DNA from: Quadrisphaera granulorum
GTDB taxonomy: Bacteria; Actinomycetota; Actinomycetes; Actinomycetales; Quadrisphaeraceae
Direction: 5' to 3'
Assembly (NCBI RefSeq): GCF_003149145.1
Contig: NZ_QGDQ01000032.1
Location: 1-53,034, forward strand
DNA length: 53,034 bases
Shown: positions 1-53,034 of the stretch, piece after piece
How positions within the stretch are numbered: position 1 is the stretch's first letter
Layout: each line of letters opens with the position of its first letter
The notes under the pieces: model-generated
What the model was told of the DNA's origin: nothing
Seen by the model: only the letters and a program-made list of their open reading frames with translations
The model's database searches: none
Translations under genes and position numbers: made by a program

Positions 1-798
1 CAAGGGCCCCACCGCAGTCGCGGTGGGGCCCTTCTGGCGTCGATGGTCGACATCGGCGGTGACGCCAACATCGACATCAGAAGCGACGCGCAACATGTGG
101 TCGGCGCGGACCTCGGCGCGTCTGCGGGTCAGCAGCGCGTACTGGGCGATGCCGGGCAGCTTGACCCCTGCGGCGTGGGTCTGGGCGGGGCTGACGGGTA
201 CCGCGCGCAGGTGACGGTGCTCGCGGCGTCCGTGACCGGATTCTTCCTGCTGCCAGCAGCACCTGCCCGGCCTGGCGCCGTTGATGCCGCCCTCGTGCTC
301 GACGCCCTCGTGCCCCTCGGCCTGGTCGCCGGACTGGTCGCCGGACTGGTCGCCGGACTGGTCCTCGGGGCGGTAGGTGGGGTTGGCGTGGCCGGGGTGG
401 GAGGGGGCGTCGGCGCTGAGCAGGTTCATGGCGTGGGCGGCCAGGGTGGGGTTGTTGCCTTTGATGACCATGAGGTAGTGCCCGCCGGAGCCCAGGATGG
501 TGGCGGCGGTGGCGACGCTGGTGTGGGCGGCGTCAGCGGTGACGGTGTACCCCCGCAGGTCCATCTCGCGCAGCAGGGCGCGGGCGGTGGGGCCCTCACC
601 GGTCTTCTTGCGGCGGGCGGTGGCCGCCTTGGTGCTGACCGCCGAGCCCTTGAGCTGGGTTCGGGATTCGGCGTCAAGGACGTGGCGTTGGGTCAGCACC
701 AGACGCCCTTGGCCCTGGTGGGGGTGGGTGACCATGGCGACCAGGAACGGTGCGGGCCCGCCGGTGGGGGCTGCGCCGTCGGGTAGCCCCGGCCCGTT
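1..798 (-). pseudogene. ISAs1-type transposase remnant
   Basis: One minus-strand frame is open from about 798 to the left window edge. It holds the ISAs1-family core: a stretch like LVLTQRHVLDAESRTQLKG, then VTADAAHTS (second catalytic Asp region), then HYLMVIKGNNPTL, and further on a HGRREHR segment matching the family's HGR-E motif. The N-terminal part of the transposase (helical region and DGK-type start of the DDE fold) is missing and is replaced by the IS1182-type fragment on the other strand. After about position 115 family resemblance fades and the frame runs through the hairpin at 2-33. A 12-base unit is repeated three times near 321-357, giving a D-Q-S-G repeat in the protein. Such transposases move their own DNA; this copy lacks both ends and is probably dead. 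Family assignment is by motif recognition only. Confidence 0.7.
2..33. terminator. Perfect hairpin, probable terminator of a gene left of the window
   Basis: Two 14-base arms (2-15 and 20-33) pair perfectly around a 4-base loop AGTC. The arms contain the GGGCCCC block that recurs in the terminator behind fabF. It sits inside the apparent end of the ISAs1-type reading frame, which suggests the remnant's real homology stops before here. Confidence 0.6.
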
Positions 799-810
799 GC
801 CGAGCCGGGG

Positions 811-1287
811 CCCCACCTCACCCGCCAGGTCACCTGCCCGCAGGGCGCCGCGAGCGCGCGGTGGATGCCGGCGACCCAACGCGGCACGCAGGTCGTCGTG
901 GTGCAGTTCGCCGCCTCGACCTGTGACCCGTGTCCGGTGCGGGCGCTGTGCACCACCTCGAAATCGACCACGATCGGCAGGCAGCTGACCCTGCCACCGC
1001 AGGAGGTCTACGAGGTCCAACAAGCTGGGCGCGCGGCGCAGGCGAGCAGGCACTGGCAGCACCGGTACGCCACCCGGGCGGGGGTGGAGGGCACCATCAA
1101 GCAGGCGGTCGCGGTGACCGGGATCCGCCGCGCCCGCTACCGCGGGCTGGACAAGACCCGACTGCAGCACCAGTTCGCCGCGACCGCGATCAACCTCGTC
1201 CGCCTAGACGCCTACTGGAACGCCCGGCCTGCGGAGCGGGCCAGGACCACGCACCTGGCCCGCCTGGAGCTCACCCTCGCCGCCTGA
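811..1287 (+). pseudogene. IS1182-type transposase, C-terminal fragment
   Basis: The frame is open from 787 to the TGA at 1285-1287. Homology to actinobacterial IS1182/DDE transposases appears to begin at VTCPQG (about 829), ahead of the first ATG at 865. It continues through C-x2-CPVRALCT (zinc-like cysteine block), RYATRAGVEGTIKQAV and RARYRGLDKTRLQHQFAATAINLVRLDAYW, which is the usual C-terminal end of the family. The N-terminal DNA-binding half and the first catalytic aspartates are absent, so this is a remnant of roughly one third of a full transposase. It abuts an opposite-strand ISAs1-type remnant, so at least two insertion or deletion events are recorded in about 1.3 kb. Confidence 0.75.
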
Positions 1288-1439
1288 CGAATTGACCAAC
1301 AGGATCGGTGGCGGCACCAAACCAGCCCAAAGCGACGCTGTTGACGAGGCGGAGCGGGCCAATTGAGACACCTTTGACAGGACAAAGTTTGCTGTAATCA
1401 AGCGACAGCGGAGAGTAGTGAAGACAATCTGAGGACAAA

Positions 1440-1475
1440 CCGGTGACCTGCGGAGGTATCTCCGCAGGTCACCGG
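1440..1475 (-). terminator. Terminator of RNase P RNA
   Basis: A perfect 16-bp stem (1440-1455 with 1460-1475) encloses the 4-base loop GTAT. On the minus strand it lies directly behind the 3' end of rnpB and is followed by a short T-rich stretch (TTTGTCCT), as expected of an intrinsic terminator. Confidence 0.8.
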
Positions 1476-1487
1476 CCGTTTGACGGG

Positions 1488-1926
1488 CGAGTCAGCCTGT
1501 ACGCCGGGTCCTGTCCTGGTGACCGGCGAGCCGGTCGCCAGGGGCGGCCATCCATCTCGGGACGACGTTGCCGCCGTCCTCATCGCTCCCGTCCCACGAG
1601 GGGCCGGTCGCAGTCGCGGCCTACCCGGGAGCTCGGGCGGGCAGCCCTCGAACGCTCCCTGTCTGGCCTTGCTCCGGGTGGGGTTTACCGAGCCACCCCC
1701 GTCACCGGGGGTGCTGGTGGTCTCTTGCACCACCGTTTCACCCTTACCTCAGTCCCTCCGGCGAGCCGGAAGAGCCGTGGCGGTCTGTTTTCTGTGGCAC
1801 TGTCCCGCGGGTTGCCCCGGGTGGGTGTTACCCACCACCCTGCCCTGCGGAGCCCGGACGTTCCTCGGCGGTGAGCCCCTCGCGAGGCCCTCCGACGCGG
1901 CCGCCCGGCTGGCTCGTCCGCTCGGG
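1488..1926 (-). ncRNA. rnpB: RNase P RNA, bacterial type A
   Basis: This is the catalytic RNA of RNase P, which cuts the 5' leader from precursor tRNAs. Read on the minus strand it has the 5' universal block GAGGAACGTCCGGGCTCC (complement of 1849-1866), the ACAGAAAACAGACCGCC core (complement of about 1781-1797), the GGTAAGGGTGAAACGGTG element and the GAGACCACC segment of type A RNAs. Near the 3' end is the typical ...ACAGGCTGACTCGCCCGTC before the terminator. The length, about 440 bases, suits actinobacteria. Ends are estimated from the region where helix P1 should close and may be off by several bases. Short spurious reading frames overlap this region. Confidence 0.92.
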
Positions 1927-1973
1927 CAGCCTAGACGAGCCCCGCGCAGGCTCGCGCACTACTGTTCGCGCCC

Positions 1974-2771
1974 GTGCTCCTGCTCCTGCCGCCCTCGGAG
2001 CGCAAGCTCCCCGCCCGCGCCGGGCGGGCCAGCGCCCCCGTCGACCTCGGCGCCCTGTCGTGGCCGCAGCTAGCCGACGCCCGCGAGCGCGTGCTGGAGG
2101 CGGCCGCTGCCGTGGCGGACGATCCGGCAGCGATCGGGGCCAGCGCGTCGCTCGCCGAGGAGGTCGCCCGCAACGGCCGCTGGCGCACCGAACCGGCGCA
2201 CGCCGCCGCGATGCTGTTCACGGGCGTGCTGTTCGAGGCGCTGGGCCTGGCGTCGCTGCCGAGGGGTGCCGCGGCCCGCGCCGCGGAACGCGTGCTCGTC
2301 GTCTCCGCCGCCTATGGACTCCTGCGCTCGAGCGACCGCGTGCCCGCGCACCGGCTGTCGATGGGCACCGACCTGCCCGGCGTCGGACAGCTCGCCGCCC
2401 ATTGGCGCCCCCACCTCACCCCCGTCCTTGACGAGCTGGTCGCCCAGCCCGGCCAGGTGGTGCTCGATTGCCGCTCCGCGGCCTATGCCGCTGCGTGGAA
2501 GCCCTCCCGAGAGCTAGCCGGTCGCGTGGTGGCCGTGCGCGTCTTCCGCGAGACCAACGGCCCGGACGGCCCGATCCGCACGGTGGTCAGCCACGACGCG
2601 AAGCGCACCCGCGGCGAGCTCGCCCGGCACCTGCTGCTGCGCCGCCGCAAGGAGCCCGACTCCCCCGAGACCCTCGCGGCCGCGGCAGCGGAGGCCTTCG
2701 AGGTGGAGCTCGCTCCCGCCGCACCCGGTCGCGTCCGCCACCTCGACGTCATCCTGCGGGGCACGCTGTGA
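1974..2771 (+). CDS. yaaA: Peroxide stress protein YaaA (DUF328)
   Basis: 265 aa. The start MLLLLPPSERKLPA fits the family's MLxLLxPSExK beginning. Other recognisable parts are LFTGVLFEALGL (about 80-92), the ILSAAYGLLR-like segment (VVSAAYGLLRSSDRVPAHRL, about 107-125), and the C-terminal block with FRETN and VVSHDAKRTRGELARHLL. YaaA proteins bind DNA and limit iron-driven oxidative damage in E. coli; a role here is inferred from family. The GTG start has no Shine-Dalgarno; a TACTGT hexamer lies 14 to 9 bases upstream, so the mRNA may have almost no leader. The stop codon overlaps the GTG of the following permease (GTGA), implying translational coupling. An upstream extension would run into rnpB. 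Confidence 0.85.
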   Translation: MLLLLPPSERKLPARAGRASAPVDLGALSWPQLADARERVLEAAAAVADDPAAIGASASLAEEVARNGRWRTEPAHAAAMLFTGVLFEALGLASLPRGAAARAAERVLVVSAAYGLLRSSDRVPAHRLSMGTDLPGVGQLAAHWRPHLTPVLDELVAQPGQVVLDCRSAAYAAAWKPSRELAGRVVAVRVFRETNGPDGPIRTVVSHDAKRTRGELARHLLLRRRKEPDSPETLAAAAAEAFEVELAPAAPGRVRHLDVILRGTL

Positions 2772-3967
2772 CCCGCCTGTGGCGCTGGCTGCCCGACGGC
2801 GCGCTCGTGCCGCTGCTCGCGGTGGTCGCGTCCGTCGTCGTCCTGATCACCGGGGCACTGACGCTCGGCCAAGCCGGCGACCTGCTCGGCCGCACGTGGA
2901 GCGTGCTGGTGTTCCTCCTGGCGGCCGCCGTGCTGGCGGAGCTGGCGGGCAAGGCCGGCGTGTTCGAGGTGGCCGCGGTGTGGGCCGCCCGCCACGGCGG
3001 TGGGCGGACGTGGCGGCTGTGGCTGCTCGTCGTCGCCATCGCCGTCGCCGCGACGATCACCCTCAGCCTCGACACCACCGCCGTGCTGCTCACCCCGGTG
3101 GTGCTCGCGCTGGCCCGACGGACGGGAGCGCCCGCGTCGGTCGGCGCGCTGCTGGCGCTGACGTGCGCGTGGCTGGCCAACACCGCCTCGCTGCTGCTGC
3201 CGGTCTCCAACCTCACCAACCTGCTGGCCCTCGGCGTGCTGGAGGGCGGGCCGGCCGGCGGGGACGTCCCGGCGTTCGTGGCGCTGACCTGGCGCCCCGC
3301 GGTGGTGGCCATCGTCGCGACCGTCGTCGTCCTCGCGGTGCTGCACCGCAAGGCACTGCGGACGGGGTACTCCCCGCCTCAGCCCGCCGAGGTGTCCGAT
3401 CCGGTGCTGCTCAAGGTGGCGGCGGCCGTGGTAGTGCTCGTGCTGCCTGCGCTGGCCATCGGCCTGGAGCCGTGGGCGGTGGCGGGGACCGCCGCGCTGG
3501 TGCTGGCGGCCGTGTTCGCGGTGCGCAAGCCAGCGGCGATGCACCCGGGCATGGTGCCGCTGCCGATGGCCATCTCCGTGCTGGGGCTGTTCCTCGTGGT
3601 GGAGGCCTTCAACCAGCACGGGCTGACGTCCGTGCTGGCTTCGGTTGCTGGCGACGGCGAGGGCTTCGTCGAGCTGCTGCGCCTGGCGGCCACGTCGGCC
3701 GCTGCCGCCAACGCCGTCGACAACCTGCCCGCCTACCTGGCGCTGCAGCCCCTTCTCTCCCCCGACGATCCGCTGCGTACCGCCGCGGTGCTCGTCGGCG
3801 TCAACGCCGGACCGCTCATCACCCCGTGGGGATCGCTGGCGGTGCTGCTGTGGGCGCGGGCGTGCCGCGCGGAGAACGTGCCCGTGCAGTGGGGCCGGTT
3901 CGCCCTGCAGGGGCTCGTGCTCGTGCCGGTGGTACTCGTCGCGGCGGTCGGCGCGCTCGTGCTGTGA
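2768..3967 (+). CDS. ArsB/SLC13-like ion permease
   Basis: 399 aa integral membrane protein with about ten to eleven hydrophobic segments. The stretch ITLSLDTTAVLLTPVVLALARRTG and the later NAVDNLPAYLAL / NAGPLITPWGSLAVLLW pair are the two re-entrant-loop repeats typical of the ArsB/NhaD/SLC13 (IT) superfamily. Members export arsenite or exchange Na+/H+ or dicarboxylates; no arsR, arsC or other arsenic gene is nearby, so the substrate is open. The GTG start at 2768 overlaps the yaaA stop and gives an N-terminus (MTRLWRWLPDGALVPLL) that leads straight into the first membrane helix. A longer upstream frame overlaps yaaA and is rejected. Confidence 0.8.
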   Translation: MTRLWRWLPDGALVPLLAVVASVVVLITGALTLGQAGDLLGRTWSVLVFLLAAAVLAELAGKAGVFEVAAVWAARHGGGRTWRLWLLVVAIAVAATITLSLDTTAVLLTPVVLALARRTGAPASVGALLALTCAWLANTASLLLPVSNLTNLLALGVLEGGPAGGDVPAFVALTWRPAVVAIVATVVVLAVLHRKALRTGYSPPQPAEVSDPVLLKVAAAVVVLVLPALAIGLEPWAVAGTAALVLAAVFAVRKPAAMHPGMVPLPMAISVLGLFLVVEAFNQHGLTSVLASVAGDGEGFVELLRLAATSAAAANAVDNLPAYLALQPLLSPDDPLRTAAVLVGVNAGPLITPWGSLAVLLWARACRAENVPVQWGRFALQGLVLVPVVLVAAVGALVL

Positions 3968-3991
3968 GCGGCGCAGCCAGTCGGCCGCCGC

Positions 3992-4762
3992 TCAGCGGAC
4001 GAAGGACTCCACCCGGGCCACGAACCTCGCCGGGTCAGCCAGGTGCGGGTAGTGCGTCGGCGGCTGCCAGACCTCCTGCACCGCGTGGGGGATCGCCTGC
4101 TGCAGCCACTGCGCGTACTCGGGCCCCGCGTCCAGACCGGTGATGACGAGGTACGGCACATCGGCGGGAACCTTCGTCAGCTCGCCCACCAGCTGGGAGA
4201 CCTCCTCCGGGGAGCCCTCCAGCAGGATGCGCCAGACCCCGAGGACGACGTCCTGCTTCGGCGCGCGGATCTTGTCGAGCCGGGCCTTCTCGGAGGCGTC
4301 GAGGGCACCCGACATCTGCGCGAACATCCCCTCGATGAAGAGCGGGAACTGCTCGCCGCGGAGCATGCCGTCGGCCTGCAAGACCTGCTGCTGCATGGCT
4401 GCCAGATGGAGGGGTTGGTCGACGTTGACGACGGCGCGGGCGGGGAACAGCGCTCCGTAGGCCGTTGCCACAATGCCGCCCATCGAATGCCCGACGACCA
4501 CGGGGCGCCCCTCGGGGAGTCCGTCTTCGGAGAGACTGCGAGCGGCGCACACGTGCAGGACCGTGTCGTGCACGTCCGCCGCCAGCGTCGGGATGTCGTA
4601 GGGCTCCGCGGCCTCTGACTCACCGTGGCCCCGCACGTCGACGCGGAGCACGGTGAAGCTGTCGGTGAGGTCGATCGGGTCCCAGCTGCGACGGTCCTCG
4701 GTGATGCCGTGCACCAGCACGAGCAGCGGACCGGAACCGGCGACGTCGTGGGCGAGGATCAT
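3992..4762 (-). CDS. Alpha/beta hydrolase
   Basis: 256 aa. The fold starts at once: [17 protein letters not shown] (oxyanion HG motif), VDVRGHGES, then the nucleophile elbow GHSMGG (Ser, about residue 96), and a late [11 protein letters not shown] carrying the catalytic His. The acid is probably the Asp in [11 protein letters not shown]. Family members hydrolyse esters, lactones or related bonds; the substrate cannot be told. The start at 4762 ([14 protein letters not shown]) begins right before the first beta strand. A 58-residue upstream extension is open but low-complexity Pro/Arg-rich and unlikely. It converges with the permease, 24 bases apart. Confidence 0.85.
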
Positions 4763-5096
4763 GGCGTCATCCTGCCCTGTGGGCCGTGAAACAATCACCG
4801 CGCCGTCGCCACATGGTTGACCATCTAGGGTTGCCTGCTCCCGCTGCGGCGACCCCACGAGCTGAGGCCCTCCCGGCGGCGGGCGTCGCGGAGCGGGAGC
4901 TCTCGTGGGGGGAGCTGTGAGAGTTGGCCCCATCAACGCGCTCGATGTGCCCCATCAGCATGAGCACGCCGTCACGCCCAAGGGGCCAACCCCGCTGAGG
5001 CAAGGGGCCAACAGTTGCAGCTGCGTGCACGGACCCGTCCCTGGCGAGGGCATCCAGGTCAGCGCCTCGCCAGGGGCGCCCCGGGGAACCGACCGT
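4763..5096. other. Gene-free stretch of 334 bases
   Basis: No convincing coding region or RNA gene was recognised. It contains the hairpin at 5039-5075 behind the rhodanese gene, and a motif GTTGGCCCC (4923-4931) that recurs in inverted orientation as GGGGCCAAC at 4982-4990 and 5004-5012, allowing alternative pairings. The promoter of the alpha/beta hydrolase should lie near 4770-4810. Confidence 0.5.
5039..5075 (-). terminator. Hairpin behind rhodanese gene
   Basis: Arms 5039-5049 and 5065-5075 (CCCTGGCGAGG and its exact complement) form an 11-bp stem with a 15-base loop, about 20 bases past the rhodanese stop. There is no clear U-run, which is common for actinobacterial terminators. Confidence 0.5.
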
Positions 5097-5525
5097 CTAG
5101 GACTGCCGCCAGGGCAGACCTTCGGCGCGCCAGCCACTGACGCCGCGGTGGCCGTCAGCGTCGAGGTCTCCCTCGAAGCCGTCGAGCACGTTGAACGACC
5201 GCATCCATCCGGCGCGGGCGGCGGCGTCGGCCGCGGCCACGGAGCGGTGCCCCGAGCGGCACAGGAACATCACCTGCGCGTCCTTCGGTGCCACGTCCTC
5301 CAGCTCGGCGAGGAAGCGCGGGTTGTTCGCGCCGTCGGGGAACGTGGTCCACTCCAGCGCCACCACACGCCGGCCCAGCGGCGTGAGGTCCGGCAACCCG
5401 ACAAAGACCCACTCCGCGCTGGTCCGGACATCGACGAGGACGGCGCGGGGGTCGGCTGCCAGCACGTTCCACGCTTCGCGGGGCGTGAAGTCTCCGGCGC
5501 GGGCGTGGAAGGCGCTGCCAGTCAT
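5097..5525 (-). CDS. Rhodanese-like domain protein
   Basis: 142 aa single-domain protein. It has the rhodanese start FTPREAWNVLAADPRAVLVDVRTSAEW (about 14-39), and the active loop FLCRSGHRS (about 88-96) with catalytic Cys followed by the six-residue loop that holds a persulfide or thiosulfate sulfur; the end NVLDGFEGDLDADGHRG matches the family end. Such proteins carry sulfane sulfur to acceptors in the cytoplasm. A GATGAT hexamer 12 to 7 bases before the ATG suggests a very short or absent leader. It is followed by a hairpin and preceded, after 43 bases, by the zinc-ribbon gene on the same strand. Confidence 0.88.
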   Translation of the reverse strand: MTGSAFHARAGDFTPREAWNVLAADPRAVLVDVRTSAEWVFVGLPDLTPLGRRVVALEWTTFPDGANNPRFLAELEDVAPKDAQVMFLCRSGHRSVAAADAAARAGWMRSFNVLDGFEGDLDADGHRGVSGWRAEGLPWRQS

Positions 5526-5568
5526 CGGACCATCATCGGCCCCTTCGCCGGCCCCAACCCAGCCCCCG

Positions 5569-6321
5569 TCATCGACGCAGTTCGGGGTCAGGTGATCGGA
5601 CCAGGATCCTGTCGCACTCCTCGCACTGCACCACGTCGTCGGGCGCTGCGCCGGTGACGACCCCCCGGAAGGTGCCGGTCAGCGGCAGACGGCACCCGCC
5701 GCACGTCTCACCGACCAGCGATGCAGCGCCCAGGCCGTCGCGGCGTTCACGGATCTTCTCGTAGAGGGCCACCAGGCCCTTGTCGAGCTGACCGATGGCG
5801 CCGGAGCGCTGCGCGCCGATCTGCTCGTGCTCCTGCCGGGCAGCGGTCAACGCGGTGTCGCGAGCGGCGAGAAGCTTAGCGCGCTCACCGGCGAGCCCCG
5901 CCGCGCGCTGCTCCAGCTCGGCGACGGCCTCGGCCGCACTCTCCTGGCGCTCCATGACCTCCAGCTGCGCGTCTTCCAGGGTGCGCAGGCGCCGTGTGAG
6001 GGCCTCGGCCTCGGCGAGCAGCTGCTGGAGCTCCTTGGCGGGCGTGCCGCCGGCAGCTAGGCGCGCGGACGTGCGCTCGGCGCGGGCCCGCACCTGCTCG
6101 ACCTCGATCTCCGCGCGGGTGGCTTCCCGCTCGACGTCGGAGGCCACCGTGCGGGCGGCCACCAGCTCGTCGCGCAGGGTGCGCTCTGTGGTCTCCAGCG
6201 CGGCCAACGCCGCGTGCTCGGGCAGCGTCCGCGCCCGGTGCACGATCTGCGCCAGCTTGGTGTCGAGGGCCTGCACGTCGAGCAGACGCCGCTGGTCGCG
6301 GGCGGGAGCGGTGAGCGTCAT
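5569..6321 (-). CDS. Coiled-coil protein with C-terminal C4 zinc ribbon
   Basis: 250 aa. Residues about 10-170 are a long heptad-rich coiled coil (many E, R, A, L), followed by a zinc ribbon with two Cys pairs, CGGC about 205 and CEEC about 231 (zf-RING_7 / C4-type family). Homologues are found next to Nif3-like genes across Actinobacteria; a nucleic-acid or protein-binding role has been proposed but the function is not established. ATG 6321 (MTLTAPARDQRRLLDVQALD) is the family-like start. It lies 7 bases behind the stop of the Nif3-like gene, so the two are one operon. A much longer frame upstream overlaps nif3 and is a shadow. Confidence 0.85.
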   Translation of the reverse strand: MTLTAPARDQRRLLDVQALDTKLAQIVHRARTLPEHAALAALETTERTLRDELVAARTVASDVEREATRAEIEVEQVRARAERTSARLAAGGTPAKELQQLLAEAEALTRRLRTLEDAQLEVMERQESAAEAVAELEQRAAGLAGERAKLLAARDTALTAARQEHEQIGAQRSGAIGQLDKGLVALYEKIRERRDGLGAASLVGETCGGCRLPLTGTFRGVVTGAAPDDVVQCEECDRILVRSPDPELRR

Positions 6322-6328
6322 CGGCGGG

Positions 6329-7174
6329 TCACCGTGTGGTCTCGGAAGGCGAAGGCACGTGGAAGCTCCAGGGATCGGACGAGCGGGTGGACACGGTGGT
6401 CGTGGCACTGAGGCCGAGACTCGCCAGGTGGGCGGTGAGGCGCTCGGCGGCGCCGTGCAGCCACGGCCATTCGCTGGCCCAGTGCGACACCTCGACCAGC
6501 GCGATGCCGGGCGCCTGCTCGCGGGCCTCGGAGGCGGGGTGGTGGCGCAGGTCAGCGGTGACGTAGGCGTCGACACCGGCGGCGCGCACGTCGGCGAACA
6601 GGGAGTCGCCGGCTCCGCCGCATACGGCCACCCGCTCGACGATCGCGTCCGGGTCTCCCGACACGCGCACGCCGCCGGCGGTGGCGGGCAGCCCCTGCGC
6701 CACCTGCTCGGCGAACGCCCGCAGCGGCAACGGCGGCTCCAACCGGCCGACCCGGCCGAGGCCGAGCGTCGCGTCGTGGGAAGCCGGCACCAGCGGCTCC
6801 AGGTCAACGAGCCCCACCACACGGGCCAGCGCGTCGGAGACCCCCGGGCGGGCGGAGTCCGCGTTGGTGTGGGCGGTGAAGAGCGCCACGCCCTCGCGGA
6901 TCAGGCGGTGCACCACACGGCCCTTCGGAAAGTTCGCCGCGACCGTCGAGGTGCCCCGCATCAGCAGCGGGTGGTGCGCCAGCACCAGCTGGGCGCCTGT
7001 CTCGATGGCTTCGTCGACGACGACGTCCACCGGGTCAACCGCCAGCAGCACGTGCTCGACGGGGGCGTCGGGGTCTCCGCAGACCAGCCCCGGGCGGTCC
7101 CAGTCCTCGGCCCACGCGGGCGGGTACAGCTCGTCGAGGACGGCGACGACCTGCGCCAGCGTCGGGGTACTCAC
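6329..7174 (-). CDS. Nif3-like dinuclear metal centre protein
   Basis: 281 aa. N-terminal [22 protein letters not shown], then [28 protein letters not shown] (metal-binding HH), [11 protein letters not shown] (His/Asp) and, near the C-terminus, [15 protein letters not shown] and [13 protein letters not shown] are the conserved metal-site and fold motifs of the YqfO/Nif3 (GTP cyclohydrolase I type 2-like) family, which forms hexameric toroids. The enzymatic role is unproven. The GTG at 7174 gives [18 protein letters not shown], the expected start; TACCCT lies 13 to 8 bases upstream, so the transcript is probably leaderless. First gene of an operon with the zinc-ribbon protein. Confidence 0.88.
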
Positions 7175-7181
7175 ACTGGCG

Positions 7182-7187
7182 AGGGTA
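7182..7187 (-). promoter_or_regulatory. -10 box of nif3-like gene (TACCCT)
   Basis: TACCCT on the minus strand, 13 to 8 bases upstream of the GTG start, places transcription initiation at or within two bases of the start codon. Confidence 0.5.
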
Positions 7188-7214
7188 TCCACCGACGGCA
7201 GGCACCAGAACCGC

Positions 7215-7260
7215 CGCCGGGGGTGGTGCGACCGGTCTCCCGGCCGCACCACCCCCGGCG
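7215..7260 (-). terminator. Terminator behind peptide-binding lipoprotein gene
   Basis: A perfect 16-bp stem (7215-7230 with 7245-7260) encloses a 14-base loop. It begins 12 bases past the stop of the binding-protein gene and before the nif3-like gene, separating two minus-strand units. There is no U-run. Confidence 0.7.
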
Positions 7261-7271
7261 TGAGCAGCGCG

Positions 7272-9002
7272 TCAGCTGGTGAAGCCGACGTCCTGCCAGG
7301 TGGTGCTCTCGAACAGCGACGGCCCGTAGTTCGCGAGGTTGCCGACGGCGCCCCACGCGTAGGGCTCCGCGAACAGCGGGATGGTGCTGTAGAGCGCGAT
7401 GAGCTTCTTGTCGATGTTGTTGGCCATCTCGATCCGCTTGGCCGGGTCGAACTCGGCGTTGGCAGCAGCCCAGTCGGCTCCGAGGGAGTCGTCGGTGATG
7501 CCCGGGAAGTTCTGGCCCGAGTCGGCCGGGTAGTAGATCGACTCCGTCGAGGAGATCGGGAACGGCGTGCCCTGCCACGCGAAGTACGTCGCGTCGAAGT
7601 TGCGGTTCTCGGTGTCGACGTACTTCACGAAGAAGTCGGCCGAGGGCACGCTGTCGATCGTCACCGTGAAGCCTGCCGCGGCCGTCTGCTGCTGCACCAG
7701 TGTGGCGATGTTCGCCGAGTTGGTGTTGTTGGACGGGATGACGAAGCGCACGTTGAGCGGCTTGCCGTTCAGGGAGGCCTTGTCTCCGTCGAAGGTGGCG
7801 CCGGCCTGCTCCAGGAGCTTCTTGGCCGCCGCCGGGTCACCGGTGAGGTTGGACGCCTGGTCGACGTAGCCCTGCTGACCGGGCACGAAGATGAGGTTGC
7901 CCAGGGTCTGCACGGGGCTGCCGACCTGACCCAGGATCGCGGCGGCCAGGGTCTTGCGGTCGAGCGCCGTGGCGAACGCCTGGCGGACGAGGGCGTTGGA
8001 GAAGACCTCGCTCTTGCCGTTGAGGGTGACGTGGCGGAAGGTCGGGCCGAGCGACCGCTGGACTACCGCGCCCTGCTTGCTCTCGACGGTCTTGAGGTTG
8101 TCGGCGCTGCCGTTGAGGTTGAACGCGTCGATCTCGCCGTTGGCGAAGGCCTGCCCGACGGCGTCGCGGCTGACGGTCTTGAAGACCAGCTGCTCGAGCT
8201 TCGGGGCGTCACCCCACCACTTGGGGTTGCGGGTGAAGGTCGCCGTGCCGCCGTTCGCGTCGAAGGTCTGGAGAATGAACGGGCCGCCGGAGACATAGGT
8301 CTTGCCGTCGGGCGCGAAGGGGCCGCTGGCCCACGCCTTGTTGAAGGCGTCAGGTGAGCTGTAGGCCCAGGCGGGGTACAGCCCTCTGAGGATCGAGGGC
8401 CAGTCGACGTTGACCTTGGCGAACGTGATCTTCACGTCCTGAGGTGTGGCGCCCTGGTCGACCGCCGAGACGTCCTGCCAGACGTTGGTGGTGGTCGGGG
8501 CGAACGCCGGGTCGACGCCGTTGAGCGCCTTCCAGTTCGCGGCCACGTCAGCGGCGGTGATCGGCGTGCCGTCGGACCAGACGGCCTTGGGGTTGATGGT
8601 GATCTCGACGATCTGCGGGTCTTGCGAGACCAGCTCGACCTTGGTCGCGTAGTCCGGGTCGGCGCTCCACTGCCCCTTCTCGTCGAACTTCACGAAGCTC
8701 GGAAGGAAGGTCGAGTCCACGAGCTGGTCGTCGACGGTGCCCGAGTCAGCCTGGAGGAGATTCCAGTTGGCGGGCAGGCTGTCGACGGGGAGCCGCAGCG
8801 TGCCGCCGTCCTTGACCTTGTCCCGGGCGGCCGCCGTCCAGCCGACGGCGGGCAGCTTGGCGAGCGCCGCCGACGCGGACGCCGATGACTCGGGCTCGCT
8901 GGTCTGCGACCCGGAGCTGGTGCAGCCCGCGAGCGCGAGCGCCGCAGCGACCAGGACGGCACCGGCACGAAATCTCCGGTGTGGTGTTCGCATGACACGC
9001 AT
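7272..9002 (-). CDS. ABC transporter substrate-binding lipoprotein, family 5 (DppA/OppA type)
   Basis: 576 aa. The N-terminus has basic residues, a hydrophobic stretch and the lipobox LALAGC (about residues 22-27), so it should be exported and lipid-anchored outside the membrane. A Ser/Ala-rich linker follows. The body shows family-5 features: [16 protein letters not shown] near the start, [35 protein letters not shown] and [26 protein letters not shown], and a late [19 protein letters not shown]-like segment. Family members deliver peptides, nickel or other solutes to DppBC-type permeases; the specificity is unknown. ATG 9002 is preferred because AGAGGG lies 9 bases upstream; 8993 also keeps the signal. 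It is divergent from the permease genes, an uncommon but functional arrangement. Confidence 0.88.
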
Positions 9003-9112
9003 GACCCAGGGCCCTCTCGACGATCCGTGGTCGAGCCTGATCACTCGACCAGAAGCATCTATGCCTGCTAGACCCCTCCCTCACAACCCCCCAGGGCACA
9101 TTTCTGGCCTCC

Positions 9113-9140
9113 GTCGCGAAAATCGACGGCGTTTCGTGAC
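9113..9140. promoter_or_regulatory. Imperfect inverted repeat in divergent transporter promoter region
   Basis: GTCGCGAAA (9113-9121) and TTTCGTGAC (9132-9140) are complementary but for one position, 10 bases apart, within the 230-base divergent region between the binding protein and the first permease. This is a plausible operator for a regulator that is not encoded nearby. Confidence 0.35.
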
Positions 9141-9232
9141 CTTCGCGGGTCGATCTGCACAATGGGGGCCACCATGGCGGGCGTCCCGGGGCCGACCATG
9201 CGGTCCGGCTGGAGAAGGGTGAGCGACACCAC

Positions 9233-10216
9233 GTGATCGGTTTCGTGCTGAGGCGCTTCGTCAACTACGTGCTGCTGTCGGCGTTCGCCACCGCCCTCGG
9301 CTACGTGCTGGCGAGCCTCACCCTCAACCCTGCGGCGCGCTTCCTGGGTCGCAACCCTCCGATCCCCCAGGCCAGCATTGACGCCTCGTTGCGCCAGGTG
9401 GGTGCCGATCCGGGAGTTCCGGTGCTGACGCGCCTGTGGGACTGGTCGTTGCACCTGCTCACCACGGGCTCGCTCGGCATCAGCGCCCGGGGCACCGAGG
9501 TGACCGCGGACATCCTGGCCAAGGCCGGCACGAGCCTGCGGCTGCTGGTGATCGGCACCGTGCTCGGCGCGGTGCTCGGAGTGGCCGTGGGCGTGTGGGG
9601 AGCGGTCCGCCAGTACCGCCTGGTCGACAAGGTCACCGGGTACGGCTCGTTCGTCGTGCTGGCCACGCCCACCTTCGTGGTGGCGGTGCTGCTCATGATC
9701 GGGGCCACGCAGTTCAACAACGCGGTGGGCAGCCAGGTGATCACCTTCACCGGCGAGTACTCCGCCGGCATCACCGGCTCGACGTGGGACCTACTCAAAG
9801 ACCGCCTCGTGCACCTCCTGCTGCCGACGATCACCCTGACGATCTTCGCGGTGGCCAGCTACTCCCGCTACCAGCGGTCGGCGATGCTCGACGTGCTCTC
9901 GGCCGACTTCATCCGCACCGCCCGCGCCAAGGGCCGCGGGCGGGCGTCCGCGCTCATCCAGCACGGCGTGCGCGTGGCGCTGATCCCCATGTCGACGTTT
10001 TTCGCCTACTCCTTCGGGCTGATCCTCACCGGGGCGAGCGTCACCGAGCTGGTCTTCAGCTGGAACGGCATGGGCCAGTACTTGATCGACTCGATCTCAA
10101 ACAACGACATCAACGCCTCGGCCGGAACGATCCTGTTCACGTCGGTGCTCGTCTTGATCTCCGGCACCCTCGCCGACGTCCTGTATGCAGCTCTCGACCC
10201 GAGGGTGAGGATCTGA
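9233..10216 (+). CDS. ABC transporter permease, DppB type
   Basis: 327 aa with about six membrane helices and a large periplasmic loop between helices 1 and 2, as in DppB/OppB. The cytoplasmic EAA-type loop contains RYQRSAMLDVLSADFIRTARAKGRGRASALIQHGVR, which contacts the ATPase. The end FSWNGMGQYLIDSISNNDINA...ADVLYAALDPRVRI is typical. It forms one half of the channel for the solute caught by the divergent lipoprotein. The start is GTG, with GGAGAAGGGTGAG upstream. Its stop shares one base with the start of the second permease (TGATG). Confidence 0.9.
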   Translation: MIGFVLRRFVNYVLLSAFATALGYVLASLTLNPAARFLGRNPPIPQASIDASLRQVGADPGVPVLTRLWDWSLHLLTTGSLGISARGTEVTADILAKAGTSLRLLVIGTVLGAVLGVAVGVWGAVRQYRLVDKVTGYGSFVVLATPTFVVAVLLMIGATQFNNAVGSQVITFTGEYSAGITGSTWDLLKDRLVHLLLPTITLTIFAVASYSRYQRSAMLDVLSADFIRTARAKGRGRASALIQHGVRVALIPMSTFFAYSFGLILTGASVTELVFSWNGMGQYLIDSISNNDINASAGTILFTSVLVLISGTLADVLYAALDPRVRI

Positions 10217-11142
10217 TGTCCGCACTGGACCCGCTGACCACCACTGCGGCGACCACCGAGGAGACGGGGGCAGCCGCACCCAGCGCCCCGCGGGTGCGTC
10301 GCCCCGGTGTGCTCCGCCGGACCCTGGCGGCGCGCCAGGCGCAGGTCGGGCTGGGCGTGCTCGTCGTCGTCGTCCTGTGGGCCTACCTCGGGCCACTGTT
10401 CTACCCGTGGACTGCTCAGCAGTCCGACGTCACGGCCTTCGGGCAGCCGCCCAGCGCGCAGCACTGGTTCGGCACCAACAGCATCGGGCAGGACATCTAC
10501 GCGCAGACCCTCGCGGGCCTGCAGAAGTCGCTGCTCATCGGGTTCATCGCCGGCCCCGCCGCCTCGATCCTCGCCGGGATCGTCGGAGCGGTGGCCGGAT
10601 ACCTCGGCGGTGCCTGGGACCGGGTGCTCGTCTGGGTGATCGACCTGCTGCTCGTCATCCCCAGCTTCTTCGTCCTCATCCTCCTCAGCCCGCTGTTCAA
10701 GCAGCTCAGCTGGGTGGCGATGGTCGCCGCGATCGCCGCATTCGGGTGGATGGTCATGGCCCGCGTCATCCGCGGCCAGACGATGTCGCTGCGCGAGCGA
10801 GACTTCGTCAAGGCGGCCCGCTTCATGGGGGTCCCGACGACGACGATCATCCGCCGCCACATCCTCCCCAACGTCGCGTCGCTGCTCATCATCGACGCGA
10901 CGCTCGGGGTGGGCGCCGCCATCCTCACTGAGACCACGCTGAGCTACTTCGGCTTCGGTGTGCAGGCGCCGCAGGTCTCCCTGGGCACCCTGCTCGCCGC
11001 GGGCAGCTCGGCCGCCGTCACCCGTCCGTGGCTGTTCGTGTTCCCCGCCGGGGTGCTGATCATCACCGTCCTCGCGACCAGCCTCCTCGGCGATGCGCTG
11101 CGCGACGCCATCGACCCGACCTCGGGAGCAGACCGTGCCTGA
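10216..11142 (+). CDS. ABC transporter permease, DppC type
   Basis: 308 aa. An N-terminal cytoplasmic tail of about 45 residues precedes helix 1. The segment HWFGTNSIGQDIYAQTLAGLQKSLLIGF is the DppC/OppC signature (family: GTDxxGRDvxSR), here with Asn-Ser-Ile-Gly-Gln. Then come WVIDLLLVIPSFFVLILL and the EAA loop MVMARVIRGQTMSLRERDFVKAARFMGVPTTTIIRRHILPN. It pairs with the preceding permease. The ATG at 10216 overlaps the previous stop; its own end overlaps the ATPase start by 8 bases. A longer upstream frame overlaps the first permease and is rejected. Confidence 0.9.
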   Translation: MSALDPLTTTAATTEETGAAAPSAPRVRRPGVLRRTLAARQAQVGLGVLVVVVLWAYLGPLFYPWTAQQSDVTAFGQPPSAQHWFGTNSIGQDIYAQTLAGLQKSLLIGFIAGPAASILAGIVGAVAGYLGGAWDRVLVWVIDLLLVIPSFFVLILLSPLFKQLSWVAMVAAIAAFGWMVMARVIRGQTMSLRERDFVKAARFMGVPTTTIIRRHILPNVASLLIIDATLGVGAAILTETTLSYFGFGVQAPQVSLGTLLAAGSSAAVTRPWLFVFPAGVLIITVLATSLLGDALRDAIDPTSGADRA

Positions 11143-13204
11143 TCCGCTGCTGAGCGTCGACGACCTCCACGTCTCCTTCCGCCGTGGTGCGGTACCCGCG
11201 GTCCGCGGCGTGAGCTACCACGTCGACCAGGGCGAGTTCCTCGGCATCGTCGGGGAGTCCGGGTCCGGCAAGTCCGTCTCGTCGCTGGCCGTGATGGGCC
11301 TGCTGCCCGCGTCCGCACAGATCACCGGGAGCATCCGCCTGGGCGGCAAGGAGCTGCTGGGCCTGAGCGACCGGCGGATGTCAGCACTGCGCGGCAGCGA
11401 TGTCGCGATGGTCTTCCAGGACCCGCTGTCCGCCCTCACGCCCGTCTTCACCATCGGGCGTCAGATCGCCGAGGCGCTGACCCTGCACGACCGGCGCCTG
11501 TCCGCTCACGCCGCCCGCACCCGCGCCGAGGAGCTGCTGCGCCTCGTGGGCCTGCCGACCCCCGCGCGCCAGCTCGACAGGTTTCCGCACGAACTCTCCG
11601 GCGGGATGCGGCAGCGCGTGATGATCGCGATGGCGATCGCCAACGACCCCAAGCTCATCATCGCCGACGAGCCGACCACGGCCCTCGACGTGACGATCCA
11701 GGCGCAGATCCTCGACCTGCTGCAGAAGGCCCGCGAGGTCACCGGGGCTGCCGTCGTGCTCATCACGCACGACCTCGGCGTGGTGGCCGGCAACGCCGAC
11801 CGGGTGGCCGTCATGTACGCCGGGCGCATCGTGGAGGAGGCGCCCGTCCACGACCTGTTCGCCTCCCCCGTCATGCCGTACACCGTCGGGCTGCTGCGCT
11901 CCATGCCCACGCTCGGTGCCCACCGGGGAGCACGCCTCGTCCCCCTGGTGGGCCGCCCGCCGGCTCCCGGCTCGCTCGACGCCGGGTGCCCGTTCGCGCC
12001 TCGCTGCCCCGCGGCCGAAGACCGCTGCCGCACGAGCGAACCCCCGTTGGCGCTGGTCCCCGAGGTGGGCCACGCCGCGGCGTGCGTGCGCGCCTCCGAG
12101 ATCGCCTCCGGCCAGCTACCCCGGGGCGAGGTGTTCCCCGTGCCCGAGGCCGCCGAGCACGTCGAGCGGGTCTCCGCTGAACCGCCGGTGCTGGAGGTCT
12201 CCGACCTGCGCCGCACGTACCCGCTGATCAAGGGGCGGTTCCTGCGGCAGCGGGCGGGCACGGTCAAGGCCGTCGACGGCGTCAGCTTCACCGTCCGGGC
12301 CGGAACCACCCTCGGCCTCGTCGGGGAGTCGGGCTGCGGCAAGACGACCACCGTGCAGCAGGTGCTGGAGCTGGCCGGCGCGGAGTCGGGCACCATCCGC
12401 GTCACCGGCCTCAACACGGCCGACCTCAGCAAGACCCAGCGGCTCTCGCTGCGCAAGGACGTGCAGGTGGTCTTCCAGGACCCGATGGCCGCCCTCGACC
12501 CGCGCATGACCGTGGCCGACATCGTCGCCGAACCCCTCACCGTCCACGGCATCTCCCCGGACGAGATCGAGCGCCGCGTGCTGGCGGCCCTCGCCGACGT
12601 CGGCCTGGACCCCTCCCACGCCGACAGGTACCCCCACGAGTTCTCCGGTGGGCAGCGCCAGCGCATCGGCATCGCCAGGGCGCTCGTGGTGCACCCGAAG
12701 CTGCTCGTCCTCGACGAGCCCGTCTCCGCGCTCGACGTGTCCGTCCAGGCCGGTGTCATCAACCTGCTCTCGGACCTGCAGGAACAGCGCGGCCTGAGCT
12801 ACCTCTTCGTGGCGCACGACCTGGCCGTCATGCGCCACGTCGCGGACGACCTCGCCGTGATGTACCTCGGGCGCGTCGTCGAGCACGGACCCGCCGACGC
12901 ACTCTTCAACGACCCTCGCCATCCGTACACGCGGGCGCTGCTCTCGGCGGTCCCGGTGCCCGACCCCACCGCCGAAGCACGCCGCGAGCGCATCCTGCTG
13001 CAGGGAGACCTGCCCTCCCCGCTCGACGAGATCACCGGGTGCCGCTTCGCGGCGCGCTGCCCGCTGAAGCCGCTGCTCTCGGCCGCGCAGCAGACCCGGT
13101 GCGCCAGCGAAGACCCGGGCCAGCGGTCGGTGGCCGGCCGCCAGGTGGCGTGCCACCACGCGGAGCAGACGCACCAGCTCGGCGACGCTGCCGTCGTGGC
13201 CTGA
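11135..13204 (+). CDS. Fused double ABC ATPase (DppD-DppF type)
   Basis: 689 aa with two complete nucleotide-binding domains in one chain. NBD1: Walker A GESGSGKS (about residue 40), Q-loop FQDPLSAL, signature LSGGMRQR, Walker B LIIADEPTTALD, switch His in LITHDLGV; followed by an oligopeptide/dipeptide-type C-terminal region with GCPFAPRCPAAEDRC. NBD2: Walker A GESGCGKT (about 397), FQDPMAALDPRMT, signature FSGGQRQR, Walker B LLVLDEPVSALD, LFVAHDLAVMRHV, and a second GCRFAARCP cysteine region. It energises the two permeases. The GTG at 11135 (VPDPLLSVDDLHVSF) overlaps the dppC-like stop by 8 bases; an earlier start would lengthen the overlap. Confidence 0.92.
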   Translation: MPDPLLSVDDLHVSFRRGAVPAVRGVSYHVDQGEFLGIVGESGSGKSVSSLAVMGLLPASAQITGSIRLGGKELLGLSDRRMSALRGSDVAMVFQDPLSALTPVFTIGRQIAEALTLHDRRLSAHAARTRAEELLRLVGLPTPARQLDRFPHELSGGMRQRVMIAMAIANDPKLIIADEPTTALDVTIQAQILDLLQKAREVTGAAVVLITHDLGVVAGNADRVAVMYAGRIVEEAPVHDLFASPVMPYTVGLLRSMPTLGAHRGARLVPLVGRPPAPGSLDAGCPFAPRCPAAEDRCRTSEPPLALVPEVGHAAACVRASEIASGQLPRGEVFPVPEAAEHVERVSAEPPVLEVSDLRRTYPLIKGRFLRQRAGTVKAVDGVSFTVRAGTTLGLVGESGCGKTTTVQQVLELAGAESGTIRVTGLNTADLSKTQRLSLRKDVQVVFQDPMAALDPRMTVADIVAEPLTVHGISPDEIERRVLAALADVGLDPSHADRYPHEFSGGQRQRIGIARALVVHPKLLVLDEPVSALDVSVQAGVINLLSDLQEQRGLSYLFVAHDLAVMRHVADDLAVMYLGRVVEHGPADALFNDPRHPYTRALLSAVPVPDPTAEARRERILLQGDLPSPLDEITGCRFAARCPLKPLLSAAQQTRCASEDPGQRSVAGRQVACHHAEQTHQLGDAAVVA

Positions 13205-13217
13205 GGCTGGGCTGACG

Positions 13218-13781
13218 ATGCGACCAGCCGGGCGCACGAGGGGCAGGACGACAACCAGGACGACGGGCAGGACGACGACGAGCGCCGCCGCCGAGCACGA
13301 CAGACCCGTGGTGCTGCGAAGCACCGTCGGCGTGGTCGCGACCGCCCTTGCCGTCGTCGTCGCCCTGGGTCTCGTGCTGCAGGCGCTCCTCGCCGGGCGC
13401 GCCGACACGGTGCTGGCAGCCGGCCCGTGGCTGCTGGCCGGGGTGTGGGTCATGGTGCTGTTCCTGGCGCGCCCGCACGTCGCCCTCGACAGGGACGGCG
13501 CTCGCGTGGTCACCGTGCTGCGGCGCCATCACCTGCCGTGGGGCGCGGTCCGCGACGCCACGGTGCGGCCGCACGTGCGGTTCCAGCTGCGCGACGGGCG
13601 CCGCATCGCCAGCTGGGACACCTCGCGTCACGACGCCGACGACTCCCTCGGGGCGGCCGTCACCAGCTGGATCGACACGCACGACGGCGAGCCGCAGACG
13701 GCTCGTTCCCGATGGGACACGACGGCGCTGGCAGGGACGGCGGTCGTCGTCGTCCTATGCGCCGTCTCCGTCCTGGCGTGA
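13218..13781 (+). CDS. PH-like domain membrane protein
   Basis: 187 aa. A Thr/Arg-rich N-terminus of about 30 residues leads to two membrane helices (about 36-57 and 64-82), a soluble beta-rich domain ALDRDGARVVTVLRRHHLPWGAVRDATVRPHVRFQLRDGRRIASWD (about 90-135) that fits the bacterial PH_6 (PF10756) pattern, and a last membrane helix (about 168-187). Such proteins are common and uncharacterised in Actinobacteria. It starts 13 bases after the ATPase stop, so it may be cotranscribed, but a role in the transporter is not indicated. Confidence 0.7.
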   Translation: MRPAGRTRGRTTTRTTGRTTTSAAAEHDRPVVLRSTVGVVATALAVVVALGLVLQALLAGRADTVLAAGPWLLAGVWVMVLFLARPHVALDRDGARVVTVLRRHHLPWGAVRDATVRPHVRFQLRDGRRIASWDTSRHDADDSLGAAVTSWIDTHDGEPQTARSRWDTTALAGTAVVVVLCAVSVLA

Positions 13782-13793
13782 CGTGACCGCCGG

Positions 13794-14744
13794 TCAGCCA
13801 GTGGGGCCGCTCGTCCAGGTCAGCCACAGCGGCTCCAGCACGTAGCCGACCGCGCGGTTGGCCCGCAGCGACGCCTCGTTGACCTGCGCTCCCCCGGTGC
13901 GGAACTCCACCACGCCCTGTGGGCCGGCATCCACTCCCAGCTCCAGCACCGACAGGGCTTTCACGGCTGTGGCGAGCCCGCGGCGCCGGGCGCTTCGGGC
14001 CACCACGGTCTGCTCGACATCGGCGACCGTCCCTGGCGGCTCGTCGGAGAGCTCGACCGACGTCGCGGCGACCAGCTCACCGGAGCTCGTGAAGGCCCCG
14101 TGCGCGACGACGCTCCCGCTGCGCAGCCCTGCCGCGATCTCCGGCAGCGCGGGCTCGGGGGCCGGGGTCGCCGGAGTGACGGGGAAGTCCTCCCGGCATG
14201 CCCAGACGAGGCCGTGCAGGGCAGGAGCGTCGGCCTCGGTCAAACGCCTCATGGTGAAAGCCGCGCGCTCCGCCGCCTGCACGAACCGGCGCCACACGGG
14301 CGCGTCGACGGCTGCCACTCGCAGTGACGCGCCCCAGGAACGGGCGGTCACCTCATAGCCCGCCGCTCCGAGGGCCGTGACGGGCACGGCGTCGTCTTCT
14401 CGGACCACCACGTGCCAGCGCCTCACGCCCTCCTCGAGCATCCAGCGCCGCGCGGCGCGCTCTGCCGTCGCCCAGTGCTCGAGCTGCTGGTCGGACCGAG
14501 CGACGGCCACCACCAGCCGTCGCTCGCCCGGCAGCTGCGACGCCGAGCTCGCCAGGACCGCCGCGACAGCCGAGTGGGCAGCACCCTGCTCGACCACGAG
14601 AAGGCACCGTCCCTCGGCGAGGGCGACGGGCAGGTGCGAGCCCTCCTCCTCGGGGAACGCCTGCGCCCAGAGCTGCTGGACCGCGGCCAGGTCGTCCGAG
14701 GTGGCCAGGCGGGCAGGTGCGTCGGCGTTCCAGGCGGTGTCCAC
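13794..14744 (-). CDS. GNAT-family acetyltransferase, two tandem domains
   Basis: 316 aa. There are two GNAT-like halves: the N-half begins ARLATSDDLAAVQQLW, and the C-half begins RRLTEADAPALHGLVW, with the acetyl-CoA loop VVARSARRRGLATAVKALSVLE (R-x-x-G/A-type pyrophosphate loop, about 245-265) and ending NEASLRANRAVGYVLEPLWLTW, a typical mycothiol-synthase-like or GNAT end. The acyl acceptor is unknown. It converges with the PH-domain gene and starts with GTG upstream of the tRNA-Val gene. Confidence 0.8.
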   Translation of the reverse strand: MDTAWNADAPARLATSDDLAAVQQLWAQAFPEEEGSHLPVALAEGRCLLVVEQGAAHSAVAAVLASSASQLPGERRLVVAVARSDQQLEHWATAERAARRWMLEEGVRRWHVVVREDDAVPVTALGAAGYEVTARSWGASLRVAAVDAPVWRRFVQAAERAAFTMRRLTEADAPALHGLVWACREDFPVTPATPAPEPALPEIAAGLRSGSVVAHGAFTSSGELVAATSVELSDEPPGTVADVEQTVVARSARRRGLATAVKALSVLELGVDAGPQGVVEFRTGGAQVNEASLRANRAVGYVLEPLWLTWTSGPTG

Positions 14745-14791
14745 CCCGACATGGTCACCGACGGGACGGGATTGGGGGGGCGGTGTCGTGG

Positions 14792-14864
14792 TGGGCCCGG
14801 CCGGGTTCGAACCGACGACAGCCGCGGTGTAAACGCGGTGCTCTACCAGCTGAGCTACAGGCCC
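14792..14864 (-). tRNA. tRNA-Val (anticodon TAC)
   Basis: 73 bases on the minus strand. The acceptor stem GGGCCTG pairs with CGGGCCC; there is a D-arm TAGCTCAGCTGGTAGAGC, an anticodon stem CCGCG/CGCGG around loop TTTACAC (anticodon TAC), a T-arm GTCGGTTCGAACCCGGC and discriminator A. CCA is not encoded. It decodes GUA and probably other GUN codons. Confidence 0.95.
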
Positions 14865-14912
14865 TAGCGCTGCGCGCCGCAGTGGCGCTCCAGCGAGGTG
14901 GTCACATCATCG

Positions 14913-15335
14913 TCAGCGACGCCCTCGTCCGCTGACCAGGCGGGTGGCCGTCCAGTCCGGGGAGGGCTTCACAGTCGAGGTGGCGAACAGCCCCGCGGTG
15001 GGGGCTGCCTCCTCGACGTCGGAGGGGCGGACGTGGCCGACGCTGCCGGCCTTGGGGGTCAGCAGCCAGACCACCCCGTCGTCCGCGAGGGAGACCAGCG
15101 AGTCGACGAGCGCGTCCACCAGGTCGCCGTCGTCCTCTCGCCACCACAGGATCACCGCGTCGACAACGTCGACGTCGTCCTCGTCGAGCAGCTCCGAGCC
15201 GATGATCTCTTCGACGGAATCACGCAGGTCATGGTCGACGTCGTCGTCGTAGCCACGCTCCTGCACTGCTTGCCCAGCCTTCAGGGCCAGCCGCGCCGCT
15301 CCGCTCGTGGCGGGCGCGCCCGCGGTCTCGCTCAC
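14913..15335 (-). CDS. DUF3052 family protein
   Basis: 140 aa. LALKAGQAVQERGYDDDVDHDLRDSVEEIIGSELLDEDDVDVVDAVILWWREDDGDLVDALVD, followed by DDGVVWLLTPKAGSVGHVRPSDVEEAAPTAGL, is the family's hallmark. The function is unknown, but the gene stands beside aceE in Streptomyces and Mycobacterium, as it does here (with fdhD between). The GTG at 15335 has GAGGGGGAG upstream. The longer frame adds 46 residues without family resemblance and is rejected. Confidence 0.88.
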   Translation of the reverse strand: MSETAGAPATSGAARLALKAGQAVQERGYDDDVDHDLRDSVEEIIGSELLDEDDVDVVDAVILWWREDDGDLVDALVDSLVSLADDGVVWLLTPKAGSVGHVRPSDVEEAAPTAGLFATSTVKPSPDWTATRLVSGRGRR

Positions 15336-15442
15336 CGTGTGTGTCTCCCCCTCGTGTGCCGTGCCGCCTCCCGCGGTCACGCTCTGACCTGCCCTCCCTG
15401 GCCGCCCGAACGCTACCGCCTCGCGCCTCGCCGCACCGGCAC

Positions 15443-15448
15443 TAACCT
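15443..15448 (+). promoter_or_regulatory. -10 box of fdhD (TAACCT)
   Basis: TAACCT lies 12 to 7 bases upstream of the ATG, so the A of the start codon is the likely first base of the transcript; there is no Shine-Dalgarno sequence. Confidence 0.6.
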
Positions 15449-15454
15449 GGCGGC

Positions 15455-16405
15455 ATGGCGAGGTCGAGCCCACGCAAGCCCGTCCTGAGGGTGGATGCGG
15501 AGCTCGGAACGACCTCGCGGCGCCCCGACTCGCTCGCCGCGGAGGAGCCGCTCGAGGTGCGGGTCAGGGCGTTGTCGTCCGGTGATGCCGCCGCTGCGGA
15601 GCCCGTCGTCGTCACGATGCGGACGCCCGGCGACGACGTCGAGCTCGCGCTCGGGTTCCTGCTCACCGAGGGCCTGCTCGCCGACCCTGACGACGTCGCC
15701 GCCGCCGTCCACTGCGGTGACCCCGACCCCGCGGACGAGCACGGCCTGTCCTCCCTCAACGTCATCGAGCTCACGCTGCGCCCAGGAGTCCCCGCACCCG
15801 ACCTGGAGGGCCGTCGGACGTTCGGCATGACGTCGGCGTGCGGCGTGTGCGGCTCCGCCAGCATCGACGCCGTCGCCCGCCGCAGCCGATTCGACCTGCG
15901 GGAGGACGCCGCCCAGGTCGCCCCGGAGCTGCTCCTGGAGCTGCCCGGGCGGCTGCGCGAGGCGCAGCGCGTCTTCGCGCGAACCGGCGGGCTGCATGCG
16001 GCGGGGCTGTTCTCCACCGACGGGGAACTGCTGGCCGTTGCCGAGGACGTCGGCCGCCACAACGCCGTCGACAAGGTGCTCGGACGAGCCGCTCGCGAGC
16101 ACCTGGCTGGCGGGTGGCCGCTGCGGGGCACCGTGCTGCAGGTGAGCGGCCGCGCGTCCTTCGAGCTGGTGCAGAAGGCGTGGTGTGCGGGGGTGCCGGT
16201 GCTCTCGGCGGTCTCGGCGCCGTCCTCCCTCGCCGTCGAGCTGGCAGGGCGCGCTGGCATGGGGCTGGCGGGCTTCGTGCGCCCGCCGCGGTTCAACGTC
16301 TACGCCGGTGAAGAGCGTGTGCTGCCCCTGCGGAGCGCCTCCCGCGCTTCCCTCACCGGCATGGTCACCGAGACGAATCGGACGGCTCCGGCGAGCCTCG
16401 CGTGA
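15455..16405 (+). CDS. fdhD: Formate dehydrogenase accessory sulfurtransferase FdhD
   Basis: 316 aa. The protein inserts sulfur into the molybdenum cofactor of formate dehydrogenases, taking it from IscS. Visible motifs are TMRTPGDDVELALGFLLTEGLL (about 50-72), the cysteine loop SACGVCGS (about 128-135) holding the CxxC pair, FARTGGLHAAGLF and AEDVGRHNAVDKVLGRA (about 196-212), RASFELVQKAWCAGVP and SAPSSLAVELA. All key residues are present. No molybdenum enzyme or cofactor gene is in the window, so its client lies elsewhere. The start appears leaderless. Confidence 0.95.
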   Translation: MARSSPRKPVLRVDAELGTTSRRPDSLAAEEPLEVRVRALSSGDAAAAEPVVVTMRTPGDDVELALGFLLTEGLLADPDDVAAAVHCGDPDPADEHGLSSLNVIELTLRPGVPAPDLEGRRTFGMTSACGVCGSASIDAVARRSRFDLREDAAQVAPELLLELPGRLREAQRVFARTGGLHAAGLFSTDGELLAVAEDVGRHNAVDKVLGRAAREHLAGGWPLRGTVLQVSGRASFELVQKAWCAGVPVLSAVSAPSSLAVELAGRAGMGLAGFVRPPRFNVYAGEERVLPLRSASRASLTGMVTETNRTAPASLA

Positions 16406-16570
16406 CGCACGGCACGGGGTGCGCCACCGGGGGGTGGACATCACCGGCGGGGAGGGCAGGATGGAGGGGCCCCGACGCGGACCTGCGGCGCCCCACCTCG
16501 CGCCCGCACCGCGCGCCGGGACCCCGCGGCGCCACCCGCCGCGGGGACGACGAGCGATGTGGAGACCAAC

Positions 16571-19387
16571 GTGGCACCACGCGACGAGGTCGCTGAGCTG
16601 GGAGCCCTCGCAGGCCCCCTGCACCAGACCGACGCCGACCCGGAGGAGACCGGGGAGTGGCTCGGGTCCGTCGACGGCCTGGTGGAGGCCCGCGGCGGCG
16701 ACCGCGCCTCCTTCGTCCTGCGCAGCGCACTGGTGCGCGCGCGTGAGCTGGGCTCACCGGTCCCGGGTCTGATCTCGACGGACTACGTCAACACGATCCC
16801 CCCGCAGGACGAGCCCGACTTCCCCGGCGACGAAGCCATCGAGCGCCGCTACCGCGCCTGGAACCGGTGGAACGCCGCGGTGATGGTGCACCGCGCGCAG
16901 CGCCCCGGCATCGGCGTCGGCGGGCACATCTCCACGTACGCCTCCTCGGCCACGCTGTACGAGGTCGGCTTCAACCACTTCTGGCGCGGCCCCGACCACC
17001 CCGGCGGCGGTGACCACGTCTTCATCCAGGGCCACGCCTCCCCCGGCACCTACGCCCGTGCCTTCCTCGAGGGGCGCCTGTCGGAGGACGACCTCGACGG
17101 CTTCCGCCAGGAGCTCACCTCCCCCGGCCGCGGGCTCCCCAGCTACCCGCACCCGCGCCTCATGAAGGGCTTCTGGGAGTTCCCCACGGTCTCCATGGGC
17201 CTGGGCCCGGCCAACGCGATCTACCAGGCGCAGTTCGACAGGTACCTCGCCGGCCGCGGCATCAAGGACACCTCCGACCAGCACACCTGGGCGTTCCTCG
17301 GCGACGGCGAGATGGACGAGCCGGAGAGCCGCGGCCTGCTGCAGCTGGCCGGCTACGAGGGCCTGGACAACCTCACCTTCGTGGTGAACTGCAACCTGCA
17401 GCGCCTCGACGGCCCGGTCCGCGGCAACCACAAGATCATCCAGGAGCTGGAGTCGTTCTTCCTGGGCGCCGGCTGGAACGTCATCAAGGTGGTCTGGGGC
17501 CGCGAGTGGGACCCGCTGCTCGCCAAGGACACCGAGGGCGCGCTCGTCGGTCTGATGAACCGCACGCTCGACGGTGACTACCAGACCTATCGCGCGGAGG
17601 ACGGCTCGTTCATCCGCGAGCACTTCTTCGGTCGTGACCCGCGCACGGCGAAGATCGTCGAGGGCATGACGGACGACCAGATCTGGTCGCTCAAGCGCGG
17701 CGGACACGACTATCGCAAGGTCTTCGCGGCCTACCAGGCGGCGACGCAGAAGAACGGCAAGCCCACCGTCATCCTCGCCAAGACCATCAAGGGCTACGGC
17801 CTGGGCAAGCACTTCGCGGGCCGCAACGCCACGCACCAGATGAAGAAGCTGACGCTGGACGACCTCAAGGCCTTCCGCGACGGCCTGAAGATCCCCGTCA
17901 CCGACGCCCAGCTCGAGGCCGACCCGTACCGCCCGCCGTACTACCACCCCGGGCCGGACGCACCGGAGATCCAGTACCTGCAGGAGCGCCGCAAGGCCCT
18001 CGGCGGGTATGTGCCGAGCCGCCGCACGTCGTCCAAGGCACTGAAGCTCCCGGGCGATTCCGCCTACACGGTGGTCAAGCGCGGCTCGGGCAAGCAGCAG
18101 ATCGCCACCACCATGGCGTTCGTCCGGCTGCTCAAGGACCTCATGCGCGACAAGGAGTTCGGGCCGCGCGTCGTCCCGATCATCCCCGACGAGGCCCGCA
18201 CCTTCGGCATGGACTCGTTCTTCCCGACGGCGAAGATCTACAACCCGGAGGGCCAGCAGTACACCTCCGTCGACCGCGAGCTCATGCTCGCGTACAAGGA
18301 GTCGACCTCCGGGCAGATCCTCCACCTGGGCATCAACGAGGCCGGGTCCGCGGCGGCGTTCCAGGCAGCGTCGACGTCGTACGCCACCCACGGCGAGCCG
18401 ATGCTGCCGGTCTACATCTTCTACTCGATGTTCGGCTTCCAACGGACCGGTGACGCCTTCTGGGCCACCGCGGACCAGATGGGCCGCGGCTTCCTCCTGG
18501 GAGCCACCGCCGGCCGCACGACGCTGACCGGTGAAGGCCTGCAGCACGCCGACGGGCACTCGCTGCTCCTGGCCTCCACCAACCCCGCAGTGGTCGCCTA
18601 CGACCCGGCGTACGCCTACGAGATCGGGCACATCGTCCGCGACGGCCTCGAGCGCATGTACGGCGAGAGCTCCACGAACGTCCAGGACAGCGAGTCCGAC
18701 CGCAGCAAGCTCGGGCAGGTCGGCACCATCGACAGCCGAGACCCGAACGTCTTCTACTACATCACCATCTACAACGAGCCGATGGTCCAGCCGGCCGAGC
18801 CGGAGGACGTCGACGTCGAGGGCATCCTCAAGGGGATCCACAAGATCGCCTCGGCGCCCGCGGGAGACGAGGGTGCACCGCGCGTGCAGCTGCTCGCCTC
18901 CGGCGTGGGCGTGCCGTGGGCCCTGGAGGCTCAGGGGCTGCTCGCGAAGGACTTCGGCGTCCTCGCCGACGTCTGGTCGGTGACCAGCTGGAACGAGCTG
19001 CGGCGCGACGGCCTGGCCTGCGACGAGGCGGCGTTCACCAATCCCACCGAGGAGCCGCCGGTGCCGTTCGTGGCGAAGCAGCTCGCCGACGCCCCCGGTC
19101 CGGTCATCGCCGTGTCCGACTGGATGCGCGCCGTGCCCGACCTCATCCGCCAGTGGGTGCCGAACGAGTACGTCTCCCTCGGCACGGACGGGTTCGGCCT
19201 GTCCGACACCCGCGCCGCGGTGCGCCGCCACTACCACGTGGACGGGCCGAGCATCGCCTACCGGGCGCTGCAGGTGCTCGCCAAGCGCGGCGAGGTTGAC
19301 CGTGGCCTGCCGGTGAAGGCGTACGAGCAGTACCGCCTCGACGACGTCACCGCCGGCACGTCCGGCAACGCGGGCGGAGACGCCTGA
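16571..19387 (+). CDS. aceE: Pyruvate dehydrogenase E1 component, homodimeric
   Basis: 938 aa. The thiamine-diphosphate enzyme decarboxylates pyruvate and passes the acetyl group to lipoyl-E2, giving acetyl-CoA. The protein has the E1 size and order: [24 protein letters not shown]-like N-terminal region (about 110-135), the ThDP motif [12 protein letters not shown] (about 240-251), the [20 protein letters not shown] segment, and a C-terminal half with [24 protein letters not shown] and [12 protein letters not shown]. The GTG at 16571 has GGAG 6 bases upstream; a GTG at 16559 would add four residues (METN). It is followed by a strong terminator. The adjacent regulator and fab genes use its product acetyl-CoA. 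Confidence 0.96.
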
Positions 19388-19417
19388 CGATCCTGCGCTG
19401 ACGTCACCCTGAATGGG

Positions 19418-19462
19418 ACGGGGCGGCCCCGTGACGGTAGGTCTGTCACGGGGCCACCCCGT
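19418..19462 (+). terminator. Terminator of aceE
   Basis: Two 18-base arms (19418-19435 and 19445-19462) pair with a single G-T wobble position around a 9-base loop, about 30 bases past the aceE stop. Confidence 0.8.
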
Positions 19463-19560
19463 GCCATGTCGGGGATGGCGCAGGTCCACCCGGGCGGGCG
19501 GCGAAGAGCGCCGCTCACCCGGGCGGGCCTGTTGGAGGAGGTCCACAACGACGGGCTCCC

Positions 19561-19566
19561 TACCCT
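19561..19566 (+). promoter_or_regulatory. -10 box of fasR-like gene (TACCCT)
   Basis: TACCCT is 12 to 7 bases upstream of the GTG, placing transcription start on the start codon itself. Confidence 0.55.
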
Positions 19567-19572
19567 GACCGG

Positions 19573-20856
19573 GTGAGCACCGCCGAGGGCCAGGACGAGG
19601 GCCACGACGAGGGTGAGAGTCGGGGCGACGACGGCGCCGTGCTCGCGGCCGCCCGGCGCGAAGAGGTCGCGCGGGCGCTGCAGGGCGCCGCCGGAGCACT
19701 GGCCGCGACCGCGATGGCGCGGTTGGAAGAGCACCAACCCTGGTACGCCGCGCTCGGGCCGCAGGAGCGGTCCTGGGTGGGCCTGGTGGCTCAGGGCGGC
19801 ATCGCCTCGTTCGTGGCGTGGTTCCGCGCCCCGGAGGCGCGCCGCGTGGTCTCCGCCGACGTCTTCGCCGTGGCCCCCCGGGAGCTGGTGCGGGCGGTCT
19901 CGCTGCACCAGGCCCTGCAGCTGCTGCGGGTCGTCGTCGACGTCGTCGAGGAGCAGGTGCCGCGGTTCGCCGAGCCCGACCATCGGGCTGACTATCGGGC
20001 TGAGCTGCGTGAAGCGGTGCTGCGGTACTCCCGCGAGGTGGCCTTCTCCGCGGCGGAGGTCTACGCGCGCGCCGCCGAGGCGCGCGGCGCGTGGGACGCG
20101 CGCCTGGAGGCCCTCGTCGTGGACGCCCTGGTGCGCGGTGAGGCCGACGACGACCTTGCCACCCGCGTCGCCGCGCTCGGCTGGGCGCAGGACGTCCCGG
20201 TCGCGGTGCTGATCGGCACCCGGCCGGCAGGCGCCGCCGACGTCGTCGTCGCCGATCTCCGCCGGGCCGCACGGGCCGCCGCGGACGACGCGCTGGTGGG
20301 GCTGCGCGGCGACAGGGCGCTCGTGGTGCTCGGCGCCGCCGGTCAGGACGGCCCCCTGCGGGCCGCGAACGCGCTGGCGCCGCGCCTCGGCGCCGGACCC
20401 GTGGTGGTGGGCCCCGTGGTGGCGGGGCTGGCGGCGGCGGGGCGATCGGCCCGTACGGCACTCGTGGCGCTGACCGCTGCGCGGGCGTGGCCGGAGGCGC
20501 CGCGCCCGGTGGCCGCCGACGAGTTGCTCCCCGAACGCGTGCTGGCCGGCGACGCCGGCGCCCGGCGAGCCCTGGCCGACCGCGTGCACGCCCCCCTCGT
20601 CGCCGCGGCCCCCGTGCTCGCGGACACGCTGCGCGCCTACCTGGCCTCGGGCCGTTCACTGGAGGGCACGGCGCGCGCGCTGTTCGTTCATCCCAACACC
20701 GTGAGGTACCGGCTGCGGCGGGTCGCGGAGGTGACCGGCTGGGACCCGACGGTGCCCCGCGAGGCGTTCGTGCTGCAGGTCGGACTGGCCGTGGGCGCCC
20801 TCGCCGAGCGACCGGGGCGGCGGACGACGGCGCCCTCGGAGCCCCCCACCACCTGA
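19573..20856 (+). CDS. fasR: PucR/CdaR-type regulator of fatty-acid synthesis (FasR-like)
   Basis: 427 aa. The C-terminal 65 residues are the PucR helix-turn-helix: LRAYLASGRSLEGTARALFVHPNTVRYRLRRVAEVTGW (about 355-392). The central part (about 170-330) fits the GGDEF-like CdaR domain, and the N-terminal third (MARLEEHQPWYAALGPQERSWVGLVAQGGIASFVAWF) is the conserved sensor-like region of these regulators. In Streptomyces coelicolor the gene in this place, SCO2386 (FasR), activates fabD-fabH-acpP-fabF; the same order follows here, so the role is inferred from synteny plus family. M. tuberculosis has a homologue (Rv2242) in this position; its gene called FasR is a different, TetR-type protein. 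The probable operator is the palindrome before fabD. The acidic N-terminus follows a leaderless GTG. Confidence 0.88.
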   Translation: MSTAEGQDEGHDEGESRGDDGAVLAAARREEVARALQGAAGALAATAMARLEEHQPWYAALGPQERSWVGLVAQGGIASFVAWFRAPEARRVVSADVFAVAPRELVRAVSLHQALQLLRVVVDVVEEQVPRFAEPDHRADYRAELREAVLRYSREVAFSAAEVYARAAEARGAWDARLEALVVDALVRGEADDDLATRVAALGWAQDVPVAVLIGTRPAGAADVVVADLRRAARAAADDALVGLRGDRALVVLGAAGQDGPLRAANALAPRLGAGPVVVGPVVAGLAAAGRSARTALVALTAARAWPEAPRPVAADELLPERVLAGDAGARRALADRVHAPLVAAAPVLADTLRAYLASGRSLEGTARALFVHPNTVRYRLRRVAEVTGWDPTVPREAFVLQVGLAVGALAERPGRRTTAPSEPPTT

Positions 20857-20883
20857 CCCGCGGTTGACCGTCACTTGACGCAG

Positions 20884-20902
20884 TTTGGAGGAATCCTCCA
20901 AA
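20884..20902. promoter_or_regulatory. 19-base perfect palindrome, probable FasR operator
   Basis: TTTGGAGGAATCCTCCAAA: arms TTTGGAGGA and TCCTCCAAA around a single central A. It lies 28 bases past the fasR stop and 67 bases before the fabD GTG. TTGAC elements occur just upstream (20864 and 20875), so the site sits at promoter distance. Starting fabD at an ORF beginning at 20885 would wrongly place this site inside the gene. Confidence 0.75.
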
Positions 20903-20968
20903 CCCCGGCGCGGTACTTCGTCACCCCCCGCACCGGTGGGGCGGCCCACCACCGTGCAGGCTGGGGCG

Positions 20969-21982
20969 GTGCTCGCTCTCGTGTGCCCCGGTCAGGGGTC
21001 GCAGGCCCCCGGCATGCTCGCCCCCTGGCTCGAGCTGCCCGGCGTGGCAGACCGCCTGCGCTGGGCCAGCGCCGTGGTGGGTCGCGTCGGCGGTGATCAG
21101 GAGGACGACGGCCACCTGGCACCTGGCGCCGACCTGCTCACGCACGGCACCACTTCCGACGCGGACACGATCCGCGACACCGCCGTCGCCCAGCCGCTCA
21201 TCGTGGCCGCCGGGCTGGCAGCCGCCGCGGCCCTGTGGCCCGACGGCGTGACCGGTGACGTGGTGCTCGCTGGCCACTCGGTCGGGGAGCTCACCGCGGC
21301 AGCCCTCGCCGGGGCCCTGACCCCGGAGGCCGCGCTCGTGCTGGTGCGCGAGCGCGGACGGGCGATGGCCTCGGCCGCCGCGACGACGAGCACCGGCATG
21401 AGCGCCGTCGTGGGCGGCAAGCCCGACGAGGTGGCCGCCGCCATCGCGGCCGCGGGCCTCACCGCCGCCAACCACAACGCCGCCGGCCAGGTAGTGGCCG
21501 CCGGCACCGCCGAGCAGCTGGCCGCCCTGGCTGCCGCGCCCCCGCCGCGTGCCCGCGTGATCCCGCTACAGGTGGCCGGCGCCTTCCACACCGAGCACAT
21601 GGCGCCGGCGCGCGAGCAGCTGGCTCTGCTCGCCCCGGGCGTGCCCACCGCCGACCCCGCGCTGCCGCTGCTGAGCAACGCCGACGGCGCCGTCGTCAGC
21701 AATGGCCGTGAGGTGCTCGCCCGGATCGTCACGCAGGTGGCCAACCCCGTCCGGTGGGACCTGTGCAGCGATGCCCTTTCCGCCGCAGGGGTGACGGCGC
21801 TGCTCGAGCTGAGCCCGGCGGGTACCCTCGCCGGGCTGGCCAAGAGGGCCCTGCCGGGCGTGGAGCTGCTCGCGCTCAAGGGCCCTGACGACCTCCCCGC
21901 GGCCCGCGACCTGATCGCCCGCCACGCAGTGCCACAGCAGACCACCCAGCAGTTCGAGCAGCCCCGGAGCGCCCTCGCATGA
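20969..21982 (+). CDS. fabD: Malonyl-CoA:ACP transacylase
   Basis: 337 aa. It moves malonyl from CoA to acyl carrier protein, the first committed step of type II chain elongation. LALVCPGQGSQAPGM is the family start; the nucleophile motif GHSVGEL (Ser about residue 94), the catalytic His in VAGAFHTEHMAPA (about 207), and Asn-His in ANHNAAGQVV are present. GTG 20969 gives the start seen in homologues (M-x-ALxxPGQGSQ); earlier in-frame starts would pass through the operator palindrome. Its stop overlaps the fabH ATG by four bases (ATGA), so the genes are translationally coupled. Confidence 0.94.
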   Translation: MLALVCPGQGSQAPGMLAPWLELPGVADRLRWASAVVGRVGGDQEDDGHLAPGADLLTHGTTSDADTIRDTAVAQPLIVAAGLAAAAALWPDGVTGDVVLAGHSVGELTAAALAGALTPEAALVLVRERGRAMASAAATTSTGMSAVVGGKPDEVAAAIAAAGLTAANHNAAGQVVAAGTAEQLAALAAAPPPRARVIPLQVAGAFHTEHMAPAREQLALLAPGVPTADPALPLLSNADGAVVSNGREVLARIVTQVANPVRWDLCSDALSAAGVTALLELSPAGTLAGLAKRALPGVELLALKGPDDLPAARDLIARHAVPQQTTQQFEQPRSALA

Positions 21983-23001
21983 GCAGCACGTCCTCGCTGG
22001 TGTCTTCGACCGGCCCCGGCCACGCCCGGATCCTGTCCGTCGGCGCCTTCCGCCCGCAGCGCGTGGTGACCAACGAGGAGATCTGCACGTTCATCGAGTC
22101 CACCGACGAGTGGATCCGGCAGCGCACCGGCATCGAGGAACGGCGCTGGGCCGACGCGGAGACCACCGTCGTCGACATGGCCCAGGCAGCGGCCACCGAG
22201 GCGATCGAGAAGGCGGGCCTGACGCCCACAGAGATCGACGCCGTCATCGTCGCCACGGTCAGCCACCCGTACCAGACGCCCGCCGCCGCGGCGATCCTCA
22301 CGCACCGCCTGGGCGCCACGCCCGCCGCCGCGTGGGACGTCTCCGCCGGGTGCGCCGGTTTCTGCCACGCCCTCGCCCAGGCCAGCGACCTCGTGCGCGG
22401 CGGCACCGCCCGCCATGTGCTCGTGGTCGGGGCCGAGAAGCTCACCGACTTCACCGACCTCACGGACAGGTCCACGGCGTTCCTCTTCGCGGACGGCGCC
22501 GGCGCCGTCGTCGTCGGCCCCTCCGACACCCCCGGTATCGGCCCCACGGTGTGGGGCAGCGACGGCGGCCAGTGGGAGACCATCAAGAACAAGCGCAGCT
22601 GGATCGAGGTCCGCGCCGCGGAGGCCGCCGGCGAGGAGATGGTCTGGCCGGCGCTGGAGCAGGAGGGCCGGCAGGTCTTCCGCTGGGCGGTCTGGCAGAT
22701 GGCCCCGGTAGCGCAGAAGGCCATCGACGCCGCGGGGATCTCCGTGGACGACCTGTCCGCGTTCATCCCCCACCAGGCCAACATGCGCATCATCGACGCG
22801 ATGGTGAAGCAGCTCGGACTGCCCGCGACGGTGCCCGTGGCGCGCGACATCGCGCAGATGGGCAACACCTCGGCGGCCTCCGTGCCGCTGGCGCTGCACC
22901 GCATGCTTGCCGACGGACAGGCCCCCTCGGGCGGGCTGGCGCTGCTCATCGGCTACGGCGCGGGCCTGTCCTACGCCTCGCAGGTCGTCGTCCTGCCCTG
23001 A
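21979..23001 (+). CDS. fabH: Beta-ketoacyl-ACP synthase III
   Basis: 340 aa. It starts fatty-acid synthesis by condensing an acyl-CoA primer with malonyl-ACP. The Cys-His-Asn triad is visible: SAGCAGF (Cys about 121), IPHQANMRI (His about 264), and MGNTSAASVP (Asn about 294). GYGAGLSYA is the usual C-terminal motif. In actinobacteria FabH often prefers branched primers; the sequence alone does not settle this. It overlaps fabD and precedes acpP by 121 bases. Confidence 0.94.
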   Translation: MSSTSSLVSSTGPGHARILSVGAFRPQRVVTNEEICTFIESTDEWIRQRTGIEERRWADAETTVVDMAQAAATEAIEKAGLTPTEIDAVIVATVSHPYQTPAAAAILTHRLGATPAAAWDVSAGCAGFCHALAQASDLVRGGTARHVLVVGAEKLTDFTDLTDRSTAFLFADGAGAVVVGPSDTPGIGPTVWGSDGGQWETIKNKRSWIEVRAAEAAGEEMVWPALEQEGRQVFRWAVWQMAPVAQKAIDAAGISVDDLSAFIPHQANMRIIDAMVKQLGLPATVPVARDIAQMGNTSAASVPLALHRMLADGQAPSGGLALLIGYGAGLSYASQVVVLP

Positions 23002-23122
23002 ATCTCACGGCTGGGCAGCCAGCCGACGCCTCACGCTGAGGGCCAGCCGACCGGCTGGTCCACCGCAGACCACCACCCCACCCAGACCCGGCGCTGCCGG
23101 GCGCACGAAGGAGAAAGCACCC

Positions 23123-23371
23123 ATGGCGCAGAGCGAGCAGGAAATTCTGGCCGGCGTTGCCGAGCTGGTGAACGAGGAGACCGGCCTGCCGGTCGAGAGC
23201 GTGGAGATGGACAAGTCCTTCACCGACGACCTCGACATCGACTCCCTGTCGATGACCTCGATCGTCGTCCAGGCTGAGGACAAGTTCTCCGTCACCATCC
23301 CCGACGAGGACACCAAGAACCTCAAGACGGTGCGCGACGTCGTCACCTACATCCAGCAGGCGCAGGGCTGA
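23123..23371 (+). CDS. acpP: Acyl carrier protein
   Basis: 82 aa acidic protein. The phosphopantetheine attachment motif is DIDSLS with Ser at about residue 42 (FTDDLDIDSLSMTSIV); the helix-II recognition region VVQAEDKFSVTIPDEDTKNLKTVRDVV follows. ATG 23123 is set by AAGGAG nine bases upstream and gives the usual short ACP N-terminus. It carries the growing chain between the FabD, FabH and FabF enzymes encoded around it. Confidence 0.97.
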   Translation: MAQSEQEILAGVAELVNEETGLPVESVEMDKSFTDDLDIDSLSMTSIVVQAEDKFSVTIPDEDTKNLKTVRDVVTYIQQAQG

Positions 23372-23480
23372 CACCCGTCCCCGCCCGGGCGGCTCGCAGG
23401 TGCGGGCCGCCCGGGGAGCACCACCCGGTGGATGACTCCACCGCTACCCGGCACCACCCCGTCCCACTCCGGAGGTCCCC

Positions 23481-24731
23481 GTGAGCTCGAACCCGTCACG
23501 CACCCGCGTGGTCGTCACCGGTCTGGGCGCCGTCACCCCCCTGGGCGACACGGTGCAGGCCACCTGGGACGCCCTGCTCAGCGGCACCCCGGGCGCCCAC
23601 ACCATCGACGAGCCGTGGGTCGAGGAGTTCCACCTGCCGGTGACGTTCGCCGCCCGCACAAACGTCCCCGCCCCCGACGTGCTGCCCAAGCACGAGGCGA
23701 AGCGCCTGGACCCCTCCGGCCAGTACGCCGTGGCCGCCGCCCGGCAGGCCTGGGCCCACGCCGGCACCCCCGAGGTCGACCCGCTGCGTCTGGCCGCCGT
23801 GGTCGCCACCGGTATCGGTGGGGTGCACACCCTCCTGGACGCCTACGACACCCTGCGCACCCGCGGCCCGCGCCGCGTGCTGCCGATGACCGTGCCGATG
23901 CTCATGCCCAACGGCGCCGCCGGCGCCGTGAGCCTGGCCCTCGGCGCCGCCGCCGGCGCCCATGCGCCGGTCTCGGCGTGCGCCTCGGGCGGTGAAGCCG
24001 TCGCCTACGGCCTCAACATGATCCGCACGGGCCGCGCCGACGTCGCCGTCGTCGGGGGCACCGAGGCCGCCATCCACCCGATGCCGATGGCGAGCTTCGC
24101 CGCGATGCAGGCGCTCTCCACCCGCAACGACTCCCCCGAGACGGCCTCGCGGCCGTACGACACCACGCGTGACGGCTTCGTCATGGGCGACGGCGCCGGG
24201 ATCATGGTGCTGGAGTCCGAGGAGTTCGCGCGGGCTCGTGGAGCGCGCATCTACGCCGAGGTGCTGGGCGCGGGGACGTCGTCCGACGCCTACCACATCG
24301 CCGCCCCGGAGCCGGAGGGCGCGGGGGCTTCCCGCGCCGTCATCGAGGCGCTGCGGGTCTCCGGTGTGAGTGCGAGCGACGTCGTCCACATCAACGCCCA
24401 CGCGACCTCCACGCCCGCCGGCGACCTTGCCGAGATCAAGGCGCTGCGGGTGGCCCTGGGCGCCGACCTCGACCACGTGGCCATCAGCGCCACCAAGTCG
24501 ATGACGGGCCACATGCTCGGCGCGGCGGGTGCCGTGGAGTCGATCTTCGCGATCCTCGCGCTGCACCACCGGCTCGCGCCGCCGACGATCAACGTCGAGG
24601 ACATGGACCCGGGCGCCGACATCGATCTCGTCCTCAAGACCCCGCGGGAGCTGCCCGCGGGTGTGGCGATCAACAACGCGTTCGGCTTCGGCGGTCACAA
24701 CGTCGCGGTGGTCTTCGGCCCCGCCAGCTGA
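23481..24731 (+). CDS. fabF: Beta-ketoacyl-ACP synthase II
   Basis: 416 aa elongation condensing enzyme. Catalytic Cys in SACASGGEAVAYGL (about residue 173), His in HINAHATSTPAGD (about 311), and His in TKSMTGHMLGAAGAVES (about 346), plus the end NNAFGFGGHNVAVVF. The GTG at 23481 has GGAGG six bases upstream. It completes the fabD-fabH-acpP-fabF set. Unlike mycobacteria, only one KAS II copy follows and no accD6 is present here; a terminator closes the cluster. Confidence 0.95.
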   Translation: MSSNPSRTRVVVTGLGAVTPLGDTVQATWDALLSGTPGAHTIDEPWVEEFHLPVTFAARTNVPAPDVLPKHEAKRLDPSGQYAVAAARQAWAHAGTPEVDPLRLAAVVATGIGGVHTLLDAYDTLRTRGPRRVLPMTVPMLMPNGAAGAVSLALGAAAGAHAPVSACASGGEAVAYGLNMIRTGRADVAVVGGTEAAIHPMPMASFAAMQALSTRNDSPETASRPYDTTRDGFVMGDGAGIMVLESEEFARARGARIYAEVLGAGTSSDAYHIAAPEPEGAGASRAVIEALRVSGVSASDVVHINAHATSTPAGDLAEIKALRVALGADLDHVAISATKSMTGHMLGAAGAVESIFAILALHHRLAPPTINVEDMDPGADIDLVLKTPRELPAGVAINNAFGFGGHNVAVVFGPAS

Positions 24732-24780
24732 CAGCGGCTCACAGGGCCGACAGGGCCGGCCGGCACGGAGACCGACGCAC

Positions 24781-24812
24781 GAAGGGCCCCCACCGTGAGG
24801 CGGGGGCCCTTC
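24781..24812 (+). terminator. Terminator of the fab operon
   Basis: GAAGGGCCCCC (24781-24791) pairs with GGGGGCCCTTC (24802-24812), an 11-bp perfect stem with a 10-base loop, 50 bases past fabF. It lies between convergent genes and may serve DUF3145 too. Confidence 0.8.
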
Positions 24813-24862
24813 GTCGTACGTGCTGCGTGAACCGACCCTCAGCCGAGAGAGTCAGCCGACCG

Positions 24863-25366
24863 TCAGCCGACTCGGTGCAGCCAGCGAACGGGATTGCCGT
24901 CTCCGGCGTACCGGAACGGCTCCAGCTCGTCGTCCCAGGCGCGGCCGACGGCGAGGTCGATGCCCTCGCGCAGGAGCGCCAGATCGTCTCCGGCGCGCTC
25001 CACGGCGGCGCGCAGCCGGTCTTCGGGGACGACGACGTTGCCGTGGGCGTCCGTCACGGCGTGGAAGATCCCTAGCTCAGGGGTGTGGCTCCAGCGGCCA
25101 CCGTCGACGCCCTCGCTGGGCTCTTCGGTGACCTCGAAGCGCAGGTGCGCCCACCCCCGCAGAGCGGACGTCAGGCGCGCCCCGGTGCCGGGAGCCCCAT
25201 GCCAGGGCACCTCACCGCGCAGCAGACCAGGCGCCACCGGCTGCTCGGTCCAGTCGATGGTGACCGATACGCCGACGACGTTGGCCGCCGCCCATTCCAC
25301 GTGCGGGCACACCGCACGTGGCACTGAGTGCACGAACAGCACGCCACGGGTGATCCCACCGGACAT
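24863..25366 (-). CDS. DUF3145 family protein
   Basis: 167 aa. MSGGITRGVLFVHSVPRAVCPHVEWAAANVVG, LRGEVPWHGAPGTGARLTSALRGWAHLRFEVTEEPSEGVDGGRW and the end AVGRAWDDELEPFRYAGDGNPVRWLHRVG are the recognisable family blocks. The function is unknown; the gene sits behind fabF in many actinobacteria, as here. The ATG at 25366 is preceded by GGAGGAGG. A 46-residue upstream extension is not supported. Confidence 0.88.
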   Translation of the reverse strand: MSGGITRGVLFVHSVPRAVCPHVEWAAANVVGVSVTIDWTEQPVAPGLLRGEVPWHGAPGTGARLTSALRGWAHLRFEVTEEPSEGVDGGRWSHTPELGIFHAVTDAHGNVVVPEDRLRAAVERAGDDLALLREGIDLAVGRAWDDELEPFRYAGDGNPVRWLHRVG

Positions 25367-25690
25367 CTCGACCTCCTCCGACCTCGGCGCGTGGTGCGTC
25401 TTCCCCAACGACCTGCGACGGGACGAGCGGCGGTGCGGACAGCGCGGGGAGACCGTGCAACGACCTGCTCGTCGGTCATGATGCACCACGCGGCGTGACC
25501 ACACCAGGAGATCCCCTTCGGGCGACGCGGCGTGTCGTCAGCGCAGCGTGATCGGCGGGGGCCCGGATGACGCTCTCCGGACGGTCTTCGGGCGTTTCAC
25601 AGACCCTTCGCGGGCTCTCCACGCGGGCGTCGAGAGTGCTCCGCCGAACCGCAGCGCGTGATCGACTGCAGTTCGGGGGCCGTGTGGCGT

Positions 25691-25696
25691 TCTAAT
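25691..25696 (+). promoter_or_regulatory. -10-like box TCTAAT before conserved hypothetical gene
   Basis: TCTAAT, one base from TATAAT, lies 12 to 7 bases upstream of the GTG at 25703, suggesting a leaderless transcript. Confidence 0.45.
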
Positions 25697-25702
25697 GGTC
25701 GC

Positions 25703-26437
25703 GTGGTCGACCACCCCCGCAGGCCAGCCTTCCTCGGCCCCGCCGCGCTCGACACCATGCGCGGCGGTGGCGATCCTGCCCTGCGCGAGGAGGCCGCCCA
25801 GACCACGGCGCGGCTGATCGTCGACGGCGCCCGTGACTCCGAGGACGCGCAGGTCGCCGCGCGCCTCGTGGGTCTCGCCGACGAGCACGGCCTGGAGGTG
25901 CTGTCGTCGCTGTGGGCCGACGCGCCGGCCGACAGCCTCGCGGGGGCGCTGTGGCGGCTGTTCGCCCTGAGGCAGTGGGTCCACGCCGATCCGGTCGGCG
26001 CCGCCCGGGAGTTCGAGGAAGGCCGTCGCAGCCTGCCGGTCATGGAGGTGGTCGCGGGCGTCGGCGATCCGCCCGGCCCCGATGAGGTCCGCGCGTCGGT
26101 CGACGCGGTGCTGCGCGGCCTCGCCCGCGGTGACGTCCCGACGACCTTCGAGCGCGCAGCGGCCTTCGCCAGGGTGGTGGCCGCAGGACGGGCCGCACGA
26201 GCCGCTTACGACGTGCAGGAGGCCCCTGGCGGCGCCCAGGGGGGCACCCTGAGAAGCCCCGCGCTGTCGCGGGGCACCGGCGGGCCCACCGAGTCCGCCG
26301 TGCGGCTGGTGCGAACCGCCGAGCAGCTGGAGGCCGCCGCCCGACAGGTCCGCTTGGAGCGGTGGGAGGCCACCACGGGCAGCTCCCGACCTGCCGAGTC
26401 CGTCCACAACGCGACCGACGACGCTCCGGGGGGTTAG
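25703..26437 (+). CDS. Conserved actinobacterial hypothetical protein
   Basis: 244 aa, soluble and mainly alpha-helical. The N-terminal two thirds (VVDHPRRPAFLGPAALDTMRGGGDPALREEAAQTTARLIVDGARD... LWADAPADSLAGALWRLFALRQWV) look like a compact helical domain known to me only as an uncharacterised actinobacterial family. The C-terminal about 60 residues are Gly/Ala/Pro rich and probably flexible. No catalytic motif is evident. GTG 25703 is preferred over the ORF's earlier start because a TCTAAT promoter box lies directly upstream. It is convergent with the NYN-like gene across a large inverted repeat. Confidence 0.6.
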   Translation: MVDHPRRPAFLGPAALDTMRGGGDPALREEAAQTTARLIVDGARDSEDAQVAARLVGLADEHGLEVLSSLWADAPADSLAGALWRLFALRQWVHADPVGAAREFEEGRRSLPVMEVVAGVGDPPGPDEVRASVDAVLRGLARGDVPTTFERAAAFARVVAAGRAARAAYDVQEAPGGAQGGTLRSPALSRGTGGPTESAVRLVRTAEQLEAAARQVRLERWEATTGSSRPAESVHNATDDAPGG

Positions 26438-26442
26438 CCTGG

Positions 26443-26531
26443 AGGTGCGTCGGGCCGCGGTAGCCCCGGGCTCCACTTGAAGCCGCTTCGAGCGGCCCCG
26501 CGCCGAGAGGCGCTCCCGGCCCGACGCACCT
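26443..26531. repeat. Large inverted repeat with nested hairpin between convergent genes
   Basis: A 15-base arm (26443-26457) is exactly complementary to 26517-26531. The 59 bases between them hold a smaller hairpin, GCCGCT-TCG-AGCGGC (26482-26496). The right arm overlaps the stop of the NYN-like gene. This probably acts as a bidirectional terminator. Confidence 0.7.
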
Positions 26532-27045
26532 ACCCCGGCCGATCGGCCTGCAGCTCGTCGAGCAGGGTCCGCAACCATCCCGGGCCCATGCAGGTCGTGC
26601 CCGGGGGCAGACGGGCCCGCAGGCCGCGGTCTGCGGTGACGACGACGACGCGGCGCCCGTCCTGCACGAGCTGCTCGACGAGGGCGACGATCGCCGAGTC
26701 GCCGTCGGAGGGGGCGAGGTGCACCTCGACGCCCTGCACGTCGGCCCGTCGGGCTGCGGCGCGTGCGGCACCCTCCAACACGGCGTGCACGGTGCCCAGC
26801 GGCATCGACCCGCCCGCCAAGTCCGTGGCGCGACCGAGCGCGGCGAGCACGCTCAGATGCGCCAGGAGGCGTGCTGCCGCACCAGCTCGGTCGCGCCACC
26901 ACCCGTCGGGTCGGGAGCCGACCACGTTGGCCGCGTCGACGACGAGCTCGACGCGCTCCTCACCGTCGTGTGCCCGGTGGGGGCCGGCGCGGTCCCCGTG
27001 GTCATCGGGCGCAGCGCCGCCGCGGCGGCCGTCGTCGTCAGGCAT
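26530..27045 (-). CDS. NYN/PIN-like nuclease-fold protein
   Basis: 171 aa. After a charged, His/Asp-rich N-terminus of about 30 residues comes ELVVDAANVVGSRPDGWWRDRAGAA, the first acidic beta strand of a PIN-like fold. Later DGDSAIVALVEQL (about 113-125) and VVVVTADRGLRARLP (about 132-146) give the other acidic positions. The domain resembles the NYN (YacP-like) group of RNA-cleaving proteins; some genomes call such proteins NTP pyrophosphohydrolase without proof. The ATG has GGAGGG nearby. It is divergent from the small ORF and arfB, hinting at an RNA or translation-related context. Confidence 0.65.
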   Translation of the reverse strand: MPDDDGRRGGAAPDDHGDRAGPHRAHDGEERVELVVDAANVVGSRPDGWWRDRAGAAARLLAHLSVLAALGRATDLAGGSMPLGTVHAVLEGAARAAARRADVQGVEVHLAPSDGDSAIVALVEQLVQDGRRVVVVTADRGLRARLPPGTTCMGPGWLRTLLDELQADRPG

Positions 27046-27119
27046 GTCGACCCTCCGAGTGGCGTGCGGACTACGGACTGCGGTGTGCGCCCGGGCGCGG
27101 GAGAGGGTAGGACTCCCCC

Positions 27120-27269
27120 ATGAGCCAGCCGCCGGAGCTGCCGGACGAGGACGCGCCCTGGGCCGACGGCCCCGGGCACCTCACGGGCGAGGGGCTGCCC
27201 CTGCCCGAGGAGATCGCCGCCCTCGAAGACCTGCCCCCGGACGAGGAGGTGCCGCCGTCGCCGAGCTGA
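27120..27269 (+). CDS. Small acidic ORF upstream of arfB
   Basis: 49 aa, rich in Pro, Glu and Asp (MSQPPELPDEDAPWADG ... PPDEEVPPSPS). It is too short for routine gene calls. Its stop TGA overlaps the probable CTG start of arfB (CTGA), the same geometry as other coupled pairs here, which suggests its translation delivers ribosomes to arfB. TAGGAC stands 12 to 7 bases before its ATG. No family is recognised, so it may be a leader peptide or a small protein. Confidence 0.5.
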   Translation: MSQPPELPDEDAPWADGPGHLTGEGLPLPEEIAALEDLPPDEEVPPSPS

Positions 27270-27763
27270 CCGACCCCGCGGCTGGCTGGGAGCCCGCCGG
27301 GGTAGACCGTCCGGAAGGGCCCCTCGTCATCACGGTTCCCGGGAGGTCGGGCCGCGCGGCGGGTCGCCTCGTGCTGCCCGCTGAGGAGCTGCGGTGGCGC
27401 TTCTCGCGCTCGTCCGGCCCCGGAGGACAGGGCGTGAACACGGCGGACTCGCGGGTGGAGCTGTCGTGGGACGTCACGGGCTCGCACGCGCTCGGCGAGG
27501 AGCTGCGCGGGCGGCTGCTCGAGGTCCTGGAGGGGCGCCTGGTGGACGGGGTGCTCGTCGTCGTCGCCTCGCAGCACCGGCAGCAGCGGCGCAACCGCTC
27601 AGCCGCCCGTGACCGGCTCGCGGCGCTCGTCGCTGCCGCAGCGGCTCCTGCTCCCCCAGCGCGACGGACGACGAGGATCTCCGCCGGGGCGCGACGGCGG
27701 CGAGCCGAGGCGAAGCAAGCGCGCAGCAGCACCAAGGCCCTGCGGCGACGCCCCGACTGGTGA
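27266..27763 (+). CDS. arfB: Ribosome rescue factor ArfB (peptidyl-tRNA hydrolase)
   Basis: 165 aa. It frees peptides from ribosomes stalled on non-stop mRNA. The release-factor GGQ loop lies in RWRFSRSSGPGGQGVNTADSRVELSWDV, GGQ at about residue 58, and the C-terminus is basic (TRISAGARRRRAEAKQARSSTKALRRRP), the tail that enters the mRNA channel. Homology begins with PLVITVP, upstream of the first in-frame GTG within the domain (the V of RLVLPAEE). The only start close by that keeps this part is CTG at 27266, overlapping the upstream stop. A GTG near 27083 would overlap the 49-aa ORF. Confidence 0.85.
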   Translation: MTDPAAGWEPAGVDRPEGPLVITVPGRSGRAAGRLVLPAEELRWRFSRSSGPGGQGVNTADSRVELSWDVTGSHALGEELRGRLLEVLEGRLVDGVLVVVASQHRQQRRNRSAARDRLAALVAAAAAPAPPARRTTRISAGARRRRAEAKQARSSTKALRRRPDW

Positions 27764-27836
27764 ACCCGTGTCCTGCCGCAGGGCACGGGTGGCGCCTGGT
27801 AATGTCGTCATCCGACGCCGCCGCTGGCGCGTCCTT

Positions 27837-27909
27837 TCCCGCATAGCTCAATTGGCAGAGCAGCCGGCTGTTAACCGGCAGGTTCTTGGTTCGAGTCCAA
27901 GTGCGGGAG
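27837..27909 (+). tRNA. tRNA-Asn (anticodon GTT)
   Basis: 73 bases. The acceptor stem TCCCGCA pairs with TGCGGGA, discriminator G. There is a D-arm TAGCTCAATTGGCAGAGC, an anticodon stem GCCGG/CCGGC around loop CTGTTAA (anticodon GTT), and a T-arm CTTGGTTCGAGTCCAAG. CCA is not encoded. Confidence 0.95.
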
Positions 27910-28141
27910 CCCTTCTCCTCGACTCCCCCTCCGACGGCGGCGGGGACTTCTCAGAGCCCAACGGTCGCGCCGAGATCCTCTGTCTCGACCCAGGGGCCGC
28001 TCCCCCAACACCATCAGAGCGCTTATCGCTCGTGACTCTGTGTGACATGCACGGCTCCAGCCGGGCGGACCGCCAGGCCACCACGCCGTGATCATGCAAG
28101 TGCGCCGCGTGATCACACCTACAGTTCGATTCGATCAAGGG

Positions 28142-29758
28142 GTGGTGCGCCGCACGGCGTCCCCCGCCGTGCGAGAGATGGAGCCGGACGACGTGACGCG
28201 AGCGACCGAAGTCGACCCCGTTCTCGTGGTGAAGCGCGCAGATGGCCGCGCCGAGGTGACCATTGACGGGGTGATGAAGGTCCTCGAGGCGTCCGAGAGC
28301 GCCGAGACCCAGCAGACCATTACCGCGATGGTCACGGAGCGGGCCGCCGCACTCGGCTGCCCCGTGAAGATGATCACTCGCTCCGACGACGGCGACACCG
28401 CCGTCGTCGTGTTCCCCTCCGGCGCGGTCTGGCCAGGTAGCGTCGACGAGGCGGCCTCCCCGGAGACCACGACCGTCATCCCGCCCACGCCACTGAAGAC
28501 GATCATCCGCGCGCAGCCGCGCCGCCCGGCTCGATCCCGGGGCAGCGAGGCCGCGGCGCCGATCGCGGTCATGGCCGACGAGCGGCCGCTCGCCGTCACC
28601 AGCACGGTCAGCAGCACGGCCACCGGTCCCGCGGACGAGCCCTCGGTCCCGGCGCGTGCCGCCACCAGCCCGGCCGTCCCGGCGCAGCCAGAGGTGACGG
28701 TCCGGGTACCCGGTCGGTCTGCCCCGGCGACGGGCGCGGACTTCACCACGCCCGCAGGGACCGAGGTTTCGATCGGGGACGACGTCTCCCCGACGCCGCC
28801 CCTGTACACGGCGCCGATCGTTCACGAGGACGCGACGCCCGCCGCGCGGCCCTCCTTCGTGCGGCACCACCACACCGAGACGATCGCCGCCGAGGGTTGG
28901 CGTGGCGCGCTGAACGGGCTCGGGATGCGCCTGGCACCCAGTGAGGACGAGCTCAGCAGCCGAGCCGACATGCAGACGGTCTCCCAGCACTGGATGGGGC
29001 CGCGCACCATCGCCGTCGTCAACGCCAAGGGTGGCTCCGGCAAGACCCCGACGACGGCGATGCTCGCGGCCACGTTCGCGCGCTACGGCGGCGCCGGCGT
29101 GCTGGCCTGGGAGAACAACCAGACCCGCGGCACCCTCGGGTGGCGCACCGAGCAGGCTGACCACCAGGCAACATCGATGGACCTGCTCCCCCGGGTCGAG
29201 CAGATGCTGAGCTCCGAGGCTCGGGTGGCCGACTTGGCCCAGTACGTGCACCACCAGCGCACCGACCGGTACGACGTGCTGTGCTCCCAGCCGTTGGTCC
29301 TGGCCAGCGAGCAGCGGGTGACGTCTCGCGACGTCGACGCCGTGCACGACCTGGCCAGCAGGTTCTACCGGATGATCTTCATCGACTCCGGCAACGACGA
29401 GTCCGACCCGGCCTGGCTGCGGATGATCGACCACGCGAACCAGATCGTCGTCCCGACGACGACCCGCGACGACCACGCCGAGGCCGGCGCCCTCCTCCTC
29501 GAGGCGCTCGCCGCCCGCGACGAGCGGTCCGCGCTGCTCGCCGCCAACGCCGTCGTGGTGGTCTCCCGCGCAGACCCCAAGGCCAGTGCCGCCGACGTCC
29601 AGCGCGTGGTCGACGGGTTCAGCGCCCTGGCCCGCGAGGTCGTCGTCGTCCCGTTCGATGCGACCCTCGTCGACGGGCAGCTGCAGTACGACGCTCAGCA
29701 GCCCGCCACCCGGCGCGCATGGCTGTCCGCGTCGGCGGCCGTCGCTCGCGGCCTCTGA
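28142..29758 (+). CDS. ParA/MinD-like P-loop ATPase
   Basis: About 538 aa. The N-terminal 80 residues (VLVVKRADGRAEVTIDGVMKVLEASESAETQQTITAMVTERAAALGCPV) may form a small alpha/beta domain. A Pro/Thr/Ala-rich disordered stretch of about 150 residues follows, then the ATPase: deviant Walker A VVNAKGGSGKTPTTAM (about 300), Walker B FIDSGNDESDP and a SRADP base-recognition motif. This resembles ParA/MinD/FlhG ATPases with a long N-terminal extension as seen in actinobacterial surface or secretion-linked proteins. No ParB, parS-like cluster, integrase or secretion gene is near. The start is uncertain: GTG 28142 follows AAGG and a TACAGT box at 28120; ATG 28181 and GTG 28088 are alternatives. It lies between two tRNA genes. 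Confidence 0.75.
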   Translation: MVRRTASPAVREMEPDDVTRATEVDPVLVVKRADGRAEVTIDGVMKVLEASESAETQQTITAMVTERAAALGCPVKMITRSDDGDTAVVVFPSGAVWPGSVDEAASPETTTVIPPTPLKTIIRAQPRRPARSRGSEAAAPIAVMADERPLAVTSTVSSTATGPADEPSVPARAATSPAVPAQPEVTVRVPGRSAPATGADFTTPAGTEVSIGDDVSPTPPLYTAPIVHEDATPAARPSFVRHHHTETIAAEGWRGALNGLGMRLAPSEDELSSRADMQTVSQHWMGPRTIAVVNAKGGSGKTPTTAMLAATFARYGGAGVLAWENNQTRGTLGWRTEQADHQATSMDLLPRVEQMLSSEARVADLAQYVHHQRTDRYDVLCSQPLVLASEQRVTSRDVDAVHDLASRFYRMIFIDSGNDESDPAWLRMIDHANQIVVPTTTRDDHAEAGALLLEALAARDERSALLAANAVVVVSRADPKASAADVQRVVDGFSALAREVVVVPFDATLVDGQLQYDAQQPATRRAWLSASAAVARGL

Positions 29759-29824
29759 CCCTGATGAGCTGACCCAGACGCGCGGGCCCTGCCCGCGCGT
29801 CTGGCAGCATCAGGGGCGCATGAC

Positions 29825-29898
29825 GCCGCGGTAGCTCAGCCGGTCAGAGCAGGGGACTCATAATCCCTCGGTCGTGGGTTCGAGCCCCACCCGCGGCA
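29825..29898 (+). tRNA. tRNA-Met, elongator (anticodon CAT)
   Basis: 74 bases. The acceptor stem GCCGCGG pairs perfectly with CCGCGGC; the D-arm is TAGCTCAGCCGGTCAGAGC, the anticodon loop CTCATAA (CAT), the T-arm GTGGGTTCGAGCCCCAC, and the discriminator A. The perfect first acceptor pair excludes an initiator tRNA. A CAT anticodon could also be tRNA-Ile2 after lysidine modification; the body is closer to elongator Met. Confidence 0.88.
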
Positions 29899-30144
29899 CC
29901 GACATCAGTGCACGTCACAGGCCACAGAGGAAATCCCTATGCCCGCACCCTGATCGCTCCAGTCCGCATCTGGTCCGCACTTCCTGCGAGGACGAAGTTC
30001 CCAGGCACACCCGGAGTGACGACCGCGGGGTGAGGACTCCGGTGATCGGGAAGGCGTAGAACGGGCGCGGGCTGCCAGGGTGGTTGTCCATGCCACTCGG
30101 CACGCACCTGTGTGCAAGCCCCGATCCGGCGTACCGTGCCAGGC

Positions 30145-30702
30145 GTGTTGGTCCCGTCGCCTCCGTTGAGGGCGGGGAGCTTTCTGCGATGGCCCATGCC
30201 GTACGCGGAGTTCCTGGCCCTCGGAGAGACGAAGCACCACGAGTACTACGACGACGTGGTGACGGCGACTTCCCCGTCGCGGCGTCACGTCACCGTGCAG
30301 AGCCGCCTCACCCGCTGTCTCCAGGACGCCTGCCCTGACGGTGACGACGTGTTGAGCGAGTGGGGCTGGCAGGCCGCGCCGCAGATGGTGTTCGAGCCGG
30401 ACGTCATGGTCTTCCATGCTGACGCTCCGGGCCCTGACCTGCTGCGCGAAGCTCCGCTGCTGGTGGTCGAGGTGCTCTCGCCGTCGACGCGCTCCGAGGA
30501 CGTCGGCCGGAAGCGGGAGCTGTACGGCCTGGCCGGAGCCGCCTGGTACTGGCTCGTGGATCCTCAGAGCGACACCCTCACGGTGCTTCGCAACGACGGC
30601 GGCCACTTCGTGGATGCTGCACGCCACCCGGCCGCCATCACCGTGACCGTCGATGAGCCGTTCGCCGTCGAGATCGACTGCGGCGCGCTCTTCGCTCGCT
30701 GA
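30145..30702 (+). CDS. Uma2-family putative endonuclease (PD-(D/E)XK fold)
   Basis: 185 aa. MPYAEFLALGETKHHEYYDDVVTATSPSRRHVTVQSRL corresponds to the family's MTxEEFLALPE...YELxDG...SPxxxH start. FEPDVMVF supplies the catalytic Asp, and PLLVVEVLSPSTRSEDVGRKRELYGLAGAAWYWLVDPQ holds the E-x-K core and the Y-x-x-x-G-V-x-x-YW-V-DP signature. Proteins of this family are numerous and mostly uncharacterised; nuclease activity is inferred from fold. The chosen GTG has TACCGT 13 to 8 bases upstream; a GTG at 30112 is also open. Confidence 0.8.
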   Translation: MLVPSPPLRAGSFLRWPMPYAEFLALGETKHHEYYDDVVTATSPSRRHVTVQSRLTRCLQDACPDGDDVLSEWGWQAAPQMVFEPDVMVFHADAPGPDLLREAPLLVVEVLSPSTRSEDVGRKRELYGLAGAAWYWLVDPQSDTLTVLRNDGGHFVDAARHPAAITVTVDEPFAVEIDCGALFAR

Positions 30703-30754
30703 GACGAGCGTCAGCGGGGTCGCTCGTTCTCCGGTGCGGCACGAGCGTCGCTCC

Positions 30755-30760
30755 TAGCCT
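30755..30760 (+). promoter_or_regulatory. -10 box of membrane acyltransferase gene (TAGCCT)
   Basis: TAGCCT lies exactly 12 to 7 bases upstream of the GTG; no Shine-Dalgarno is present, so the transcript is probably leaderless. Confidence 0.55.
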
Positions 30761-30766
30761 CGACAG

Positions 30767-32050
30767 GTGACCTTGCCGCCGGGCGTGCCGACCTCGCCAG
30801 CGCTGCGCCCGAGGCGCCAGCAGGACACCGCGACCAGAACGACGACGACGCCCGCCTCAGCGCCAGCTGCACCCCCGATGCGCAGGGGGTCGACGCGCAG
30901 TTCGACGCGCAAGGGGTCGACGCGGACCGCGGCCGTCGACGTCGTCCGCGGACTACTGCTCGCCATCAGCGTGGTCACGAGCAGCCTCATCGCTCCGCCG
31001 GACTGGTTCGAGCACGCGCCGTGGGCGAGTGTGCACCCCCTCGACGTCGTCTTCCCCGCCTTCGTGGTGCTCACCGGCGCTGGTCTGGGCTTCGCGCACC
31101 GTCGCGGCGTCCGCGTGAGCCGGTTGGTGCGTCGCGTCGTCGTCCTCATCGCAGCGGGGATGGCCTACAACGCGGCGATGGCGTGGGCGCGCGACGGCAC
31201 CGTCGACCTCGACACGCTGCGGTGGACGGGCGTGCTCCAGCTCTACGCGGCGCTGGTGCTGGTCATCGCCGTCCTGCACCTCGTGGTGCGAGGCTGGATC
31301 GCGTGGACCGGCGTCGCGCTGGCGCTCGCGGGCGCTCACACGGCGCTGCTCGCGCGCTGGGCGGTCGGCTGCCCCGGCGGCGAGGTCACCCCGCAGTGCA
31401 ACCCGTCGCTGAGCATCGACAGCGCCGTGCTCCCGACGGCGCACCTCTACGAGCAGTTCAGCCTCGGGCACGACCCGGAGGGACTGGTCGCGCTGCTGGG
31501 CGCCTGCGCGACCGCCGCCGCGGGGACGGCGGCCGCCCACGCGATCACCGCCTCGCGCGCCAGCCACGCGGCGGCGCTGGGGCGACTGCTGACGGTCGCC
31601 GTCGTCGTCGCTGCCGGAGCTGCCGCCGCCGCTCCCCTGGTCCCGGCCATGAAGCGGCTCTGGACGGCGCCGTTCGGCCTGGGTGTCGCTGCAGCGGTGG
31701 TGCTCGTCGTCGCCGTGGTGCACGCCGTGGTCGACGCGCCCTGGGTTGACGCGCCGGGGATCGAACGGGGCGCGGGGGCCGGCGCGCTCGTCCGCTCGGC
31801 ACGGCGGCCCTTCGTCGCGCTGGGGCGCAACAGCCTGCTCGTGTACTTCGGTAGCCACGTGGTCGCCGAGCTGCTGCTCCTGCGGCCGCTGCGGCCCGAC
31901 CCCACCGCGGCGCCCAGCTACGCGGAGTCGCTCGGGCAGGGCCTCGGATGGTTGGTGAGCGACCAGGTGGGCTTCAGCGCGGCCGTGCTCGCGTGCTGGT
32001 GGGTGCTGGCGACGGCGCTGCACCGGCGCGGCTGGTACCTGCGCGCCTGA
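30767..32050 (+). CDS. HGSNAT-like membrane acyltransferase
   Basis: 427 aa. An N-terminal Thr/Arg/Ser-rich tail of about 55 residues precedes about ten membrane helices. AVDVVRGLLLAISVVTSS, then HAPWASVHPLDVVFPAFVVLTGAGLGFAHRRG (holding the His used in acetyl transfer by HGSNAT), RRVVVLIAAGMAYNA and LRWTGVLQLYAALVL match the DUF1624/DUF5009 or heparan-alpha-glucosaminide N-acetyltransferase type group. Bacterial relatives probably acetylate envelope sugars across the membrane; the acceptor here is unknown. LGRNSLLVYFGSHVVAELL is the conserved late helix. No sugar operon surrounds it. Confidence 0.75.
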   Translation: MTLPPGVPTSPALRPRRQQDTATRTTTTPASAPAAPPMRRGSTRSSTRKGSTRTAAVDVVRGLLLAISVVTSSLIAPPDWFEHAPWASVHPLDVVFPAFVVLTGAGLGFAHRRGVRVSRLVRRVVVLIAAGMAYNAAMAWARDGTVDLDTLRWTGVLQLYAALVLVIAVLHLVVRGWIAWTGVALALAGAHTALLARWAVGCPGGEVTPQCNPSLSIDSAVLPTAHLYEQFSLGHDPEGLVALLGACATAAAGTAAAHAITASRASHAAALGRLLTVAVVVAAGAAAAAPLVPAMKRLWTAPFGLGVAAAVVLVVAVVHAVVDAPWVDAPGIERGAGAGALVRSARRPFVALGRNSLLVYFGSHVVAELLLLRPLRPDPTAAPSYAESLGQGLGWLVSDQVGFSAAVLACWWVLATALHRRGWYLRA

Positions 32051-32118
32051 CCGACGGGTTGACCGGCAGGTTGACCGGCGGGGCGGCGCCGGGCGGACCA
32101 CGGCTAGGTTGGGCCGCC

Positions 32119-32700
32119 GTGAGCCAGAGCCTGTGGGCCCTCAGCGTGGCCGACCTGCTGGAGCGGACCGCGTCATCCGCTCCGACACCCGGCGGCGGTT
32201 CCGTCGCCGCGGTCACCGGGGCGCTGGGAGTGGGGTTGGTGCAGATGGCCGTCGCCGTGACCGGCGACGGTGCCCTGGACCACCACACGGAGCAGCTGAC
32301 AGCCGTGCGCGAGCGCGTTGCCGCCGCGGCGGACGGTGACGTCGCCGACTTCGAGCACCTGATGGCCGCTTACCGTCTGCCCCGACAGGACGACGACGAC
32401 GCGCGCCGTCGTCGTGAGGCCATCGAGGCGGCCAGCGTCCGCGCCACCGAAGGGCCGCTCGGCCTTGTCGAGGCGCTGCTCGACGCCGTCGACCAGTCGC
32501 ACGTCGTGGAACCGTTGGTAAAGCGCGGCGTGGTGAGCGACGTTCTGGCCGGACGAGACCTGGCGCTGGGTGCCGCTCGCGCGGGCTTGCGCACGGCCGA
32601 CATCAACATCGATGCGCTCGAACGCCTCTCCTCGGAGCAGGTGCCCGGGCTCCGCGAGCGCCGTGACGCCCTGGTGGAGCGGCTGGAGGAGGCAGCATGA
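32119..32700 (+). CDS. Methenyltetrahydrofolate cyclohydrolase-type protein (FTCD_C family)
   Basis: 193 aa, all-helical. LLERTASSAPTPGGGSVAAVTGALGVGLVQMAVAVT (about 9-45) is the glycine-rich signature of the formiminotransferase-cyclodeaminase C-terminal family, to which FchA methenyl-THF cyclohydrolase of methylotrophs belongs. AGRDLALGAARAGLRTADINID is the conserved later block. The likely reaction is hydrolysis of 5,10-methenyl-THF to 10-formyl-THF. The stop overlaps the ATG of an Mtd1-like methylene-THF dehydrogenase (ATGA) that seems to lack this very activity, so the two should work in sequence. A cyclodeaminase role is less likely without formiminotransferase. TAGGTT lies 14 to 9 bases before the GTG. 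Confidence 0.85.
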   Translation: MSQSLWALSVADLLERTASSAPTPGGGSVAAVTGALGVGLVQMAVAVTGDGALDHHTEQLTAVRERVAAAADGDVADFEHLMAAYRLPRQDDDDARRRREAIEAASVRATEGPLGLVEALLDAVDQSHVVEPLVKRGVVSDVLAGRDLALGAARAGLRTADINIDALERLSSEQVPGLRERRDALVERLEEAA

Positions 32701-33614
32701 GCGCGACCGTGCTCGACCCGTCGCCCGTGGCGGCGGCGTTCCGTGAGGAGGTGCGCGGTCACGTGCGGCACCTGGTGGAGCAGGGCCGCTCGCTGCGCGT
32801 GGTGGGGTTGATCAGCCAGGAGAAGGGGCCGGCGGCTACGTACGCGCGGTACGCCCAGCGGGGGTTCGAGGACGTCGGCATCACCTTCGAGCTGCGCCAC
32901 ACCGAGGCGGCGCAGGCGGAGGCCGCCGTCGCGGCGGCCAACACCGATCCCGACGTCGACGGGGTGTTCCTCTACTACCCGCTGACGGACCGCGCCGGTG
33001 ACCGGTGGCTGCGTGAGCTGGTCGACCCGCGCAAGGACATCGAGGGCATGCACTCGTTCTGGGGTCGCCTGCTCTACGAGAACGAGCGCTTCGTGGACCC
33101 GGAGCACCGGCACCGGGCGATCCTGCCGTGCACACCGTTGGCGATCCTCAAGCTGCTGGAGGCGGCGGGGCTGCACAGCGACCGCGAGGCCGCCCCGCTG
33201 GAGGGGGTCACCGCGTGCGTCATCAACCGCAGTGACGTGGTGGGCCGCCCCCTCGCGGCGATGCTCGCCAACGACGGCGCCCGCGTGCACTCCCTCGACC
33301 TGACCGGTCCGCTGACGTTCGAGCCGGCGATCGGCCGTCACGCCCACGACGTCCGCGACTCCGACATCGACAGGCACGCGGCGTTGGCTGCCGCCGACGT
33401 CGTCATCTCCGCGGTGCCCTCGCGCGACTTCGAGCTCGTCCGGGGCGAGGAGATCCGCGAGGGGGCGATCTGCGTGGACGTCGCGGAGTTCACCAACTTC
33501 GACAGCTCCGTCCACGAGCGGGCGAGCGTCTTCGTGCCGCGTGTCGGGCCGTTGACCATCGCGATGGCGGCGCGCAACCTCGTGCGCCTGGCGTCGGCCC
33601 GCCGACCCGGCTGA
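32697..33614 (+). CDS. Mtd1-like methylenetetrahydrofolate dehydrogenase
   Basis: 305 aa member of the FolD/MTHFD superfamily, but of the type of yeast Mtd1, which is NAD-dependent and monofunctional. Diagnostic blocks are LYENERFVDPEHRHRAILPCTPLAILKLLE (about 124-153), VINRSDVVGRPLAAMLANDGARVHSLD (about 176-202), and the end EGAICVDVAEFTNF...VPRVGPLTIAMAARNLVRL. In FolD a Lys four residues after a Tyr (K56) drives the cyclohydrolase step; here the pair is Tyr49 and Ala53 in GPAATYARYAQRGF, so cyclohydrolase activity should be absent. The preceding coupled gene encodes a separate cyclohydrolase-type protein. Likely reaction: methylene-THF to methenyl-THF with NAD+. Genome annotation will probably call it FolD. 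Confidence 0.87.
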   Translation: MSATVLDPSPVAAAFREEVRGHVRHLVEQGRSLRVVGLISQEKGPAATYARYAQRGFEDVGITFELRHTEAAQAEAAVAAANTDPDVDGVFLYYPLTDRAGDRWLRELVDPRKDIEGMHSFWGRLLYENERFVDPEHRHRAILPCTPLAILKLLEAAGLHSDREAAPLEGVTACVINRSDVVGRPLAAMLANDGARVHSLDLTGPLTFEPAIGRHAHDVRDSDIDRHAALAAADVVISAVPSRDFELVRGEEIREGAICVDVAEFTNFDSSVHERASVFVPRVGPLTIAMAARNLVRLASARRPG

Positions 33615-33714
33615 CCGGCTGCCGCATCGCGCGTCGTCGGCTCACAGGGCCCTTCGGCGTGCGACCCTGGTGGAACGCGCTCCGGCGCGCCGACCGCCGA
33701 GAAGGGCGGGCACG

Positions 33715-34149
33715 ATGGCTCTCTCCGAGCACAGCCCCTACGACGACCGCTCCACCCTGGAGCACGTGCGTCACCAGCACGACGAACGCGTCGAGCGCAC
33801 CGCGCTCGAGGCGACGCAGCGACGCCGCGCGGCGGTCGAGGTGTGGCGGCGCGAGCGTGACGCGGAAGACGGTCGCCGCCAAGCTGACCAGCAGGAGCAG
33901 CTGGCGGCCCGGCGGATGCGCGACGAGCAGGTGCGGCAGCGCCACCTCGCCGAGGACGAGGAGCGCCGCGCCAAGAAGCTCCTTGACGACGCCCTGCGCC
34001 GCGAGCGGGTCACGGCTCACCTGGCCCGCCAGGACCCGGCCCGGCACGAGCACCTGGCCCGCGCCCAAGCGGACGTCGAACGGGCCACGCAGCGCTGGCA
34101 GGCCGCCGACGCCCTGCGCCGGCAGTGGCCCTCGCGCTGGCCCTGGTAG
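33715..34149 (+). CDS. Charged coiled-coil hypothetical protein
   Basis: 144 aa, made almost wholly of Arg, Glu, Gln, Ala, Asp and His; a continuous amphipathic helix or coiled coil is expected from about residue 12 to 135 (EHVRHQHDERVERTALEATQRRRAAVEVWRRERDAEDGRR...). No known family was recognised. ATG 33715 follows GAAGGGCGGG. The Trp-rich end (QRWQAADALRRQWPSRWPW) is unusual and might contact a membrane or partner. It stands 100 bases behind the dehydrogenase, probably as a separate unit. Confidence 0.6.
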   Translation: MALSEHSPYDDRSTLEHVRHQHDERVERTALEATQRRRAAVEVWRRERDAEDGRRQADQQEQLAARRMRDEQVRQRHLAEDEERRAKKLLDDALRRERVTAHLARQDPARHEHLARAQADVERATQRWQAADALRRQWPSRWPW

Positions 34150-34276
34150 CTCCCGTCTGACTCCTGCCTGACTCCTGCCTGACTCCCGCGCGACTCCCGA
34201 CGTACGCGCCGGGCAGTAGTCCGCGCCTGTGGCCGCTGTCCCTGCTCGTCGGAGCGCCTCGCCCGTCGAGTCGCTG

Positions 34277-34303
34277 AGCCAGCCTTGCGATGTAAGGCTG
34301 GCT
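34277..34303. terminator. 10-bp hairpin, possible terminator
   Basis: AGCCAGCCTT (34277-34286) pairs exactly with AAGGCTGGCT (34294-34303) around a 7-base loop, between the coiled-coil gene and the small membrane protein gene. Upstream, at 34158-34200, a TGACTCCTGCC unit is repeated with decay. Confidence 0.5.
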
Positions 34304-34371
34304 GTCCCGGCGGCGCTCACGCCACCGGGAACCGTGTCGGCGCGCGGCGTCGACAGCCCTGGGGAGGCGCT

Positions 34372-34578
34372 GTGCCCGCTCTGCTCGCCACCAGCCTGCG
34401 TCGCTGGATCGTGCTGTCCGTCGTCGTCCCGATCGGCGCGGCCGTCCTGCGGAAGGTCGCCCGCAGCATCGAGGCGCGACGCGGTCCCAGCGCGGTGACG
34501 CGCGGCCTCACGAAGGCCGCCGACACCGCTCAGCGCAGCAAGCGCCGCGGGCGCTCCCGGAGCCGAGGTGGGCACTGA
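34372..34578 (+). CDS. Small membrane-anchored basic protein
   Basis: 68 aa. A hydrophobic helix (WIVLSVVVPIGAAVL, about 12-27) follows a short positive N-terminus; the rest is cytoplasm-like and very basic (VARSIEARRGPSAVTRG...SKRRGRSRSRGGH). It could bind nucleic acid or acidic lipid at the membrane, but no family is recognised. The GTG has GGGGAGG only four bases upstream, a strong ribosome site that decides the start. Confidence 0.55.
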   Translation: MPALLATSLRRWIVLSVVVPIGAAVLRKVARSIEARRGPSAVTRGLTKAADTAQRSKRRGRSRSRGGH

Positions 34579-34626
34579 ACGGGCTAGTCGCGGATCCTGA
34601 CCAGGTGCGCTCTCGCGACGATCCCC

Positions 34627-34632
34627 TACGGT
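34627..34632 (+). promoter_or_regulatory. -10 box (TACGGT) of RD-repeat protein gene
   Basis: TACGGT is 12 to 7 bases before the GTG start, consistent with a leaderless transcript. Confidence 0.5.
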
Positions 34633-34638
34633 GGATGC

Positions 34639-35127
34639 GTGCTGGACGGACCACCGGCGGCGGTGCCCGACCCTGACGACGAGGACGCGCTGGCTCTCGA
34701 AGAGCAGCGCGTCCTGGAGCTGGCCGAGAAGTTGCGGGCCAATCTTGCGTGCGCTGTGGACCCTGCGGAGCGCGCGGAGCTGGAACGGCGAGCCCGCGAG
34801 GTGGCCCGGCAGCTCGATGCGCTCGCCGACGCGTTCGACGCTGCGGCGGAGCGCCGGGATCAGGAGGCCGAAGCGCGTGACACTCATGCGCTGGCGCGAG
34901 ACAGGGCGGCCTACCGCCGCGCCACGGACGCGGGCGAGCCCGACACGGGCGCCGTGGACCGTCACCACGCCGCCGTGGCCCGGGACTGGGCCGCGAGCGA
35001 CCGGGTGGATGCCAGGGCTGACCGGCGTCGAGCGGCCAACGCGCGCTCCGCCGCGGCCGAAGAGCGTGAGGCACTGCTCACCGCGAGTGACCAAACGGAA
35101 ACTGACGATCACGACACGACGAGCTGA
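34639..35127 (+). CDS. RD-repeat coiled-coil hypothetical protein
   Basis: 162 aa, soluble, strongly helical. From about residue 60 it shows the heptad-like pattern A-x-x-R-D-x-x-A-x-x-R-D (ERRDQEAEARDTHALARDRAAYRR, VARDWAASDRVDARADRRRAAN) that I know from actinobacterial proteins of unknown role, at times fused to GAF, GGDEF or sensor domains. Here it stands alone, 46 bases before an RsbW-like ATPase and near a PAS-GAF-ANTAR gene, so a role in stress signalling is a guess. The acidic N-terminus (DPDDEDALALEEQ) is probably disordered. Confidence 0.55.
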   Translation: MLDGPPAAVPDPDDEDALALEEQRVLELAEKLRANLACAVDPAERAELERRAREVARQLDALADAFDAAAERRDQEAEARDTHALARDRAAYRRATDAGEPDTGAVDRHHAAVARDWAASDRVDARADRRRAANARSAAAEEREALLTASDQTETDDHDTTS

Positions 35128-35161
35128 TCCGGCCCAGCGGGTGCGGACGACGCTCGCCCCC

Positions 35162-35167
35162 TAATCT
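35162..35167 (+). promoter_or_regulatory. -10 box (TAATCT) of RsbW-like gene
   Basis: TAATCT is 12 to 7 bases before the GTG, placing transcription start on the start codon. Confidence 0.55.
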
Positions 35168-35173
35168 CGGAGA

Positions 35174-35557
35174 GTGCAGTCCGCGTCGGCAGTCCTCGAC
35201 GCGCTTCCGGGGTCGATCGCTGCCGCTAGGGCCCTCGTGCGCGACAGGTGTCAGGCAGCTGGGGTCTCCGACCTCTCGCGTGACCTCGCCGTGCTCTTGA
35301 CCAGCGAAGTGGTCACCAACGCCGTGCTCCACGCCGCGAGCAGGGCGCGTCTCAGCGTCTCCGCCACGGCCGAGTCCGTGCTGGTCGAAGTGGGCGACGA
35401 CAGCACCGAGCTGCCGCAGGTGCTGCGCCTGCGCCGCGGCGCCCCGCACGGGCGCGGCATGGCGCTCCTGGAGGACCTCGCCGACGCCTGGGGCGTGCGC
35501 GAGGAACCCGGCGGCAAGGTGGTCTGGTTCACGGTGGCAGGTCACCGCACCCTCTGA
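35174..35557 (+). CDS. RsbW/SpoIIAB-like ATP-binding protein
   Basis: 127 aa GHKL-type ATPase domain without a receiver or sensor. The N-box is LAVLLTSEVVTNAVLHA (Glu and Asn bind Mg-ATP, about 40-56), the G1 box VEVGDDST (about 75-82), and the G2 region APHGRGMALLEDLADAWGV. This fits the anti-sigma-factor serine kinase family (HATPase_c_2), whose members bind sigma factors or phosphorylate STAS proteins. No sigma factor adjoins it; one STAS protein is encoded at 49.6-50.0 kb. The sequence supports ATP binding, not the partner. Confidence 0.85.
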   Translation: MQSASAVLDALPGSIAAARALVRDRCQAAGVSDLSRDLAVLLTSEVVTNAVLHAASRARLSVSATAESVLVEVGDDSTELPQVLRLRRGAPHGRGMALLEDLADAWGVREEPGGKVVWFTVAGHRTL

Positions 35558-35737
35558 CGGCGCGTGCTGGCGACGCGTGCGAGGCGCGTGAGATCGCCAG
35601 GGCCGGAAGGGGTACCTGCGGCACTCATGCCTCCCTCGGGGATGACACGCGACTCAAGGTCTGGCGCGAGATCGCCGACGACGTGGGAAGCCCCGAGGAG
35701 CCGGGGTGTGCACCGCGCCGGAAGGACCCACCCCGTT

Positions 35738-36079
35738 ATGACCACCATCAAGGCCTCCTGCCCCACCTGTGGGGACGTGGAGCTGACCCCGTCCCAGGTG
35801 CGACTGGTGGTCTGCACGGTCCCGGCGTGGAGCTTCTACGCGTTCGACTGCCCCACCTGCACCGACGAGATCCGCAAGCACGCCACCGAGGACGTGGTGC
35901 GCCTGCTCACCACCGGCGGCGTGCCCGCCGAGCGGTGGGACGTGCCCGCCGAGGCGCTCGAGGAGCACACCGGCGCGGTCATCGGCTGGGACGACGTGCT
36001 CGACTTCAGCCTCGACCTGGAGACCACCGACGTCGTCGCCGCTGCTGCGGCCGCGGTCCTGCGCCCCCGTCACGTCTGA
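35738..36079 (+). CDS. Conserved hypothetical zinc-ribbon protein
   Basis: 113 aa. The N-terminal half has two Cys pairs, CPTCGDVEL (residues 8-11) and CPTC (about 39-42), that should bind one zinc, with SQVRLVVCTVPAWSFYAFDCP between. The C-terminal half is acidic and helical (AVIGWDDVLDFSLDLETTDVVAAA). Related short proteins occur in actinobacteria without known function. ATG 35738 begins directly before the zinc site. Upstream frame continues but is Arg/Pro-rich and unlikely. It converges with the ANTAR gene. Confidence 0.65.
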   Translation: MTTIKASCPTCGDVELTPSQVRLVVCTVPAWSFYAFDCPTCTDEIRKHATEDVVRLLTTGGVPAERWDVPAEALEEHTGAVIGWDDVLDFSLDLETTDVVAAAAAAVLRPRHV

Positions 36080-36108
36080 CGGGAGACCGCACGCCTGACG
36101 CTCGACGA

Positions 36109-37482
36109 TCAGGCGCGCGGCTGGCCCGCCGCGCGCTGGCGCGCCCGCTCGAGAGCGGCGCCCAGCGCGAGGTCCAGCGACGTGTCGCTGGGGGCACTGG
36201 CCACGAGCACCCCGATGTCGCGCACCTTGACGTTGCGGTCCTGGCTCATGACCACCATGGCGGAGAACGCCTCGTCGACGGTGCACTCCAACCGGCTGGC
36301 CAGCGCACCCTTCGCCTGCTCGATCGCGGCCCTCGACTGCATGGCCAGCTTGAGGTTCTCGACCTCGGCGCGCACCGCAGCCGTCCGCTCGGCGACCTCG
36401 AGCACCGCTGAGGCCGACTCGGCGAAGGCGCTGGCGCGCTCGCGGTCGATCTCACCGACCTGACCGCCGTAGGCGTTCACGACACCGATCACCCGGCCCC
36501 CCACGCGCAGGGGCACCGACACGACGGCGCTCACCGGTCCCTCTGCCACACGTCGCGCCAGCCGGGGCCACCGCTCGTCAGCACCGAGGTCGGCGCTGAC
36601 CACGACCTCCCCCGTGCGGTGCGCCAGCGAGGCCGGACCCTCGTCGGCGGACCACTGGGCGCCGTCCACCCACTGGGCCTCGGCGGAGTCCGCGGCGCTG
36701 TCGGTGGGCTGAGCGGGATCACCCGTGCTGGCGCTGCTGCAGGTCGCGCCGGGGACAGCTGCCACCGCCGCGGCAGCCACCGCGCCGAGCAGCTGGTGCT
36801 GCGGAACCTCACCGACGGCGAGCAGCACGAGCTGGGCCATGGACCTGATCGCCGCCACCGCGTGGTCGTCGTCGTCGCTGTCCTGTTGGCCCTGGGTTTG
36901 GCCCTGGCTGTGGCCCTGGAGCTGCGCCGGCAGCTCCGGCAGCTCCGTCCCGTCGTCGTGGCGCACGTCCGAGCCGGCGGGGAGCACGAGCACCAGACGA
37001 CGCTCGCCGGCTTCCGACGAGCACGCCGAGACGACGGCCTGCACCTCGCGCCGGGCGCCCTCGCGCGGCTGGACCCTCAGCCGGGCCACGGCTGTGCCGT
37101 CACGGCCGGCGCGCGACAGCAGCGACTGGGCGAGCGGCCGGTCCTCCGCCGCGATGAACGCCTGAACCGAGGTGCTCGCCAGCGAGCCCGAGGGCACAGC
37201 CAGCAGGGCCGAGGCGGCGGCGTTCGACAGCTCGATCTCACCCTCGGCGTCGGTGGTCATCACCGGGGTCGGCAGGGCGTGCAGCAGCCGACGCGCCGAC
37301 TCACGGGCCTGCTCCTGGCGGGCGACCAGCTGGTCGACCGTCTCCTGTTGGGCGGCTAGCTCGCGATCGGCAGCGACCAGTTCCTCGGTGAGCCGCTGGA
37401 CCTGCAGCTCGAGCGGATGGTGCGACGACGCCGACGGTGCCGACGACACTGACGACGAAGAGGAAGAGGACTGCGCGGACAC
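36109..37482 (-). CDS. PAS-GAF-ANTAR regulator
   Basis: 457 aa. After a Ser-rich start comes a coiled coil (about 25-65: LELQVQRLTEELVAADRELAAQQETVDQL), a PAS-like domain (ALPTPVMTTDAEGEIELSNAAASALL, about 68-165), a linker with QGQTQGQQDSDDDD, a GAF domain (about 210-375, with SAVVSVPLRVGGRVIGVVNAYGG), and a C-terminal ANTAR domain (ENLKLAMQSRAAIEQAKGALASRLECTVDEAFSAMVVMSQDRNVKVRDIG, about 378-430). ANTAR domains bind paired hexaloop hairpins in mRNA leaders to prevent termination. The GAF or PAS ligand is unknown. Targets are not visible here. The gene has a 217-base leader with hairpin potential. Confidence 0.88.
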   Translation of the reverse strand: MSAQSSSSSSSVSSAPSASSHHPLELQVQRLTEELVAADRELAAQQETVDQLVARQEQARESARRLLHALPTPVMTTDAEGEIELSNAAASALLAVPSGSLASTSVQAFIAAEDRPLAQSLLSRAGRDGTAVARLRVQPREGARREVQAVVSACSSEAGERRLVLVLPAGSDVRHDDGTELPELPAQLQGHSQGQTQGQQDSDDDDHAVAAIRSMAQLVLLAVGEVPQHQLLGAVAAAAVAAVPGATCSSASTGDPAQPTDSAADSAEAQWVDGAQWSADEGPASLAHRTGEVVVSADLGADERWPRLARRVAEGPVSAVVSVPLRVGGRVIGVVNAYGGQVGEIDRERASAFAESASAVLEVAERTAAVRAEVENLKLAMQSRAAIEQAKGALASRLECTVDEAFSAMVVMSQDRNVKVRDIGVLVASAPSDTSLDLALGAALERARQRAAGQPRA

Positions 37483-37600
37483 CAGGAATCGCCCCCCGAG
37501 CGAACGGAGCCACCTGGTTTCGATGCGCCACCATGATGCCAGGTGCCGTCACCCGGATGGGACTGGTGTCCGCCCGGCACGCCTCGGGCGGGTGCCCGGC

Positions 37601-37616
37601 GAGGGAGATCTCCCTC
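37601..37616. other. 16-base palindrome in leader region of the ANTAR gene
   Basis: GAGGGAGATCTCCCTC is a perfect palindrome about 120 bases upstream of the ANTAR gene start, in a 217-base gap (37483-37699) that otherwise shows no gene. It may be an operator or part of a structured leader. Confidence 0.4.
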
Positions 37617-37699
37617 CAGCGGTGCCGCTCCACCGCCACTCACAGGACGATCCGGACCTGAGCTTCCCGGATCATGGCATCACCATCAGTGACCGAAGG

Positions 37700-37927
37700 T
37701 CACCGCTGGGGTCGCTGGTCGCGCTCCTGGAGAACCCTCGCGGCGTGGTCGCCGCTGGCACCGGAGTCGCGCAGTTCGCGCAGCAGCGCCAGGTCCTGGT
37801 CCACGTCGCTGAGCAGGGCTTTCAAGTGCGCCCTGGCATCAGGCTGCGCCTGGCGCTCGCTCTCCGGGGGGAGGTCCGGATCGAGGTCCGGAGTGCCGCT
37901 GAAGGGGAGCTCGTCGGAGGTCTTCAC
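37700..37927 (-). CDS. Small acidic hypothetical protein
   Basis: 75 aa: VKTSDELPFSGTPDLDPDLPPESERQAQPDARAHLKALLSDVDQDLALLRELRDSGASGDHAARVLQERDQRPQR in outline, i.e. a Pro/Asp-rich start and a helical second half (about 34-68). No family is recognised. The GTG at 37927 has CATCCT 12 to 7 bases upstream, a weaker relative of the leaderless promoter box found elsewhere here. It is divergent from the next gene and could be a non-coding stretch. Confidence 0.4.
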   Translation of the reverse strand: MKTSDELPFSGTPDLDPDLPPESERQAQPDARAHLKALLSDVDQDLALLRELRDSGASGDHAARVLQERDQRPQR

Positions 37928-38019
37928 CGCGACAGGATGCGGCCAGCGCCACCGCTGTGGAGACCCGGCCGGTGAACATCCGGCGAGCAACCCGTGACGA
38001 GCGCGAGCACCCTGGCAAC

Positions 38020-39192
38020 GTGAGACCCGTGCGCCTGCACCTGCGCCCGACCCGCGCCCGGCGCCTGCCCACCGACGCGGAGCGGGACCTGACGGGGCTG
38101 GGCGCTCTGCTGGCGCACCTGCGCCGCGGCGGCGGCACGCCCGCACGCGCCGTTGCGGCCGGCGACATCCCGGGCGACCTCACGGGAGATGGCCTCACCT
38201 GGGACGACGACGACGCGCGCGACCGCACCTGGTGGCCCCAGGGCGTCGCGGCCCTCGACGGCGGACGCGTGCTGCTCGTCGGCTGGTACGAGAAGAGCAC
38301 GGGGCCGTGGTGGCGCCGACGCGTGCCGCGTTCGCGCGTCAGCGTCGTCGACAGGTCCGATCCCGACCACCCTCGCTACGCGCACGTCGAGCTCGCCGTC
38401 AGGCACCGGCGCCCGGTCGCCTGGCTGCGACCGCTGGGCGCGGTGCCGGTGCACGCCGGGGGCCTGGCCGTGGTCACCTCACCGGTCGAGGGCCGGCTGC
38501 TCCTCGTGGCGGACACGCTGTTCGGGCTGCGCGTGTTTGCCCTCGATGACGTCCACCGCGCCCCCTCGGGATGGGTCCTCCCCCAGCGGCGCGCCCTGCG
38601 GGTGCCACTGCTGCGGGCCGGGCTGGGGGCCGCGCGGTTCCGCTTTTCCTTCACCGGCACCGGCGACCTCGACGGCCTGGGCCCGGTACTCGTCAGCGGC
38701 GAGTACCGGCGGGCCGGAGACCGCCGCCCCGGAGGTGCTCCGCGCCTCGTCGTGCACCGGCTCGACCCTGTCACCGGCCTGCCGCTCGGGGATCCGCTCG
38801 CGGTGCACCCCGACCAGCCGCCGCGCATGCAGGGCGTCGCGCTGCTCTCGGACGTCCGCGGGCCAGGGCACGAGCGCCAGGGCAAGGACAAGGACGACGA
38901 CGTGCGCTCGACCGTCTGGGTGGTCTCCGCGAGCGCGGGCCACGACCGCTGCGGCGACCTCCACATGGGCTCCCCCGGCGCCTGGACCACTCACCGCGGT
39001 GCGCTGCCGCCGGGCTGCGAGGACCTCGACCCTGCCGTTCCAACTGCCGGTCCAACTGCCGGTCCAACTGCCGGTCCGACGGGCCCGGGCGAGAACGCCC
39101 CTCAGCTGTGGGGCGCGAGCGAGCACCCAGGGCATCGGTGGGTGTTCCCGGTGATCGTCCCGCGTGGACAGCAGGTGACCCCAAGGTCCTAG
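38020..39192 (+). CDS. Conserved actinobacterial hypothetical, possibly beta-propeller-like
   Basis: 390 aa. Blocks TWWPQGVAALDGGRVLLVGWYEK, SRVSVVDRSDPDHPRYAHVELAV, PLGAVPVHAGGLAVVTSPVEGRLLLVADTLFGLRVFAL and the tail WGASEHPGHRWVFPVIV recur in a family of actinobacterial proteins of unknown function. The repeated strand-turn pattern suggests a propeller. No signal peptide is seen at this start. Near the C-terminus a 12-base unit is repeated three times in frame (39041-39077), giving PTAG repeats. The start is uncertain: GTG 38020 (CACCCT box upstream) or GTG 37957. The gap to the amine oxidase is 10 bases, so the two may be linked. Confidence 0.6.
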   Translation: MRPVRLHLRPTRARRLPTDAERDLTGLGALLAHLRRGGGTPARAVAAGDIPGDLTGDGLTWDDDDARDRTWWPQGVAALDGGRVLLVGWYEKSTGPWWRRRVPRSRVSVVDRSDPDHPRYAHVELAVRHRRPVAWLRPLGAVPVHAGGLAVVTSPVEGRLLLVADTLFGLRVFALDDVHRAPSGWVLPQRRALRVPLLRAGLGAARFRFSFTGTGDLDGLGPVLVSGEYRRAGDRRPGGAPRLVVHRLDPVTGLPLGDPLAVHPDQPPRMQGVALLSDVRGPGHERQGKDKDDDVRSTVWVVSASAGHDRCGDLHMGSPGAWTTHRGALPPGCEDLDPAVPTAGPTAGPTAGPTGPGENAPQLWGASEHPGHRWVFPVIVPRGQQVTPRS

Positions 39193-39195
39193 GGT
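39190..39195 (+). promoter_or_regulatory. -10 box (TAGGGT) of amine oxidase gene
   Basis: TAGGGT overlaps the stop of the upstream gene and ends seven bases before the amine oxidase GTG, consistent with an own, near-leaderless promoter. Confidence 0.45.
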
Positions 39196-39202
39196 TTCGC
39201 CC

Positions 39203-41221
39203 GTGACCACGCCCGCCCCATCGCCGAGCCACCCCCTGGTGCCCCTGAGCGCCGCCGAGCTGACCCGCAGCCGCGAGCTGCTCGCGGCCAGTGGCCACCT
39301 GGCCGAGACGATGCGGTTCGCGTCGGTCGCGCTCGCCGAGCCGCCGAAGGCGGAGCTGCTGGCGTGGCGCGAGGGAGACCCGGTGCCTCGCCGCACCCGC
39401 TCGGTGCTGTGGGACCGCGCGGACAACCGCACGTACACCGCCGTCGTCGACCTCGCCCTGGAGGGTGCCGAGGCGGTGGCCGAGTGGCGCGACCTGCCGG
39501 GCGAGACGCCCAACTTCACCGTGGACGAGTGGCACGAGGCCGAGGAGGCGCTCAAGGCGCACCCCCGCGTCCAGGAGGCGCTCGCGGCCCGCGGCCTCAC
39601 TGACCTCGACCTGGTACTCATCGACACCTGGACGTACGGGCGCGAGGTGATGCCGGAGCAGTGGCGGGACCGCCGCCTGGGGTGGGCCGACGTGTGGCGC
39701 CGCGAGACGCCGACCGGCTCCCCGTACGCGCACCCGGTGAGCGGGCTGAAGTTCGTGCTCGACATGAACACGTTCGAGCTGCTGGAGGTCCACGAGGACG
39801 ACGACGCCGCGCGCCGCGCAGTCGGTGCGGTGGACGCGTCCCCCGTCGTCGTCGGCGAGTACGAAGCCGACCTGCTGCCGGCGGTGCTGCCGGGCTTCAC
39901 CGTCCGCGAGCCCCTCGCCGCGCTGGAGATCACGCAGCCCGGGGGGCCGGGCTTCTCCGTGGTCGACGGGCTCCTGACGTGGGACCGCTGGCAGGTGCGC
40001 CTCGGCTTCACCCCGCGCGAGGGGCTGGTGCTGCACGAGCTGACGTGGGTGGACGACTCCCGAGACCAGCAGCAGCGCCGCACGGTCGGTCACCGGCTGT
40101 CGTTCGCCGAGATGGTGGTGCCCTACCGCGACCCGTCGTTCGACCACTACCGCCGCACCGCCTACGACATCGGCGAGTGGGGCCTGGGCTACATGACCAC
40201 CTCGCTAGAACTCGGCTGCGACTGCCTGGGCGAGATCCGCTACCTCGACGCCGTCCTCACCGACTCCCGCGGCGAGCCGTACACGATCACCAACGCCATC
40301 TGCCTGCACGAGGAGGACGACGGCGTGCTGTGGAAGCACGTCGACGCGAACGGCCGGGCCGCCGTGCGCCGGTCGCGGGTCATGGTGATCTCGTTCCACG
40401 CGACGGTGGCGAACTACGAGTACCTCGTCTACTGGCGCCTCCACCAGGACGGCGCCGTCACCTGCGAGGTCCGCGCCACCGGGATCATGGTCACCACACC
40501 GCTGCCGCCGGGTGAGGCGACACCGCCCACGGGCGTGCTCGTGGACGACCGCACCTACGCGCCCATCCACCAGCACTTCATCGTGGCGCGGCTCGACCTC
40601 GACGTCGACCGCGACCTCTCCACGCCGGGCGCGCTGCCGACGAACACCGTGGTCGAGGTCGAGTCGGTGGCCGAGCCGATCGGCCCGGGCAACCCGTACG
40701 GGCTGGCCGTGACGACCCGGACGACGCCGGTGCGCTCCGAGCGGGAGGCCGCTCGGACTACGAACTCCGCGACGGCCCGCGCGTGGAAGGTGATCAACCC
40801 GCAGCGCCGCAACGCCCACGGCGCACCGGTGGCGTACAAGCTGCACACCCCGTCGGCCATCCCGGCGCTGTTCGACACCGAGGCGCCGCAGTTCCAGCGC
40901 GCCCCGGTCATCGGCAACCCGGTCTGGGTGACCCGTCACCACGACAACGAACTGTGGCCCGCCGGCGACAACCCGACGCAGTCCGCGCAGGACACGGGCA
41001 TGACGCGCTGGATCGCGGACGACGAGCCGCTGGAGTCCACCGACGTGGTGCTCTGGCACGTCTTCGGCATCCACCACGTGCCGCGCCCGGAGGACTGGCC
41101 GATCATGCCGTGCGACCCGGTGGGCTTCTCCCTCACGCCGTCGGGGTTCTTCGACAGGAACCCCACCCTCGACGTGGCACCCCCGCGAACGGGTGACTCC
41201 GGCGGTCACTGCCACGCCTGA
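39203..41221 (+). CDS. Copper-containing primary-amine oxidase
   Basis: 672 aa. It oxidises primary amines to aldehydes with release of ammonia and hydrogen peroxide. The topaquinone Tyr lies in ATVANYEYLVYW (consensus N-Y-D/E-Y; about residue 398). The catalytic base Asp is in YDIGEWGLGYMTTSLELGCDCLGEI (about 315-340), the copper pair in HQHFIVARLDLDVD (about 455), and the third His in WVTRHHDNELWPAGDNPTQ (about 575). N-terminal HPLVPLSAAELTRSRELL is the usual D2-domain start. There is no signal peptide, so it is probably cytoplasmic, as in Arthrobacter enzymes. The substrate (phenethylamine, histamine or tyramine) is not decided by sequence alone. Confidence 0.93.
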   Translation: MTTPAPSPSHPLVPLSAAELTRSRELLAASGHLAETMRFASVALAEPPKAELLAWREGDPVPRRTRSVLWDRADNRTYTAVVDLALEGAEAVAEWRDLPGETPNFTVDEWHEAEEALKAHPRVQEALAARGLTDLDLVLIDTWTYGREVMPEQWRDRRLGWADVWRRETPTGSPYAHPVSGLKFVLDMNTFELLEVHEDDDAARRAVGAVDASPVVVGEYEADLLPAVLPGFTVREPLAALEITQPGGPGFSVVDGLLTWDRWQVRLGFTPREGLVLHELTWVDDSRDQQQRRTVGHRLSFAEMVVPYRDPSFDHYRRTAYDIGEWGLGYMTTSLELGCDCLGEIRYLDAVLTDSRGEPYTITNAICLHEEDDGVLWKHVDANGRAAVRRSRVMVISFHATVANYEYLVYWRLHQDGAVTCEVRATGIMVTTPLPPGEATPPTGVLVDDRTYAPIHQHFIVARLDLDVDRDLSTPGALPTNTVVEVESVAEPIGPGNPYGLAVTTRTTPVRSEREAARTTNSATARAWKVINPQRRNAHGAPVAYKLHTPSAIPALFDTEAPQFQRAPVIGNPVWVTRHHDNELWPAGDNPTQSAQDTGMTRWIADDEPLESTDVVLWHVFGIHHVPRPEDWPIMPCDPVGFSLTPSGFFDRNPTLDVAPPRTGDSGGHCHA

Positions 41222-41257
41222 CCTCAAGACGCGGCGGGCGGACGTCGATGCAGGGGC

Positions 41258-41464
41258 GTGACCCAGCAGATCGTCGTCAAGAACCGCCAGCACATCCAGG
41301 CCGAAGCTGAAGACGCCCTCGGCTACGCGGCGCTGCACGGCGACCCCGACCCCCAGGGCACCGGGGTCTCCCACTTCTGCAAGAGGACCGGGTACTCGCT
41401 GCACTCCGTCGGGTTCGACTCCGCCGGGCACCCCCAGACGTGGGTGTTCGCGCGCACTCTCTGA
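41258..41464 (+). CDS. Small hypothetical protein behind amine oxidase
   Basis: 68 aa, no membrane segment, one Cys (HFCKRTGY). The sequence (VTQQIVVKNRQHIQAEAEDALGYAALHGDPDPQGTGVSHFCKRTGYSLHSVGFDSAGHPQTWVFARTL in outline) is balanced and looks coding, but no family is recognised. AGGGG lies just before the GTG. It is 36 bases behind the oxidase and is followed by the long palindrome. Confidence 0.5.
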   Translation: MTQQIVVKNRQHIQAEAEDALGYAALHGDPDPQGTGVSHFCKRTGYSLHSVGFDSAGHPQTWVFARTL

Positions 41465-41507
41465 CCCGTAGTCCGACCAGCCAGCCGACCAGCAGGGGTC
41501 TCCGGTC

Positions 41508-41571
41508 CGAGGTGGCCGACTGCCCATGATCACGCCCGATCGGGCGTGATCATGGGCAGTCGGCCACCTCG
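41508..41571. repeat. 64-base perfect palindrome
   Basis: Bases 41508-41539 are exactly complementary to 41540-41571, with no spacer; the centre is CGATCG flanked by two TGATCA sites. It lies between convergent genes. It could work as a bidirectional terminator, but its perfect, loop-free symmetry over 32 base pairs is longer than any other terminator here, so a dispersed palindromic repeat is also possible. Confidence 0.9.
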
Positions 41572-41584
41572 TTCGTCGTTCGGG

Positions 41585-41860
41585 TCAGACCGGTTCGATC
41601 TGCTCGGCGTCGAGCCAGGTGCAGACGAGGTCTCCCCCACCCGTGGTCCAGACGACCCGGGCCATCCAGCCGGCGCCCTCGCGGCGCCACTCGAGCACCA
41701 GCCCGGCATGGTCGGCGCCGGTCGCGTGCACCCAGCAGTGGATGCGTCGCTGCGGCCGGCGCTGGGCCTGGGCCTCCTCGGCCGCCCGCCGCGTGCTCTC
41801 GTTGGCGGCGACGAGCCAGGCGGGCAGGCCCGTCGTCGCTCGGTCAGTGCCTCCAGCCAC
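41585..41860 (-). CDS. Small hypothetical protein with SH3-like or OB-like strand pattern
   Basis: 91 aa. AWLVAANESTRRAAEEAQAQRRPQRRIHCWVHATGADHAGLVLEWRREGAGWMARVVWTTGGGDLVCTWLDAEQIEPV: a short helix then five or so beta strands. I do not recognise a named family. GTG 41860 is chosen because CATCCT lies 12 to 7 bases upstream; the longer frame starts inside the hairpin at 41938-41989, which is unlikely. Confidence 0.55.
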   Translation of the reverse strand: MAGGTDRATTGLPAWLVAANESTRRAAEEAQAQRRPQRRIHCWVHATGADHAGLVLEWRREGAGWMARVVWTTGGGDLVCTWLDAEQIEPV

Positions 41861-41937
41861 CCCGGCAGGATGGCACCTCACCCCACCCGATGGCGAACGG
41901 GTGTTCGACCTTGCGGAGCAGTGCCCCATCTCCCGGC

Positions 41938-41989
41938 GACGATCAAGGAAGTTCTGCACGCCGCGGTGTGCAGAACTTCCTTGATCGTC
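41938..41989. repeat. 22-bp stem hairpin
   Basis: GACGATCAAGGAAGTTCTGCAC (read in two parts, 41938-41959) is exactly complementary to 41968-41989, loop GCCGCGGT. It lies between two minus-strand hypothetical genes, 17 bases past the stop of the upstream one, so it can end that transcript. It shares a GATCA core with the palindrome at 41508. Confidence 0.85.
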
Positions 41990-42005
41990 ACTGGAGGGGG
42001 CGGGG

Positions 42006-42398
42006 TCAGCTCGCGTCGGCGACGCCCTGCGCCGCCGCGGAAGCGGTCTCAGCCTCTGCCACAGCCTGACGCTGTGCCTCCTCGAGGGCGGCGCGACGAC
42101 GACGCCAACGGTCGAGCGCTTCCGCCGAGACCTCGCGCGGCGCGGACACGGGGACCGTGCGCGTCACCGGGAGGGTCACGTCGGGGTGCGCCGGGACGTC
42201 GTGGACGACGCCGGGCGACAGGCGGGTCCAGCCCGTCCCGGTCCAGATGTGCGATGCCTGGGCCGACCAGCCGTTGCGGCTGATGGTGACCCGCTCGCAC
42301 GCCGGCACCTCGGGGTCGAGGTACAGGTCACCAGGGAGGGGACCAGACGAGGGTCGCGGCGTTGCAATCACCTCATCGACGCTACGGCGCGGAGGCAT
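42006..42398 (-). CDS. Hypothetical protein
   Basis: 130 aa. N-terminal MPPRRSVDEVIATPRPSSGPLPGDLYLDPEVPACERVTISRNGWSAQASHIWTGTGWTRLSPGVV suggests a small beta domain; the second half (SAEALDRWRRRRAALEEAQRQAVAEAETASAAAQG) is a charged helix. No family is recognised and no motif points to a reaction. It sits alone between the hairpin and dnaG, on the same strand as both. Confidence 0.5.
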   Translation of the reverse strand: MPPRRSVDEVIATPRPSSGPLPGDLYLDPEVPACERVTISRNGWSAQASHIWTGTGWTRLSPGVVHDVPAHPDVTLPVTRTVPVSAPREVSAEALDRWRRRRAALEEAQRQAVAEAETASAAAQGVADAS

Positions 42399-42493
42399 AC
42401 GGACCGCGGAGCGACACGCTCAGCGACGTGATCGAGACACAGCGTTACTTATGGTGATCCCTGCGGCGGGCGGCAGGGCCGCGAGCGCGTGCC

Positions 42494-44407
42494 TCAGATG
42501 CCGCCCTCGGCGGCCTCGGCGCGCATCCGCTGGCGCTCCGACGCGAGCGCGAAGAGCGCGGCGTACGCCTGGGACGCCGCCTCGTGCTCCCCCGCCGACT
42601 CCAGCCGCTGCGCACGCCCCTTGAGGTCGGCTTCGCGCCGCCCGAGCTCGCGCAGCCGGACGTCGAACAGCAGCCCTGCGGCGAGACGCGCCAGGCCTTC
42701 CTCGGAGTCAGCAGGCAGCGGCACCACCGCGAGCGCACCGAGCAGGGGGCGCACCTGGTCGGCGGTGCCGTCGGCGCAGGCCTGCATCACGTGGTCGACC
42801 CAGGAGACCCCCGCACTCCGCCCGGCGACCACGCCGCCGGCCTTGCGCACCGCCTCGTGGACGGCCCGGGAGGGCGGCAGCACGAAGGCGTCCTCTGGGA
42901 GGGCATCGAAGGCATCGGGCACCGCCGCGGGGGCCTGCACCACGAGCGCCAGGAGCTGGCGCTCGGCATCGGCGACGGCGTCGCGCTCGCCCGGTCGCCC
43001 GGAACCGCCCCGTGCACGGACGGGCCCGCGCGCGGGCTGCGGAGCGCCGCCCTCCGGGCGGGCGCCGGCTCCGCGGGCGACGCGCGGCACCTCGGCGCCG
43101 ACGGCACGCAGCACCACCGCGAGGTCCATGCCGAGCATGAGCGCCAACTGGCGGGTGTGCTCCTCGCGCAGCTGCCGGTCCTTGATGCCGGCCACTACGG
43201 GCGCCGCGGCGGCGAGTGCCTTGACTCGCCCCTCGGCGGTCTCGAGGTCCCACCCGGACAGCACCGAACGAACCGCGAACTCGAACATCGGCCGCTTCGC
43301 CTCGATGAGCGCGGCCACAGCAGCGTCACCGTCGGCGAGGCGCAGGTCACAGGGATCCATGCCGCGCGGCTCCACGGCCACGTAGGTGGCCGCGACGAAC
43401 TCCTGGTCGTGCTCGAAGGCTTTCAGCGCCGCCTTCTGGCCGGCAGCGTCGCCGTCGAAGGTAAAGACCACCTGGCCGGCGCCGTCGTCGTCGCCCATCA
43501 TGCGGCGGACGATCCGCACGTGGTCGGCGCCGAAGGCCGTACCGCACGTGGCGACCGCCGTCGGCACCCCGGCGAGGTGGCACGCCATGACGTCGGTGTA
43601 GCCCTCCACGACGACGACCTGCTGGCGCCGGCCGATCTCCTTGCGGGCCAGGTCGATGCCGTAGAGCACCTGCGACTTGCGGTACAGCGGCGTCTCGGGG
43701 GTGTTGAGGTACTTCGGGCCGGAGTCGTCTTCCGTGAGGCGGCGGGCGCCGAAGCCGATGACGGCGCCGACGACGTCGCGGATGGGCCACACGAGGCGCC
43801 CGCGGAACCTGTCGTACGGGCCGCGCTGTCCCTCCAGCGCCAGGCCGCCCGTGATGAGCTCTTCGGTGGTGAAGCCGCGTCCGCGCAGGTGGTCGGTCAG
43901 AGCACCCCAGCCGGTAGGCGCATAGCCGACGCCGAACTGCTCAGCCGCGGCCCTGTCGAAGCCGCGGTCCTTGAGGAACTGCCGGCCCACCTGCGCCTCG
44001 GGCGAGAACAGCCGCTCGGCGAAGAACTCCGCGGCCACCCGGTGCGCGTCGAGGAGGCGCTGGCGCTTGCCGACGTCCTGCGCGGGACGGGCGCCGCCGC
44101 CGTCCTCGTAGCGCAGGGTGATGCCCGCGCGGCCTGCCATCGACTCGACGGCCTCGACGAAGGTGACGCCGGTGGTCTTGACGAGGAAGTCGAAGACGTC
44201 GCCGTTCTCCCCGCACCCGAAGCACCGGTATCTGCCGGTCGTGAGGCGGACCGTGAAGGAGGGGGTGCGCTCGTCATGGAAGGGGCACAGGCCCTTGAGG
44301 GAGCCGACGCCGGCAGACTTGAGGACGACCTGCTCGCCGACCACCTCGTCGATCCGCACCCGCTCGCGGACGGCGTCGACGTCCTCGCGCCGAATCCTCC
44401 CCGCCAC
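42494..44407 (-). CDS. dnaG: DNA primase
   Basis: 637 aa. It makes RNA primers for DNA replication. The zinc-binding domain shows CPFH at about residue 41 and CFGCGENGD at about 61; the catalytic TOPRIM core runs through [28 protein letters not shown] (about 255-285) and [16 protein letters not shown] (Asp pair, about 312). The RNA-polymerase domain motifs [22 protein letters not shown] and [19 protein letters not shown] precede it. The C-terminal region carries the helicase-binding part, with LERRAxx-like charged helices. It lies on the strand of dgt and dusB further right, as in other actinobacteria, but cls and vapBC stand between. Confidence 0.95.
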
Positions 44408-44533
44408 CCGGCGAGTCTAGGTGCCTGGGCGCTCGGGACCCGGACCGGCGACGACCAGCTGTGGACGCCCATGGATGGGGGCCGAGGGGGTGGCGTGCCG
44501 CGCCTGGAGCGGTCGTGACGGTGCGAGGCGACC

Positions 44534-44539
44534 TACGCT
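44534..44539 (+). promoter_or_regulatory. -10 box (TACGCT) of cls
   Basis: TACGCT is 12 to 7 bases before the GTG start; there is no ribosome-binding site, so the mRNA is probably leaderless. Confidence 0.55.
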
Positions 44540-44545
44540 CGCGAG

Positions 44546-46090
44546 GTGACGGACCTCCTCGCGCGGCTGGGCGACCTGCCCACGCTGGTCCCCACACCCC
44601 CGCTGTGGCTCAGCATCGCGCTGCTCGCGCTCGACGCCGTCATCCGCCTCGTCGCCGTCGCCGTCGTCCCCAGCAACCGACGGCCCTCCTCGGCCATGGC
44701 CTGGCTGCTGGCGATCTTCTTTCTGCCCTACGTCGGCATCGCGGCCTTCCTGCTCATCGGCTCACCCAAGCTCCCCCGGGCCCGTCGCCAGAAGCAGCGC
44801 ACCATCAACAAGATGATCATGGCGCGGACGGAGGGCATGGACGTGCTCCGCGAGGACGACCCGTGGCCGCCATGGCTGGCCTCACTGGTGCGCCTCAACC
44901 GCCGCGCCGGCGCGATGCCGCTGGTCACCCGCAACGCCGCGGCGGTCTTCACGGACTACGACAAGGTGCTCCTGCAGCTGGCCGAGGAAGTCGACCGGGC
45001 GCAGCGGTTCGTGCACGTGGAGTTCTACATCCTCAACCTCGACGACACGACGCGTCCGCTCTTCGACGCCATGGCTCGGGCCGTGCAGCGCGGTGTCACC
45101 GTGCGGGTGCTGCTCGACCACGTCGCCTCGCTGCGTACCCCCGGCTACCGGCGCACGCTGCGCGCTCTGGACGACCTCGGCGCGCAGTGGCACGAGATGC
45201 TGCCCGTCCAGCCGCTGCGGGGGAAGTTCCAGCGCCCTGACCTGCGCAACCACCGCAAGATCGTTGTCGTCGACGGGCTGGTCGCGCACACGGGCAGCCA
45301 GAACGCCGTCGACCGCAGCTACCACAAGAAGCGCTACGGCCGGCGGAACCTCACCTGGCAGGACCTCATGGTCCGCTTCGAGGGACCCGTCGTCGCTGAG
45401 ATCAACGCGCTGTTCATCACCGACTGGTACTCCGAGACCGACGAGCTGCTCGAGGCCGAGGCGGAGGCCGCCATCCCCGCGCCACTGGAGGGCGGCACCG
45501 CCGACGCCGCGCCCGTGGTCGCCGCGGGCCACCAGGGCCTGCTCGACTGCCAGGTGGTGCCCAGCGGCCCGGGCTTCGACGGCGAGAACAACCTCAAGCT
45601 GTTCAACGCGCTCATGTACTACGCGCAGGAGCGCGTCATCATCACCAGCCCGTACTTCGTCCCCGACGATTCCTTGCTCTACGCCGTCACCACCGCCGCC
45701 GAGCGCGGGCTGCGGGTGGACCTGTTCGTCTCCGAGATCGGCGACCAGTGGCTGGTGTTCCACGCCCAGCGGTCCTACTACGAGGCGCTGCTGCGCGCCG
45801 GTGTGCGGATCTTCCTCTACCCGGCGCCGTACATCCTCCACGCCAAGCACGTGACGATCGACGACGACGTCGCCGTCGTCGGCTCGTCCAACATGGACAT
45901 CCGCTCCTTCAGCCTCAACCTCGAGGTCTCCGTCATGGTGCGTGGCCGCTCCTTCGTGGAGGACCTGCGCGCCGTCGAGGACTCCTACCGCGCGGTGAGC
46001 CGCGAGCTGCTGCTCGCCGACTGGATGCAGCGGCCGTGGCGCAGCAAGCTCTTCGACAACGTCTGCCGGCTGACCTCCGCCCTGCAGTAG
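44546..46090 (+). CDS. cls: Cardiolipin synthase, bacterial PLD type
   Basis: 514 aa. Two N-terminal membrane helices (about 17-38 and 50-72) and two phospholipase D motifs: NHRKIVVVDGLVAHTGSQN (H-x-K-x4-D, about 235-253) and HAKHVTIDDDVAVVGSSNMDIRS (about 431-453). The enzyme joins two phosphatidylglycerols, or a close variant reaction, at the inner membrane. RSYYEALLRAGVRIFLY and RRLTSALQ-like ends fit the family. It is transcribed opposite to dnaG with a 138-base divergent region between. Confidence 0.92.
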   Translation: MTDLLARLGDLPTLVPTPPLWLSIALLALDAVIRLVAVAVVPSNRRPSSAMAWLLAIFFLPYVGIAAFLLIGSPKLPRARRQKQRTINKMIMARTEGMDVLREDDPWPPWLASLVRLNRRAGAMPLVTRNAAAVFTDYDKVLLQLAEEVDRAQRFVHVEFYILNLDDTTRPLFDAMARAVQRGVTVRVLLDHVASLRTPGYRRTLRALDDLGAQWHEMLPVQPLRGKFQRPDLRNHRKIVVVDGLVAHTGSQNAVDRSYHKKRYGRRNLTWQDLMVRFEGPVVAEINALFITDWYSETDELLEAEAEAAIPAPLEGGTADAAPVVAAGHQGLLDCQVVPSGPGFDGENNLKLFNALMYYAQERVIITSPYFVPDDSLLYAVTTAAERGLRVDLFVSEIGDQWLVFHAQRSYYEALLRAGVRIFLYPAPYILHAKHVTIDDDVAVVGSSNMDIRSFSLNLEVSVMVRGRSFVEDLRAVEDSYRAVSRELLLADWMQRPWRSKLFDNVCRLTSALQ

Positions 46091-46117
46091 CCGGGCACCC
46101 GTCCGGGAAGGGTCGCC

Positions 46118-46504
46118 TCAGACGGGGACGACGGTCACCAGGCAGCGGACGCCGGGCGCACGACTGATCCGCGAGTCGCCGGTGAGGAGGGAGCACCCGA
46201 GGGTCTCAGCGAGAGCGACGTAGGTGGCGTCGTACGCACTGAGGTTGCTGCGCAGCTCCCAGGTGCGTTCCAGTAGCCCGGTCGCGGCGTAACGGTGCAC
46301 CCCCAGCCGGGTCCAGGCGCTGAGCGCGTGCAGTCCCTGTTCGGGCTCGATCACCTTTCCCGCAACGAGACCCCTGAGGGCGCTGGTCAGCTCGGTGTCC
46401 AACAGGTGGGGTGCGTGAAGCACCTGTCCGGTGAGCGCCTGGCGAGCGGGGCCATCGTTCAGGAGAGCGCTGACGAGGGCGGAGGAGTCGACGACGAGGG
46501 GCAC
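46118..46504 (-). CDS. vapC: VapC-type PIN-domain toxin
   Basis: 128 aa. Acidic PIN positions are seen in MPLVVDSSALVSALL (Asp6), APHLLDTELTSALRGL (Asp/Glu, about 36-38), SAYDATYVALAETL (Asp about 92) and LLTGDSRIS (Asp about 109). VapC toxins cut tRNA or rRNA and are held inactive by VapB. The gene follows the antitoxin by nine bases, as expected of a bicistronic toxin-antitoxin unit. All catalytic residues appear intact. It is convergent with cls. Confidence 0.9.
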   Translation of the reverse strand: MPLVVDSSALVSALLNDGPARQALTGQVLHAPHLLDTELTSALRGLVAGKVIEPEQGLHALSAWTRLGVHRYAATGLLERTWELRSNLSAYDATYVALAETLGCSLLTGDSRISRAPGVRCLVTVVPV

Positions 46505-46513
46505 GGGACGTGC

Positions 46514-46735
46514 TCAGCGATCGTCGCGAGCGTCATCGACGGTGCTGAGGATGTCGCTCATCGGTACGTCGAGGTGCGGGAGTCCGGCCAGGACCGCGGC
46601 GTTGTCAACTCGGCGCGTCGACTCGGCCAGCTCACGGACGGCCACCGCAGCAACCGACATCGACTCCTGCTCGGCCATCCGCCGTAGTCGGGCGACGACA
46701 TCATCCGGCACGTTGCGCAAGTAGAGAGTCGACAT
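46514..46735 (-). CDS. vapB: VapB-type antitoxin (FitA-like ribbon-helix-helix)
   Basis: 73 aa. STLYLRNVPDDVVARLRRMAEQESMSVAAVAVRELAEST is a FitA/VapB-type ribbon-helix-helix DNA-binding region (about 2-40); the C-terminal tail (VLAGLPHLDVPMSDILSTVDDARDD) would wrap the toxin. ATG 46735 fits the family's short start; the six extra upstream residues are not needed. TAGCAT lies 14 to 9 bases upstream and is followed by few bases, so the operon leader is short and probably autoregulated at the start. Confidence 0.87.
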   Translation of the reverse strand: MSTLYLRNVPDDVVARLRRMAEQESMSVAAVAVRELAESTRRVDNAAVLAGLPHLDVPMSDILSTVDDARDDR

Positions 46736-46823
46736 GTCGCACCATGCTAGCAACGCGCTTGCACATGGCCTCGCAGATCAACGAAGGCGGCAACCAGCCG
46801 CGAACCCGCGTGGGGAGCCTGGC

Positions 46824-46902
46824 GTCCGGTGGGCAGGCTCGGTACCGCTTCAGTGCTCGGATGCGGACATGGGGCTGCCCACCGGACCTGAGCCTGCCCA
46901 CC
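46824..46902 (-). terminator. Alternative-pairing inverted repeats behind dgt
   Basis: GTCCGGTGGGCAG (46824-46836) is exactly complementary to 46875-46887, and the overlapping GGTGGGCAGGCT (46828-46839) to 46891-46902. One left arm can therefore pair with either of two right arms. It lies between dgt (stop at 46910) and the vapB promoter and probably ends dgt transcription. Confidence 0.6.
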
Positions 46903-46909
46903 CGCGAAG

Positions 46910-48274
46910 TCAGGGGTAGGTCATCACCAAGCGGGAGTGCCAGGCCAGGGCGCTCGTGTCCGTGAGCGAAGCGACCTGGTCGACGACGGCACGCAGGCGG
47001 CCGGCGTCGTCCTCGGCTTGGGAGTGCCACGCCACGAACGGCGCCTCCATGACGTGTGGCGTCTCCAGGAGGGCACGGACCAGGTCGGTGATCACCTGAC
47101 GTTCCTCCGCGTAGGAGGAGGCCTTGTCGCGGTGGGAGAGCACGTACGTCGCGGCGACGCCCTTGAGGGTGGCGATCTCCACCTCGGTGGCCCGGGGGAC
47201 GACGAGGTCGGCCGCGTAACGGGTCAGCGGGCCCGGCCCGGCCACGGCGCGGGTCGCATGCTCGGAGGCGGCGCAGAACCTGCCGATGAGCTGGCTGGTC
47301 ATGTCCTTGAGCGCCGCGAGCGCCGCCCACGACCCGTCGAAGCCGTCGGCCCAGTACGGGGTGGCGAGGAGCCTGTCGAGGGCGGCCTCGACCTCGACGT
47401 CGGAGGCGTCGGGCAAGTGCCAGGCGCGCACCGCGTCGGCGATGGGCCCGCGCTCGTCGCGGGAGGCGAGGGCCCGCAGGTCGAGCCTCCCGGCGACGAC
47501 GGCGTCCTCCATGTCGTGCACGCAGTAGGCGATGTCGTCGGACAGGTCCATGACCTGCGCCTCGATGCAGCGGCGACGGTCGGGGGCGCCCTCGCGCAGC
47601 CAGGCGAAGACGTCGTCGTCGCCGTCGTCGCTTCCCGGGGTGCTGCTGGAGTACACCCCGAACTTGCGGGTCACCCCACGCGGGTCGTCACCGGAGTACC
47701 AGGGGTACTTGGTGGTGGCGTCGAGGCTGGCGCGGGTGAGGTTGAGCCCCGCCGGGCCACCGCCCGCGCTGTCGGGGAAGCGGGTCTTGGGCTCCAGGCG
47801 GGTCAGCAGCCGCAGCGTCTGCGCGTTGCCTTCGAAGCCGCCGATGGCCGCGGTGAGCTGCGCCAGCGCTGACTCGCCGTTGTGCCCGAACGGCGGGTGG
47901 CCGAGGTCGTGGGAGAGGCAGGCGGTGTCGACGACGTCGGGGTCGCAGCCCAGCGCCCCGCCCAGCTCGCGCCCCACCTGCGCCACCTCCAGGGAGTGCG
48001 TGAGGCGGGTGCGGGCGAAGTCGTCCGAACCGGGTCCGACCACCTGGGTCTTGGCACCCAGGCGGCGCAGCGCCGAGGAGTGCAGCACGCGGGCGCGGTC
48101 ACGAGCGAAGGCGCTGCGCTTGTAGCTCTTCGGCTCCTCCGGGGCCCAGCGGGCGCGGGCGTGCTCTCCGTAGCCGCTGCCCTCGCCGTCGATCTCGCAG
48201 TGCGCGCCTCGCTGCACCTGCTGGAGCTGCTGGGCTTCGGCGCCCTCCCGGTTCCGGCGCCAGAAGCTGCTCAC
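46910..48274 (-). CDS. dgt: Deoxyguanosinetriphosphate triphosphohydrolase-like protein
   Basis: 454 aa HD-domain enzyme that splits dNTPs into nucleosides and triphosphate. HD motifs: RTRLTHSLEVAQVGRELG (His, about 90), TACLSHDLGHPPFGHNGE (His-Asp, about 119-132), and DLSDDIAYCVHDMEDAV (Asp, about 243). The N-terminal SYKRSAFARDRARVLHSSALRRLGAKTQV is the family's substrate-site segment. The GTG at 48274 is two bases behind the dus stop, so the two genes are cotranscribed; a shorter start would drop the Gln/Glu-rich first 30 residues, which are not conserved. Contributes to nucleotide pool control close to dnaG. Confidence 0.93.
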   Translation of the reverse strand: MSSFWRRNREGAEAQQLQQVQRGAHCEIDGEGSGYGEHARARWAPEEPKSYKRSAFARDRARVLHSSALRRLGAKTQVVGPGSDDFARTRLTHSLEVAQVGRELGGALGCDPDVVDTACLSHDLGHPPFGHNGESALAQLTAAIGGFEGNAQTLRLLTRLEPKTRFPDSAGGGPAGLNLTRASLDATTKYPWYSGDDPRGVTRKFGVYSSSTPGSDDGDDDVFAWLREGAPDRRRCIEAQVMDLSDDIAYCVHDMEDAVVAGRLDLRALASRDERGPIADAVRAWHLPDASDVEVEAALDRLLATPYWADGFDGSWAALAALKDMTSQLIGRFCAASEHATRAVAGPGPLTRYAADLVVPRATEVEIATLKGVAATYVLSHRDKASSYAEERQVITDLVRALLETPHVMEAPFVAWHSQAEDDAGRLRAVVDQVASLTDTSALAWHSRLVMTYP

Positions 48275-48276
48275 GC

Positions 48277-49521
48277 CTAGCCGCCCGCCGTCGCGGCGGG
48301 GTCCAGCTCGCCGGCGCGGACCACGTCGAGGGCAGCGCTGTCGAGCTCGCGGGAGTCGAGCCAGCCCTCGGGCAGCACCACGCGCGGTGCCGGGGAGGTA
48401 CGTCCACGGGAGCCCTCGGCGGCCTCGCCGGGGTGCGGCTGGTCGAGGTCGAGGGTGGCGATGAGCGCGTCGAGCGCGGCCAGGGAGTCGACAAGGCCGA
48501 GCTGGGCGCGCAGGTGGCCGCCGACGACGTAGCCCTTGAGGTACCAGGCGACGTGCTTGCGGATCTCGCGGCAGCCGCGCAGCTCGTCACCGAAGTGCTC
48601 CACGAGCAGCTCCGCGTGACGGCGCAGCGTCTCGGCCACGAAACGCAGCCCGGGGCGCACCCGGTCGGGCTCACCGCGCATCGCGGCGGCGAGATCGGCG
48701 AACAGCCACGGCCGCCCGAGACAGCCTCGCCCGACGACGACGCCGTCGCAGCCGCTGGCCTCGACCATGCTCACGGCGTCTTCCGCGGACCAGATGTCGC
48801 CGTTGCCGAGCACGGGGATGCTGGTCACGTCCTCCTTGAGGCGGGCGATGGCCTCCCAGTCGGCGGTGCCGGCGTAGCCGTCGGCGGCGGTGCGGCCGTG
48901 CAGCGCCACCCACGCCGCGCCCTCGGCCTCGGCCGTCCGGCCGGCGTCGAGGTAGGTGAGGTGGTCGGGGTCGATGCCCTTGCGCATCTTCACGGTGACC
49001 GGGACGTCGGGGCCGCTGGACCGCTTCGCGGACCGCACCGCGGCGCGCACGACGTCACGGAACAGGTCGGACTTCCACGGCAGCGCCGAGCCGCCACCGC
49101 GGCGCGTCACCTTGGGGACCGGGCAGCCGAAGTTGAGGTCGACGTGGTCGGCGAGGTCTTCGGTGACGAGCATCCTCACGGCGGCGCCCACCGTGGTCGG
49201 GTCGACGCCGTACAGCTGCACGCTGCGCGGGCTCGCGCCCGGCTCGTGCTGCACCAGCCGCAGGCTCTCGGGGGTGCGCTCGACCAGCGCGCGGCTGGTG
49301 ACCATCTCCGAGACGTACACGCCGGCGCCGTGCTCGCGGCACAGGCTGCGGAAAGGGGCATTAGTCACCCCGGCCATCGGGGCGAGCACCACGGGGACGT
49401 CGACGACGTGCGGGCCGAAGCGCAGCGGCGGCAGCAGCGCGGCCAGCTCACCGGGCACTCCCGTGGGCTCTCCACTGGGCTGCCGGCCGCCAGACGGACG
49501 GGCGTCGAGTGCGGTGCTCAC
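48277..49521 (-). CDS. dusB: tRNA-dihydrouridine synthase
   Basis: 414 aa FMN enzyme that reduces uridines in the tRNA D-loop. PVVLAPMAGVTNAPFRSLCREHGAGVYVSEMVTSRAL (about 35-72) is the N-terminal barrel signature; the catalytic Cys is in VDLNFGCPVPKVTRRGGGSAL (about 137), the conserved Lys-Arg-Lys in VKMRKGID, His in WVALHGRTA, and FMN-phosphate site in VLGNGDIW and GVVVGRGCLGRPWLF. The C-terminal helical domain has GCREIRKHVAWYLKG. GTG 49521 has GGAGG nine bases upstream, better than the earlier ORF start. DusB is the usual name for actinobacterial members next to dgt. Confidence 0.93.
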   Translation of the reverse strand: MSTALDARPSGGRQPSGEPTGVPGELAALLPPLRFGPHVVDVPVVLAPMAGVTNAPFRSLCREHGAGVYVSEMVTSRALVERTPESLRLVQHEPGASPRSVQLYGVDPTTVGAAVRMLVTEDLADHVDLNFGCPVPKVTRRGGGSALPWKSDLFRDVVRAAVRSAKRSSGPDVPVTVKMRKGIDPDHLTYLDAGRTAEAEGAAWVALHGRTAADGYAGTADWEAIARLKEDVTSIPVLGNGDIWSAEDAVSMVEASGCDGVVVGRGCLGRPWLFADLAAAMRGEPDRVRPGLRFVAETLRRHAELLVEHFGDELRGCREIRKHVAWYLKGYVVGGHLRAQLGLVDSLAALDALIATLDLDQPHPGEAAEGSRGRTSPAPRVVLPEGWLDSRELDSAALDVVRAGELDPAATAGG

Positions 49522-49556
49522 CGGCCCATCCTCCCGCACCACGGTTCGTGAGGGGC

Positions 49557-49958
49557 TCATCCGGCGCGCGCGGGGGCCGTCCTGCCGAGCGCCGTGGGCA
49601 CGTCGGGGTGCAGCGGCATCACATGCTGCATGGCCGTGACGCGGAACAGCGCAGCCACCCGGGGGCTAGTGGAGACCAGCGCGAAGGTGCGCCGGTGCGC
49701 GCGGGCCGTCTTGTACGCCTGGACCAGCACACCGAGCGCGGTGGAGTCCATGAACGTCACCTCGCGCAGGTCCACCACCACGCGGGGCGCGCCGGCGTCG
49801 CCGTCGTGACGCAACAAGCCGCGGAGCACGCCGCGCAGCTCCGGGGCGGCGCGGATGTCGAGTTCACCGCTGACGCGCACCACCGTGACGTCGCCGTCAC
49901 CAGCGCCGTCGTCGTCGACGACGCCGGTCTCGCCCGTCTTCCACGTGGTGATGGTCAT
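49557..49958 (-). CDS. STAS-domain anti-sigma factor antagonist
   Basis: 133 aa. The STAS fold is evident: VVRVSGELDIRAAPELRGVL (about 26-45), VVVDLREVTFMDSTALGVLVQAYKTARA (about 60-87) with the phosphorylatable Ser in MDSTALG, and FALVSTSPRVAALFRVTAM. Such proteins free sigma factors by binding an unphosphorylated RsbW-type kinase. A kinase-like protein is encoded at 35.2 kb but not adjacent. ATG 49958 follows GGGGAGCG and gives the normal start; the longer frame upstream is spurious. It may be cotranscribed with dusB, 35 bases away. Confidence 0.88.
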   Translation of the reverse strand: MTITTWKTGETGVVDDDGAGDGDVTVVRVSGELDIRAAPELRGVLRGLLRHDGDAGAPRVVVDLREVTFMDSTALGVLVQAYKTARAHRRTFALVSTSPRVAALFRVTAMQHVMPLHPDVPTALGRTAPARAG

Positions 49959-50104
49959 GTCGCTCCCCGGCGGCGGGCCGCCCTCGTGCTCGGGTAGGTC
50001 TGGCCGTCGACCGCTGATCCATGGTTCCAGCGGCCCCTGTCGCGAGCACGCCGAGCACGGCGTGTCTCGCCCGAACGCCGCAGCCAGCTGATGGGCGACG
50101 GCGA

Positions 50105-50746
50105 TCAGGCCCGGACCAGCAGCTGCGCTGCCTCCGGAGGAGGCAGCAGCCGCAACGACCACGACGACGACGGCGCCGCGCCGCGACCCCGAGTCTCGAC
50201 GAAGACCGGGCCGAGGTCTGCAGCGCCCGCCCACCCGAGCTCGTCTTCGTGGACCCACCAGGCGTACCGCTGCCCGTCGACGTCGAGCTCGCGTCGCTGC
50301 CACGGGCTCGTGGCCGACGGCAGCGGGGAGAAGACCTCGCGCAGCGCCTGCGACCGCTCCCAGCACGCCTGCATTCGGCGCTGGGTCTCCTCACCGCCGA
50401 TACCGGTCGGGATGCGGCTGCTGAGCATCAGATGGACGGCGTCGGCGGCAAGGGTCGCGACGTCAGGGTCGAGGAGCAACCCTGCCCCGGAGGGAGCAGC
50501 CGGGCGTATGCCGCGTCTCGGGCGTGTCTCCAGCCGCCACATGGGCTCGCGGTAGTCGGAAGTCACGCCGGCGACCTCGACATTCTCCCACCGACAGGAG
50601 GTGTCCCTCGCGTCGTCGCCTCCCCAACCCTTGCCGACCACCACGAGCTCGTCGAGCGTGAGATGGGCCGGGACCGCGACGGGGAAGTCAAGCACCTGCG
50701 GCGCTGGCATCGGAAGTTCGGGAGGCCCCTCGGGGTCGTCGTCCAC
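50105..50746 (-). CDS. Hypothetical protein
   Basis: 213 aa, soluble. LDFPVAVPAHLTLDELVVVGKGWGGDDARDTSCRWENVEVAGVTSDYREPMWRLETRP, later ALREVFSPLPSATSPWQRRELDVDGQRYAWWVHEDELGWAGAADLGPVFVETRG. The pattern suggests two beta-rich halves, perhaps a regulatory or effector-like fold, but no family is recognised. GTG 50746 gives a start outside the lepB gene; M at 50710 is an alternative. It lies 38 bases behind lepB on the same strand and may be read through. Confidence 0.5.
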   Translation of the reverse strand: MDDDPEGPPELPMPAPQVLDFPVAVPAHLTLDELVVVGKGWGGDDARDTSCRWENVEVAGVTSDYREPMWRLETRPRRGIRPAAPSGAGLLLDPDVATLAADAVHLMLSSRIPTGIGGEETQRRMQACWERSQALREVFSPLPSATSPWQRRELDVDGQRYAWWVHEDELGWAGAADLGPVFVETRGRGAAPSSSWSLRLLPPPEAAQLLVRA

Positions 50747-50784
50747 GGCGGGGAGTCTGCCCGGCCGGTCCTGGGCGCGGGTGC

Positions 50785-51579
50785 TCAGCGACCGGGATCG
50801 GGCACAGCGGCGAACACGTCGCTGTGTCGCGAGAGCCACCCGAGCCTGGTGAGCGGCCACGCGACCACCACCGCCCGCCCCACCACGGCGCTCTCGGCGA
50901 CGAACCCGCCGGCCGTCGCCTGATGGAAGCGCGAGTCCTTGGAGTTGCCGCGGTTGTCGCCCATGACCCACAGCTCGCCGTCGGGCACGGTGACGTCGAA
51001 CGGCACCTGGTCGGTGGAGCTGCCCGGCCGCAGGTAGGGCGCCTCGTCGAGGGCGACGCCGTTGACGGACGTGCGGCCCTGCTCGTCGCAGCAGACCACG
51101 TGGTCTCCGGGCAGGCCGACCACCCTCTTCACGAGGTGCCCCTCTGAGCCGTCCGGCAGCACCCGCAGGAAGGTCAGGACCTCGACGACGGCGCCCGTCG
51201 CCGCGCCCCTCTCGCTGCTGCCGTCGCTGTCATCACTGCTGTCGTCGAGCCACCCGCGCTCGTCGGTGAAGACGACGACGTCACCGCGCTGCAGCGGCAG
51301 CGGCCCCGGCACGAGCGGCGTGACGAGCAAACGGTCACCTTCGAGGAGGGTGACCTCCATCGAGGCGCTGGGAATCCGGAACGGGCGCGCCACGAACGTG
51401 GTCACCAGCAGCGACAGGACGAGCGCGCACACCAGCACCACCGTCGCTTCGCGCAAGGCCGCGAAGAGCTTGGCACCGGGACGTCGACGACGCCGACGAC
51501 GACGCCTAGGGCGTAGCAGCGGAGGCGCCTGCGTGGCGGTGCGCGCGTCGTTGTCGTCGTCGGGAACCTCGCTGCTCAC
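50785..51579 (-). CDS. lepB: Signal peptidase I
   Basis: 264 aa. It removes signal peptides on the outer face of the membrane. After a very basic cytoplasmic start (RRRRRRRRRRP) a single helix (ATVVLVCALVLSLLVTTFV, about 45-63) anchors it. Catalytic Ser in IPSASMEVTLLEGDRLLV (about 74), general-base Lys in HLVKRVVGLPGDHV (about 150), and the family box VMGDNRGNSKDSRFHQ (about 209-224) are present. Its GTG overlaps the stop of the upstream TetR gene by four bases (GTGA), so expression may follow that repressor. Actinobacteria often have several SPases; the usual rplS neighbour is absent, so this could be an extra copy. Confidence 0.93.
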   Translation of the reverse strand: MSSEVPDDDNDARTATQAPPLLRPRRRRRRRRRPGAKLFAALREATVVLVCALVLSLLVTTFVARPFRIPSASMEVTLLEGDRLLVTPLVPGPLPLQRGDVVVFTDERGWLDDSSDDSDGSSERGAATGAVVEVLTFLRVLPDGSEGHLVKRVVGLPGDHVVCCDEQGRTSVNGVALDEAPYLRPGSSTDQVPFDVTVPDGELWVMGDNRGNSKDSRFHQATAGGFVAESAVVGRAVVVAWPLTRLGWLSRHSDVFAAVPDPGR

Positions 51580-52163
51580 CTGGCCCCCGCCCGGGCGTCA
51601 GCGCTCGGGGCGGTGAGCAGGTCGACCAGGTCCACTCCTTGCGACGGCGCCGGTGAGGCCCCGCCAACCAGTCCGATGCGTGCGAGCTGGCGCAGCCCGA
51701 GTGCGGAGGCCAGTGCCAGCAGCGCACGCTGGTGGGCCGCTCGCGGCTCGACGCCGAGTTCTTCGAGGAGCGCGGCGACGTGCTCCACCCGGCGCTGGCT
51801 CACCCGGGCGACCGCCTCGGCCACGCCCTCGTCGGCGGCTTCGAGGTAGAGCGGGTCTTCTCCGAGCACGGGGTCGGCGGCGACGGCGGCGAACAGCCGC
51901 TCCAACCGGGCCCGCGGGTCTGCCGGTCCGTCGGTCGCGTCGGCTGCAGCGACCAGGCGGTCGGTGCGCTCGCGCTCCCACCGCTCCACGACGGCGGCCA
52001 CGAGCGCCGCGCGGTCGGCGAAGTGCCAGTAGAAGGAGCCCTTGGTGGCTCCCAGGTCGCGCGCCACCGCCTCGACCCTGACGGCAGCAAGGCCGTCGGT
52101 GCGGAACCGGTCGTATGCGGCAGCCACCCAGTCTTCTGCGGTGCGGCGACTGGACGTACCCAT
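51576..52163 (-). CDS. TetR-family repressor
   Basis: 195 aa. The N-terminal HTH is DWVAAAYDRFRTDGLAAVRVEAVARDLGATKGSFYWHFADRAALVAAVVERWERE (about 11-65), with the helix-turn-helix in VEAVARDLGATKGSFYWHF. The rest is the helical ligand-binding and dimer domain; the ligand is unknown. Directly before the gene lie two 18-base operators with CCGTACG arms, five bases from the ATG, and beyond them a divergent DUF2867 gene. So it most likely represses itself, the coupled lepB, and the divergent gene. Confidence 0.9.
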   Translation of the reverse strand: MGTSSRRTAEDWVAAAYDRFRTDGLAAVRVEAVARDLGATKGSFYWHFADRAALVAAVVERWERERTDRLVAAADATDGPADPRARLERLFAAVAADPVLGEDPLYLEAADEGVAEAVARVSQRRVEHVAALLEELGVEPRAAHQRALLALASALGLRQLARIGLVGGASPAPSQGVDLVDLLTAPSADARAGAR

Positions 52164-52167
52164 GATT

Positions 52168-52185
52168 CCGTACGCTAGCGTACGG
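52168..52185. promoter_or_regulatory. TetR-type operator 1 (perfect palindrome)
   Basis: CCGTACGCTAGCGTACGG is an 18-base perfect palindrome, starting five bases from the repressor ATG. The TAG at its centre may overlap the -10 region for the divergent promoter. Confidence 0.88.
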
Positions 52186-52189
52186 AGAT

Positions 52190-52207
52190 CCGTACGCCCC
52201 CGTACGG
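52190..52207. promoter_or_regulatory. TetR-type operator 2
   Basis: CCGTACGCCCCCGTACGG has the same CCGTACG / CGTACGG arms as operator 1 with a degenerate centre. The two centres are 22 bases apart, about two turns of the helix, allowing dimers to bind on the same face. Confidence 0.85.
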
Positions 52208-52231
52208 CGCGCCCGCTCGCGAGGAGCTCCG

Positions 52232-52861
52232 ATGACCGCCTTCGCTTCGATGGCCCTGCGCGACATCCCCCGACCAGACTTCGCCGACTGCCTGCTGGTC
52301 CCCCTCGCCAACGACGAGCCGCTCGACGCCCGCACCTGGGCCGGCGAGCTCTTCAGCTTCACGGCGATGCCCGGGTGGGTGCGCGGCGCGATGCAGATCC
52401 GTCAGCTGCTGGCGCCGTTCATCGGCGTCCGGCGCGCCAACCGCGGAGTCTTTGCCGTGCGTGAAGGCGACGCCGACGAGGCACTGATCGCCGCCGACGA
52501 AACCCACCTGCTGTTCCGATACGCCGTGGCCATCCACCGCGAGCAGCGGCTGCTGTCGGTGACCACCACGGTGCGCCTGCTCGGCTGGCGCGGACGGCTG
52601 TACTTCCTGCCCGTGCGGGTGGTGCACCCACTGGCGATGCAGGCGCTCGTCAAGTGGGGCCCGGCGCAGCCTGCGACGTCGCCACGAGGGGGCCGCCTGA
52701 GCTTGAGCTTCGACCCGTTGCGTCGGCGAGTGCGAGCACATCGGCCTGCATACCAACGGGCAGAACGGAGGCTTGGCGACTGCTTGACCCCGGCGGGCGC
52801 CCAGGATCCGGGCGCGAGTCTTGCCGCATTCGCAAGGGCACCCACATGCGCGAGCCAGTGA
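52232..52861 (+). CDS. DUF2867-like protein with unusual C-terminal tail
   Basis: 209 aa. DIPRPDFADCLLVPLANDEPLDARTWAGELFSFTAMPGWVRGAMQIRQLLAPFIGV, then DETHLLFRYAVAIHREQRLLSVTTTVRLLGWRGRLYFLPVRVVHPLAMQALVKW (to about 147) match a DUF2867 or SRPBCC-like domain of unknown function. After that the last 60 residues (GPAQPATSPRGG ... ARAPTCASQ) lack any family resemblance, so the true gene may have ended near 52680 and read on after a frameshift or insertion. ATG follows GGAGCTCCG. It is divergent from and probably controlled by the TetR repressor. Confidence 0.7.
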   Translation: MTAFASMALRDIPRPDFADCLLVPLANDEPLDARTWAGELFSFTAMPGWVRGAMQIRQLLAPFIGVRRANRGVFAVREGDADEALIAADETHLLFRYAVAIHREQRLLSVTTTVRLLGWRGRLYFLPVRVVHPLAMQALVKWGPAQPATSPRGGRLSLSFDPLRRRVRAHRPAYQRAERRLGDCLTPAGAQDPGASLAAFARAPTCASQ

Positions 52862-53034
52862 GAGCGACAGGTACCGAAGCTCCCACCCGGGGACGGCACC
52901 CTCGGGGCGGAAGTCACGTCCCGTGAAGTGGTGTAAATCCCCGGAGCCGCTCCCGATGATCAACGGGCCGTCCACATCGACGGCTCGCAAAGATCAAGTT
53001 GAGCGGTCACCGCGCGATGTCAGTGAGAACCGAC
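52862..53034. other. Right-edge region, possible insertion-sequence scar
   Basis: No gene is seen. GTGAAGTGGTGTAAATCC (52923-52940) looks like the terminal repeat of IS256-type elements (GTGGTGTAAA core), and GC content seems lower towards the window edge. No transposase fragment is visible, so this is tentative. Confidence 0.3.

What the first reader, a model, noticed from the sequence alone, without database searches (positions are those of the whole stretch)
32119..33614. Split folate pair: FTCD_C cyclohydrolase coupled to an Mtd1-like dehydrogenase lacking the FolD catalytic lysine
The second protein matches yeast-type Mtd1 over long blocks (for example ILPCTPLAI and INRS-VVGRPLAA) and has Ala53 where FolD has the cyclohydrolase Lys (Y-x3-K becomes Y49-x3-A53). 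The preceding gene, overlapping by ATGA, belongs to the family of FchA methenyl-THF cyclohydrolase. Seen: motifs, residue, overlap. Known: yeast Mtd1 is a monofunctional NAD-dependent dehydrogenase. Inferred: the two proteins together replace bifunctional FolD, with NAD rather than NADP as cofactor, favouring formate/formyl-THF output.
Basis: partly seen in the sequence, partly recalled or inferred. Interest (0 to 1): 0.75.

Follow-up and report, generated by a model that had tools for sequence, protein, structure and literature searches.

The report
Two-gene stand-in for folate enzyme FolD
Two overlapping bacterial genes, one like a yeast folate dehydrogenase and one like a folate ring-opening enzyme, appear to do together the job of the two-in-one enzyme FolD, and in some related bacteria they seem to be all that is left of it.

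Summary
In detail: an FTCD_C protein (32119-32700) and an Mtd1-like dehydrogenase (32697-33614) overlap by ATGA. The second is nearer yeast Mtd1 (E 2.6e-56) than any FolD of known structure (best 1.9e-17). Three FolD active-site residues are replaced: K to A/T, Q to Y, D to E in 30 of 30 relatives; 27 of 27 FolDs keep K, Q, D. An invariant Asp in the nucleotide-binding fold suggests NAD.

'Replaces FolD' holds in relatives, only partly here. Of 33 genomes with the dehydrogenase, 12 show no FolD; all 12 have the FTCD_C gene beside it. FTCD_C is missing only where FolD remains (8 of 21). Eight of 11 FolD-less genomes tested also lack formate-THF ligase. About half of the 12 are metagenome assemblies.

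The window's genome has two FolDs with the Lys, both in catabolic clusters, but has lost the folD that follows glyA in its genus.

Best reading: a split, probably NAD-linked FolD substitute; a new variant of a known kind. Activities and cofactor are inferred, not shown.

The parts
32119..32700 (+). FTCD_C-family gene, 193 aa, likely methenyl-THF cyclohydrolase
   Evidence: Pfam FTCD_C E 3.8e-34; nearest solved chain 7vg4, methenyl-THF cyclohydrolase, E 2.7e-15
32182..32199 (+). PTPGGG motif of the FTCD_C protein (residues 22-27)
   Evidence: PGGG in all 21 adjacent FTCD_C proteins aligned and in the parts of 7vg4, 1tt9 and 1o5h
32685..32692 (+). GGAGGAGG, ribosome-binding-like sequence before the second start, inside the first gene
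   Evidence: read directly
32697..32700 (+). ATGA overlap of stop and start
   Evidence: read directly; NTGA in 18 of 18 loci of this gene order
32697..33614 (+). Mtd1-like methylene-THF dehydrogenase, 305 aa
   Evidence: nearest solved chain yeast Mtd1 1edz E 2.6e-56, best FolD 1.9e-17; A1 profile 530 bits
32841..32855 (+). Y49-x3-A53: the FolD Lys position is Ala
   Evidence: A 20, T 10 of 30 Mtd1-like; K in 27 of 27 FolD
32973..32981 (+). Y93-Y94-P95: the FolD Gln position is Tyr
   Evidence: Y in 30 of 30; Q in 27 of 27 FolD
33036..33044 (+). D114-I115-E116: the FolD Asp position (third) is Glu
   Evidence: E in 30 of 30; D in 27 of 27 FolD
33297..33299 (+). D201, acidic residue at the end of the second strand of the nucleotide-binding fold, fits NAD
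   Evidence: D in 30 of 30 and in yeast Mtd1; FolD rows in register read H followed by S or T

Best explanation
The two genes form a translationally coupled, split substitute for bifunctional FolD. The Mtd1-like protein oxidises 5,10-methylene-THF to 5,10-methenyl-THF, probably with NAD+, and has lost the cyclohydrolase half of FolD's active site. The FTCD_C protein hydrolyses methenyl-THF to 10-formyl-THF, needed for purines and for initiator tRNA. Where the pair is complete FolD can be lost; where FolD stays, its cyclohydrolase can serve and the FTCD_C gene can be lost. In the window's species the glyA-linked folD of the genus is gone and the pair is complete; two FolDs from catabolic clusters remain. 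Shown: families, residues, overlaps, co-occurrence, gene losses. Inferred: both activities, the cofactor, the direction in the cell.
For: Nearest yeast Mtd1. K, Q, D replaced in 30 of 30 against kept in 27 of 27 FolDs, and yeast Mtd1 has the same T, Y, E type. Asp for NAD in 30 of 30. FTCD_C adjacent in 20 of 26 relatives; 4-base overlap in 18 of 18, and where the order is reversed (L026-L028) an 8-base overlap in 3 of 3. No third gene recurs at a fixed place across deep branches. Partner distances correlate, r 0.93, Mantel p 0.0001, 21 pairs. FolD absent in 12 of 33 genomes, FTCD_C adjacent in all 12; FTCD_C lacking in 8 of the 21 with FolD (Fisher one-sided p 0.015). 8 of 11 FolD-less genomes tested also lack formate-THF ligase. 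In the genus: folD lost from behind glyA only in the window's species, FTCD_C found only in the window's species.
Against: No assay. This genome has two FolDs with Lys, which could do the work alone. The Fisher test ignores kinship; the kinship-aware pair test had 5 pairs and no power (none contrary). FTCD_C is adjacent in 11 of the 21 genomes that have FolD, so the pair is often not a replacement. Six of the 12 FolD-less genomes are metagenome or isolate-of-metagenome type records (G008, G012, G015, G023-G025), three of them known here from contigs of 3-5 kb, and completeness was told only for G542 (99%). In G014 FolD rests on a partial match at a contig edge. The FTCD_C protein misses NCBI's FchA cut-off (90.9 of 275 bits). 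MtdA was not searched for. No structure model could be made.
Confidence: 0.77

Rival explanations
1. The FTCD_C protein is a formimino-THF cyclodeaminase and the pair works reductively: formimino groups become methenyl-THF, which the Mtd1-like protein reduces to methylene-THF.
For: The Pfam family includes cyclodeaminases, and weaker matches to formiminotransferase-cyclodeaminase (1tt9, E 1.2e-5) and a cyclodeaminase (1o5h, E 2.5e-5) are found.
Against: The best solved relative is a methenyl-THF cyclohydrolase (7vg4, E 2.7e-15). The protein stands alone, without the formiminotransferase domains that the full-length protein of G018 has. Eight genomes without FolD and formate-THF ligase would then have no evident source of 10-formyl-THF. 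Not searched: formiminotransferase genes elsewhere in these genomes.
Confidence: 0.1
2. The pair is a catabolic module that oxidises surplus one-carbon groups for NADH, beside FolD, and is not a housekeeping replacement.
For: FolD is present in 21 of 33 genomes with the dehydrogenase, this one included. NAD would suit catabolism (general knowledge).
Against: No demethylation or other C1 gene recurs beside the pair; in this genome it is the FolDs that lie in C1-catabolic clusters. FolD is absent in 12 of 33.
Confidence: 0.09
3. The Mtd1-like protein is bifunctional after all, through other residues, and the FTCD_C gene is a dispensable helper.
For: The dehydrogenase stands without any FTCD_C gene in 8 of 33 genomes and is under constraint there (dN/dS 0.16-0.24 among four genomes of the genus, three of them without FTCD_C).
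Against: All 8 of those keep a FolD match (G014's partial), and none of the 12 FolD-less genomes lacks FTCD_C. All three FolD residues are replaced, as in yeast Mtd1.
Confidence: 0.04

Closest known systems
Yeast Mtd1 (PDB 1edz), monofunctional NAD-dependent methylene-THF dehydrogenase
   Same: Best structural-library match by sequence (E 2.6e-56; profile E 3.7e-84), aligned over nearly the whole length; same residue types at the three FolD positions and the same Asp; one clade apart from FolD (100/100).
   Different: Bacterial; overlaps with its own FTCD_C gene. Position 53 is Ala here, Thr in yeast. Cofactor not tested.
Methylotroph split pair MtdA + FchA (recalled; FchA structure 7vg4)
   Same: Two separate proteins for the two FolD steps; the cyclohydrolase is of the FTCD_C family.
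   Different: The dehydrogenase is of the FolD/Mtd1 family, not MtdA; MtdA is recalled as NADP-linked. The FTCD_C protein is below the FchA cut-off.
Acetogen NAD-dependent dehydrogenase and separate cyclohydrolase (Clostridium formicoaceticum, Acetobacterium woodii)
   Same: Titles in the reference list of PMC7793690 report an NAD-dependent methylene-THF dehydrogenase and a cyclohydrolase purified in separate papers from C. formicoaceticum.
   Different: I saw titles only; no sequence of those enzymes was compared.
Bifunctional FolD
   Same: Superfamily, both Pfam domains.
   Different: K, Q and D all replaced; profile scores 457-531 bits for Mtd1-like and 57-87 for FolD, no overlap.

Membership tests
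Bifunctional FolD | Active-site Lys, Gln, Asp (roles recalled) | tested here: not met
   A53, Y93, E116 in the window; 27 of 27 FolDs keep K, Q, D
Bifunctional FolD | NCBI FolD model cut-offs | tested here: not met
   best 91.3 bits against a cut-off of 477; none of the 25 listed models reached (31 matched, 25 shown)
Yeast-type Mtd1 (monofunctional dehydrogenase) | Clade with yeast Mtd1 apart from FolD | tested here: met
   100/100 in a tree of 58 proteins, one eukaryotic Mtd1 only, long branch
Yeast-type Mtd1 (monofunctional dehydrogenase) | Lys replaced, no cyclohydrolase | tested here: inconclusive
   Replacement met; activity not testable here
Yeast-type Mtd1 (monofunctional dehydrogenase) | NAD as cofactor | not testable with these tools
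   Only an invariant Asp that fits NAD
FTCD_C (Pfam PF04961) | Score over the gathering cut-off | tested here: met
   118.4 bits, cut-off 24.5
FchA equivalog (NCBI NF045657) | Curated cut-off of 275 bits | tested here: not met
   90.9 bits: a relative that may work like FchA, not filed as FchA
FTCD_C (Pfam PF04961) | Methenyl-THF cyclohydrolase activity | not testable with these tools
   Inferred from the nearest solved relative and from FolD-less genomes
MtdA/FchA split pair | Dehydrogenase of the MtdA family | tested here: not met
   Only FolD-family domains found in Pfam

The most novel reading that the evidence does not exclude
A bacterial two-gene cassette (Mtd1-type dehydrogenase plus FTCD_C cyclohydrolase) that has repeatedly displaced FolD is the source of fungal MTD1: fungi kept the dehydrogenase and not the partner, as the window's genus-mates did. 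The coupled proteins may also form a complex that hands over methenyl-THF.
Probability: 0.25. Interest if true: 0.75.

Novelty: new variant of a known kind. Interest (0 to 1): 0.6.

Why it matters
The FolD family is near-universal (matches in 394 of 398 Actinomycetota genomes drawn) and FolD is studied as an antibacterial target (title and abstract of PMC3338484 in the listing). This pair suggests how FolD can be lost: its two activities pass to two proteins, probably with another cofactor. Calling the second protein a bifunctional FolD would be wrong. The pattern of losses makes it testable why FolD is bifunctional, and the bacterial branch gives yeast Mtd1, whose placement a 2024 survey called difficult (PMC11064299, passages), close relatives in bacteria.

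Tried and rejected
Considered that the Mtd1-like gene alone replaces FolD: rejected, as all 12 FolD-less genomes have FTCD_C. Considered a larger C1 operon: no third gene recurs at a fixed place across deep branches. Considered the genomes with weak FolD-family matches in the phylum draw (G103, G120, G128, best E near 1e-20) as Mtd1-like: rejected, 0 of the 27 genomes of their class matched the Mtd1-like profile at 1e-50. Looked for FTCD_C remains in genus-mate loci L004, L091, L092: only chance-level pieces, best E 0.17. Promoter and terminator scan of 31900-33900: none found, about none expected. Yeast Mtd1 inside the bacterial clade (99/98) is not kept as a claim: yeast outside is not rejected, p-AU 0.479. 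Plasmid records gave 201 matching records, all under 60% identity, those listed annotated as FolD for the most part; not followed. Literature: no description of such a bacterial pair in the listings seen nor, in passages, in PMC1971073; one search was useless because 'fold' is an English word; one search found no paper. Rows dropped: L079 (FolD of G731, recovered piece of 114 aa) from alignment and tree. In one search, of 25 FolD rows, three (L003, L031, L075) were cut at the wrong motif and many carry an insertion that shifts the fixed columns; the His-Ser/Thr statement is from reading the printed rows.

Full report
What is there. On the + strand an FTCD_C-family gene (32119-32700, GTG start, 193 aa) and an Mtd1-like gene (32697-33614, 305 aa) overlap by ATGA. 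The first has Pfam FTCD_C at E 3.8e-34, the second both domains of the THF dehydrogenase/cyclohydrolase family.

What the second protein is. Its nearest solved relative is yeast Mtd1 (1edz, E 2.6e-56); the best FolD gives 1.9e-17. A profile of 27 relatives (A1) scores Mtd1-like proteins at 457-531 bits and FolDs at 57-87, with nothing between. Against 27 FolDs (25 from genomes searched here, 2 from solved structures) the 30 Mtd1-like proteins differ at three fixed positions: K to A (20) or T (10), Q to Y (30), D to E (30). Yeast has T, Y, E. That these three matter for FolD chemistry (human numbering K56, Q100, D125) is recalled, not a result here. At the end of the second strand of the nucleotide-binding domain all 30, and yeast, have Asp; the FolD rows in register read His then Ser or Thr. 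An acidic residue there usually goes with NAD; that is an inference.

What the first protein is. Its nearest solved relative is a methenyl-THF cyclohydrolase (7vg4, E 2.7e-15), with which it shares PTPGGG. It is well under NCBI's FchA cut-off (90.9 of 275 bits), so it is called a likely cyclohydrolase and not filed as FchA.

The pair across genomes. One scan found 26 relatives of the dehydrogenase, mostly Actinomycetota, with single or few records named as Acidobacteriota, Myxococcota and proteobacteria that are metagenome assemblies. FTCD_C is adjacent in 20 of 26: upstream in 17, downstream in L026-L028. Upstream pairs overlap by NTGA in 18 of 18 with the window; the 3 reversed pairs overlap by 8 bases, ATGCCTGA. 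No other neighbour recurs at a fixed place across deep branches. Distances between the partners correlate at r 0.93 over 21 pairs (Mantel p 0.0001).

Does it replace FolD? FolD-family and FTCD_C searches of the 26 genomes and of 14 more handles give 33 different genomes with the Mtd1-like gene: the 26 and G000, G426, G505, G542, G731, G1014, G1223. G492 is the genome of L004 again (same places as G001) and is counted once. FolD shows no match in 12; all 12 have FTCD_C, adjacent. FolD is present in 21; FTCD_C is present in 13 of these (11 adjacent; elsewhere in G731 and in G018, where it is part of a full formiminotransferase-cyclodeaminase) and absent in 8. Fisher one-sided p is 0.015, and 0.004 for adjacency. 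Kinship is not corrected for; the kinship-aware pair test had 5 pairs, none contrary, and cannot reach significance. In G014 the FolD evidence is a partial match at a contig edge. Of the 12 FolD-less genomes, five are named isolates (Microlunatus endophyticus, Humibacter albus, Gryllotalpicola ginsengisoli, Microlunatus kandeliicorticis and the complete chromosome of Conexibacter sp. S30A1), six are metagenome-type records, and one (G542) is unnamed, 99% complete. Formate-THF ligase was sought in G000 and the 26: over the cut-off in 3 of 27 (G012, G013, G015), so 8 of the 11 FolD-less genomes in that set have neither, four of them isolates (G542 not tested). In those 8 the pair is the only route to 10-formyl-THF that I found; MtdA and formiminotransferase were not searched for.

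How common. Rare and patchy: 6 of 396 genomes of the window's order, 3 of 300 in the class of Conexibacter, 5 of 299 in the family of Humibacter, 0 of 27 in another class, all at E 1e-50. FolD-family matches as such are in 394 of 398 genomes of the phylum draw.

The window's own genome. It has two FolDs with the Lys. One (contig C8) lies among sarcosine oxidase, serine hydroxymethyltransferase, GTP cyclohydrolase I and a molybdopterin oxidoreductase; the other (C7) between a purU-like gene (formyl transferase with ACT domain) and GTP cyclohydrolase I. In the tree they stand with a FolD of G1014, apart from the FolD of the genus. The genus FolD follows glyA in G426, G492, G505 and G531, and stands beside a different glyA in the fragmented G544. 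In the window's species zwf and glyA are kept (92 and 96% identical to G505) but folD is gone from behind glyA; a TldD/PmbA-family gene lies there. Of the six genomes of the genus seen, four have the Mtd1-like gene and only the window's has FTCD_C. So the species that lost the glyA-linked folD is the one with the full pair. One case is an anecdote, not a test, and the two catabolic FolDs could share or do the work. Mtd1-like dN/dS among the four is 0.16-0.24, so the gene is constrained with or without the partner.

Evolution. Mtd1-like proteins and yeast Mtd1 are one clade apart from FolD (100/100). Yeast falls inside the bacterial branch (99/98) but on a long branch, and yeast outside is not rejected (p-AU 0.479). 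PMC11064299 (passages) calls MTD1 the most likely fungal ortholog of FolD/MTHFD2 and its placement difficult.

Verdict. Observation confirmed; interpretation partly supported and sharpened. A split FolD substitute of yeast-Mtd1 type with its own FTCD_C gene is a new variant of a known kind. I found no description of it in the listings, which cover only an open-licence library.

Noticed in passing
L111 2129-4426 (G013); also G012:C278:9928-12135 and G015:C89:114728-116930: A second FTCD_C gene lies directly beside formate-THF ligase in 3 of 3 genomes here that have the ligase: another candidate cyclohydrolase pairing.
   Followed up: partly
G066, G096, G177, G308 and G557: Genomes at least 90% complete without any FolD-family match; how they make 10-formyl-THF was not looked at.
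   Followed up: no
L014 5102-5980, before the Mtd1-like gene at 6001: In Segeticoccus rhizosphaerae the gene just upstream of the Mtd1-like gene is an adenosine deaminase (Pfam E 1.7e-72) in place of FTCD_C.
   Followed up: partly
L113 1696-4114 (G731): The Mtd1-like gene lies directly beside an FGGY-family kinase gene, with FTCD_C elsewhere in the genome.
   Followed up: partly
L109, L110 (G544): zwf-glyA runs to a contig end and folD stands beside another, 79% identical glyA on a second short contig; it may be an assembly artefact.
   Followed up: partly
window 30112-30702 and 30767-32050: A Uma2-family protein and a HGSNAT_cat-family membrane protein lie upstream of the pair; the latter ends 68 bases before the FTCD_C start.
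   Followed up: no
window 14789-14864, 27836-27912, 29825-29900: tRNA-Val, tRNA-Asn and tRNA-Met genes.
   Followed up: no
PMC11064299, passage: The paper says MTD1 has only cyclohydrolase function, while titles in its own reference list call it a monofunctional NAD-dependent dehydrogenase; probably a slip.
   Followed up: no
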